From the NCBI GenBank assembly GCA_900708905.1, contig CAADRB010000056.1:618731-682730 (forward strand): DNA of 64,000 bases, given 5' to 3'. The stretch is from Hymenolepis diminuta. Lineage: Eukaryota; Platyhelminthes; Cestoda; Cyclophyllidea; Hymenolepididae. Each line of letters begins with the position of its first letter. Position 1 is the stretch's first letter. Below the pieces are notes generated by a model. That model was not told where the DNA came from, did not search any database, and saw only the letters and a list, made by a program, of their open reading frames with translations. The translations under genes and the position numbers were made by a program. This document shows, piece after piece, positions 1-64,000 of this stretch.

Positions 1-3000
1 AGACGATAGAGCATTTCGATAAAATTTGTTCTGGATTTTGAAGGTGAAATTAAGTTTTGGACATGTAGGCGCGACAGTTGTATGGAACTTGTGTGAATAA
101 TTACTTCTATTCAGCAGGCGACGCTAACAATTAAAATTCCCATTATGCTTCACCTTGAAAATAGGTTCTGATTGGTAAATCTGTTGATATGTGCAGCTAA
201 ACTGCTGTCTGAGAATGGATAATATAATTCGCTTTTAGAAATGGGTACTTCTACAGATGCGCTAACGGGTAAGTTTATCGTAAAGTTAAAATAAAATAGC
301 CAAAATGGAAATCGAAAACATGGAGTTTAACTTAGACTGTGGAGAGATATGATAAGCAGAATTTAGGGTTCACTCAAACTATTTTAGTTGGAGAGGGCAT
401 GTATTTTTCGGTCGTCTTAGGATTTGGTTAAGATTGTCCGACAATTACCGAGTGTGTTTCCTCAGAAATCTTTGGAAAAGTATATCATGCATGGTTTTTC
501 ATGCTACCGCTTGTACAAATCAAAGGTGTGTATTAGAACGTTAAAAATTAATTTGCTGGAGTTAGAGGACAACTAACGGTTTGCAGCTAACAAATAATGA
601 CAGCAATAACAGTCACCAATTCGTAGCCGTTTGAGTAAGAGCTAAAAACAATTGTGAAGCTGAACACCAAGAGTTGATTAGACCAAAAATGTACTCAAGG
701 AAACCACAACAAGGATTGAAGCGAGTGAGAGTGAGAAAGGAAGAGAGGAGATGAGCGGGAAGCGAGGAACCGGTAACTGGCAGGCGTGCGTTATTATTGT
801 GTGGGCAATAAAGATAGCTTTACATGAGTCACTTGGGTAAGGACGCGTGAGAACATGAGTGCAGAGTGCTTTTTAGGTGAAATGAGGCGGTTATAGAAAG
901 GAAAAAAATCGATAAACGCGTTTGGACATGGCGGATGGGGGTTATAGGGACATAAAAGATGTCACTCCAGCTTCGTGGACGAAAAGCCGAAGTGCTGTCA
1001 TGGAGAATACGAATAAAAAGTAATTCTAGAAATGCATAAAGAGTTATCCTTCAAATTATTAAATGCAAATGAAGGTCCACCCTTTAATAAGATAATCTGA
1101 AGTAACTGGAATTTAATTTGCATTTATGATGGAGGCCTCTATGTTGTACGAAAACAGAGGGATTTGTAATAATACAACTAACTTTTACTGACCAAGATAG
1201 TCATAATTTTCTTCATCAATGCAAGCTGGTTTAAATTACCTGAATGAATAAACGAGCAGGTTACCTGTTTAGTAATTATTCCTCCTTTTTTATTTGGGCC
1301 TTATGTAGAAAGAACTTATTTATAATTCCCAGAGGAGTGAGAGAGGAAATGATTTGTTCATTGGTTGAGACGATATTTGGGTCTGCGTTCCTATCGTTAA
1401 AGTAGTGGCGAATAAAGTTACTTCGATCACACTCGCGGACGCGCCTGCGAGTTAACCAGTCAGTCCGCGCGTTAATTTGAGCTCATTAAAACAAGACTAA
1501 TTAACTCTGAACGATGGGAGGATGATCGATGAGGCAGATAGAGGCTGTCAGGTTATGACGTCTTTGTGACAGCGATAAGTTCATTTACTCGTTGATCATG
1601 TTTATGCGATATGACCAGGGGTCAGTGACGCTTATGGGTGCAAATAGAAAATATGGCCATATTTAACCGCATTTACTCCTAAATAATAGCAAGGAGGCTA
1701 GTGAATTTTTGAATATAACGTCCAAAATTAATGTATAATGATTCACTGGGAGAATAAGTAAAAACAATCTGCCTTAATTAATAGTAAATTTGAAGCCAAA
1801 TAAATTTCATGATCTGATTATTGTTCAGAAATCGCTTCTATTTTATTTGCAGCTATTATTAAATTATATTCCACATTAAGGCAAAAAAGATTTATAAATT
1901 TTACCATGGGAATGCAACTGAAATCTGGTAACATTATGGTCCGTTAAGAGATAAGAGGCAGGATCGAAAAGACTTGGTATCAAAAATTCGGATTACCGGT
2001 CAGTTAAACTTACCTGGTTAGTTCACCGTTTCACGTTCCGAAATGCAAATTTTATTATTATTACTATTCTTATTCGCAATGTCAAGCGTTTATTGACTAG
2101 TCGATCATTTTGAATGATCGAACTTACCACATCAAATCATATTTTTCTCCTTTAAAAGCCTGGAGAACAGAATTTGGTGTCCATGTTGGATTGCATGAGG
2201 CAAGGCGGCTGAATATAATAAATTTTTGCCGCGTCAAGTGTGTCTAGTTGGTCTATCTAATAAGTTGCCATCGGCAAAATATAATACCATGTAATCTAGT
2301 AAAAGGCGTTCTTTCCGAAGTCTTGTGGATCTTTCCTACGTAGTTTCCACTGCGTTAAAGCTATATGATATTAAAATTTTCATAGTCTAAAAGAGCATGT
2401 GAATGAGATTAGTTCACCCATTATGATCTCTAATTTGAAGTGGTAGTTTTGCTTGCAAAAATAATTTTCTCGATTTACTTCTATATGTTTAAAATATTCA
2501 TGTTTATTTCAATTCAGTGCCTACACAGTAGCTGTTCAAACAAATTCGGTGATGGTTGAGGACTAGAAATCCACTTCTCTCTGTAGTGTCATTCTGTAAT
2601 CAAGACTAAATCATTCCAATAATTATTCGCGGAGTGAAAGTCAAAGCCAATTCTGAAATCGGATTTGCTAGTAGAACTGAAGTATTTCCAGTGCCAGAAA
2701 ACTAAATTCGTCTACTCTTCGTGAGTTCTCAAACAATTATGACCACTTACCAATACTCACCGATGGCTCATGCAATTTAGTTTAGAGGTGAAATTAATAT
2801 TCTTCGATAAGGAATGGAAAGTTCATTGAGGAATACTCCATTTGGCAACAGTCTTAGCGATAACAGATCAACCGAAATATATTTCCAAACGTCAATATTA
2901 TTCTATTGGACGGAAAAATAAATCACATATTTTGCAGAAAAATCCTGTTTCAAGTTAATTAATCCTGAGTTAATAAGCAAAATAAAATTTTTAATCTTAT

Positions 3001-4470
3001 ATTATTGATTGTTTAAAGGTCCGACAATAGTTAAGCATTTGGCAAATTTAATTAAACCTGAGTAATAGGGAGTTAGATTAAACTTAAAATAAAATTAATC
3101 ATCAGTAATCATAATCATGTAACCCTTGTGAGGTAAGTTGGTGGACAAAATCATCACAGAAAGAAAAAAAGTAATCATTTAATAAATTAGAAGTTTAACT
3201 ACTAACCAGTCATTAATAATCGAACATAGCAAGCCAGGAATAGTAATTAAATACTGAAAATAGTTCAGCTCCATTTTGTTGTTGCTCTTATTAATAAATA
3301 AACAGTCTATTTAGATTTTTTCATCCTGTATTATTTTCCGCATAAATTTTTGCGGTCTGATCTGCTTGCGTATAGAAAAATGGGAAACTTATTATTATAA
3401 CGAAAAATTTTCACGACGTGTAAAAATGTAAATTTTCTCCCTTGTTATCTAAAAATACCTATAAAATTAGCAAGGAAAAGAATTTTGGCTTTTCGAATCA
3501 AATTTGAGAGTTTGAAATTGGGAAGGACTAGTGAATAAGCATTACTTAAAAGTAGATTTTTTAGCCTATTAACCATATATAATCAAGTATTTATCAACAA
3601 CCCTCCATCTCAGAAAGTTAAAAGCAATCAAGTTCTAAAGTTTTTATTCAGGTGGGGGTACCATCGATGGAATAAAGATCTGGTTGCTTATCCCCTTATT
3701 CGTTATATCGCATTTAGCATGGATTTTTAATGTTTATCACCTATTTCAAAGCAAATAAATTCAAATATGAATTCTTGATTAATTAATTGATTATGCATTC
3801 AAATTCTTTTATTTACTTGTCATCGAAAAGAGAATGAATCAGAAAAAAGAAAGCTCAGTAATTGCCCATCGATTTATCTCAAGCGCCAAACATATGGGAC
3901 ATATTTTACAACTTGCTTCTCTATTCCACCAACGATTCATCCTTTTTATATCAACACACAATTTCAGCTCCTGTGGTCTGCTCTTTAACGAAAATGTGCA
4001 AATACATTCTCTGTCTCATTTCTCTGCTATTTTGTTTTGGGAATCGTCAAAGGAAGGAGGATCATAACTTAGTGAATCAGCAAAACCTTAGACCATAGAT
4101 TTAAAATTTATTTACCTTGACAAGGCAAACAAGTTTGCAATTTTTATCACGGAAAAGCATCTGAACACAAGCAACAATAAAATAGTTTAGTAATAATTAA
4201 GGGTTGAGCGTCAAATTGAGACAGAAATTGAAATCAGGGAACTAAAAGAATAGTAAGTAGTTTGAGCCTTAGATTCAGATTGTACTTTTTAAATCTTAAA
4301 GACAGTCCCCCTTTTCTTTTTTTTAATCCAAAATGTGAGGATTCGTCCCTTTTTTCAGAATGAAATTATGTTTTTGACATCCATAGTTCATTCAATATGG
4401 TTGGCTGCTTAAGTACTTCAGATGATTTTTTCTTGCAATAGCTAGGATACTAGCAGGATGATCGGAGATT
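1..4470. other. Intergenic, no gene recognised
   Basis: AT-rich sequence with dense stops in all frames. Somewhat higher GC occurs around 700-1,000 and 1,330-1,660. The second patch carries a palindrome cluster that is listed separately. Short open frames near 3,834-4,098 overlap in two frames and show no family motif, so they are not called as genes. Confidence 0.6.
1434..1664. promoter_or_regulatory. Cluster of inverted repeats, possible regulatory element
   Basis: Three unrelated inverted repeats lie within 230 bases. CGCGGAC (1434-1440) pairs with GTCCGCG (1463-1469). TGACC and GGTCA flank three bases at 1612-1624, like an everted pair of nuclear-receptor half-sites. A perfect 16-bp palindrome, AAATATGGCCATATTT, sits at 1649-1664 and contains two overlapping ATGGC-type cores. 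GC content is above the flanks. Function is inferred from symmetry only, and no adjacent gene is recognised. Confidence 0.25.
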
Positions 4471-4473
4471 TTT

Positions 4474-4762
4474 TTATAGCGAGTAAACTCGCATCCTCCG
4501 GCCTTCTTCATGCGGTCCTTTATCCTGAAGCACATAAGTGATATATCCGGTGAGAATGTCACTCATTTGAGTAGGTTTAGCCCGAGCAACTCCCACATAT
4601 TTGACACCAATGCTGGAATGAGTAAATTCATCCTTCATTTTGGGTGCATCCTCCATGGCATGGATGAGAAGCATCCCATGAAGAAGACTCGAACCCAGAT
4701 CCAAGGGTGGTTTAGTCCAGAAAGAATGCTTCCTTATCTCAAAACTAATTATCTCCTAAGAT
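4474..4762 (-). other. Exon-like open segment, product unknown
   Basis: On the minus strand a frame is open for about 90 codons. It begins just after a plausible splice acceptor (AATCTTAG, ending near 4763) and closes at 4474. The composition is more protein-like and GC-richer than the flanks, with peptides such as SLLHGMLLIHAMEDAP and GVKYVGVARAKPTQMSD. No family is recognised, and no clear donor or partner exon is identified. It may be one exon of a long-intron gene, a pseudogene fragment, or chance. Confidence 0.25.
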
Positions 4763-7700
4763 TAGCCTGAGTTTTGGTCGAAGTGGCAAGTAAATTACAT
4801 GAAGTCCGATATTATTTTAACACAAATTAACCTGGTCGCATTCTATTGTCTTTCCTACTTGTTTAACGAAATAGCTTGATCATCTGTATAATGTCTGGAC
4901 ATTTCATCAGGCATGCAGTAAATACAAAGAAATAGGAGTACAGTCACAGTTCTACTCTCTCTTTATTTATGTGTTAAGCTGTTGTTTAGAATGACACAAT
5001 TTAGTAATGTACGTTCTCTATATCTAGACAGACAATTTAGATTCCGCTTTTATTCTTTACTCCAGTCCACATCAATCACGATAAGCACACTTTTTGTTTC
5101 TTCGCTGTTAGTATGGAATGGACATCATTTCAGCTGCTTTTCGACCTTTTGCAGTGAGTCATTTAAGAGAATTCATATCGATATAATTAGTATATTACCT
5201 TGAAGTTAGGAGTCTTTTCTCTAATTATACGAGATTTGAGTCACTTTGAGTGAACTCCAATGATCACTGTCATGTGAAAATTATGCAAGACAGTATCATC
5301 CTACTTTCTCGGTCCTTAGACGAAAAATCTCATATAAGTGATGGGACCAACTATCTCAATAGGGAGTAGACATCGTAATCCAGGGTATGAATGATTAAAT
5401 TCGAATTTCGGAGCGTTAAACAGAGAACCAATGATCAGGTAAATATTGAAAAAATCCAGAAATCAAATCAAGTAGTACTCAATTAATACCTTAACTGTTT
5501 TCGACTTTTTACCATCGCCTTTCATTGCCTCCCACTGGATTATATACTGTTATCTGATTTCAATCGCTTTTCTAAAATGATCAATTTGAATTCGATTTAT
5601 TTTGTCGTGATTTATAATAATTTAGTGACCTTAGCGGCGATCTGGTCTTGAATTGATATGTATCTTTGCAGTTTGTTTCCATTTTCATTACTTTTAAAGT
5701 GACTTATGGATTTTGTTATTTTCCATGAAAAAAGACCACAACTTTTCTCAAATTTCTATGGAGAAAGTGAACTTGAGAGATCAACTTCTACTTGTCAAGA
5801 TGAAAGAAGACGTGGGCAAACTATATGGTTGTCTGATCCTCACCGTAAGTAGACCACGCATTAATATAAATCGCCAACTGATTCAGTCTATCAACTATAG
5901 TCATGTTCAACCATAAATTACATCTGATAATTCATCAAAATGGTTCTCGTTTGATTGAGCCACCATCAAAATAAGAATATGTTCCGTGTGTTTGAGTGTC
6001 AAGTGTTAAAAATGGCTATACCGAAACAACATGATCGATTCCCCAATTCACTCTACTGGTCAACTCTGAATATTGTAGACATGATCTACCATGCAGAATT
6101 CTATAAGACACGTACAAGAATATAAACGTAGGAACGTTGAATCCTGAGACAACAAACTATCCCCATTCCCGAGAAATCCAGAAATTCAGATGAAACGAGA
6201 TCCTTTATACATCCCGCATTTGATTTTTTTCTACTTGTTACTGCTTCTCTCATTTCTGGGTGGTATATCTTGTTTTTCATCATAATTGGCATTGTAATTT
6301 TTTGTTTTACCTTGAGAATTGATTAATAGAGAGTGATAATAATCATCTCTAAGATAAGAGAAGGTAAAGGTGCATTTCAAGGTATCTGTCTAGGTCTAGT
6401 ATCCGGATTTGTTTATAACTAGACAAAGTGGTATCTAAATCAGCAGATATTGAGTGTGGATAAACATGATTGCTAAGATTTGCATAGTGCTGCGATGGTA
6501 CTGAGGTGGCATGCTAGTGGTTCTACATCTAGAAATGTAACTGACTGGAAGGTAATGCCAGCTAAATGATTGATAACTTTGTGAATATTGTCTAAACAAA
6601 GGCGTCATTAGATTATATCTTCCTCCTAAGACAACGGGTAATTTTTAATTTGACATCGGAAATCTAACGAATATTCAGTTAAAATGATATTTTCAATCAT
6701 CTTACCATGAACAAGAATGTTAACACTTAACTAAATGTCAGCTTATAGATATGATTGGTATTTCGATTTTTCCCAAACTTTATGCCCATTGCGTTTCTTA
6801 TAAACAAGTTATGGAAAATACCGAATAATAATAACAATGCTCTATTATTAGAATCTTCATTTCAAATGACATCTGGCATTACATTGTCTAGTTTTGTGTA
6901 AAGAAGCTATCTCCTTTCAGCCATTTAATTTAGAAACTGATATCTTCCACAACACAAACATACGTACCAGTTACAATGCAAAGAGGAATATATCAGAGCT
7001 CAGGTGTTGAAATTTCAGCTGCATATATCATTATTCAGGAGGAGAACTTGCATTTGTTTGCACTTTTGTGATTTCGCATTTTCTAAATCGCTTTACATTC
7101 TTTTGGCAGTAAAAGAAGACACACTCAAGAATTTACCACGTTCCAAAATTTGAGAGATGACACCACTACCATCTTTGGATTTACAGAGCCTTTAGGTGGC
7201 ATAATCGGAGATTTGTAACTATGGCATTTTGTCTTTTAATAACGAAAAACTAACAGAATAATTCCAAATCATGTGAATTTATCACAGCAAAACACAGGAG
7301 GACCCAATAAAATTCGGTATATTTATCTTCAAATATTTATAAATTTTCATATTGCTGAATGCAAGTCCAAATACTGTTTCATTGAAAGATACTGAGTCAG
7401 AAAACTAGAGAACTTTTTAACTGAAAACGAATCCAGTATCTCCATAGCCACCATATTTATCCTTTCTTTGCTGACTATACACCATCTAGACAAAATAGCT
7501 TCTTTGCTGAATTTTTTAGATGGCGTTAGTAATAGTATCGCCTCAACTAATCTAAATCAATTACTCTTAATTAGTAAACACTATATATATATATAGTCTT
7601 ACAGACTGATATTTGACATGCAAGATTTGAATTACTTGTAACATTTGACTGTCATAAAGGTAGCTTTCTTGTCATTTGTACGTATGCGATGGTTGTTTCA

Positions 7701-8256
7701 TTAAATATTATCAATCCATTTGTTAAAAGGAAAGTTTTCCACTCATATGATCATTCAATTGTAATCTTTACTGTTTTGATACTTTAAGGAGACTAATTTA
7801 TTGCATTCCTTCGTTTAACCTGATTTGAAAATGAGCTATTCCCGATAAATAGTGAAAATAGATCAGTAGTTTTATTTCCCGATCATGCTTTTCTCAATTT
7901 TATTTATTTTAAACCAGTTTATCACTTTGAAATACCGTCACTTCTAAAATAAACTAAACTGTTAAAAAGAGATTTTTATTTTAAAATCTCAAAAATCACT
8001 TAGTGTATCAAATAAGCGACTTAATGAAAACGTTAATCAATATTTTTTCTGACAATTATCAGGTATATACATGTAAGTAGTATCTCACGAATAATGTTTT
8101 TATATAAAATAAACACCAAGATACTAATCATGCTCGAGTTACATCGTCGCACTCTCTTTTGTCATTACAAATTGCATAAGGTGCTGTTAAAAGCTCGAGT
8201 TTCAAGTGTGAAAGATACACCCAGTAGAATGAAGACAGAATGCATTAATCTACATA
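4763..8256. other. Intergenic, one weak exon-like stretch
   Basis: No recognised gene. At 5713-5844 (plus) an open stretch starting with ATT read as a start ends exactly at a consensus-like donor (CACC followed by GTAAGT). Nothing else supports it. A minus-strand open frame at 6101-6292 has no recognisable motif. A TA microsatellite lies at 7582-7595. Confidence 0.5.
7582..7595. repeat. (TA)n microsatellite
   Basis: Seven TA units embedded in a short palindrome ending in ATAG. Simple sequence with no gene association seen. Confidence 0.8.
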
Positions 8257-8460
8257 CTATTCGATTTGGCAAATGGGTAAACATGGCGCAGTCGCTGAAG
8301 CTGCAGTTGGAATGTTGTATCGAATGTGGGTGGAGGAAGAGGACAAAGTCTGAAGGTCGTAACAGCTGACGGCAGGAGTAGACAGTTGCAAGGCTTTCTT
8401 TCCTTCACCAGGTTTTCTAGTGGGCGCGGCTGCAGTTGCGAACAGTAATGTTAGCAATTG
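8257..8460. other. GC-elevated island open on both strands
   Basis: About 200 bases near 48% GC sit in flanks of about one third GC. A plus frame (8094-8369) and a minus frame (8257-8457) are both open across it. The minus frame is rich in Ala, Ser and Thr (for example LLFATAAAPTRKPGEGKK) and starts with a hydrophobic stretch but lacks an ATG. Either an exon or a non-coding GC-rich element would explain it, and the strand cannot be decided from the sequence. Confidence 0.2.
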
Positions 8461-9640
8461 CGCAGCATAACTGATACGTTCGTTTTAGTTCCCTTTATCC
8501 TGTTAACTGGCTTATTTGGTTAATATATGATAATCGGTTAAATCTTTAGATATCTTCGTCCATCAATTTTGTTAAATCACTAAATATCTATGCTGTCTCG
8601 TCGTCTAATCAGAAACCTTGATTGATTTACTTATTTTTATCTTAACGTGCGTGGTGAGCATTATTTTGGAAATTTATTCTAACGTCTGATCTTTCTGTTA
8701 TGACATAATAGTTAAGGCGCATCAACTGTCAACCCTTCTATTGACAATAAAGGCGGATAGCAGGTAGGGAATAAGTTAGATATCACAACTTATAGAATAA
8801 AACATCGTTTGGAAGAAAAATCAAACCTAAGTGACAGGATTGACCATCATACTTAAACAGTCGGCCAAAAAGCACCTAACATCATAGATATTATTTAACA
8901 ATGCAGAGGAATTATGAAACTTGAATTTTGGAACCTGAACTACTCTCTAAGTATTTATTTTGCCTTCCAGATTTTCGATCATTTCAATATGAAATATATA
9001 AAGTCTCTATTGGAATCTTATAAAAATCGAAATTAGAGACAAATTTCAGATCCAAACAGTCCATAAATTAATGAAAAATATTACTTTGACATTTGTAGGA
9101 CTTCATTTGTTCAACAGCATACCTCTGAAAAGCAGAAAACAAATGACTTGCTATGACACAAGTAGTTTGAATGCATGCTGATTTACAAAATTAGTGAACT
9201 AAAATTATGAAATATTAATTTAATAGAATTAAATTAAAAAGTACAAGTAAGATTATATTGATAAAGTCGCAAATTGTCTTGGCGGTTTTGAGATGCACCT
9301 GACTTCAAAATTTACTGCTATTATAAATTACTAACTAATTCCATTTAGGATATGTCCAAATTCATATATCAGTGTATTTAGTCGGAGATTAAAAGCATCC
9401 TGCTTCTTAACATCTCGACTTCAGGTTTTTTGAGAGTGAACGCACACTTCATTCACCTCAATAAGTAATTATACAAGAGGTTTGCATTATCATCCCTCCT
9501 ATTTATGGCAAATCTGAAACCAATTTCCATTTAATTAATCATGCGCACAGATTACGGACTTTTTAAATTTCGACGTTCCCATATCCAAGTATACCCATTT
9601 CGTGTAATCAGGTGGAAAATTTGCAAAGCAAGCTAACTTC
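8461..9640. other. Intergenic, nothing recognised
   Basis: AT-rich with no ORF over 60 codons, no RNA gene and no repeat recognised. Confidence 0.55.
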
Positions 9641-9642
9641 CT

Positions 9643-9818
9643 ATTGGCTGTCCAAACGAAGTGCATAAAACCCATTTACCGGTTAGTAATTATGCCGGAA
9701 TAATTGAAGTTGTTTGTGCATATAATTACACATGACAATGAAAGTAATCCGTGCGCTCCTCACCTCTCACATGCCATGTGCTTGTTGCTGTTTATAAACT
9801 GGAGAGGGCTATTTTTAG
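9643..9818 (+). promoter_or_regulatory. Promoter-like motifs upstream of the small secreted-peptide ORF
   Basis: An inverted CCAAT box (ATTGG, 9643-9647), a TATA-like TATAAA (9793-9798) and a perfect MEF2-type site, CTATTTTTAG (9809-9818), lie in order upstream of the ATG at 9929. Each motif is short and could be coincidental. Together they make this the most promoter-like spot in the first 38 kb. Confidence 0.25.
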
Positions 9819-9928
9819 TTCACATCTATTCTATTCCTAGTAGATGCGTCTCTTTTGTGTGACACTACGTTGGAACTGAGGAGGGTTGTGCAATTAAGAC
9901 ACAGGGTAGGGGTCCACTGTCTCTCCCC

Positions 9929-10093
9929 ATGAATATGACTGCAGGCTTAAGCATTGTGAGCGTCAATATCCTCCTATTATTATTGCTGTTTATGCACTTG
10001 GAGCTATTAAACTGCGAGCCATCTGATGCTACTACAGCTCCTTTGTGCTCATTATTCTTTAAAGCCTTGTGTTTGAACAGGTGGTATCATTAA
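9929..10093 (+). CDS. Candidate small secreted peptide (54 aa), unrecognised
   Basis: This short ORF runs from ATG 9929 to TAA 10091-10093. The first 29 residues have a signal-peptide shape: polar N-terminus, a hydrophobic core with six consecutive Leu (ILLLLLLF) and a cleavage-like LLNC/EPS boundary. The predicted mature part is about 25 residues and contains two cysteines seven residues apart (CSLFFKALC), which could form a loop as in several cyclic neuropeptides. There is no dibasic processing site. The end could instead be an exon boundary, since AACAG/GTGGTA could act as a weak donor in phase 2 and a propeptide might continue downstream. Local GC exceeds the flanks, and TATA, CCAAT and MEF2-like motifs lie upstream. 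No known peptide family was identified. Chance is the main alternative, because short ORFs with hydrophobic starts do occur in AT-rich DNA. Confidence 0.3.
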   Translation: MNMTAGLSIVSVNILLLLLLFMHLELLNCEPSDATTAPLCSLFFKALCLNRWYH

Positions 10094-11881
10094 GACTGTT
10101 CCCTTACCGCTGCAACTTTGTAGAGGCAGAGAGAAAGAGATATAAGACCCGCACTCCGCCTGATCCGATTTCATTGGGGCAATGTAACAATTGATTCCTG
10201 CCTTCATACTTTTAACCTCACTTTAACACCCTCATTATATTTTACGATCCGCAAGTCGATATCCCAGTCAGGAAAAAGGAAAACACAAGCTCTGCTGGTA
10301 TAGCAAAAAATTATTATAATTTAGTTCGAATAATTTATAATTTAACGTAATTTATATTAGTTCACATAAGTGACTGAAAGGATAAGCATTATTTTTAATA
10401 ATTATGGGAAAAAAACACGAAATAAATCTAAATTTTTTCAAGTGAAAATACCTTATAATTTTATATAATTATACTTTCTCTCAAAACTAAATGTTCAAAG
10501 CTACATTAAGTAATACACGAGAATATGGTAGTGAACTGGAATTTATATATACTGGGAATATAAACAGAGAAGTTCGGCCTATTTTCGGGAGTATTCACTA
10601 GCTTGTGATGGAGATAATAATATTTTCCATTTCTCATGAAGGAAACCCCCTCATCTCCGTCAGATGAATCTCCTTTGGTTACCTCTCTTTCGTATTCAGT
10701 TACTTCTTTCTTGAATAGTATTAACCAAGATAGTTGATATTGACACTGGTTATACCGTGTACCGATTATTTTCCAACTCTTAACTTTAGACCTTGGAAAA
10801 GCCATCTTTTTCCATATCATGTGTTTTTTTCTTTGCTCGCTTATTGGTCTATTGAACTCAATTATACTGGATTTACATTATTTTGGGTCGACAGAACGTT
10901 ATTCAGCAATTCAAGAAATAGATGGTGAAATTTGATTTTTGGAGCATGAAGTAGAATACAAATAATAAAAGTAAGATAATTTAAATTTTCAGACTTTAGT
11001 CACAACTTCTACCTAATCCACACTCCCTTAGGCCACATTAAACTGTCTCTCTTGCTCTAAATGAGATGTTTCAGGTTGAATTGTAAATTTTCGCCTTGCC
11101 ATGGATTTTATGATACAATAGCATTACCTGCCTTAAGTGGTGGAAATGCCGTTTCATGATCTCTAATAAATCTAATTCTTAAACAAATTCTGGCAGTCCT
11201 CAGAATTAAATTTCAACCTTTCCATTAAAGAATCACCATCTCAATGACACACGTTGCAGTACTTTCAGGAGTTAATTAGAACGCTAATTAAATTTATTTC
11301 ATTTTTTCAAACTCATTTTATGCCTATAAAGAGTTAACAGTGCGTCAAATACTGGGTGCTCACCCAGTGAACGGAATGGCCAACCACACTATTCAAGTCT
11401 GGTTAATAAAGGAATTTGAAAGATTAGAGTTACTCATTTCATCAGTTTCTCACTTTCCAAAATGGCCTTCGGTTCAACAGTTACCATCCACAATGCGACA
11501 AGCTGCTAATTGTTTGCAAGCAGGTTAGATTGACAATCTAGTTTACAGTTTCGAACTATAGCCTTTTCATAAAATGTGGGCTATTTGAGCACTAAAGTTC
11601 TCATTTGATGCAAATAGATTTGTAATATGATTTCGAGTAATTAAGTTCTCCATTTAACCAATTACATTTGTTGCTTTTCTCCACTCCGTGTATCTTGTAT
11701 TTGAGTCCACGGCAAAATAAAAAAATACAATTTTTCATTATGGAAATGAAAATGAAATCGGTGCCTATATCGTCTCATAAATTATTGAAAGAAGAGGAGT
11801 AAATTGGTATTGAGAATAAAGTCAGAAAATCAAAATGGTCTTATTTCATTTGATTTTTAGATTCGAGTCATACAATATTTA
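10094..11881. other. Intergenic, chance-length ORFs only
   Basis: A minus-strand open frame of 104 codons at 10,506-10,820 is about the length expected by chance at this AT content and has no recognised motif. No other feature is seen. Confidence 0.5.
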
Positions 11882-12135
11882 ATGGTTGGCCCAAGTTCGA
11901 AAATTCAAATTTTATGGTTCCTCACTAAATTGCTAAGCAAAGTCTTTAAATATCCAGAGCTTATTGATTGGTTGTTTAAGTATAGTAATCGGCCTTGCAA
12001 CTCTAATTCATTACTTCTTCCTAAGGTTATGAAAGAAAAAGGATCATATACGTTATTCTGTAGTTTTCATGACCTTAACACCGCAGATCTTAGAAAGCCA
12101 AAGTTTATAACAGTACCAATTACTCACTTTAATTA
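11882..12135 (+). mobile_element. Ty3/gypsy-like reverse transcriptase fragment
   Basis: An open frame of 84 codons reads like the first conserved block of gypsy-class reverse transcriptases. It has a Pro/Cys/Ser-rich entry (NRPCNSNSLLLPKV), then Lys-Gly-Ser followed by FCSFHDLNTADLRKP, where family members have a C-x-D-[YF]-R-x-L-N block. Three other places (33,225, 47,470 and 51,350) carry diverged relatives of the same stretch in the same orientation, which supports a repeat family. This copy lacks the rest of pol and any LTRs. It is a fragment, and the family assignment is by motif reading only. Confidence 0.45.
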
Positions 12136-12139
12136 ACTG

Positions 12140-14155
12140 TTCGATAAGTTCTGAATATTGAAGACTTGAACTTACTAGGGAATAAACTTTTTTATTTTTT
12201 TGGCCTAAACACATTAATTAATTTACCCACCATCGAACTATTCAATTTAATCTATTGCTTCTCTTCTGTTAGGTTGCGTCTTTTATCTACGTTAAAAGAG
12301 TATTTAAACTTGACTCAATAACAAAATATATTTAATTCTTCTGATTTTCCAAACAATTATAATTACAACACAAATATTTACACGTTTCCATTGACCTACA
12401 TTACGGTTAAATTCTAACAGCTTTCGCTATAAGAAACACAAGAGATTTTCTAAGCGATAATCTAAATTTAGTGATGGTCTTAAACTATTTCTCTAACTTC
12501 ATAGTTAGAGACAAATTAATTAGCAGTTTTGGCAAGAACTTGCATGTTTACCGATCAGCAGTAGAGATCATCGGAAGTGACTCACAAAGATTTTGTAAGA
12601 ATATAACAATGACATAGATGACTATGGTGGATGACTGGGTTATCGTTAAATAAAGATTATTCATTGCTCTAATATCAGTCTGATATCCTGGTCATTAAAA
12701 ATAAAATCTTAGCTGCTTAAGGATATGAGTGGCTCCACCACACAGTCACTAAACTTGGTCAATTTGATTGCCAGTTTTCTTCTGAAATTAGGCAAATTTG
12801 AGTTGTATTGTGAAGTGTGAGATAAAGAAATTATAAATAAATACAAACTGTTGAATTCAAAAATCTACTTCCACCATAGCATTTTACCTAACTGCCTTGA
12901 GAGCAAGTTTGTAATCAATCACTCTGAAAAATGTCAAGAAATGAAGTTTAAGAGGTACTATAGCTGCGTAGAAATCTTAGATTCAGTACTAAGATTCCAA
13001 AATTTACATTTTCCATTGGAAATTTCAATTTCAAATCAATTAATTAATAAATCGCAAGGCTAAATTAAAAATTTGAGTCCCGTGACTGCTTTTGCATTAT
13101 TAATGTTTTAGTAAAATTCACTAGCTGCGATGCCATATTTTAAAGAGCTTGGCAATAATCCACGTGAATGGCCCGGGTATCGCAAAGGTAATAAACTATG
13201 ACTCTGGTGTCTACTTGAAATTTAGATAGATAGATAGTAGACCTTTGGTGCGAATATTTTTCTCATCTTAATTCATTTCTTATTTTGATGCTATCGAAAA
13301 ACTAAAATTTAATATATTTTGGTTGTCGTTATGGTTATATCAGTCTTTTTCTACACCGTGAATTAACGTTAAGCAGAGCACTGGACTGTATTGGAAATTA
13401 TCTGTAAATTTCAATTAATAATTTACAACCTTCAAAACCGTTAATCTGCATTTCTGGATTAAATTACTGGAGAAGACAGTTAAATGTGGAAGATATGCTG
13501 CCGACAAAGTGCTTAGCTAATGATCTTAATAAAAATGGGGACACAAATATGTGCTTAAGGGATACAGAGTTTAAAGTACCTGTTATTCAACCAATGCAAT
13601 TTAGGGAAATACTGAGAACCATTCGTATCATATTTCAGAGCATTTATGGGTCGGAAAGGTTCTAAAGAAAAAATCCAGAAAAAGTGATTGAAGAAGTCAT
13701 TGCTATTCAATTGCATGAATTTTTAGGTGGGAACAATTTATCGGGTTTGAAAAATTCAACAAACAGTTCTTGAGATCAATTTGTTTAAGAATAACAAAAT
13801 TATGCTTCTTAATGCAAATAAGTGATTGCTTAAAGATGAAAATTCTTAAACATTGTATAAACGATTACGGTGAATTCTAATTCTCAAGCACTTATTCCAG
13901 GGACGGCAATTAATATTTTTTCTAAAGTCTAATACATAGAGGGTAATTCTGAAATATTATCCGCTAGTTTTTTTAAATGATTATACGAAATACTGTTAAA
14001 TAAATAATCTAACGATTAATATAAAAGAATAATTATAATTCAATTAAAACTTAAATTTTGATCTGCATATAGAATTCGGAAAAATAAACTATAGGGTAGA
14101 GAAAAAACTTCCTATTCTATCATATCAATGCCGAATAGCTTTTTATAAAGTGAAA
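12140..14155. other. Intergenic, nothing recognised
   Basis: AT-rich. A 70-codon plus frame at 12,851-13,063 has no recognisable features. A short GATA-type run (about 13,230) is too small to call. Confidence 0.55.
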
Positions 14156-14159
14156 GATA

Positions 14160-14353
14160 AAATACATACCATCGAATTTCATTTGAAATTTGGTTCTGAC
14201 AGCTGCGGAATCATAAACTGCTCCGGACTCCATCAGAAAACCAACGGCCATAAGTTTTAGTGAACATGTTTGATAATTCCCGAAGCCATTTGAGCACGTG
14301 CTTCTGGAATGGTCTACCATCAAGTTCACACTCAAACAACTTGTCTCCACACT
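14160..14353 (-). other. Exon-like segment with good donor site, product unknown
   Basis: On the minus strand a GC-elevated open stretch of about 60 codons ends in a strong donor (GATG followed by GTATGT, near 14,166). The preferred frame contains four Cys and reads CSLKLMAVGFLMESGAVYD then SAAVRTKFQMKFD up to the donor. A second frame is also open for much of the segment and looks equally protein-like, so the frame is uncertain. No family is recognised. It could be an internal exon of a gene with long introns, or a decayed gene piece. Confidence 0.25.
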
Positions 14354-14354
14354 T

Positions 14355-17300
14355 TATTTTTAAAAGTGAAATTATTAATAGAATAGTAATTGAATAGAAT
14401 TATTTAGACCTCTCAGATTCTATTAAAATAATTCCAGAAGGCTGCGAAACTCAGTGGCTACCTTTCGAGCATTTTGATGTATTCTTTTATTAAGCAGATT
14501 TAAATTGTAAAGCCCCGTATAAACAGAACAGCTTTAATTTAGAAAGGATCTTTACAAAGTTTACATTTGGGGTTAGTTTCATAGTCAATTTCTTTTGTAC
14601 ATGCTTGCTGCATCGAAGAAAATTTCCCTTAGGGATTTTTTGCCTCTATTTCTTGACACGCATCGAACACTTAAAGGATTGGAGATCTCTAGAGTAACTG
14701 TTTTTCATTCATATTGAAAGTCATTTATCTTTCAACCAAAATTTTAACATTTATCTCTATGCCTGCCTGTAAGATTGTTTTTAATTGTAACTTATTAAAA
14801 TTTTGTTAGTTTTGTTATTTTCAAATGCTTGATTTTCCTCTTAAAGTATTTCACACCGAGATAAAGTTTTGATATCACTACATAATAATCTTCATTCCTG
14901 AAGGGATAATTAATTAGTTAATCCAAGATAATGTTCCTACTGTTAATATCAGTGCTAGAATAAATGAACCTCTAGAAGAACAGGAAATTTTTTTCCTTCC
15001 ACTTGCGTGAACGTAAATCATGTCAAGGATTTTCGTGCCTCCAACTGTATATTCTGCCGTTTAACTTTGTCATAATGAGTTAACTAAAGTTTTCATGCCT
15101 CTACTCAGTTTAGATAACGGAAATGCTTATGGTATATTGATGGTAAATCAAATTCATCAATTAAAGAGGGAGAGAGAATCTAAATCTAGGCTTAACAAGC
15201 GCGACAAGGCGTCATGATAGTGTGCATTTGTGAGTGCCTAATGAGTTCGTAACATTCATGAGTAGCTTAACAGCGTGTGCAGATTATAAGTGTTGACTGA
15301 CTGAAGTATAAACTCGAATTGTAGGCTATTAAACACAAAGAGATTTTTACGATTAATCGATAGGGTGTAGGAGGAACATTTGAAGTAGACCCAAGAACTC
15401 ATTTTAGTTGGTTCCTCGAGGCCAGAGAAGCTATTTTTGGCTCCAGATGACATCAAATCGCAGGACAGGGTTAAAATTATGCACTATGGGCAAATGAAGG
15501 TTTGAAGACATATCTTAACTAATTATAAGTCATGCCTTTCACAAAATTTTGAAAATTTCTTAGAAATTATTAATAATGTTGCTTTCTTTGACAGCACATC
15601 TACAATAAGAAATGAATACAAGCCAACCGATGTGAATCATTAAAAAGGCATTTCGTAACTGGTGCCTGAAGCTCTATTTTGACAGATAAAGAATGGTCTT
15701 TTGATGGTAATGATTAGAAGAAACGTTGTCCATTCAATTAGGGGATAGGCTCTACTCACTTCTGAATAGATTTTCTATTCATAGATCAGTGGTGTCTTTA
15801 GATCATACCGCTCTATTCTTAAACGTGAGATGGCGGAAAAATGGAATTTTGTGTTTTCTTTGATAACTTAGATTTTTCAATATTTAGTACTTAACCCTTT
15901 ATGAATTTTATTGTCTTAAGTCATCATCGTTTGACGAAATGCATAAGAGATAATAATTCAAAAATTCTGGTGGGAAATTATCTTATTAAATAACAATCTA
16001 TTTGTTCATTTAATTAGTTTGCATTTTACGAGCCGATATACAGTTTAACAGCTAGCGGAGAGGGAAGGAATGCCAGGTATAAATAGTTTGAGCTTTTATC
16101 CTGGTCGTTTCTTTGCTCGAATTTAAGAATAACTTGACATTTATGCCATCTTTGAGTATTCGTTGACATTATCCTTCTGCAACTTCCAGAACTAAGTTTT
16201 CATTTATTCAAAGAACCCATTTCTTTAATTATCCTCATCTATTACAATAGAGCAAAGAGATTTTTTAAACTTGATTCTCTCTTCACACCAGTAATCGGAC
16301 CTAAATGACTCCCTTAATAATAGTTCTCGTATTTATGTTGAAGGTTGATTTCCATTCAAATGTGTCTTTAGATAGCTTCAAATAAGATGGTAACGTTTTC
16401 AAAAACTTCATTTTTTTCTTATTTAATGACCTTGCATAAATATAGGACAATTTTAGCTTTATATATGAAGTCGATATCATTCTTTTATTAGACAATGGTA
16501 TTTCAGGTTACCCCTGTGAAATCCTTATGACCCTTAGTACGTCCCATAAATCCCCTCTCTGCTCGAACAGTCATTACTGGCAGTCCATGAGAGCTATACT
16601 TGGAAAATTTCTGGTATAATCACGTTTGTTTATCCGGTAAATATACTGATTTCATCTCATTCTCGTGCCATTAACCATAATTTTTCTCAGGGGGAGGTCC
16701 GGGTTTTGGTGAATAAGCAAAGGTGGTGGACATTTCGGTTGGTAGTAGTCATCTGAAGTTAACCGATTCTTGTTAATTAATAGAGTCTCTCTTCAACTGG
16801 AGTGACTAACCTGGAACTATAATGAAACAGAGTTATCCCGTTTTCATAATATTGACTCTTATTTTACAATCTTTATTAAAAGATTGGCTATTTCCTGTGA
16901 GTAAAAGTCTTTCGCTCTTCTGAATGCAGCCATGAGAGACGAGAAATCTAATAAGGATTTTTTATATTTTATACAGATAACTTTACCAGAGAGAGATTTA
17001 TGAAAAGTTAGGTCCTCGTACAGAGTCCTTTGAAACTATGTTTACTTTTTTCCATTTGGACATATTCCAATTTAGTCACAAAATTTAATTTCATCAAGCC
17101 TAGTACTTGGGATCCAGCAAGCTATTTAAATTCATTCATACTCGGGAAATTGCTTCGAAAAGACATGGAAAAGCATAATCAGTCAATCAATATATATATA
17201 TCTCGCAATGAAAATTTTTTCACTTAAAATCGCTAACATGCTTATAGGGACTACCTTGTGATTGACTATGCACTTCGTCACCTGAAAATGTCAAAAGGAA

Positions 17301-18885
17301 AAAGTTAAAGGATACAGCTTGCCATAACGAAAGCGCCTGAAATAAGTGATGATATTCACATAACTATTTTCTTATCACGTATAATAAATGCTGTTTTTGA
17401 CTGTAACAAGTTGTAACCCCAAAATATCTGCTTATTTGAAATCATATCATCATGATGATGAAATTGTGTGCTTAAATTGCACCCACTTACAAAATTTAAA
17501 CGAAACGTTTCACAATATTCTTTGTCTACTCCTGCAGAATATTTTTCATGCAGTGGTATGTAATAGGAAGGATAATATTTGGTATGCTGGCTTGATTTGA
17601 TATTCAAGGAAGAAATAAATAAATGTAGTTTTAATTATGCTTTAACACTGGAAAGATACATGCAATATTTTTCAGAAATTTGGCCTTCTGTATGTTTCAT
17701 TTAGTGTCCTCTATGTAAAATTTATGATATTAAAAATCCCTGCAAAGGAGAAGTGAGGATAAAGTGTTGATTTAAAAAACTCCTCTGAGAAATCTTTGCC
17801 TTAATATTAGCAAAAGCGAAGGTCTAATCATTTGGCATGTCTTCGCATGGAAGTTGATGAACAGGCCAAAATGCGAAATTGAGTAACTCCAAATCTGCAC
17901 TCATAGAGAGTTGTCTAAGCAACTATAGACAGATGGAAAGCAAGCATTCGTCGAGTTAAAAGGTAAATCTCGGAAGATAAATCTTAAAAATGAAATCTGT
18001 ATCTCGTGTTATTGAACATTGGTTGTGATTGAAGGTTCCTGTAAAAGTAAGAATGACCAATATGGATTTGTTAGTTTCATGAACCAGTCTTTATTATAAG
18101 TTACATGAGAATACAATGACGAATTAATTCCCAGAAACTTGCAGATGGTCTGCCGAGTGATAAGCTCTGTAGGGGATGCTATAGTAGGGATCTCAAAATG
18201 ACATAAATATATGTTGTCCAAACTTTCCATAAAAATGATAATTAGATGAGATAAGCCTGATTGATTTTAAAATTGAAAAAATAGATAACTGGATGGATCT
18301 AGAACTCGGATAAAGAGAGTCTGTGGTCTCAGTATGCTAACCTGAGGACTATCTTTGGAATTAATGTATTTAGTGAGATGTCATCCTCACATGTATGTCC
18401 AGACACTGATTCCCCTATTCATCTTTCCCTCCTATTATCCGCCGGCTCACATTGTGACATGTCCCTCATGTGGCTCCTTGCATGTTTTACCTACGCGTCT
18501 CATTCTGATTCACGTATGCGTCATCCAAATGTGATCCCACACAATGTGTACGTTTTCTCTTCACACTATTAAGAATCGCCATACATTGACAAGTGAAGTA
18601 AAAGAAGAGCACGTGGATCTTCGCTTATGTCATTCATTCGAACAAATCGCCATTTCATTCCTGTATGCTATTTCATTATTCAGTACATTTTTGTTGCTAT
18701 TAAATACTTTGGTTAGTTCTAATTATTATATCACTACCATATAAGTTATTAACGGGACTAAAATTTCAAATACCACAGCCTTGAAATCTTGGACTTAACT
18801 TCCAGTCTTATTCTTTACTATACTGTTTTACCGGCTTTTCACATCCTTTTATATCAACAGCCATGTGTTATGCATTAAAGTTATT
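14355..18885. other. Intergenic, nothing firm
   Basis: Several open frames of 60-80 codons are at chance length. A GC-elevated patch at 18,370-18,570 is open on the plus strand but has no motif. A TATAAATA-like motif near 16,080 has no associated frame. Confidence 0.5.
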
Positions 18886-19427
18886 TTAATTGAAGCATTG
18901 ACAAAAATAGCTACCAGTAAGGCAACATGAACATAGAAAGACCTGTTGGTGGTCAGTCATGTATGGAAATGTGGAAGTCATTGACACATTTGCAAATTGA
19001 AGAGGAAAAAATGTTGAATATCGATTATTGTTCCGGTTTTCAGTGTGTATTGGGTGTAACACAGACGAGTGCGAATAATATTTTTCGTACAAGGATGTTG
19101 ATGCACCAGATATGTTACGCAGAGAGATGTATACACGTATCTGTTTGTATTTATGTGAAATATTGTTGCACTCGGTTTGAATCGGTATTCGGTGCCATGA
19201 ATTATCTCTTTCTTTGGCTAAAGAGAGTGTTGGCAACAGTAACTGATGACTATTTATCACCTTTGATTAAAACCATTTTTCTCACAGTACACGAGGTATA
19301 TGCGATTTCACTTTATGGTTCTGAAAGCTTATCTATTACTCCGAAATATACAGAGATAATTTATCTTAGGATTCCAAGTTGCATGAGTTGTGATTGTAAA
19401 CGTACTTCACTTTTTAATGCATTATGA
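18886..19427 (+). other. Unusually long open frame (166 codons), unrecognised
   Basis: A plus-strand frame from ATG 18,927 to TGA 19,427 is the longest unexplained frame in the first 38 kb. By a rough stop-frequency estimate, an ORF this long is unlikely by chance in that much DNA at this composition. The minus strand is also open here for 124 codons. The plus product is Cys- and hydrophobic-rich with no domain, signal peptide or repeat that I can name. It could be a fast-evolving gene, a transposon remnant, or chance. Confidence 0.2.
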
Positions 19428-19429
19428 AT

Positions 19430-22400
19430 TCCAAAAGCCTGGCTGTAATTCAAAATTATACCGAGTTATGAATAAAAGGAGTGATTTTACTAATACTTTA
19501 TTTTGTTAGAATTAAAGACTATATCTCCATCTTCTCATCGGTTTATATGATATATGAACAGATCGAGATCTTATTGAATAATGCGAGGCCTCTGAATATT
19601 AAATATATCGAACTGTGAGATGATATTGATTCTTTGTGCCGTCCAAACTAAAGTTTGTAAATATTAACTTAGTCCTATGCCAATTTGATAAATGCCAATG
19701 GATTTCATTTTGATTATATGTAGGGAACTCACAATAGTGGCGAAACGTGAGATGACCTCGTTTAAGCAGGCAGCAGTTTTTGTACGCGTCTTTAACATCC
19801 TTTAAAACATTAATATTTCGTTTTTTATCCCAAATTTTATTAAATCCTATAAATAATCGTCCAACAGCATCTATTCTTGATGGAGGACGTTTAAGGAAAA
19901 GCTGTTTGAGTTGGCAAATTTTTGAAAAATTGACTTGGACTGAGAAATGAATGAGTAAACATAGAGCCCAAACTCTAAATTTAAAACTTAGATCCTCGCA
20001 TCCGCTTGTCTAGTAAATATAGCGTAAGCTAAATTAAAAAATTGAGAATTTTTGCTTGAAATATTTGGAAATAAGCTTCTAACGACCATAATATGTAGAA
20101 ACGATAGCAATTAGATGCAAAGTGTAAAAATTTGATGGCGAAGCGGTTGACGTTCTCTTCTGTTAAATCGGAGATCACGGATTCGATGCCCATCAGTGCA
20201 CATAAAGTGTACGGAAACAACAACCTCAATGGCTAAGTCTGGCTTTTAAGAGGGTGATAGAATTTGAGCTATTATTTAGTGAACATATTAGTACTCGGTG
20301 GATACAGTCAAATGCATGAATAGACAAATAAAGCAATATGAGCACAAAGGTATATACTAAACGGCATGGTTATCGCAAATCATGCGATTATACATAGCCG
20401 TAAGGCCATAGCTTCAGTAATGGCTGTGGCTGTCTATCCCTGTCCAAAATCCGATAAGACAGTAGATTTATGGTGGTAGGTAATATGAGTATACCTATTT
20501 GTGAGGGGATGAAATTTAGTAGTATAGGTGNGGGGGGAGTTAGCAAATATTTGCAACATCAGACGATTGGACATCAAAGGCAATGAAGAGATTCGGGATT
20601 TCTTCGATCCCCTCTCCCAACCCCCAGCATCATCATTAACCGCACACATACCCACATTCTCAATATCCACCACCACCATCAACATTGTTGTTTGCACCAT
20701 CATTGCATCTGCGGTAGGTTTATTGAAAATATTGTTGTCTTTCAGGTGGAAAGTAGGATTATAGTTCCACCGCAAAAGTGGTTCCAAATTACCTAAATTG
20801 TAATTACTGAAGTCTCCATTTTTATTCTCATTTTTTTAATTGTCCTTCTACTCAAATTATCCATAATTATATAAGACATACTTGATTGATGTTCTTGATG
20901 AAAAAATCATGTTTACGCTTTTGAATTTGCCTGAACTATTTTCTATCGTGCCTGTTGCACAATATTAAATAGTGATTTGTTCCTACCTCCTCCGTGGTGA
21001 CTCAGCTTATTTTGCCCGCTTAAGCCGATACACAGCGACTAAAAGACTTGTAGAGCAGTCGCTTGTTTCTTGCGACCTCTTTATATTCCTTCAAAATTTT
21101 CCTCGAACCGTTTTATGTTATCGTTTGTCTCTTTCAGTAGCTGTTGTACAATAAAATTTGAAACCTTGATTTTTAGACTACTGATGTTTTCTGTTAGCCG
21201 ATAATTGCTTGTCTCAGCTCCCCCATACTCATCATTAACCCGAAACAGAAATTTGAGTCATTTTTGCCAGTAAGAAGTAAAAAATTTACACATATTCATG
21301 AGTTACCCAAGTTAATCAAGATGCTAATGCATTTTTTAACAACTAACAGTATCGATTCCTCCCTTAAAGTGCATAAGACCCCAGTTCAAGAGAATTTGCT
21401 CAAGAAGAGTGAACTTCAAAGCCACCAACTGAATCCGAACAACACTTTTGCACCCTCGACAGCATTATTATTCTATTACAGCAAAACCACTTTTTGGTAA
21501 AAAAGCTTTAACTACTCTCACAATTTAGAGGAATAGATAAAGCATCAAATATCAAAATGTCATTTCAAATTCCTATGTATAATGTGGAGTAATTTTGTTG
21601 TTGTCTTCATTAATTCAGCATGTGAGGCTCACATAATCTGCGGAGAGATTGAGAAGTAAGTGTCTATTTGCATAATCATATATTTTATAGCAAAAAAGGA
21701 AATCAGAAGAACACACATCGTATGAGGCTCTTAAAACTGCTAGAAACTTCATTATGAGACACTCCGTGGTCTTGAACTTTGCTTAGCGATTCTTGTGATC
21801 TTCGCATCAATATGAGTAGATCTCTTCTGTAATGATTCTTATCCATTGGACAAATTAATTCCTAATTGCTGATAAGCTAACACATTCTAGGACAATTAAA
21901 TCTCTGGAGATTGTTATAGAAAATTGCTCCTGAATAAAACTGAGTACAAATGGTACGATCGAGATGCTGAAAATAACATGCAAGCGTATCTTGACATTCA
22001 TTTCATCTTGATGGCGCACCCCTATAATTTTTAAAGGAAAAGTTTACTCACTTTTATTGGGAGGGAACTGAAGTTAAAAACTGCAAAATGTACAGATAGA
22101 TATGATAGAAGGTAAGGCATTAGTAAAAATAAATGTAACAAATGCCTTTAGTTAGCCAAATCATCCTTTTCTTGAACTTCTCTTTTGATACCGTCCCGAA
22201 CTTCAACAAATTTTTCCCCAGACAGTGTAAATAATAAATATAAGTAAAAGAATAATTTTAATCAGCTCTTCTTTTGTGCACGTTAATTCACATAAGTCCA
22301 CATTATTTCCCACATGTAAAATTGTTTCACCCATGCGCCCTCTCAACCTGGGGGTCACACATCTAGCGACATGATTAGCACATATCAATAATTAATCCTC

Positions 22401-23770
22401 TTTTTCCGTTTTATTAGAATCAATCTACTGTAATATATCGAGATATGAAAACTTATTTATTAAAATGATTGAGCGAACTACTTAATACTCCTCAAGAGAG
22501 TGATGATTGGCTAAGAATTTAAAAGAGAGGACGTTTTTCCTCTGTATAATATTATCAGCATAGTAAAAATGTTCCACATTGTTTTGACCTAGTGTTTTCA
22601 TATCTTAATTTTCGCTTAACAAATAATTGAAGTCTATAAAACAATAATCTCCTAACATATCTCTAAACTAAATTGGTAACATAATGATGTCAGTTGGTTG
22701 AAAAGAAAAAATATTTATCTGTGGTTCTTCATTTTATTAAAATGATGACATCCGATGTCTTAATCGTGCATGCGTTATTCCAATAATATTTTAAGTTGCG
22801 TATTCGCATGTTAGTGTTTAATAAGAAGCCTAGCTAATTTGAAATGTGGTTAACTAAGAGCTATTGTAATGCGTAATAAAATTTGTGACCCAGAGTCTAG
22901 AATGTATTTTTTTTGGAGACAGTATGGTTTATGGTTTATGCAATACACAAAGGTCTAAGTATTGATCCATGGGGATAAAAAAAGCGCCGGACATTCTTTT
23001 AAACAAGTCAGGGCCACAGCGAACTGGATTATCAATGGTGAATTTTTAAAACCCAGCTCTAAAATATTTTTTCACCCTTTGAAGAAAGTTATCATTATCA
23101 TACCTGGTACGATCCTTATCTGAAAGCTAAATATAGACATACTTATATAACCAAAACACACATTTTCTTAAAATAGTTCGTGTATGATTGGCAACTTAAA
23201 TTGAAAGAAAACAGATCGCAGCGTCAAATATCTTGGATTTAATAAGAGCCTATGAAACTTCCACCTAGGCATGTGAGCAGTCAAATTTTATCGGGTATTT
23301 AAGATAGTGATTTACTTGAGAGTTGTCGCCACAGAACTTGGTAAATCAGGCGGGATTAATTTAAATTAATCAAGGTTAATTAAAAACAATGGGGTGTTGC
23401 ATCCCTTTAAATAATTTGGAAATCGTTAAAATTTCGCTTTAATTCTAGCCAAAGAATGTAAAGGGTAGAGATTTATCAACACATATTTGGGAAATCTGAG
23501 AGAATTTTAAGCTATTTATAAAGCTGGAGGCGAAAATATATTAGGTTAGTGGCTATTCAGTATTAACGCAGATAGATACATCATATTAAACAATATTAAG
23601 CAGTCCAAAATCACAACACGATGTTTTCGAGAAAATTAGTGAAGACAAGGTGTCCACAATTCAAACTGTGGTTCCGCGGTTAAATTATTTTAAGAAATAC
23701 ATTCAGTCATATCTCCAAACGATTTAGAGGGGTCTAGGAAGACATCGCAAACTTATTGATCGAATTTTAG
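19430..23770. other. Intergenic, weak exon-like patch at 20.5-20.7 kb
   Basis: Around 20,540-20,715 the plus frame reads NIRRLDIKGNEEIRDFFDPL followed by a Ser/Thr/Ile-rich hydrophobic run. It ends near a possible donor (GCG followed by GTAGGT). One undetermined base lies at 20,531. The minus strand is open too (20,434-20,787). No homology is recognised. The remainder is AT-rich without features. Confidence 0.45.
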
Positions 23771-23773
23771 GTA

Positions 23774-23804
23774 ACACATGGGCTGAAAAGTTCCGGGCCT
23801 AACA
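23774..23804 (+). repeat. mariner left terminal inverted repeat
   Basis: Begins ACACATGGGCTGAAAAG and matches the reverse complement of 25,013-25,043 at 30 of 31 positions. Confidence 0.93.
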
Positions 23805-23950
23805 CATGGATGGCGCTAGTTTTATTGCAGTCACCTTTTTCAGTTAATACTAACCTTCAAAAGACACCTGTTAAAATTTCGTGATATTCTACTCATTAGT
23901 TTGTGAGTTATTGTGCTAAGAGTGACGCTACTTTTGTTATTTTCAAAACA

Positions 23951-24980
23951 ATGGATCAAAAACAATTTCGTGTTCTAATTTTACACTGCTTCTTGATGTG
24001 AAAAAATATCCTTCAAGCCAAGAAATGGCTTAAAAAGTGTTATGGGGGCTCCGCTCCATTAGAAACAACATTAAAACGTTGGTTTGCTGACTTAAAACGT
24101 GGTCGTAGAGACACCGATGATTCAGAACGCAGTGGACGTCCAAATGAGGCGGTAACACCAGAAAACATAAAAAAATGCACAAAATCGTTTTGAATGATGG
24201 AAAAGTGAAGTTGCGAGAGTTAGCTGACATCNNNNNNNNNNNNNNNNNNNNNNNNNNNNNNNNNNNNNNNNNNNNNNNNNNNNNNNNNNNNNNNNNNNNN
24301 NNNNNNNNNNNNNNNNNNNNNNNNNNNNNNNNNNNNNNNNNNNNNNNNNNNNNNNNNNNNNNNNNNNNNNNNNNNNNNNNNNNNNNNNNNNNNNNNNNNN
24401 NNNNNNNNNNNNNNNNNNNNNNNNNNNNNNNNNNNNNNNNNNNNNNNNNNNNNNNNNNNNNNNNNNNNNNNNNNNNNNNNNNNNNNNNNNNNNNNNNNNN
24501 NNNNNNNNNNNNNNNNNNNNNNNNNNNNNNNNNNNNNNNNNNNNNNNNNNNNNNNNNNNNNNNNNNNNNNNNNNNNNNNNNNNNNNNNNNNNNNNNNNNN
24601 NNNNNNNNNNNNNNNNNNNNNNNNNNNNNNNNNNNNNNNNNNNNNNNNNNNNNNNNNNNNNNNNNNNNNNNNNNNNNNNNNNNNNNNNNNNNNNNNNNNC
24701 ACAAGTGAATCAAAACAATGGCAAAACTACATGAATTGAACTTCGAATTGCTCTCACATCTACCGTATTCGCCAGGTTTGGTTCCCAGCGACTATTGGCT
24801 GTTCGCAGACCTGAAAAAATGCTCGCCGGTAAGAAATTTGGCACGAATNAAGAGGTTATCACTGAAACTGAGGCCTATTTTGAGGCAAAAGATAAATCGT
24901 TCTACAAAAGTGGTATTGAAATGTTAGAGTGGCGCTAGAATGATTGCGTTGCTCTTGATGGAGATTACGTTGATGAATAA
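23951..24980 (+). pseudogene. mariner transposase, broken
   Basis: In the N-terminal half, the helix-turn-helix linker motif TLKRWFADLKRGRRDTDDSE is followed by SGRPNEAVTPENIKK, a signature of mariner transposases. In the C-terminal half, the motif ending PSDYWLFADLKK carries the third catalytic Asp of the DD34D triad. Damage is clear: a TGA at 23,999-24,001 after only 16 codons, a one-base loss near 24,170 that shifts the frame before VHKIVLND-type sequence, and another near 24,820. The first two catalytic Asp lie in the gap and cannot be checked. This copy cannot encode an active enzyme. Confidence 0.92.
24232..24699. other. Assembly gap (468 N)
   Basis: A run of undetermined bases inside the mariner transposase. 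The gap length may be an estimate. The overall element length comes out normal for mariner, so the estimate looks right. Confidence 0.99.
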
Positions 24981-25012
24981 AGCTAATTTTGAACCAAAAA
25001 CTGTGTTTTCTT

Positions 25013-25043
25013 TGTTAGGCCCGGGACTTTTCAGCCCATGTGT
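25013..25043 (-). repeat. mariner right terminal inverted repeat
   Basis: Reverse complement of the left end with a single C/T difference in the CCCGGG core. It is followed directly by the TA target duplication. Confidence 0.93.
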
Positions 25044-25045
25044 TA

Positions 25046-27550
25046 AACATAATGTCGATGGCACGGTGATCAGCAATAATCTTAAATCCTCTGAATAGGT
25101 TCTGCTTGTTGGGATTAGTTTATCTCATACTGTTTTCTGCCATCAAATGAGTTTACTTTTTTGACTAGATGCAGAATTTATATATTTGATGTCCTGAGCA
25201 GAACTCACAAAGTTCTGTGAATGAAATTCCTTTCTTGGAGGCTAGAATTTTCAATTACTGTCCTTTGAATTGAACTTGGTGATGAATTATCTACTGTGCC
25301 ATATTACCAGTCAGTCAACTCGTAATTCATTGCTATTTTTAGCAAGTGCTGATAATGAGAAGTGGCCTTTGTTTGAATTAATCAAAGTCGGTCTTCTTCC
25401 ACTGGGTCCGAGTGAACCCACTTTGTCGCCTGAGGATAGGGTGGTGAGGTACAGTTTATACTAAGGTATGAAAATCATTATGGTCATTTTTATTCCGCTT
25501 AGATCTAATATTGAATTTTTTCGGTCTTAGATGATTGTTTTTAAAAAGGCAAAAAACCTCAGTTCACTTTGGTTGCGTTATCACGAAAAGTCATATTTTA
25601 CACGAAAGCAAAAAATGCTGTTGTGATTGACAGCAGCATGCTAATGCTGAGATGCACTGGTTGATAATATCAAAATAATAGCTGGTTAAATCAATCCAAA
25701 TAGCGAGGACTTTTAATAAGTAGAGAACAATTCCCATGAACACGGATTTTTTTCGTCCTTGGGTTTCTTTATTTTTTATTAACAAAGGAACTTTTGTGGG
25801 ATTATTTAAAAAAATTAATTCATTTTGCTGGAAATAAATTTATAAGCAATGCGTGTATGAAGTCAATAAAAGATCTCGGCAGATTCGCTATCGATTTCGA
25901 ATGAATGAATTTTATCAGCAGTTACGTATTTTCGATGTAATGATAAATTAATTTTTTTGATGGAAGTCACCAAATGCAATAATCTAATGATCAAATGAGG
26001 CCCACAAACCAAAAATAATGGGGACCATTTTATCTCTCGGGGTTATAAGGTAATTTATTTTTACCTTATCTGCTTCGATTTAATTAAGTTATAAGAGTAA
26101 AACAAGTCGGGAACTGTAAAATACCTATATCGAATTAAAAACCTTTAGTTTTTAAGGTGAAAAATGAAGGTTAATGAAAATAACTGATAATAAAGGTACT
26201 TAAAATAAGTTGATTGTCGAGAATGCAAGCAAAAAGAAATCTAAGTTCAATTTTATGGGTATGAGAATGTAGGAATCACCTTTGACTTTTTATGCACTAA
26301 CGAAACTAATTCAATCCATTCACATTTCATAAGAAACAAATTACTAATTTCTCCTAAAAAATTTCCAGTTAAAGTAGATGAGAAATAAGTATCCATATAA
26401 TCACCTTTTTGTAACAATCAGCATTACGAATCATTAAAGTCGTCATTCCATTTATTGGGTTATATAAGTAATATTACTTTTACAGTCCCCCAAGGAAACC
26501 ATTTCTTTTTATAGAAATTGAGATTCTGGATTCCTCTGTTTGAAAAAAATATCCGTTCCGTCATTCTCTCTGACTACTGTTGTTTTCATTCCTATTACTG
26601 GGCTTCTGTAAGTAAACATTTACTCATTAATTCCTTTATGTAATCTTTTCTGTTAGAACAGTTAAAAGTGTATAAAAAAACGTGTAGTCTTCTATGATAT
26701 TTAATCCCATATTTCTAATTTTACCCGGTATTTATTTACCTACTTTGCTAAAAAATGTTTGCTATTGAAATCAATCAAACTGGTGGATTCCACATCGATT
26801 TCCCACATATAGGTTTTTTGATATTTCTCAGGTCACCAGCAAGGTTGAAAGTGAGGGCTTCTTACAATTTTTCCTTTCCCTGAAACTTTCTAATGATTTG
26901 TTCCAAATAGTCAATGTCTATTAGTTAAAAGCTCTCTTGACAGCTTTGAATGGATTGATTTGTGAAAAAAACAACGTTTACATCGGTATTGCTTTGTACT
27001 TTTTGGAATTACCCACAGACCCGGTATTGGAGCTAATTTTGGAGGCCAAAGAACCTAATGGGTTGAATTGAATTTAACATTATTAGCTGAAACTAATTTT
27101 TAGTTACGAGATGAAACAAGAAGCTCAATCTGTTTCCAAAGGGGTTACCGCCGGATCCTCTATTATTCTAGTTTGGCAAATAGGAAAATCTGAGATTTTA
27201 CTGGTTAATAAAAAAAATATTTCACATCAATTATTTACTATTATTGCTATTATTGCTTTTTATATTATTCCCTGCAATTTTAATAAAAATTAAATAGTGT
27301 AAAAAGATTAATCCGCTGTCATTGGGAAGCAATATAGTCTCCACTTAAATATAAGCCTTCATTTAAAACAATTTATATTAATCGTCAATAAGATGATTAG
27401 AAAATCTTAATTAATTTCATTTCTTCAACAATTAAAATGAACTATCAGTCAGTTTTTGCTCAAAATGAAAGCAAAAGAGTGATGTTTAAAATAGGCGTCT
27501 AAATTGCAAGAACAGTCAAAGAGAGAGCTAAATTTTAAATTGGGCTATTT
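25046..27550. other. Intergenic, nothing recognised
   Basis: AT-rich. A few frames of 60-65 codons on either strand (25,270-25,464 plus, 25,591-25,785 minus) have no motif. No RNA gene is seen. Confidence 0.55.
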
Positions 27551-27554
27551 ATTA

Positions 27555-27653
27555 CCCCTCACGAGAGGGGCAGTTAAGCTTCTCACTCCCGGTAAGCTCA
27601 TTGACTACAGCTACTACTTAGGGCACACATAGTGTTACGGTTGCCCGGCAACC
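27555..27653. promoter_or_regulatory. X-box-like palindrome (RFX site) and nearby hairpin
   Basis: GGTTGCCCGGCAACC at 27,639-27,653 is a perfect palindrome around one base. It contains GTTGCC-N-GGCAAC, which fits the X-box consensus bound by RFX factors (RYYNYY, 1-3 bases, RRNRAC). A perfect 6-bp hairpin, CCCCTC-ACGA-GAGGGG, lies at 27,555-27,570. Open frames start at 27,828 on the minus strand and 27,848 on the plus strand, but no gene is established, so a target cannot be named. Confidence 0.35.
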
Positions 27654-27899
27654 TGATACATACACTCACAGTAACAATTTGGGCGTAAACCTGGATGAGT
27701 GAGTGAAAAAGGGAGAGCGAGACGGAGAGGGATGTACGAATACTTAATGGGGACTCTGCTTTGTCATCTTCCATCTCTCCCAAATCAAACGTCATCAAAG
27801 ATAATTTGCTGTCATAATTAGATGTCATTAACCACGTTTAAAAATTTATGCGAAGAAATAATTATTGTTGTTATCAAAGCAATTATTTTAATGAAAAAA

Positions 27900-28330
27900 G
27901 TACTTGGAGAGTAGAAAGGAGAAATATCGTTACTTATTGTTTGAAAATATTAAAGCTTCATTCAGCTTCTCAGTGGTTAACATGCTCTTCTACGAAATCA
28001 AAAGGTCATGGAGCATACTCAGTGAAATGGATAGCCAGTCACATTGGTTAACTCTAGCTGATAAAGGGGTAACAGTATACGAAGTCCTTACCAAACAGTT
28101 CCCATGATGCCACTCCTATGTCCAAGATGTGTTAGAAAACGTTTTCCCAAATGGGCTTGAAACGCTAAATGTGAAATTATAAACTTAAGTGAAATTCACT
28201 CACTACTATCCACTACTTGCGCGAAATCGGCAATGGAATTTCTTCTGAAAAAGTTCTTATCTGAGTAGAACGATGCTGCCAGAGCCAGACTTAATGCGGA
28301 TGCCACTCATCCAGTATAGGACTTCCTTTC
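27900..28330 (+). other. Possible decayed coding fragment
   Basis: Two overlapping plus frames end near 28,051 and 28,107. The second reads HWLTLADKGVTVYEVLTKQF, then stops at the TGA at 28,105-28,107. Coding-like sequence (YVQDVLENVFPNGLETLNV) resumes in the same frame directly after the stop, up to a TAA near 28,180. This pattern suggests an old gene or transposon remnant. No family was recognised and the signal is weak. Confidence 0.22.
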
Positions 28331-30700
28331 TGCTCAGGTATTTATTACAGACTATCTATATAAATAACCAAAAAGACTGTCTCATGTTCGTAACTACCAA
28401 ACGGATGTGTTGGGAGCAAAGGGACTGATGATTAAGCTGTTATGGAGGAACACCGGGTTAAGAACATAGGTTATTTCTGCGAAACATCCGAGTTTGCATA
28501 AGAAAGCGTCAATCTTAAGTCTATTCAAATTCAACGATCTTTATTGTATATAGTTTTATATTATAACATGCACGATCATCCTTACAATTTAGAAATATCA
28601 AACTTTCTAACCCAAAAAATTAACCGATTAGGAATTTCCCTTAAAAGGTCAAAGGTCACGGAAAAAATAATCATCCTATTTTAGATTTAAAGGTTATGAT
28701 CTTCAAATACCAATCCATAATAAAGTCTGCTGGCTTTTTTGTTCCAATAGCTACATTAAATGATAAGAATTCTGTCTAATTTTGGTAAAATTAAATACTT
28801 AAAGATGTTTGATAATTATAAACAAGGCTATCCACGCTTTATGATGAAAAATAACGCTCCATAATGTGCAATTTGTGAATCAAAACACGTAAGGAAGCCT
28901 GTAATTAAACTCTGACTAAGTCTGAAAATTAACCTTTCTGCCACATTATTATATTCACCTTTAAATAAGCCACTTTACGTTTATTAAACCTTCATACTCT
29001 CAATAAAATTAATTAAGTAATAAAAACTGACTAGCGATCGATAATAAGATTTGTAATGTTTATCTTATTTTACTGGTTAATTCGAAATACTTAATTAAAT
29101 TAAATATCAAATTTGGATTGCATACTTATTGTTTGGCCGAAAAAAAGAAACCGACAAACAAAATATATCTTTTTAAAAATTATGCGAAAATCTATACTGG
29201 TGGGCGTTTTCCCTGAGGCAATTAATTTGCCCTTCTTATAAACGTTCTTTTCATAATGGATGGGTAAAATTTCATTGTCCCTCTTAATAAGTTTTGGGTC
29301 ACTGGGGGATTTTAGCACTAAAAAGTGAAACGTGATTCGTTTAATTAACAAGATAAAAATTCTTTTGGCAGAATAAGAATGAAAGTTAACTTTCATTTGA
29401 TATAAACTGCAAAGGAAACCTTAGTCTCATTAACAGATAATTACAGTCATGATTGAAAAATTTTGTAAATAATAGTGGAGTAAGCCAAATTTAAAATATT
29501 TTAATGTAGAGACCTATCTACAGTTATTTTGACCAATAGAAAATATTGTTCGAATTTAAATATCTCCCTTTAAACTTTGCCCATTTTCATATTCATCAGA
29601 TTGACTAATTCCTTCAAATTTTCCACTTTTGGATTATGGTTTCCTGCTATTAAGGGTGACAGTTTTCACGAAGCTCTTCAAAGCGGCTCATTTAGATATA
29701 AAGATCATAGTTCTTCCAGTTTCTTCAATATTGGCATTGATTGAAATGAAATTATTTTCCGGACATCATCTTTGGCAAATAGATTGCATTCTAGATTCCC
29801 CGGATAAGAACATCGAATTCATCTTCCTCCTTCTCCCATCTGTAAGGTCTCTCTTACAGTGAAAATGGGTACTCGAGAAAGTATTATCTGTAATAAGTTT
29901 GGGAGCTAGAGGCAGAGAATATTGTCTGAAAGTACCTGAAAACATCGCAAATATATTTCGTTCGTGTTTCTTTAAATCAATTGTAAACGAGAATTGCCAT
30001 TACATGTCAGTTTTCATTTCTGTGCGGCAATATCCATAAGAAAGTAGAATGATATAGTTATTCTTTCTTATTCTTTAATGTCAACGAACGAAAAAACATT
30101 TGTGACCGCAGCCACAACGTACTGTATTTTTTCATTGTTTTTTAATTATATTGATATATCAACTTTGGTGGGTCGGTAGAATTAACAAGAAAATTTTAAG
30201 TTTTAAAATAGTCATTTTAAATCCGTTTTATTTTATCCAAAATAAACGAGAATAGCAAATTGGGTCAACCTTACCTAGCTAAATAGTCTATTGATTCATA
30301 GGACTGCTCTGACTCACCTAACTGTCAACGAACAAAGAGAATGAAATCGGGCAGCCTCCCCAAGAGTAATTTATTTAACCTTTTCACAAGACCATTTTCA
30401 CGTACCCAGTTCAGCTCTCCTTCTTAAAACTCTCTCCTTTTCCTCTCTCCCGGTTGGCCCTTAAGATTATCCGATCTTAAAGGGGATACATTAGCCAGTA
30501 ATTAATATAGATTTACAAAAATTGGCGCTAATCTAAACCTATCAATTTTGCCTCTGAAAAATACTATGCTGCTTGATCTACACTATTGCTTTCGGTTCAA
30601 AATCCTTTAAATTTAATGCTACCGGAAATAGCTTGTTTCTGCATTACATTTAAGATCAAAATTATTGTAATTTCTTAATGTGTTGGCTCTAATTGAATTT
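28331..30700. other. Intergenic, nothing firm
   Basis: AT-rich. The 29,629-29,862 plus frame is open in two registers and ends beside a possible donor (CATCT followed by GTAAGG), which is too weak to call. The minus frame at 29,100-29,396 (98 codons) is at chance length. Confidence 0.5.
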
Positions 30701-30708
30701 GGTTCTAG

Positions 30709-30872
30709 CTACCAGTTCTGATCGTGAAAAAGGAACTAGGATCCCGGACACTTTGCTCTTTACGCATGAAGAAGGTGGCTATATAGAAATTGGAAATAAG
30801 AATGAATGTCAATGGGAGGTTGAGGACAAACTGATTAATCGTCCAGGAGTTGCCTTCATTCCTATACATTAA
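30709..30872 (+). other. Exon-like segment ending in a stop codon, unknown
   Basis: After a plausible acceptor (TTGGTTCTAG, ending 30,708) a frame of about 54 codons runs to TAA at 30,870-30,872. It is rich in charged residues unlike the surroundings, with peptides such as REKGTRIPDTLLFTHEEGG and NECQWEVEDKLINRPG. It would fit a last coding exon. No upstream exon or family is recognised. Confidence 0.25.
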
Positions 30873-31772
30873 GACAGGCAATACCTTGACTATAGGCCTT
30901 GACTATTATCCGTTATGCACCATCATGTTTGATAAGTCGGCTAAGGTAAGGAGAGCTACATACATACAGTATGTCAGGTTATGCATTGGCTCGTCTTTAA
31001 GCTACATTTTTTCCTATTTGAAATTTACAACCGAAAGCCTTTTTGACTAAAGATAGCAGATTTATAATAAGGGCTTTAATTTATTCGGAATCAGATTTCT
31101 TCAGTTATTCAATTTTTCCACTTAATAATAATGAAAAATATGATAAAAATAAATAAAACGAACTAATTAAAATCAACCTTATTTTGATTAAAAATTAGTC
31201 AAGTTTTTTGAAGTGATAATTATACACTCTGTAGGATATTATCAAGAGGGTTAGATGAAGAGAAATATGGTTGTTGTTGACTTTGCTTGATTAATTTTTA
31301 ATAGTAATAAAAAGGTATTTATAAGCTCTGATAAAATGATTTGTCTTCAAATCCCAATAAACAGATCGGATTTGACCATGTTTTAAATTGCTAAAATTAA
31401 GTAATTTTTACTAATTACGCATAACTAACATAAAATACACCATAAATACAAGCAATTGCCGTTGATAATGAATTAGATAAGCGTTTGTTTGTTGATAATA
31501 ACAGCCGCGCATTAAAATTACAATAAATAGACCAACATAAATCTGATTTAAACACAAATCAATTATTACTGTATATTCAAGAATGCAGTTTTCCTATCGC
31601 TTTAAATTTGATATCTCAGATGCATTGATTGATCGGTTTAAGGCAATTTGGCCCGATGTCTCCATTTCAAGTTTTCTTTCCAATGCCCAAATTATGATTG
31701 TCAATATGTACCATTATTTTTATGAATAATTAGTTCCTTCAATCTTACTTATCAAGTATTAAAAGTACTTGG

Positions 31773-31960
31773 ATGAAACTTTGCATTTCAGTAACTTTCA
31801 AAACTCGTGGGGTTAGTATTAACCCTAATGATGTAAAGGTGAAAGCAGTGCTATCACGCAATCTTTTAAACCTAAGCAATTTCTTGAGAAACTTTCTCTC
31901 ACTTTTAAACAGTGAACTGTTTACTTGTACAATTTCAAAACACCGATTAATGTGCATAGC
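31773..31960 (+). mobile_element. Possible Ty3/gypsy pol fragment (connection region)
   Basis: The frame reads GVSINPNDVKVKAV followed by NLSNFLRNFLSLLNSELF. This resembles the segment after the gypsy reverse transcriptase (G-I-x-x-x-P-x-K-x-x-A-[VI], then a FLG-like helix and a YYR-like position). Key aromatic and Gly residues are missing, so the assignment is tentative. The rest of the element is not seen. Confidence 0.3.
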
Positions 31961-31989
31961 TCCTCACGAAAACCAGCTTTCCGTGTAGT

Positions 31990-33220
31990 TTTCACCTAAC
32001 TTTCTTCAAAGCTAAGTTTCAGTCTGTCTAAAAAGATTTAACCTCCTAAGCTTAAAGAGGTGCCATTAGCTCGAGTTCTTTATATTTAATTTCATTTTCT
32101 CTTCTTCGTTCAATGTAATATGAAAGGTCATACATTTCTCCATCCAAACGGTATTATGACTTGAGCATTAACTGAACGTTTTTTTAATTAAATATATTAA
32201 ATAAATGAATGAATGAAAACCCAATGAATTCTAAGTAAAATGGAGACACGACCTACCTTTGCTTTATTTTCACCTATTTACTTTATTATGCAATACTACA
32301 AAGCATAAATACATGAGCTTGATGAAAGTTATGGGGAACTTATTTCGAATCATTTTTTAAGAAACGAGTTTTATTTTTAATCTCATTCTTCTCTGTTTAC
32401 TAGTAAAATATTTTTATATAACTTTACCTTTTTCTCCAAGTTAGGAATTTCAAATGGACTTAAGAAATTGTCTACTATATAAGATGATATCTTCCCAAAA
32501 TGCGCATTACATATAAAACATGTACTTATTCTGATTCGCCGACTGCATTATAGAACCCTATTGTCTTATCAGTATCTTTTCAACCAAGCCATAAACATAT
32601 ATTTAATAATGCTTTAATAGAAAAAAGCTTCAATTTGTTTGAATTGTTGCCAAAATGGAGAAAAGTGTGTTATTATTTTCTAATGTGCCCTAATGAGACA
32701 TTAAGATGGCATATTTGTTAGTCTTCAAACAAAAATAATTTTATCAAGCTTCAGACTAGGGAGACATTTAGGGAAAAAAGCCAAGTTCGTTGAACTGGAA
32801 AGAGTGAGATTACATTAAAATCAAACTTTTGTTATGCTTGTATCTGTTTCTATTTCATAATTTACTTTTACGTGAATTGCACCAAAAAAATTAAAATAAT
32901 ATCAGTGTTGAGACAAAAATCAAATCAGTTTCTATGATAGTCGATCAAGGAGGAAAAAAATCCGAAATTAAGTGATCTTCAATGAGTAAAATATTCTCGA
33001 ATATCCATAATAATCGACTACCTTGTTCTCTTCCAGCCACTATCTGTTAGCATTACCCAGAGAAAAGCAAAGAAATGTATAGATTTTAATCATGGAATAG
33101 CATCTCAGCATGCGAAATAATCAAACAAACCTAGTAAGGAATGAAGTGGAGGGTCAAGTGAGGGTAATTAACGAAGTCAAGATATTTCGAGGCCCAATTT
33201 TCATAATATAACCCCTGGAT
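31990..33220. other. Intergenic, nothing recognised
   Basis: AT-rich with no open frame of note. Confidence 0.55.
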
Positions 33221-33224
33221 GAGT

Positions 33225-33310
33225 TCATGTTAATGATATTCAGAGCTAGCTGACCAGGTAATTTAATTGAAGGGTTGATCATGTCACTCTGATTAATTCA
33301 TATCTTGTTA
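33225..33310 (+). mobile_element. Diverged copy of the gypsy-like RT repeat
   Basis: ATATTCAGAGCT followed by Leu-Ala-Asp codons, and a later Cys-His-Ser triplet, aligns with the copies at 11,940 and 51,360. Shared bases include the lead-in GTTCATG and GATATTCAGAGCT. Several stops interrupt it, so it is a non-functional fragment. Confidence 0.35.
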
Positions 33311-33702
33311 CAGCCACGAACAGACATTCCAAACATTGCAGAGGTCATTTGATCTCACTCGAGTTAACTCTGGTAATCATGGTTATTTAAATAATCATCT
33401 TGTTCTACAAGACTGTATCTCTATGAACATAAGGATTAATTACTATATCGACTGTTGACGGTGATCTAGTGATGTTTGCTCCCGTCGTTCTATGTGCTGG
33501 TCATTCAGTCAACGGTGTTACAGATTATGAGAGCAATTAGTTACTGCTTACTGTACTGTGTCCTAAACATTTCATAAACTTATTCGTTTCGCAATCCAAG
33601 ATTTCACCCTGTCTCCATAGCCGCACGGTGATTAACCGGTTTTTTCATATTGGTCAATTGGTCATCAAATTTCATTCCCCTTTTCCTACATCGCATTTAT
33701 AT

Positions 33703-34610
33703 ACAGGTTGGGTAAGGTATATGAGGACATTTTTAATTTTGCAATTTAAACTAACTCAATAATAATTAATATATTTTTATATCAGAAGATCCTGGTAAGT
33801 CAATGAGCAACATCTTGTCAATGATCTTCATGTATCTGAAGGAACAACGATATATAAGGAATGTGGTTCATCAAGATCTCGGATATAAATCTCACACGTT
33901 CTTAGACGAGGTCAGTTTATGTGAACAAAAACGACTCTTGAGAATTGTTTAATGCGTGCAAAGGGATTATTAAGCAAACTGAAACACCTGGAAGAAGAGG
34001 AGTGTCTTTGCTTTTTCCATGACCAAAAAAAATCCTCTACCAGGATCAAAAGTCAATCTAAGAAATGATGAGTGGCTGATTGTGTGGGGGCGAACCCCAC
34101 TGTAGTTCCAACTGTTATGTGGAACTGTGGAAGAAGTTTCCAGAAACAGTGATGGTTTTCATTGTTGTGAAGGTCAAAGAAGGGCACATTATGACTGCTC
34201 AATTTTTTTCACAGGGCCTTAGAGTTAATGCAGACGCAGATGCAGATGCCCATGTGGGGACTCTTCAAACCATTGTTGTTAAGCCGTCTTGGATAAATAG
34301 CGTAGCCAGTGAGGAAGACTCTATGTCTTTCCACAGGATTCGGCTCCATCCCATGCGGCTCTCAAAAGGCAGGATTGGTAGGTGGATGGCCGAGAATTTT
34401 CACCATCATGTCACACCAAACTTATGGCCTTCTAACTCCCTAGACCTTAATCCTTTGGATTTTTACGTGTGGGGCGTCGTTGAAATGGAAGTTAGTAAGT
34501 ATCCACATAACACCATATATCGCTTTTGTTAACTTCTTTGGTTAAGAATAGTCCAAAACTATTTGGGAAGCTTATTCCGTATAAATTTCAATAAAATAAA
34601 AAATAAAACT
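33703..34610 (+). mobile_element. Old mariner/Tc1-superfamily element, truncated and broken
   Basis: The transposase remnant spans about 33,780-34,540. An N-terminal helix-turn-helix portion reads RNVVHQDLGYKSHTF. An open 150-codon piece (34,080-34,532) contains VMVFIVV, then FFSQGLRVNADAD, later WMAENFHHHVTPNLWPS and LDLNPLDFYVWG, the usual end block around the third catalytic Asp. The block normally carrying the second Asp (FQQDSAP type) is unrecognisable (SFHRIRLHP). A GCAGATGC-type triplet expansion interrupts the chain near 34,230. ACAGGTTGGGTAAGGTAT at 33,704 looks like the left terminal repeat. No matching right end was found. Confidence 0.8.
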
Positions 34611-34614
34611 ACAT

Positions 34615-35330
34615 TTATTTTTAATTTTGATAAATATTTATGGCCTAAAATGACGATAAAGTGAAACTAAAAGAGATGAAATTCAGTCGGTTTCCAGATG
34701 GAGGTTGGATGTAAAGGAGGACCTATTCCCTCAAAATACGGTTGATGACTTGCATTTTATGAATACGAGTCATAAACAAATTTGTAAATGGAAAATTATA
34801 GTCAAATTGGCTTATGAAAAGGACAAAATAACATATTCATTGTAGAATAGCAATCCCTGATTTTCTTCTCTACTTCTACTCAGTTCCACCCCCCTCCCCA
34901 CCCCTCTTTCGAATTTAACACTGGAGTAGTCAATTTTACTGTTCTTCAGTTGTGGATGTTTCATCATAGTTAGCAATTGTACTTGCCATAGGTCCTAACA
35001 ATAACTATAAAGAAGACTATAGACTGAATAGTTTACATAATCTTAAAATAGCTTTGTTGCCTAAATTATTTTGATACAATCACCCGTTGATGCTAACATG
35101 TTAGTGTTGGTCGCATTATTGCAAGAAAATTCTACTCATCTTAAGATTGAAAACATGTAATTTCCGGATAGAAGACAGCAGGCATAGACAAAAGTATGTA
35201 TGCAAATCAAAGGGTATTAAGAAAAACGTGAAATTTTTAGAGATCACTTTTAATGACCCTGGTATTATCAATTTATCAGTTAAGTATTGCATTATAAAGT
35301 TCGTTTTAACGGTAATATTGATGCGCGCTC
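34615..35330. other. Intergenic, nothing recognised
   Basis: AT-rich with a short C-rich patch near 34,890. A 62-codon plus frame at 35,147-35,335 has no motif. Confidence 0.55.
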
Positions 35331-35334
35331 ATTG

Positions 35335-35661
35335 ATTCCTGTGCCATACTTGGTGGCCCTATGTGTTGCGCACGTCCACACTCACGACCTTATGCACTCT
35401 TATTGCCAATCGACGATTCTGATTGGTTGCTCATTGACGAACAATGGACGCGCACTAACGTAACTCTCACCATATCTAAATCCGTGCTATTTAGCACAGC
35501 TCGGGTTGTCCTCATTTAGTACTCACACCCACTCTTCCCTCACAATTTCTCTTCCTTCTCTTTCTTTCATTCTCACTTGCTTTCAGTGGTCTCACAAAAA
35601 TCTTGGCCTTCTCATTCGAGAAAGGCTGTTGTATCCTGTTTGCCTTTGGGAAGATGATTAG
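35335..35661 (+). promoter_or_regulatory. CCAAT-bearing patch followed by a strong acceptor-like tract
   Basis: The patch is GC-elevated. CCAATC (35,406-35,411) and its inverse GATTGG (35,421-35,426) form an inverted pair of CCAAT boxes. A 14-bp palindrome (GTGCTA-TT-TAGCAC) is at 35,484-35,497. A long pyrimidine tract then ends in TTTCAG at 35,586, an excellent splice-acceptor shape. It is followed by 24 open codons (WSHKNLGLLIRERLLYPVC, then LWEDD) and TAG at 35,659. It could be a promoter plus first intron, or simply a terminal exon. No gene is identified. Confidence 0.25.
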
Positions 35662-38600
35662 TTTTTGAGGGGAATATTTAGCCAAATTTAGTCTGACTCC
35701 TAAAGTAGCTTTACCGTCAGGATTAGAGCTACTTTAATATCTATCCCGATTATATACCTTAGGTGTTTTGAGAAGATCCTTATTTCAGTAGTTATAGAGT
35801 CCGCTACTATCACTAGTAAATTAGAGAACCCTGTTATATTTAAATCATATAATTTCTAACTTTAAAGGTGGAAGTGGTGCACCATTCGACCATTTAAAAT
35901 TGGTAAATTTAGAGATGCGTATTCTTCTGAAATCAAAGAAAATCAAACAGTATGTGATTTAGAAATTACAAATGAACACGGATCGTTAGTGCTAAAAGTA
36001 GCAGTTTTAAAACAATGAACTAAGCTCCAAACAGTTATCAAACGCCCTAAGGAATAAAGGTTATAGAGAGACTAAAATCTCTCAGTTTACCCTTCTCATC
36101 CCCTCGGCTACCTTTGTTTAAATGAGCTAAATAAAAGGATCACTCCACCATCAGTTGTGACAATGTGGAAATAATCACTATGAGAGCTTACTTGTGAGAA
36201 GGATTAATATTCTTAAAATCAACCAAAAAATATGTTTATTGACAATGTATACCTTAACGATGGCCATCAAGAACATTAGTGGTGGGGCAGATGTTAATCA
36301 ATAAACCCTCAAGTTATAAGAAGTTAACAAAAATGAATAATTCTGCTGTGGTTTCATCTTGACTCGAGTAGTCAGGCAGCATAAATTCGAAAATAGTTTC
36401 TATATGAGGCTGGATTCCGGATATCAATGAACACCAGGTAATCTGGAAAGAAACGACTTTGACAACAGTATCCCACCAACCGCGATCTAGGTGTGTGTAT
36501 ATAGGAACCCAAACAAATACCTATATCATGGCAACATCGACAATCGGGCATGATTGACGTCGTGCGAAGAAACATTTGTATGTATACCTAATCCTTTGAT
36601 CAACACATTGGGGTGACTTTCCGGGTCATCTTCAAATTGTTCTGACAACATGAGGGACTTAATTTACTCCTTCTTTGTGGTCTCAGTTCACATCATAACG
36701 CACATATTTTAGAGGTTAAGAAAACTCTTCAACAATTGGTAATGATATAAGCATTAACATCGGAGGAAGTGTGAAAATTGAGTAAGGGATTTTGTTTCAA
36801 TAAAACCGAATAGGTCACCACTAAAAAACAAAAAAATATTTTAATAAAATAATTTACTACTTTAAACGATATGAAACTGGAACTACACTACAAAAATAGT
36901 TAACCGGTAGGCAATTAAACAATACTGAGATAGATAGTTAATTAAAATAAATTAGTAACTCTTACTAAAATCTAATGGCTAGAGTAATCATTTTTACCTT
37001 TTTCATTTGAATTTTATTTTGAGACCTTGATTAGGGACTCTTCATAATTTTGTAGCTTTGGGAATCCCAGTGTGGAATGATTTGGAACGCTATTTCCCAC
37101 CATCCAATGACAACCCAATTAAGGTTTGTTCCAGATAACAAACCCGTTTATATTTACTTTGTTTATCAGCACAAACTAAATGGGCGAAGAAAAAATGTTT
37201 TTAACTGTTGCTACAGTTAGTGATGCTCGATCAGTTTGTTCATCGAAAGCCTGTCTTCATGCAAATGAAGGTACAGTTTTTAAATATTCTTTATTTCCCT
37301 GTAAAAAAATTATAAAATGCAAAGATTATTTCAGTAGAAATGGAAGATTCTGATTATTCTTGCCAGTCGGAACGGAGCTAATGATTTTATTTACAATTTC
37401 AATTATACTCTTAAAATTATATATTGCAATTAGCAAATTATTCTTCATCTTATTCCCAACTATTCAAATTGTCCATGTTTTTCAAAGAGAAATGGCATGA
37501 TAGTAGGATCTTTTATTTGATCTAATAAAGCATCAAGAAAGAGCAAGAGCCAGTTCTCTACAAAATGGCTGATTAAGCATACCAATCACTGGACTTAAAG
37601 GTAATTTATTTTTGTATTTATTTCTTTCTTTCGCGGAACGATGCTAAAATCCTAATAGTTTTCATTCCGATAAAGGAATCAGTTTTGATTACCAACATTT
37701 GAATAACTCAGGCGACGCGATTTCATATCATTTTGGAATCATCATATTTTCTCATAGTTCCCAGAGAATTCTTCACTTGATAAGGGAACCATCTATAGGA
37801 TTTTATTGATCGGTCTATCAGCGTCTTTGTATAGACTTAATTCGTGCATTCGATATGGGGTTTCAAATTAAGTGCAAAATCTTAATAAGCCCACTTTATA
37901 TAAATTTGACAGGTTCTTTCACTAGCTAAGGATAAGGGAATGCCGACTTAAGCCTCATAGATATTCTTTCATTTGCATAAAAAATCATCACATTCGACGA
38001 GAGCAGTAAGAAAATATAAAAATTCTACTTTCAAATTTCCAGTAAAAGCATCTGCATTCCATTAAATTTGACTGATCATATGAAATCGTTCGGCTAAGAT
38101 CAAATATTGTATGATATTCCCCAAGTTAGCATCAAGATAAATTGCAATTAAGTGTTTGGAAAATCTGCTAATGAAATTTTTAACACAATATTATGGCATG
38201 GGCTTCCATGCACAATTTTATATTCTCTTTCAGCTGGCATATTGCACCTTCATGCAGTAAAGACAAACAGAAGAAAACACCTATTTTCCACAAAATAAGA
38301 AAACAACAAAAGAAGTAAATTTAAAAAACTTAAATCATGCTTTTATCAGAAATTAAGTTTACTTATAATGAAATGTAGTAAATTTTGTAATAATAGCTTA
38401 GACAATACTACCTTTTTATAAATGTAAAATATAGTTCTGCTAAAAATTTATTTTAAAATTTAATTTAATTTCATAATGAAATCTTTATGTTTATCGTGTT
38501 ATACCATACTTATTAAAATTTATAAAGCATTTGCAGAAAACATTTCAAAGCTTTGAAATTTGTTTAAATTCATCACTTTATTTTATTTAACTTATAAGAT

Positions 38601-38780
38601 TTCTCGTGTCTTTTGTACTTAGATATGTATATAATGCAATAAATGAATATATAAATAGATTCTAAATTCATAATTTCATAATAGTAACGTCTAATTTACT
38701 GCTTATAACAGTCATTTATACCCAAAATCTGATTGGAATTTGAAACATTTGTTATAATTGACTGTATTTCCCCCGACATT
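35662..38780. other. Intergenic upstream of the LRWD1 locus
   Basis: AT-rich with no recognised gene. A 67-codon minus frame at 36,372-36,575 contains several Cys but no motif. Confidence 0.55.
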
Positions 38781-38785
38781 TCATC

Positions 38786-38793
38786 TATATAAA
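38786..38793 (+). promoter_or_regulatory. TATA box of the exon 1-4 gene
   Basis: TATATAAA lies 73 bases before the ATG at 38,866, a suitable distance for a short 5' leader. No other core element is evident. Confidence 0.45.
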
Positions 38794-38865
38794 GATTTTG
38801 CGTCAGGTTGGGAGAATCATCTAAAAATACTGAGGGAGCCTTTTACCAATTATTAGAAAATCACA

Positions 38866-41800
38866 ATGACTGATGATCTTGCATCGCATGGCTTTGAGGT
38901 GGTCACCGACGAAGAAGGAAATGAGCTTGTAAAACTCATGTTCATGGATGAAAACAATGAGTCATCTGGATTTGCTCTTGTTTCTCCCGAAGATGCAAAG
39001 AAAATAATGAATGGTGAAGCCACTCTTCAAAATATTATTGATGAAGATGGAAAACAAGTACTAACTCTGGTTCCTGTCGAACAAGATCAGTTAGTGCTTC
39101 AGGTAAGCAGTCGACACCTTCGTATGGACGCGTGGGAGATGTTTTAATTTCCAAATATTCCCTTTTTTTTGCTCTTTAGGACACGACGGATGGAGGTGAG
39201 CACGCAAATTCAGAACAAACACAGAATTCTAATGCAGAGATCGCAAGTAAAGGGTCTGAGTCAAATGTTGCATCTGGTGAAGCTCTATCTCTAGAGGTTG
39301 AACATGCTGTTGATAATGCTCAAATTAATAAGACAGCAGCTGAAATGTCAGCTGCAGAACAATCAGCGGCTCTCGATCAAGATGAAAGTGGAGAACGTTT
39401 CACAATTACCGAACAGCCGGCTCTTCTAGATGGTCAACCTGTTCAGTTGGTTTCCCTACTAGACAGTTCTGGTAATGTAATTGAACAGAAACATGGTACT
39501 CATGGAAGTCAAATCGTAATGGAGCTTAGTGGTCAGGCGTTTTGTTATGAAATTCAAGGTCCGTCGGAAACTGGTGAACCCATATCAGTAAGATAAAATA
39601 AACTTTCTAATTTGTATTTTAGTCGACTTTGATGTTCGCTGATGAACAGGCACAGTCTCAGACTGTGGACACTACTTCAACTAATGAACCTAATCAGCAA
39701 CAATGGCCTGCTAGTGAGGTTTGTTTTCACTCACTTTTAGAACTAATTTATTTATTTTATCGTTCAAGTAAAAATAGAAATTCGCGGTCTTTAAATTAAA
39801 TATTAAAGCTTCACCCTCGAATTGCATTATTTCGGTTCATTTTTCATGCTCTATATGGCGTGTTACTAATTATTATTTGTAAAATTCCTAATGATGAGTA
39901 TCGCTTTGGTAGTTTTTTTTAGTTTCATATTTGGTCTCATCTGCTCTTAGTTAGGCGTAGTTTTCGTTTAATTTAATAAAACAACATTAAATACTATTTT
40001 GCAATGTTGAAATGCTTTAAAACATATTTCTCAAAGCAGTTATTATAGATTTTTTACTGGTTGTGTTCATGTTTGGTATTCTTTACCGTATTCCCTTTCT
40101 GTCTAACAGATGTTTAAGTTTTTTTCGGTTTTCTGATTTCCCGTATTCAGGAACTTAAATATCTTTCCTTTCACTTTTTCCTTATATTTAGTATTGCGTA
40201 AATAGAACTCCTTCATTTGTAAACATCACAATTCTGATAGTAAGTTATAGGTCTTTTAACAGTTTTGCCGTGAAGGAAAGTCTTTGCCCCGCTTTAAAGC
40301 TACATTTGCTCATATCACATTGAGACCAAAATGACAGAGGAATTATGACTTCTAAACCTTTATTGACTTGATTTTAAAACTATTTTTATCTGATTGCTGT
40401 GATTGGTCATCGAAGAGAGAATCAATCATTAATGTTCATTGAATTTCATGTCTGGCATGACTGGTTGGGCGATGAAGCAGTTAATGAGTAGCTCTTGGAC
40501 TCATTACACGAGGCCTGATATGATGAATTGGAAGTTTCACACCGGTGGCTTGAAATTGATACCTCAATTTCCTGCAACCGATGTTGCACTTCCTGTGTAT
40601 GAAAAAACATTGGTTGGTCTTCCAATTATGTTTAATCAGCGGTTAGTTGAAAACATGAAGTATTGTTAATTAGAAATGCTCTTTTCATTATCGGTTCTTC
40701 CCACGCCGTGTATTGAAAATTTAATTGTTCCTTCTTTCTCCTTGTACCTGTAAGTAAATGACTATCCGGACCTGCGGATTTTATTATACGTAATGGTGAA
40801 GCCTCTTTTTTCACAAAATATTAAAAGAAGGAGACACCTACAATCCTATTGGTTATAATAGCCATTGAGCTTGTCAACAACGAGTTTCATGCGCGGTTTC
40901 AGGGAAATAGATACTCACAAATTAGCTCATCTTTGCTTTGTTACTTGTTTTAAACATTTCCTATTTACACCAAATAGGGGTATAAAACATTTATTAAATC
41001 ACACATTTAGAAACTTGAACTGTTCCCCCATAGCGTGTCCTCTAAATCGTATTTATTTGATCTAAAAAAGAAGCTTCGTAAAAGTGCGCATTCCATTTAC
41101 AGGTTATCAAACAACCTGAGAATGAAACACCTCCAGGTCAACAATTTACTCTTACCGAGGTTTCAGCTGCACTGGATGGCAAGAATATCCAAACGGTCAT
41201 CTTGGAAGACGATAAGAAGAATGTTATTGATCAAAAGTACGGCCACTTTGGTGAACATGTCATCATTGAACTCAATGGTCAAACTATTGATTATTCTTTT
41301 ATGGGACCATCCGAGGATGGACAACCCATTCAAACTGTATTGGTTGTAACTAATGACGTTGGCGGTGGTGAAGATTCTGAAGCAGGACTAACTGCAGCTA
41401 ATTGGTGCCCTTCTGGTCTCTCTCTTGATCTCTATACCGCCGTTAGACGCAATGCCGAAGCAATATACCACGAGAGGTTGATCAACCGAGCTGATTTGAC
41501 CTTCCCCCAACCTGGTTCTGAGTTGTTCAACCCAAAGAAGGGATATGCGGATATGCAAGCTGCACTAGAGCTGGCCAGGTCCTACGCTGTTGGAGCGAAT
41601 CAAGGTGAAACACTGGAGAGGTATGAGCTCCTTCGTAATCATGCCAAGATTTATCACTGTGGGCCTCAGGCGCGTCCTCTCACTGTTACGGAAATGGTTG
41701 TCAACGAGGGTGCCTCACAGATATGTCGTTTTAAACCTGTGCTGATATTTCATAAAAGAGAGCTCTTCCATCTGGCCCAATTAATTACACAAGCCTGTTC

Positions 41801-42680
41801 GCAGGAAATCAAGGTCGCTCAAGTCTCCTATCAATCCCAAAAGCAACAACAAGTTAAACAAACTACTCAAATGTTGCACACCATTCAACCAGAGAGTGCT
41901 GTTGTTAGTGGACAGGTTGCTAATAGTCAGTTGGCAATGCTTGAATCGCGTGGTCTCACGGCTATTCAACCGAGTCATGTTCCTGCAAATGCTGGTCTTA
42001 TTGGAACCACAGTCCCATTCTCTCCTGATAGTGGTGTCGTTCTTGCTTATACGGCTAAAGATGCTTCGGCAGAGGCCGCAAAAAGTCGACAATCCCTTAA
42101 TGTGAATAACCTCCAGAATTACATGTCCAATATGGCTGTAGTTAAGCGCGACCCTACTCACAAGTTATCGGCGGCTGAATCAGAGGCATTGCGTTTGGCT
42201 GCAGTAAATGCTCTAACCGACCTACCAGTAACAATGGAGGTGAAGCCCAAATCAGATTGCACAAATATTGAGCGTGCATCCTGGGAAAGAGCTACGGAAC
42301 TTGCTGCGCTGCGCTCCGAGTCTGCAATGGGAACCAACGATCCGCATGCTATTGCTAGTCTCCTTGTTAACGATACCACCCGTGTAGATTCTGTGAGAGA
42401 GATTGCGGCACTCTATGGGCGTACTCCATTGCAAGGAGGCCAACAACAACAGCAAACAAGCATAGTGAGCCCCTCATATCCTGGTGGTCAACTTTCTGGT
42501 CAGAATAAATCTCCTCTACTCACTCCCTATGAGTCTGCTTGCAATGAGGCTGCAGCTTATCTTGCCGCTGGTCAACCGGCGCTTCTTACACGGAGAAGGG
42601 AACTTGCGGAATTGGCTAGAAAGGTTGTTCGCAATTGTGGTTGCCAGTTTCCGCATGCTCCAACTTTGGATAGAGGGTAG
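38866..42680 (+). CDS. Unrecognised repeat-containing protein, 772 aa, or N-terminal part of an LRWD1 fusion
   Basis: Four exons are all in phase: 38866-39102, 39180-39587, 39623-39718 and 41103-42676 (or to the TAG at 42,678-42,680). Intron 2 is only 35 bp. The start is the first ATG after a TATA box. The N-terminal half is acidic. A block of about 63 residues occurs twice (residues about 153-215 and 262-324). Both copies start FT[IL]TE, continue with a LDG motif, then [EQ]xKxGxxG and a GPSExGxPI ending. A helical motif of about 29 residues also occurs twice (about 448-476 and 728-756), with pattern N-E-[GA]-[AS], K/QP-x-L and RREL-x-x-LA. Gln-rich stretches lie between them. There is no catalytic motif, signal peptide or membrane segment. 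Gln-rich linkers and paired helices suggest a nuclear regulator, but this is inference and the family is not recognised. The frame can continue by splicing into LRWD1. Confidence 0.85.
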
Positions 42681-42751
42681 GTCGCTGTGTTATTACGCTT
42701 TTCTAGTATTTATGGTATGAAATAATTCGTAGTTTTGTTCCTTTTCTTTAG

Positions 42752-45700
42752 ATACTTTACTGTGGATCAAATCATGGAATTGGATCTTTCCGTTGCAGAG
42801 CAACTGCTCAATGATCCACTTGAACGGCTGGATCTGGATGCAGATACTGCATGTTCTGAGTCTGGTAAAGGGGATTTCTTGACTTACTACTTCCCTATAA
42901 ATCACGGTTGAGTAACTTTTTAGCAAATAGGCCATTCAAATCTTGTTTACTGAGATGCATAGCTATGGAATGCTTGGCGAAATTTGTGGCATGTTACTTT
43001 AAGAAGTTTGATTTTATTTTTAGACGTAGGACCTTGTATAATAGTTTTTATTCACTTTTATGTAGTTACTTCGTGTGATCCTCCCTCGTTTTACCCAGCA
43101 TGAATAACCATAGTGTAATACATCCATATGATCGTAAAAGAGTTCCCAATAAATGAAGTCTTGAATGTTTCATAGTATTTTGGGATATGAAGAAGCTAAA
43201 TTCGGTTGGAGTTTAGTTTTGGAGTCTGTTGGATGAAATTTGCACTTGATATCGGTTTTTCAGAAATACTAACAGTGAAATAGCACCACTCGTTCCGCTA
43301 ATGACGTTAAGCCCAGTACAAGAAAGAAGACGAAACGTGATATAACGGTTAATTCAGAGTTAAAAATGCCGTTACAATGATTATAATTCATTTGAAAGCA
43401 ACATGATTTTTTTTGAAATTATAAATTTACTATTTTTGTTCTTATACGTTTTTCACAATCTTATTTGACTTAAACCTGTAATATACTTATCTGAACGGAA
43501 TAATAAACTAAAATTAATGAATTTTTATCCTAGTCATCTTTTGAGACACCGAGAATAACAGTTATACATTGGATTGTCTTTACTTGTAGATGAAGCATTG
43601 TCCTTGGACTTATCCTGTGAGGAGCACAACATTCTGAATGAAATTTCCATTTTCGCGGCCACTGGAGCTGATACCTTGAGAAAAGTGCGGATTTTGAAGT
43701 AATCTAATCTAGTTCCTTTTGAATACCTAATATTATAAATTCCTCCCCTCAAAACTATTATGTACGCCTTTTCAGTCTTTCAGGTTGTTCGTTCACTGGA
43801 ATCGTGCCAGTGCATTTGAATCAGTGCATCAATTTGGTGGAACTTAATCTCTCTGACAACTACCTTCATGCATTCCCTCGATGTCTGTATCTGTCAAAAC
43901 TGAAGAGGCTGAATTTGAACAGAAATCCACTTCTGGTGAAATTTGCTAATGAGGTCGGACCACCACTAATTGAACAGTTCCCGAAATTGATTTCTGTTGA
44001 ATTGGATCACGAACTCAAGGATGTAAGTATTATTTCATTGGTTTTATTCCTTTTGGGTCTTTATTTACCCATTATAGCTTTTGTAGGCTTGAACTAGTGC
44101 ACATCTTGTGACTTGCTTGAAGTTTCGACGTAGATGGAGTGGAAAAAAACGTGACAATTTCTAATCCATTTTTATCATGTTGCTTAATTTGATTGTATTA
44201 GGTTACATTTTATTTTATTTAATTTTTAAGAGAAATGATATTTTAGAACAGTTTGTTCAGTTAATTATCCCCCCTCATCTGTTAGGAATTTCTTTGCATC
44301 AACCTGGATCTGCTCCATAATAAAGAAATGTCGGAATGTTAGGGTAATTTCAGTCAATCAGTCAGTCAGTTTTCTTACCTAATTTAGGATCATTCTATTA
44401 CTTCACAAACTGAAATTTACTGTCTTGTAGTCGACCAATTTTTGGAGATAAGTTAGAGATTTTCAACTCTAATAAATCGTGTTCTAGCTCTTAGGAGTTC
44501 TATTGCATATACTGCGGTGTGTCTTAATGTAGTAGAATATCATGTCTTTAAACTTCTATCCATTATCTCTGAAGACTTCCTAGATTAACAAATAGTATAA
44601 TAATTACTTTCTTTGCTTTAGATGTTGCAACCTCAAGCTCTGGCCTACCTCTGCCCGAATTTGAAATCTATCAATGGAGAAGAGTTCGATGTTGAAGTTA
44701 CAGAAGAAACTGCCAAGATAGCGCAAGCTGCTAAACAGGAACTGGCTGGATTGGTATGTTTTTGTCCAAGTTATTTTAAATTCACAGTTCCTCCCTATTC
44801 GCTCCTCTATGTTGAAATTTTTCGCTTACCTTTCAGGTCCATTCAAAATGGGAGGATGATTTGGTAGAGTACTTCAAGAAGAGCGTACCCCATCGCGATC
44901 TTATCTTGGTTACTGAGACACTCGTTGCTCATGCTGTTAATCAGTGTGCTAGTGTGGACGAGCCCTTCAAACACTGCAAAGCTGTTTTGGTGAGTATTTT
45001 CTATCATGCTATACGTATTTTCTAGCGGTACTGGTTCGTTCGAGGTCGTAGGAGGAAAAATGCTTTTCGGTCGCTGTGTCAGCTTCGTTTTTATTTCAAA
45101 ATAACAGTAACTCACTAATTAATGAAAATATGTGTGAATACAGACCTAGTTGGTAATCCTAAAACTTATTCGGTATATTCTGTTAGGTATTGGTAAATTA
45201 CGAATTTTCACATGATTGGTGAATTGTAGATCGTTTGCCTTTCTCCTATCACTCGACTCTTAAATAAATAGTAATTTACCTCCTTAAGTATTTGACGTAT
45301 TGGTATAGGATAACGAATATGGAAGAATCGATTTTTCTAAAGTGGAAATCGGTGTTTTTTTTTAGCCGTAGATCACTTTGGGAAGCAATTAGTTATTTGT
45401 TTTTTTATTATTAATCTCTCTTAGGCTCGTCAAATAGCCGAAGAGTTCCTTGCACCCAAGGTGGTAGACGATGAAGATGACGAAGAAAACCCTTCTCGTG
45501 AGACTTCTGATTCTCATGCTGAAGAACCACCATCTACATCCGCTGCTGTGACAGTTACTCCTACTGAAGAAGCATCAGTAGCAACAGCAGCTACTCAATC
45601 AGCAGCAGAATCCTCAGACCAGCAACCTCAACCGGTAATATCCACGGAAGAGGGTGCAACAGAGACAAAGACTGTTGAAGGAGATACTGACAAAGTCTGC

Positions 45701-48700
45701 ACTACTACTTCTACCACAAATGAAAGAAAGGATCCAGAGGCAGAAAGAGAGGCTGTGGCCGCTGCTCATAACATGGCCCTACTTCCTGATGAACCGTTGG
45801 ATCGGCTTGCAGGTGTTATTGGAACTGCTATGCAACATGGAAAGACTGTTGTCTATTCGGTCATTCGTTCAGCTGCTCGTCAACCTAATGGAGACCTGAT
45901 TATCCCTGTTGTCGGTGGCAGCATGGCTAATGGATTTGAATCCAGAGGTGAAGGTAAGTACTCTTTCTCTCCTTATTTCTATGTGATTTGTACTGTCTTT
46001 ATATTATTCGGGATACCTGAAAGGCAAATTTACTACTAATCAGTGAAGTTCAGGCTATTAGTAAGCAGATTTATGTGATATATCAAGTCAGAACTGAAAG
46101 GTATTGATTCACGAATAATATATTCTCTCGATGGTTCTATATGTCAAAGTCTTTGGAGGTAGGGTTGTAAGATAAGTTTGCAAATCCACTTGTGTCCAAG
46201 TTTGTGTTCTCGCTCTTTCTAGACGGTTACGAACAAAGTGACAATGAAAACAACGCTCCGACCACAGTGGCAGCAACTAAGCAGGCTGCACAGCGCCGTA
46301 CAACTGTTGGTGGAACTCGGACAGTACCTACAGGCGCAGCAGTCTTGGGACAACGACGCGCCGGTCTTCTGATGGCCAGTACTGGTCGCGCTTCTACCGG
46401 ATTGATCAAACAGCGCACTGCTACCGTCGCCTCGCGTAAACACGAAGAAGAGTATGCTATGGCTAGTGCTATCTCCTCCCATATCTACTCGAATTATGGT
46501 GATTTGGATGATCAGACTGATCAGGTGGTTGCTCCGAAACCACTCAAGCAACCTGGGCATTGGCAGCCTGGAAAACGTGGTCGACCACCGGCTTCGTTCT
46601 CCCAAAAGAGGTAATTTATCTTGATTCTTCATAGTTTTTTGCGTTTATTTGCTTTGTCTTGTCTTTGATCTCTTTTTTAAGAATTTCACCTGATGAAATG
46701 ATCTTGCCGGTAGTGGTTGGTGAAGTTATTCGGCTTTTTATTCTGATTACTAAGGATTATTAATTTTGTCGTATTTGACAGCATTTGGAATCTGAAAGTT
46801 AATAGTTTTGGCATCTTTGCTATCTCAAGTTCCATATGCTATGAAGTCGACAAGGTTATACTTAGAATGAGAATTATAAATAAGTGAATGACTTGGTCTC
46901 TGAACTTAATAGCACGGAATCATTTTAAAAGTATGGTAGTTTGGCCCCTGTTTGCACATTACTAAAGCTAGCATCGGCAAAATGTCCAAGAATTCGTATG
47001 CTTTGTGCAAGTTTGTATCAAAATTCCAGATTTTATTAATCATTAACAGATCGATGTAATTATTTCCTATTTCTTCAACCAGGAGAATGAAAAAGTTTTT
47101 GTTTAATTTTTCATCCCAGTTAGTATTGTGTGGTTACTTTCTTATAAGGTAGGTAAAGATTAAAATTTTATATTAAATCTCACTAGTACTTTTCCCATAT
47201 CTGTGTCAAACTTAAATTTAATTCATTTTCGTCGTGTTAAGTCAACTGAAATGGTGCAAGAGTAGAATCCAATAAAGTGATAAGAGTAGCGAGTCGGAAA
47301 AGCGTTTGCATTCAAGTCGGGGCATCAAAAGGGTGTTACTTTAGTTGATTATTTTATTCGAAGTGGGGACGATATTTGCTTTATGGGCAATCCTCTGCTT
47401 CAAGTTCTAATATTAAAACTTAATGACCCCTCCCCTAGATCACTAAGCACATTTCTCTCAGCGATTTCCAATGATTATTAGCCGGTCGGTTAATTAGTAT
47501 AGTCGGTCTTGCAACTTCAGCTCGTTCTTCTTTCAGAGTTGGCATAAAATAAGAATATCTTATTTGATATTTATATCAACAGCAGCTTACATGATGTGAA
47601 CATAGTAGAGTTCGCTCAAAGGAAATGTTGCACAGGACCTCAGCTTCCTTTATCTATTAAACAGTCTCTCCTCAAAAATGAATAGCATAACCGACTGAAA
47701 GTAACATTGAATAAGTACGGACGTAGAGTTGAGGCGATATCTTGATTTGACTAGAACAGATTTAGCTTTCCTCTTTATATTACCACAGTTAAATCGGATT
47801 TATATTAGCAAAATATTAATCTATGTGTTGAAAAGTGTGAACGCTGGTCCACGCAGTTTTATGGATTAGTTTTCTTTTTTTAAAGATGATTAATTAATAA
47901 TTGCGTATCATACCTTATTCGCTTTATTATTATTATAATATTATATATATATATATATTGTATATAGAGCCCAGGCGCAGAAGGAAGAAAAGGAAACAGC
48001 CGAGTTGCTACAAAATGTTAAGATTCCTCCACCGCATGCGCCTCCACCGGCCACCCTACGTATGTCCACTCGTGACTCCAATCGTATGAAGCGTTTCTCT
48101 GCCTACGGTGCAATAGATACGGCGGCCGCTTTGGCTGGACAAGAGGAAGCCCTCATGGTTGCTGCTATTGCCCAAGAGGATGAGGAAGCGGAGGGTATTT
48201 TCTCCAAGACAAAGGATGATGATTTTGAGGCCTCTCTCCATCCCTCGAAGAGACAAAGAAGAAGCGAAGGCTAGTGGTGGATTTTTTACTATGTCGGGAT
48301 ATCTAGACACGTAGCATTAATAGTAATTCGCATAGATAAGACGGAATTTGGCGACAAGAAACGGACCAAGTATATTGAATTAACAGAACCTTACTTTAGG
48401 CAGGTTCTAAAATCTTCAGATTCAATGTCCAACCTATGGGGAATTTAGGTGATATATTTTCATGAGATTTTGTATACACAGATATTTCCTAGTCGCTGAA
48501 AAGCAAAGTCCTCCTTCATTGAACCTTCCTCCATCTCCAGTTTCCTCATAACATTGAAGAGAGTCTTCTGTGGTTAGACATTTGATAGATATCATATTTA
48601 AGTATTTTCGAGATCCTGCGAGCAATTCATAAAATCCCGTAAGGGGATTTCGCTCCTTAGGATCCAGAAAGCTTCCCAAACCTATTAGAAGTGTTCACAA

Positions 48701-51700
48701 CTTTTGAATTGGGTACCGAAATGGTATTTTTGAACCGTCTTTGATAAAAACTCACATTCCGCCACCTCTTGTTTACCTGATTTAACTAGTGTGGTTGGTC
48801 ACCCACACCGCTGGATACGCACCGATGGGCATCATTATTGCGACCTTTGATTTGGTGGACGCAAGTTGCTCACTGTATCACCAGCACACCCTTAGGCAAT
48901 AGATTTTCCGATTGCCCTTCTTCCACGCTCGTAATATTTTACTGACTCATCATTTAGCTGATCAAATCTAAGTATCCTTGTTGTATATGGACAGTTATGA
49001 TTTCTTAACTTACAAGGTGGAGTGAAATGGCTCTTCTCTCTGAACAACCATGGCCATAGTATACCTTAGTGGGCAGCCTAGGCTATATAACTGACTACGT
49101 ACCGTTGTATCAGTAACAGACTTTATATTGTGCTAAGATTGTGGAAAACTTTTAGTTAACTTCGTCCTTTACTCTAAAAAATGTGTTATTCACTCTACAG
49201 AGACAGGTGACGAAGCGGAACATGTCCTGCGAACGGAAGTAGCAACATCCGCTCATCCAACTCCAGGCAAACGAGGCCGTAAACCTAAACCCAAACCTGC
49301 CACTTCTATCACTGTTACTACTGCTGTTGAAGTGGAAGAAACAGTTCAAGGTGAAAAGGACTTGGAAGACGAAGCTACTGTTCGTAGAATCATTGAGGCT
49401 TCTGCTAAGGCAGACAGCGTTCCTCCTGTACCAAGTCTCGTTCAACTTGGACGAGTAAGTCGCCTTTCTTAATTTCTCTTCATTCATACTTAGTAAAATG
49501 TAGTAAACTTGTTTTTTATCTATAGATTGTTGACTACGATCCTCTCCACTTCATTCGTTGTCATGCTCGTGATAATGACCCACTGGACTGTTCTACGAAA
49601 GTGTGGAGATGTGCTATTGAACCAGATCCGAGTGATCCAAAGAGGACTACTTCTATAGTTGCAACTTGTGGTGGAGAATGTGTTTGTCTTATTGACTGTC
49701 AAACTGGAAAAGTCCTTAAGAGATTCAAGCATGTTGGGGAGGCAAGCCATAACTACGAATTTTCTTAACAGCTTTGATTTTATTTTACTAAGCTTCATGT
49801 AACAGGCTTTGAGTCTTCATTAGCTAAGGATTGAAACCAGCGTTCTCTTTCGGGAAACAGGGGTATTCTATGCAATATTTTCCTAGTGTTTATTGGTACC
49901 TCCTAGGTGAATAGAGATTATTACGGAGGCAAATCATAGTCTGCGATATTCTACAAAAATATGAAGTGTCTTACTAATCAATGGTACGTCTAGAGACACT
50001 CTTAAAAGTTGGAGATTAGTAAGTTAACGACTTATGGCTTGAATCTTAGCTATCCATACCTTAATGTTGACGGCTTAATGTTGTGGTCATTCCATTTAAC
50101 AGTTGGAAGCTTTATTTGTGGACCGTGACAGATTCTTTGGGCACATAGTGATTCTGCAATATTAGTAACAAATCTGTATGTTCTGTAACATTTGTTCTTT
50201 TCGAAAGGAGTTTTACTCAGTCGCGTGGACAACAGTTGAAATGGCCTCTGGACACAGGACCAACCTACTCGCAGCAGCAGGAAAACTAAAGGAAATTCGA
50301 CTTTTACATCCGGAGAGATTGGTATGCTACGCGGAAATGAAGGCTCACAAGGAGGAGATCGCTTGCATGGTTTTCCATCCTTTAAAACCTACAATTCTCT
50401 TTTCTGGTGACTCAAAGGCATGTAGTGCTGTTAAGAGTGCTTTCGTACTAACTCTGGTAGTCTCACCTAACTCTGTTCGATCCCACATTTCAGGCTTGTA
50501 TCTGTGTTTGGGATATTGGTGTCCCATCTGCGCCTGATTATAGAACACGACATCATCTACTAATGAGACTTTTGTGTCCCCGACCGAATTTAAATCCTGT
50601 GCTTAATCTAATCTTCATGCCCAACTATGATACACTACTGGCTGGTTGCGAAGACGGCGTTTTCGCGTGGACCATCCAAGACTTCAAGAAACAGCGTTTT
50701 GTTGAGGAGAAGTGTGTGGTGAAGTCGTATCATTTCAGTCTGTTGTGGTTCTTTAACGTGGAATTTGAGTGTTTTGTTTTTTTTCTCTGTAGACCTCCGA
50801 CAATGGAAATTAAAATCCCTACCAACCGTGAGCCCTGTTTCGATGGTCTAGCTCGACTGTCAGAAAATCTTGTTGTTATAAAGTGTGTGGAAGAGGGAGA
50901 AATATATGCTTTCGACTTTGGTCAAGTAAGTTCAATTCAAGTGCCTCTATATTAAATATATAATCTATGTAGTGAGTGGGTATATGTATCTATGGTAGCG
51001 CGTATTAAAAATTATAAACCTGGAAAGTGGTTAGTAATCTATAAGTGTATTTTCAAACCCATTCCAACTATTCATTGTACTCAAGGTGATGGCTGTTGAT
51101 TATCGTTAACTTTTCCGTGTTATTATTTCTATGATATTGCAAAAAGATCTCAGAAATCCTGAGTAAGCATATGAATAAGAATGATAAGAAATAAGTTCAA
51201 TAAGGTGAGAAATGAGGGAAGAGGTCAAGAAATCAGGGCATCAAGAATCATACTATTTAAATTATGAAATCATTGAGTTGTTATACTCTCATTAGGAATA
51301 TAGTTCACTCTATCATGTCATAATTATCAAGCCTAATTATCTGACTCTCAGGTTCATGGATGATATTCAGAGCTCGTTGGCTGGTTGATTTAATTCTGTA
51401 GTTGGTCCTGCCACGATCTATTCTTATTACAGCCAAGGGCTGGTGCCTGACACTAGAAACAACTTCTTAAATATACTCGAGTCGTTTTTCAAAATTTCTA
51501 TTTTATATATACTGCCTTTTTCGTTTATTCTTACCGCTTTCTTCAAAATCAACTTTTTACAGAGTTGTGCTTACAACTAAAGTGGGTTAATATAATTTCA
51601 TTTTTTTACTTATTTGAGCTCCTCTTGAATCGCAAGGGATCTTCAGCATCCAAGAAGGTAGTAACTGCCGAAGTGTTAGGCAAAATGCGATGGCAAACAA

Positions 51701-52435
51701 CTGATGAAATTTATATCAACGTCACTGCACGACCGGGTCTTGGTGCTGTTGTCTGCGGTGACAATGAGGGTACAATCTGGCTCTATGATCTTCAACAGCA
51801 CGTTGTTAATGAGGGCAGCAATCAGAGGTTCAACGTCAAACCTAATAAGGTATGTCATCTCGGCTAATTTCTCGTTCCTTCTAAAGTGTTGTGTGAATAA
51901 TTACTTAACGGATTGTTGACTTACAAAACCGGATTATCGTTAGTGTATGAAAAGGAAGGGAGAAGTACTAAAAAGCAGTATTCAATTGCATGCCGGCCCG
52001 AATATCTAGGTAAATAGTCTAAACTAGCCCCCATCTCCCCAGCCTTTAATTATATTCTTCCTATAAATGATCTCGTAACAAGTGGTAGTATGTTGGGGGT
52101 AACTGCACTTCTGTTTTATCTCTCCGGGTCTGAGTTACCTATTGCTTGGCGATATTTAGCGGACAGGTAGATCATTGCGGCAGAAATTAAACGTCCTAGC
52201 ATCCTGATAGTGTAGAAGAGACTTTAATACCCTTTCCTCTCTTTCCTTGCAGATCCTCGAATGGCCGGAATGCAGTGTAGGTGGAACTCGTGAAGAAGAT
52301 CCGCAGGTGAAGGATACAATCAATTCTGGCTTCAAAAATCCTGTTGTCAACTCCACTGACATCAGCTCGGATGGCAAGTACCTGGTCGCCGTGACCGATA
52401 ATAATCTGGTGTGCATATGGAACTTTTCGGGTTGA
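42752..52435 (+). CDS. LRWD1 / ORCA, ORC-associated LRR and WD40 protein
   Basis: Exons: 42752-42864, 43590-43698, 43776-44022, 44622-44753, 44837-44989, 45425-45953, 46223-46610, 47968-48269, 49201-49454, 49526-49741, 50208-50417, 50494-50711, 50793-50925, 51619-51849, 52253-52435 (TGA). From ATG 42,774 the product is 1,131 aa, against 647 for human LRWD1. The first ATG is used only if the gene is separate; otherwise the frame enters from exon 4. LRRs occupy about 59-126 (KVRILNLSGC, LVELNLSDNYL, LKRLNLNRNPL). A conserved helical region follows (PNLKSINGEEF, VHSKWEDDL). Next come a long acidic and Ala/Ser/Thr-rich linker, two AT-hook-like motifs (KRGRPP at 538-543, KRGRKP at 674-679) and a basic PSKRQRR. 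The WD40 propeller spans about 736-1131 with family signatures DYDPLHFIRCHARDND, VATCGGECVCLIDCQTG, EEFYSVAW, VWDIGVP and LAGCEDGVF. In vertebrates LRWD1 binds ORC and repressive histone methylation and stabilises ORC on chromatin. The extra linker and AT hooks may add DNA contact. Identity is firm. The start of exon 14 of this list (51,619) and the exon 8 end are the least certain boundaries. Confidence 0.93.
47470..47625 (+). mobile_element. Gypsy-like RT fragment inside an LRWD1 intron
   Basis: Located in the 1.36-kb intron 46,611-47,967. Translated codons read YSRSCNFSSFFFQ, later SYLIF, then LHDVN. They line up in order with NRPCNSNSLLLPK, SYTLF and FHDLN of the copy at 11,882. Frameshifts and stops are present. 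It is the second-best copy of this repeat family. Confidence 0.4.
47942..47959. repeat. (TA)n microsatellite
   Basis: Lies immediately upstream of the acceptor of the LRWD1 exon at 47,968, where it forms part of the AT-rich acceptor region. Confidence 0.8.
51350..51440 (+). mobile_element. Gypsy-like RT fragment inside an LRWD1 intron
   Basis: In the intron 50,926-51,618. GATATTCAGAGCT continues as codons for ELVGWLI, stop, FCSWSCHDLFLLQPR, which parallels ELIDWLFKYSNRPCN and SLLLPK at 11,950. A fragment with an in-frame stop. Confidence 0.4.
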
Positions 52436-52538
52436 TGCGGGCAGACCCCAGCCACTCATACGTTATTTTAAGCATTCTATTCCCATATATCTACATGTAT
52501 CATTATCCTATTTCTCCTCCTTTTTCTTACTCCCAATC

Positions 52539-52544
52539 ATTAAA
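52539..52544 (+). terminator. Likely LRWD1 polyadenylation signal
   Basis: ATTAAA, a common variant hexamer, lies 104 bases after the LRWD1 stop codon, followed by a T/G-rich stretch. No AATAAA occurs closer. Confidence 0.5.
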
Positions 52545-53765
52545 TGTGTAAAATATGTGTTTGGTAGTTTTACGTGAAATATTCGTGTTAAAGCTTCGTA
52601 GAAGCGTTTACCGAATTGTTGCAGTGGTGGAGTAATTAATTGCGTAACGATTTCCATGCCTGATTATTAGAGGTTTTGTCATTTATTGAACTGGCAGGAG
52701 GTGGGAGGTAATTGGATCACCTGTCTGACGTGGACAAGTGATTGATTCTAGTCTGCTTTAGTCAATTAAAATTGGCCCAAGTCTATAGGAACGCAGAGAG
52801 AGATAAAGAAATTTAGGTGCCATCCGATGCAACTGTTCTTTGCTGCTTTAATCCTGACAGTCCGACCAAAGTTAAACCTAGATCTACCCTCTTACAAATC
52901 GAATCATGAAACATCTTTTCCTAAAACCGAAGTGTGTTGGACAGTTGTAGAATGAAGGTGAAAGGAGAAGAATTGGAAGGGAAATGGAAAGACGTCAGAA
53001 CTGAGCAAGTGAAGCTCGGAATACTCTCGACAACGCGAATTTAGATACGTTGAGGGGGTCATGTGATAATTATCACGAGTAGGCCTTGAATTGTCATGTG
53101 CCTATTACGGTGTCTCAAGCGAAGCCTGGAAAGGAAGGATTTAATGTGGGGCTAGGCTAGCGGGAGATGGGGTAATGGAGAGTAAAAGGGTGATATTATT
53201 CATTATAATTTCGGATCGGAAATTATGACCGTTTTGACCTCAAAGGAGGAATGACTGGCGGCTAGGTCCCTTGCTATTTCTGTGGGCTAGTACTTCTAAT
53301 TTCAATCACTCTTCACTGTGATGACAGGACAGAAAAAGACAACTGTAACAGGTTTTTTAACGGAAAACTTTTGTGAGAAGTGGTCTGAGACATGGATGCG
53401 GTGGTTGCTGTGGACGAGATCACACTTTTGAGTGAAAAGGAGACAGTCCGAGAGTACAAAGAAATTGGACTTAGCAATAGTGCATTTCCTAACGCATCAA
53501 GGAGAAGTTATAGCCTGTATTAATTGGATGATTTGATAAGGTGTAGTGCTAGTCCGAAGATAATTTATGGGTGCTACAAGCTAGCTCGATGTTTCTACTC
53601 TCGTAAAAGCGATGGCATCTACGAGAGTTGTTAGAATGAATCTGCGCTTTAACTAATAGCATTCGATGTATTGCGAAGAATGGCCTGATGAGAGGAGGTA
53701 ATACGCAAATTTTTGTCTAATACTCAACTATTAATGGAAGATGAAAGGTGCGCATTCGATGTGTG
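52545..53765. other. Intergenic, no gene recognised
   Basis: Purine-rich, locally G-rich sequence. A stretch around 52,960-53,030 resembles 55,315-55,380, hinting at further low-level repeats downstream of LRWD1. No ORF is worth calling. Confidence 0.45.
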
Positions 53766-53769
53766 TGTA

Positions 53770-54005
53770 AAAAGCGTGGTCTAAATAAATACTTATTAGG
53801 AAACATCTCGTGGATAAGACAAGTTAAAATGAAAGGACGTTAAGCCTATAGGACTTATGAAAGATAGATATCGGGATCAAGAATCCTAAATGACACATAG
53901 GATGATAGAAAGCTACTATGTTGTCTTTCATGTTAGTCTATCTTGGCTGACATGATTGTTAGCTTGACCTCAGTAGCAATGTGCTTGATGGCTTACACTC
54001 TCTCA
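53770..54005 (+). repeat. Dispersed repeat, copy a
   Basis: Shares the segments CGTGGTCTAAATAA, GAAAGATAGA and AGCAATGTGCTTGATGGCTT in the same order with 57,180-57,430. It also shares weaker similarity with 56,310-56,410. Not identified as a known element. The GC-richer continuation to about 54,170 is open on both strands. Confidence 0.4.
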
Positions 54006-54009
54006 CGTT

Positions 54010-55765
54010 GATGAGTATATCTCGGTATGTTGGCTTCCCCATTAGTCCGCGCTCTACGTCCATGATACCTGCATTTGGACTAGCTGAGTTCCAGCCTACT
54101 TTTAATTCTTTAGTAACAACGTGGTTGCTGGTTTGTATAATCAGGCGCATAGGTATGAAGACAAATGACTAACTGGCAGACTACAGAAGTAGGTATTTAG
54201 CGAATAAAGCGATGAATAAGCCTGTTCTAATGGATTAAGGGTGAAGTAGAGAAATCAGAATACAATTTCTTTTTAAAGAATAATAGAAATGGAAATAGTC
54301 AATAAGAATCAGAATTCTGAAGCGATCACAAGAAAAATGGAATCTTGTGCAAAAATTGTTTTCGGTTTATAGACTTTAGAAAGAGATTTAATTCCCATCT
54401 TTCCTGTATCTAACACGTCTTGGATATCTCATTCTCACTGCATTATTTTTCTAAACGCTTCAGCCAAGAAATTCACACTCGGTTAAGATTATCTTGTCTA
54501 AACTTTCACTCGCGGCTTCTATCCAATCTTTTCAACAGTTCCTCCTCGGAAAATTCCACTGTTCGATGTATTTAAAAGCTTTTCATGATTAGAAACAGTA
54601 ATTCCTTTCTCCATTGCTACGAGTGTTAGTGTTATTAATTTGTGAACCCTTCCAATGGAAATAATATTTTTTGTATAGATAGATCACAAAGATAACAACC
54701 AGAAATATTAACAAATATGTCCTCTGGACTCTACTGTCTTAATACCAGTGATAGCAGAATGTATGAAGTCAAAAAGGAAACCTAAATAAATAGTATTAAT
54801 TATGAAATACAAGCCACATGAAGCAGTTAGCATCAGGGTAATGCACAAATTCATCTACTGGGGTTAATAGGTCAGTGCAGGTAACAACAACAACAACAAC
54901 AACAAATGACGGAATTAGGTTGGAAAGGGTACACCTCATGGGGGGAACATGGGCCCGGTAATCATTGGGAGAACACGATTAAGGGAAAGGTGTCGGAGAG
55001 CGGGGCATTTCAGTCCGAACACGGTTCAGGAAAAGACAACAAAAAAGCTATGTAGCTTATAAACAAAGGCAAAACAGTCCCGACATCGCGATTTCAAACT
55101 TCAGCAGGGATTGCCCCGATATCAATTTGGGAAATCATCTTTTTAAAGAGGCGGTTCTCGCTGTAGCACTAATTCCCCAGTAAAGTTCAAGCTAAGCTAG
55201 GAAAATTAATTTTCTTCCTAGAAGGAAAACAAGAATCAACAAGTTTTACCAATTTAGAAAATCTCGAATTAAGCTAAAACATACGCATGTTGGATAAAAG
55301 AAATTTTAAAAGATGAAAGAGCAGGGAAGAAGAGTTAGAAGGGAATGTACCTAGTGTCAGGGCTAAGCGAAAGGAAAAGAGGCCAAATTAAGGCATGCTA
55401 AGTGGATTTGACGGCTTTATGTTATTTATTCGTCAGCTGAGCAGCTAGTAAAAGATATCATCTTAGTCAACGAATGCGTTTGACTGAATGCTACAAATTC
55501 AAAAATTTTTCTAGTCTTACTTGAGTGATTAATGCTCTTTAAACTACACTTAAAAACAAAAATAACTCAGAGAAGCCTCTTATATTACCATGAGTAATTT
55601 TAATGCAATACAACTCTTAAGAGTTCAAGTTGCACTTAGTAAAACACTGCATAAAATCACTTGAAGATCTATTTCCTATTTTTTGTAAATTCCATTAATA
55701 TTCTAAATGGGAAACGACTTAAGCATTCTTTTTCCTTATTGAAGCCTTAGAATGATGTAGATTGT
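54010..55765. other. Intergenic, repeat-like
   Basis: Contains an (AAC)n tract and, just after it (54,910-55,170), a G-rich stretch unlike the AT-rich surroundings. That could be a SINE or LTR remnant, but no diagnostic motif was found. Confidence 0.4.
54883..54905. repeat. (AAC)n microsatellite
   Basis: About seven and a half AAC units. It may be the simple-repeat tail of a retroposon. Confidence 0.8.
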
Positions 55766-56309
55766 GCTCAGAATACAGTAACATAAACCCAAAAAACCTT
55801 CCAATTCAGAATTTGACTGCAGGTGCATCTTATTATGCTTTAAAGGAAGAAACAGTCCAAGGTAAAATGAACTTAGGTTATAAAGATACCATTAGTAAAA
55901 TAATCGGGGCTTTTATTATTATGGCTAGCTCTTCTCTGGTGCCGGGGACAGTTCAACTTGGTGGAGTATTTTGGGACTTTCTTAATCATTCCCTTCTTGT
56001 GTTAATAAACTGTTCTTATCGACACACGGAAGGTTGACTACGATTTGTTCCACTATTTTCGATGCCACGATTGAGGTACCGATTCAATGAACTCTTCTGT
56101 CACAGTATAGAGTTGTGCTTTGGAACCATATCCAAAAGAACTCAGAAGGACTGCTTATGTCGTGGCAACTTGGGGTGGAGAAAGTTTTGTTTTATTGATT
56201 GTGAAAATGGAAAGCTTCGGAGATTCACTAAAGATAGGGAAATGAGTTATTTTGGTTTATGCGCTTATTTAAAAAATTAATTGGACAAGGGACACGAGGG
56301 TGTGTCTCC

Positions 56310-56410
56310 TGATCTAGCCAGTGGCCATTGTTCTCACATGCGTGACTGATTGGCTCACTCTACGTGCATGCAGGTGCATCATACCAGTTGGCATGAGTGC
56401 TTGATGAAAT
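56310..56410 (+). repeat. Dispersed repeat, copy b
   Basis: Lies between two exon remnants of the LRWD1 pseudogene. Shares the pattern CCAnTnGnCnTTGTTC then CACATG with 57,348, and AGTGCTTGATG-like sequence with 53,980. Confidence 0.3.
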
Positions 56411-57159
56411 GCATTTCAGTTATATTGCTATGTCAAGTCAATGTTTAATTACTTTTAAAAGATTATCACTCTTTTGCATTGACCGCATCTAAAATGTCCA
56501 ATGTAAACCTGTTAGTCGTTGTAGAAAGCTGAAGATAATTGTCCTTTTTCACTGTGAGCCTCTGATTTATTATGGGATTGTAGAGAAAAATCAATTACAT
56601 GAGTTTTCATCCCTCCAAACCCACTATTCTCTTCTCTGGTGATCGTCAGATATTTAATTATAGTAGCAGTCCCTCCTTGATAGTTTGCTTGACCGTATTC
56701 ATACCTTTCCTTCGAGCGTCAGATTTTCGTATGGGACATTATTGTTCTAACTGAATTTAATTATAAAATTTTCTAAGGTCTAATAATTAAACTTGAGTTT
56801 TTCAGTATGCAGTCTAATATTTATGCCGAATTACCCTACTTTTCTGCGAAGACGGTATCTTCATGTGCACTATCCAAGATTTCAAGCCCATTAATCAGAG
56901 TAAGTGAACGCGCCTAATTCGACCCTAAACTTAACCCTAGTTAGTATGCATTAAAATTGATTGTTGATAATATTATGTCCTGCGCCTGCCCATTTTAAGT
57001 GGCTTACGCAGAAGTAGGGAGAACGACGTGAACCTATCTAGGCAGTCTTGATTTTGATAAGGTACTTAAACGACTATCACACAAAGGTCTGAGACGGCTC
57101 GTGAGAATGGGGAGAGTGAGGGTTAAAGCCAAATAAGCCTAATGGTTCATGGGAAGGGG

Positions 57160-57170
57160 NNNNNNNNNNN
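57160..57170. other. Short assembly gap (11 N)
   Basis: Flanked by G runs on both sides (GGGG each), suggesting a difficult G tract inside the pseudogene region. Confidence 0.99.
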
Positions 57171-57179
57171 GGGGATAAT

Positions 57180-57430
57180 GCTGAGGGCGTAGTCTAAGTA
57201 TGTCTTCATCAAGGAAATCTTTTATGAAAAGGCATAATGTTATAAGACAGATGAAAGATAGAAATGTGGACTAAGAAACACAAAGAGCACGAAGGGCGCA
57301 ATAGCCAAAAGTAAAGAATTTGAAGGTATATCTCTTTTTCTGACCAATAGTCGTTGTTCACACATGATTCACTGTACAGGCAAGTACGTCCGCATATCCT
57401 GGTCTGATTTTTAGCAATGTGTTTAGTGGC
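57180..57430 (+). repeat. Dispersed repeat, copy c
   Basis: Follows the short assembly gap. Shares CGTAGTCTAAGTA, GAAAGATAGA and AGCAATGTGTTTAGTGGCTT with copy a at 53,770-54,005, in the same order and orientation. Confidence 0.4.
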
Positions 57431-57844
57431 TTACAACATATATGAACAAGAACAATACACCACGAATAACATGAGTCCATGGATGATGAATAGATTAAGT
57501 GTGATCCATAAGTTCACATATTCACGGAAATCGTATAAATATAGCCCAATGAAAGTTTTCTGGTCACAGCTCGAACAAAAATATTTAAGATACATTGAAT
57601 CACCAGTTTAGTTTCACAAGTTAGAATCGGCTGGATATAAATTTACAGAAGAGCTCAAGTCTGATATGAGTGATTTAATGGAGCGTGTTTGTTTTTTCTT
57701 CAGGCCCCCAACAATGGATATTAAGATACCTACCAAAAGTGAATCCCGTATATTCAGCCTAATACGACACACGGGAAATCTTTTTTTGTGAAATATAAGA
57801 ATGATAGCGCAATCAACAGTTTTGATATTAATCAGGTAAGGACA

Positions 57845-58730
57845 TATCAACTCTATGTGTTTGAAAATATGATATTCTCTGAATGTTTTTTTTTTACTGA
57901 TACACATAGGCCTGCATTTTATTTGAAACTATTAGCAAATCGGATTTCTTAAAGTGATAATCGAGTCCAAACCACAATAATAATGCATCTTTAAACACTT
58001 TCCTTGAAAGCTTATAAGTGAAGCGAGGAAAAACAAGGAAAGATAAAGCTTCTTAAAAAGGAAGAGTCGCTAGTGCAGGGAAGAGTTTTTAAAATTTAAT
58101 ATGAATAGAAAGAGTATATTTTGGAACTTGGGGCCTAGTAACTGATACCTTTATAGCACCACCTGCCACTAAAATTTTAAATCCCCACCTCATGGGAATT
58201 CGAGCGAAAATCGTGAAGTGCGGTATCACCAACTTTACGCGAACGTTGGCAGAAAAGAAAGTAATAATCTTGCTCTATCGAGAGGATCATTGTTCCTCAG
58301 GTACATTGATCAACAAGAACTCTCAATACCCGATTTTGTTTGCCTTAAATTTGACAAAAAAGCTTTTGAAAAAGCGTGGCGTGAGGCAAATATCCTGAAT
58401 TCTATGGATCTGATATCCATTCTCTCACAGCTATATTAACCCATCCGCTTGCCCAAATAGTACAGTGCATAGAATCTTGAGTATTAAACAGACATATCTG
58501 CGGTAGAAGAGGATTTGGCTTAAAGATCAATGTTGGATGGAAAAAAACAAGCCAACCCATTACCCTTCCCAAGAGTTATCACAGGATAGGAAGATGATAG
58601 ATCGAGTAACGCAATATTTTTATTTGGAGTGAATAGAAGTAGGCGACACCATTGCAATCGGGAAGTCGAAACAGCGATTAAGTGATAGAGTAAAGCTCAG
58701 CGATCGAGAGAGAAGAAAACCGTACCAATG
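57845..58730. other. Intergenic with one unrecognised open frame
   Basis: At 58,192-58,439 two overlapping plus frames are open. One reads SRGSLFLRYIDQQELSIPDF then KAFEKAWREANIL, which looks protein-like but matches nothing I can name, nor any LRWD1 exon. It may be part of a transposon or a second decayed gene. Confidence 0.35.
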
Positions 58731-58734
58731 TATA

Positions 58735-59046
58735 GAACTGCGAAGATTAAGAAGACGAAGCCACAACTGAAGGTTCTATCAAATTTTGGAAAGTGTTCCT
58801 CCCGTCCAAATCGGAAGGGTAAGTCGGTTCCCTTAACTTCCTTATTGTGCTGTTAATAAGCCCCTTCTCCACCTGCTACAGACTGTTAACAACAACCTCC
58901 ACCGTAGCCGCTGCTGTCATGCTTTAAATTATGGCTATCTTCTTTTCTCTCGAAATGTGAAGTTGAGCTTTTAATTTCAGAAGTATGTTTTCTATCGTTG
59001 CAACCGGGTATGGAGAATGTGTATCTTACTGATTGTCAAACTGGGT
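58735..59046 (+). pseudogene. Decayed partial copy 2 of LRWD1 exons
   Basis: 58,750-58,825 matches the end of the LRWD1 exon at 49,360-49,460 (AAGACGAAGC, GTTCCTCC, then a normal GTAAGTCG donor). 58,881-59,046 matches the next exon (CTGTCATGC-type block, TATCGTTGCAAC, GGAGAATGTGT, TGATTGTCAAACTGG). The intron between them is kept (about 55 bp). Exon 2 is compacted by deletion, and nothing later is recognisable. It covers the same exons as the start of copy 1, so it is a separate duplication or a tandem re-duplication. Confidence 0.78.
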
Positions 59047-59049
59047 TTT

Positions 59050-62000
59050 TAATTTTCTCTTTTGTGTTTTTCTTCATAACTTCCAGATCTATTTACGAGA
59101 GTACTTTTCAACATTTATCTAAGGCAGAGACAGCATAATATATAACCACTCTTGAACTCGAATTTCGTCACCCTTATACTTGGTATGAGCTGTGCACTGA
59201 GCATCGAACTGATGACTATTGAGAGTGCGCTAACTGCAGTTTCTCATTTCCATGCAACAAATACTTACAGAATTGGCAAAACAGTAAATTATTAAAGATC
59301 AACAGATATAACTGTAATTTACACAATTTTATTTAAATTACTGGGAGTTTGATAGCAATACAGAGTTTAACTGAATTAATTTTGTCCTACTTAGTTGCTT
59401 TTCCAAAACGTCGACTGTTACACTCTTGAGTTCGTTCTCTAGTAGCGGTCGAATCGATCTGATCATTGTACCTGCTGGGCGCAATTCAGACGTTTCTGCT
59501 TAGCTAGCTGAACCATCTATATCTTTTGAGATAATAACTGAAAACCCCCATAGTTATCTACAGTGCTTTCATTAAATCTAAAAACTTCGAGTTATTTTTA
59601 TGAAGCTAGACATACTTTCCAAGTTCTTCTATTTGAATATTTTTAGAAGGCAAACTATTGACAGTGATATGACAAGGGAACATCATTGTGGGAATTTTCT
59701 CAGTAGGAATATGATAAAAGGGTGCACTACACGATGATTGCCGGTGTTTATCGCGGCTGGTGCTGACCGTCTACTTTGTTCGTTTTAAGCATACTTTGAC
59801 CCCTCAAACTCTCGTTGGAAGAGGAAGAGACCAGTTCGAGTGGCATCCATTTGGTCCATTATATCATTGGGGCATGTAGCTGCAAGTATAAAATAAACAA
59901 ATATAAAACAGTGGGAATGAAAATATAAACAAATACAAATTTATGTACATTTTACATACTGATGGTCATTGATGCAGGTTTTTACCGTTCCAGCACAAAA
60001 AATACTTGCTTAACCAAGAAAAGACTCATTAAATTTATACTTAAGCACATTTAAGCTTGTACTTTTAGTTATAAGGATGTGAAGACATTAAATCTATACG
60101 CTCTATGAGAGTGATATTCGTTTAATTGTTCATTACCTGATAAGTTTAAAAAATGAACACATTTTTAATTTTTAATATGTTTCAGAGATCAACATGATCT
60201 CTTTCAAATCTAATTACATTATCTAGAAATGCTTCAAATACGACAAAATGCAAATATCTTCCTTTTGAGAAATTTAAGACTTCTGGAAAATAATTATGGC
60301 ACCGATTTAATAAATATTATACCACGACAGAAGCCTCCATTCAATCTTTTTATACTATTTCAGTTTCATAAAATAATGTTAATATTAATTAAAACTATTA
60401 TTCTACGAATTATTCAAATCTCAGGTAAGCATACAATATTTTAAAGTATCTCCTTTTACGATTCTGATATGATACGAGATAAAGCGAACTACCTCAAGGG
60501 AAACCTGAAATGAGGTAACGTTATTATACATTCCGGCGCAATCAGGGCCCACTCAGGATTAAGATGTGATCACCTAAGACCAAGACATTGTGGTATCCCC
60601 TGTACTGTTGTTTGGCTGTTACAGGTGCTAATACTCATACTTTAACTCTTATATACTTTGGAATGATATGAGATGTTGTTATATTTCGTTTTTCGAGTCT
60701 TTGACGTCAACTTTATAGAAACTTAACCATTAAACATTTACCGCGGTATTCGAATCGCTCACAAATATGTATTGAATAATAGAATATAACAGGAGAATGC
60801 GTCACTGCCCGTATGAATTCTTACCACTTCACGCTTTTTAATGGATGTCACAGTTCTTAAATATTAGGAAGATGGAATGTAGCTATTGTGTTGTCAATCG
60901 GAACACGAACCGGCCACGGTGGTACTGAATGAAGATTAAGTATAATGACGATGAAGGAGAAAGACAAGCACATGTTGAATATGCACGTAACTGGATGAAT
61001 TGTTTAGTCACTTTAGTGAAAAGTATGTTTAACCGAAAATTGCATTCGGTGCAGGTGCAGAAATGATTTGGTCACAATCTGCAGTTCGAATTTCCAGTAA
61101 ACTCTTATCTTTTATTATTTTATTTTTATTAAGGACCGTTAGCGCATTTAAGTACGGGGTAGGTAACATAAATTTTTTTAACATCAGGTTTCATTCAGAA
61201 CAGACTTAGCTCGAGTTCGTGCAAGAGCTGGTATTATAATCTAATGTAACAGTGGGTGGCTTCTCAAGAGATAAACGAAGATTTTGGGAGTTTAACGCAT
61301 GACTGTGACATGTAATATGTTTTTTTGCACGTAAATTTTCGTTAAAATGTGACAGTCGCGTTAAATTCAATAAAGACGTTAACATTTATCCCTGATTTAT
61401 TCCACATCGAGAGTAATTTCTATATTTCCTACTGAATCAACCTCACGATTTAGTCTCAAAAGTGTGTGATTGTTGCTGCCGGATAGCAGGTGAGTAAACT
61501 AAGGAAATTCAACTCAACAGTCCGCTATAAGTGTTTGTAATTATTAACTTATCGCACGTATTTTGACAAACGCAAGAGTTTTGAACTCTTTAGAGAATGT
61601 ATTCTGTGAATATGGTTTATCATTCCATATACTAACTGCCTTAATTTTTTTTATTTACCTCATTTTTGTTATCCTGAAGTTGTGGACTACGAAATATCGT
61701 ATAGGATTATCTGCCTTCTTTTTATGAACCTAGTTACATAAAGTTGTTTTAAATAGATCCAATATATATATATATATATACAATGCATAATAGCATTTTC
61801 ATTTAAAACTACGACTAAAATCTCTTCATAAAACAGAATCAATTATGTATCAGTTAAAACGGATTTTTAAATATTCGATTTACATACAACGGGAGTTTCA
61901 ATTTAATTAATGTGGCATAGAGAGAATTACTATAAGCAAAAATAGTAAAGGCATCAAACTACGATGAATACTCATTAGAAAATTAAATTAGATAGATCTA

Positions 62001-62520
62001 CTCACTAGATTCGATTTCATTTAACGGATTCAGATCTATGAAGATCTTACGAAGTTCGTCACAATTCAGAATACTTTGACCTCGCATTAAGAATTGAATC
62101 TGCTTTAAGAGGGAGGGTCAGCAATATATTGCATAATGCATTTCTTTCTTGAAGGTTTTCCTTTATCGCTGTCAACTTAATTTAGCCCGACTTAGCACAG
62201 TGTTTTATTGACTAAGTAAAAATTTATGGATGTACACCAATTTTGTTTTCATATAAGATTAGACATTTGGGAAAGAAATACTAAAATGAATTGAATATTA
62301 AGTTAAAATTGTGATATCTTTGCATAGAGGTTTCACATTCCTTTAACAGCTTTTTATTACAACCATCATGATTATAAACGTAAAAAAACAGGAAAATAAA
62401 CCGATAATTCTTTTCATTATTAAAGACAATGTTCGGATTGAAACCTAAATTAAAATATTATCACGATATCTAATCTAGTCGAAATGAATAAATTAGGTAC
62501 GTTTTAATTTTTCTTGTTTG
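59050..62520. other. Intergenic, no gene recognised
   Basis: AT-rich with chance-length frames only (for example 60,229-60,444). A GC-richer patch at 59,700-59,880 has no motif. Confidence 0.5.
61762..61780. repeat. (TA)n microsatellite
   Basis: Simple TA run in intergenic DNA. Confidence 0.8.
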
Positions 62521-62608
62521 AGTGTGCTATATTTTGAAGTTGGAGTTCGGTCCTTAGCCTTCGGCGTTTGTTTCTTAGTCCGCTTCCCGAGGGGGGCTTG
62601 CATGTACC

Positions 62609-63907
<1,299 letters not shown>

Positions 63908-63937
63908 AAGTTCGAATTAGCAATTTAACTTTGTCTC

Positions 63938-63959
63938 GTGTGTGTGTGTGTGTGTGTGT
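63938..63959. repeat. (GT)n microsatellite in the E2 3' UTR
   Basis: Eleven GT units starting 31 bases after the E2 stop codon. The window ends before any clear polyadenylation signal. Confidence 0.85.
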
Positions 63960-64000
63960 TATTATCATTCTGTACATAAATACTCCACTGCCACCACTAC

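Follow-up and report, generated by a model that had tools for sequence, protein, structure and literature searches.

A tapeworm gene that very probably joins tandem NCD2 domains to LRWD1 across an intron with a stop codon in its donor

In a 64,000-nucleotide stretch of the Hymenolepis diminuta genome (hereafter the window), tandem NCD2 domains and LRWD1 very probably form one fused gene, joined by an ordinary 75-nt cis-spliced intron whose donor happens to include TAG. The predicted product, about 1,870 residues long, would carry two small repeats and two NCD2 domains followed by LRWD1/ORCA, the latter consisting of leucine-rich repeats and a WD beta-propeller, with AT-hook-like motifs in the linker between them. 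LRWD1 is a chromatin and DNA-replication protein, and in other animals NCD2 domains sit on a separate protein.

We modelled the gene with 19 exons (Table 1). When position 42676 is spliced to 42752, the frame remains open across all 19 exons, from exon 4 into exon 5 and the LRWD1 exons as the preliminary description stated, and the only stop is at the 3′ end. We obtained a coding length of 5,613 nt (1,870 amino acids plus the stop) rather than the 5,733 nt given earlier, and the upstream frame alone, read from its ATG, encodes 763 amino acids rather than 772. The deposited H. diminuta protein P0004 is also a fused form; it is the same as the modelled protein over residues 1-1,500 and diverges afterwards. 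The published H. diminuta annotation, from which P0004 may or may not derive, drew on RNA-seq (PMC6890685).

Table 1. Features of the modelled gene, in window coordinates
Feature	Position	Strand	Remarks
Exon 1	38866..39102	+	start ATG 38866; identical to P0004 here
Exon 2	39180..39587	+	first of two ~65-residue repeats at 39390-39584
Exon 3	39650..39718	+	
Exon 4	41103..42676	+	second ~65-residue repeat (41136-41330); NCD2 copies 1 and 2
NCD2 (PF04905) copy 1	41616..41804 (C142:660346-660534)	+	model positions 51-117, 38.5 bits
NCD2 (PF04905) copy 2	42516..42650 (C142:661246-661380)	+	model positions 75-119, 39.5 bits
Junction intron, NCD2/LRWD1	42677..42751	+	75 nt, phase 2; GTAGGT...TTTCTTTAG
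Junction-spanning stretch of fused protein			LDRGYFTVDQIMELDLSVAEQ
Exon 5	42752..42864	+	junction peptide YFTVDQI, then Met (ATG 42774) ELDLS...
Exon 6, LRWD1 segment ahead of LRR	43590..43698	+	
Exon 7, leucine-rich repeats	43776..44022	+	
Exon 8	44622..44753	+	following intron common to paralog (alignment column and phase)
Exons 9-11	44837-44989, 45425-45953, 46223-46610	+	AT-hook-like GKRGRPP at 46570-46590
Exons 12-13	47968-48194, 49201-49454	+	AT-hook-like GKRGRKP at 49266-49286
Exons 14-19, WD_LRWD1 beta-propeller (PF23215)	49526..52435	+	stop TGA 52433-52435; P0004 model differs here

The upstream half, which had been left without a name, contains the tandem NCD2 domains: PF04905 matches it in two stretches (E = 3.2e-21), and copy 2 ends 26 nt before the junction. 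The downstream half matches PF23215 (WD_LRWD1) with E = 7e-68. The LRR_LRWD1 model (PF23211) scores 22 bits in the window gene against a cut-off of 28 bits and 32.7 bits, above the cut-off, in a paralog described below; the generic LRR_1 model scores 23.4 bits in the window gene, above its cut-off of 20.6. GKRGRPP and GKRGRKP are motifs that we take to be AT-hook-like. Structure models of exon 4, with a mean pLDDT of 32.7 from the single sequence and 39.7 with seven sequences, were too poor for a fold search.

The landmarks at the junction are where the preliminary description placed them. Exon 4 ends at the donor AGAGG/GTAGGT, which contains the in-frame TAG (42678-42680); 71 bases extend from 42681 to the end of the acceptor AG (42750-42751), and an in-frame ATG (42774) lies 22 nt past the acceptor. 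Since 8 of the gene's 18 introns measure 62-83 nt, this one among them, 75 nt is an ordinary size. From the sequence, we infer that the junction is cis-spliced in H. diminuta.

A second gene of the same genome shares the plan. In whole-genome profile searches of H. diminuta, whose counts of loci are lower bounds, NCD2 matched at least two loci, which were also where the LRWD1 propeller was found, and every NCD2 match found belongs to an LRWD1 protein. The paralog (at C173) has nine exons, encodes 1,565 amino acids, and is open in frame across a junction intron of 685 nt, also in phase 2 (junction 454036/454722). Its single frame contains NCD2 (4.3e-22), LRR_LRWD1 (8e-8), and WD_LRWD1 (5.7e-63). 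Four of its eight introns coincide with introns of the window gene in column and phase, including the junction intron, where the alignment is weakly anchored, by a DR dipeptide next to a gap of 11 residues. Past its junction no methionine occurs until the 227th residue (residue 612), by which point the LRR_8 match (526-583) is over and the LRR_LRWD1 match (545-666) has already begun; thus, the LRWD1 half of the paralog has no start that would preserve its repeats.

Two related sequences, P0003 and P0017, have no intron at the junction and are unbroken through it (DRGYYSVDQVMELDLS), reading YYSVDQVMELDLS. The seven residues ahead of the methionine, YFTVDQI in the window protein and YYSVDQV in these relatives, differ by conservative changes. 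The methionine of ATG 42774 is itself kept in both, so LRWD1 could have its own start in the window gene. The Paragonimus gene model P0005 contains both the NCD2 and the LRWD1 halves; because part of its own sequence is repeated and its junction peptide differs, its exon 5 may be mis-modelled. Since the arrangement recurs in phase 2 in the paralog and as continuous sequence in P0003 and P0017, its being in frame goes beyond chance. The fusion is probably old, since its plan is repeated in another H. diminuta gene and both halves are present in the Paragonimus model. The paralog, the continuity of P0003 and P0017, and the co-location of NCD2 and propeller loci all favor the fusion protein, one of the two readings put forward in the preliminary description.

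A single fused gene would be compatible with a second use of the junction, and the two are not exclusive. It is possible, if rather unlikely, that a mostly fused mRNA is accompanied by a minor mRNA for LRWD1 alone, made by adding a spliced leader at the same acceptor or from an internal promoter. The conserved methionine is consistent with such dual use, as is the finding that in parasitic flatworms cis- and trans-splicing extensively use the same acceptors; in H. microstoma, RT-PCR verified three internal sites (PMC12582326). Nearly all flatworm spliced leaders end in AUG, however, and a leader AUG joined at 42752 is out of frame with LRWD1 and would open a 21-residue peptide (MILYCGSNHGIGSFRCRATAQ) that overlaps ATG 42774. 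The junction would be a test case for how flatworms come to use a single acceptor in cis or in trans.

Very improbable is an operon pair, in which the upstream gene would stop at TAG 42680 and LRWD1, freed by spliced-leader trans-splicing at 42752, would start at ATG 42774. The gap of only 71 nt between stop and acceptor resembles those of spliced-leader operons, candidate operons (same strand, no more than 300 nt between genes) abound in cestodes, with a median of 448.5 per genome, and annotations render some of them as single chimeric genes. The nearby in-frame ATG, with its conserved methionine, would also suit an operon. Against it, the frame is kept, the leader AUG falls out of frame, the residues ahead of ATG 42774 are conserved, P0003 and P0017 are intronless at the junction, and a usable second start is missing from the paralog. 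Moreover, none of 11 poly(A) hexamers tested occurs in the 71-nt gap, although AATAAT, which is outside the tested list, is present there; from the same list, ATTAAA and GATAAA occur within 400 nt after the LRWD1 stop. On the frame, the poly(A) signals, the paralog, and the relatives, we set aside an operon as the main mode, and with it the trans-spliced, closely packed pair that had been the other reading of this junction, for which the ordinary size of the intron is a further difficulty. That gene-prediction software merged chance in-frame neighbors is scarcely credible: a survey of helminth fusions (PMC12964723) provides a general prior for it, but the arrangement recurs in the paralog, in the intronless P0003 and P0017, and in the Paragonimus model.

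That survey takes the majority of helminth-specific fusion models for artefacts and reports a mean interdomain distance of 180 bp for conserved fusions and 1,851 bp for helminth-specific models (PMC12964723). Our gene resembles these artefacts in that its domain pair has no paper among the literature matches listed, where the NCD2-LRWD1 fusion is the subject of no title and LRWD1 is unmentioned; the main text of the survey mentions neither LRWD1, NCD2, nor Hymenolepis. It differs from them in that one genome carries it at two loci and several further sequences also have it, and in its short interdomain distance: 77 amino acids separate NCD2 from the leucine-rich repeats, close to the conserved-fusion mean and far from helminth-specific models. 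If correct, this would be a well-supported genuine fusion in a class deemed mostly artefactual, and filters that rely on that judgement could discard genuine helminth fusions.

Like LRWD1/ORCA, the window protein has leucine-rich repeats followed by an LRWD1-type WD propeller, the latter 40.4% identical over 327 columns to the LRWD1 of PDB 8siu, which is presumably human. Unlike LRWD1/ORCA, it has ~770 additional N-terminal residues with two NCD2 domains and AT-hook-like motifs in its linker, and its 1,870 amino acids compare with 651 residues in PDB chain 8siy. Its likeness to the corepressors NAB1/NAB2 (NGFI-A-binding proteins) is in NCD2, which also matches NAB1 in PDB 2yuf (E = 0.0023), whereas NCD2 is here present in two copies and joined to LRWD1. 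NAB proteins bring repression to chromatin by way of NCD1, the EGR-binding domain, and an EGR factor bound to DNA. NCD1 was absent in domain searches of the window protein at E ≤1 and of the paralog at E ≤0.01; a genome-wide search gave no matches in H. diminuta and equally none in 14 control genomes, so that search is possibly insensitive. As NCD1 was not found, we rejected a canonical NAB identity.

Human ORCA binds ORC and methylated histones (PMC4442312). In the tapeworm protein, the likely role of the LRWD1 half would be attachment to the origin recognition complex and to methylated histones. The two NCD2 domains would present a surface that represses transcription to the bound chromatin, in cis, such that the fused protein may function as a chromatin-tethered repressor. 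A corepressor domain and a heterochromatin and origin-licensing protein on one chain would also hint at cooperation between the separate proteins (NAB2-LRWD1) in other animals.

We tentatively propose, at somewhat less than even confidence, that an ancestor of tapeworms and flukes fused tandem NCD2 domains to LRWD1/ORCA and that the gene was then duplicated. NCD2 repression would have been redirected to heterochromatin and replication origins, away from promoters bound by EGR, and the shared acceptor may release LRWD1 alone by trans-splicing. A four-sequence propeller tree grouped the window gene with Paragonimus and the paralog with 8siu, with a bootstrap value of only 54%. The propellers of the window gene and Paragonimus are 75.8% identical and that of the paralog is 63.3-65.1% identical to either, values that suggest the age of the duplication.

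Splicing exon 4 to exon 5 at 42676/42752 keeps the frame open across 19 exons to position 52435, joining an NCD2-containing upstream half to LRWD1 (ORCA) in the window gene model. The junction coordinates of the preliminary description held when we re-read the sequence and modelled the exons of the window, as did its claim that the frame continues after this splice; its sizes of 772 amino acids and 5,733 nt did not, and were recomputed as 763 amino acids for the upstream frame alone and 5,613 nt for the fused coding length. LRWD1 started at ATG 42774 would comprise 1,100 amino acids. The deposited H. diminuta protein (P0004) equals our model in residues 1-1,500 and diverges thereafter. LRWD1 introns 14 and 15 have GC rather than GT donors in the model (49742 and 50418); P0004 is spliced otherwise around them and lacks WD residues there.

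Junction features and NCD2 stretches of the window gene (window positions)
Feature	Position	Details
Exon 4	41103-42676	3' end AGAGG, then donor GTAGGT
TAG stop	42678-42680	just past the end of exon 4
Acceptor, rich in pyrimidines	last base 42751	71 bases counted from 42681
Exon 5	first base 42752	ATG at 42774
NCD2 stretches	41616-41804 and 42516-42650	whole-genome NCD2 search

The only Pfam family at E ≤1 in the upstream half is NCD2 (PF04905; E 3.2e-21, two stretches), the NAB corepressor domain, and a NAB1 structure, 2yuf, matches this half weakly (E 0.0023). A repeat of ~65 residues, in two copies 49% identical (39390-39584 and 41136-41330), precedes the NCD2 domains; Pfam holds no family for it, and inspection by eye did not reveal it in the paralog model described below. 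LRWD1 makes up the downstream half (WD_LRWD1, E 7e-68); its nearest solved structures are the LRWD1 chains 8siy and 8siu, and the LRWD1-type LRR model scores 22 bits, below its 28-bit cut-off. Structure models were of too poor a quality for use.

Three protein searches, each scoring the ~7,990 candidates with most words in common, returned 3, 10 and 14 matches; by their Pfam domains, eight of the 10 (P0006-P0013) and three of the 14 (P0020-P0022) are other leucine-rich-repeat proteins. P0001 and P0002 end in DRG, the same as the window frame left unspliced, while P0014 ends in DRGLVIIFICAQ and P0016 in SDKM. Relatives are thus alike up to the donor and unlike beyond it, the pattern of an intron. 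P0003 and P0017 continue uninterrupted through the junction (DRGYYSVDQVMELDLS-AEQLLHDPLERL). P0003 ends where intron 6 would start, and P0018 (contig listed at 12,018, as for P0003) reads through apparent intron 7, which makes the P0003/P0018 contig look genomic. P0017 terminates inside apparent intron 5. Judged from these sequences, the junction intron is probably old and was lost in the P0003/P0017 lineage; if these sequences instead represent partly spliced RNA, cis-splicing would be shown directly. In Paragonimus kellicotti, one database protein (P0005) carries NCD2 (E 1.1e-7, one stretch) followed by LRWD1, which supports linkage only, because its junction peptide differs and a stretch is repeated.

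Genome-wide searches gave at least four NCD2 and at least five LRWD1-propeller matches, both counts being lower bounds. Each search marked the window gene and one locus on a second H. diminuta contig, C173, and 14 control genomes were silent in both. The C173 gene (loci L006/L007) can be read as nine exons in a single open frame of 1,565 amino acids, with Pfam matches to NCD2 (4.3e-22, two stretches), LRR_LRWD1 (7.9e-8) and WD_LRWD1 (5.7e-63). Its junction intron is 685 nt long, in phase 2, and preceded by GAT AGA TG (GAT AGA GG in the window gene). Four of eight paralog introns share column and phase with window introns in the alignment, among them the junction intron, whose column match is weakly anchored because an 11-residue gap adjoins. 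The paralog model also contains a 39-nt intron (C173:452967-453005, L006), much below the ~75-nt class.

That the upstream gene and LRWD1 are instead a pair split by spliced-leader trans-splicing is argued against by the junction itself, although candidate operons are described as common in flatworms, some annotated as chimeras (PMC12582326). The 75-nt intron predicted at the junction is the size of the gene's short introns (eight of 18 measure 62-83 nt, itself counted). None of 11 poly(A) hexamers lies within the gap, whereas the same 11 give three sites in the 400 nt past the LRWD1 stop; AATAAT, a variant outside the 11, is present in the gap. All reported leaders of the group are stated to end in ATG, and two candidates without it, from Clonorchis and Schistosoma bovis, are mentioned (PMC12582326). 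An AUG-ending leader at 42752 would give MILYCGSNHGIGSFRCRATAQ and then a stop, with LRWD1 out of frame; at C173 it would also set the wrong frame, because the acceptor is in phase 2. The first methionine past the C173 junction is the 227th residue, beyond the LRR_8 match and within the LRR_LRWD1 match, and a separate LRWD1 cistron there would be without its first repeats. Most helminth-specific fusion models from 20 species were judged likely artefacts in one survey, which gives zero overlap between such models and leader-bearing genes in the one overlapping species (PMC12964723). The spacing from NCD2 to the leucine-rich repeats, 77 residues in the window gene, is nearer that of conserved fusions than that of suspect ones.

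In the propeller (327 columns), the window gene is 75.8% identical to its Paragonimus counterpart and 65.1% to the paralog, which in turn shares 63.3% with Paragonimus. With a quartet bootstrap of only 54%, these values suggest a duplication of the predicted NCD2-LRWD1 fusion gene older than the tapeworm/fluke split, in which case the fusion would predate that split too. The WD domain of human ORCA is reported to bind methylated H3K9, and ORCA to scaffold H3K9 methyltransferases (PMC4442312); NAB2 is reported to bind EGR via NCD1, to regulate transcription via NCD2 and to recruit CHD4/HDAC1 (PMC2768752). The window protein shows two NCD2 stretches and no NCD1 match at E ≤1. An NCD1 search of the H. 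diminuta genome was silent, as were its controls, and says little about a separate NAB gene. An LRWD1 protein that carries a pair of NCD2 domains and lacks NCD1 would most simply be a putative repressor tethered to heterochromatin or origins.

Elsewhere in the window, an open frame at 34080-34532 resembles a mariner-type transposase. Downstream of the gene, 55789-56886 holds a decayed, partial second copy of the LRWD1 3' half, outside the five genome-wide propeller matches and detected as three tblastn matches of 30-46% identity within residues 1424-1687.
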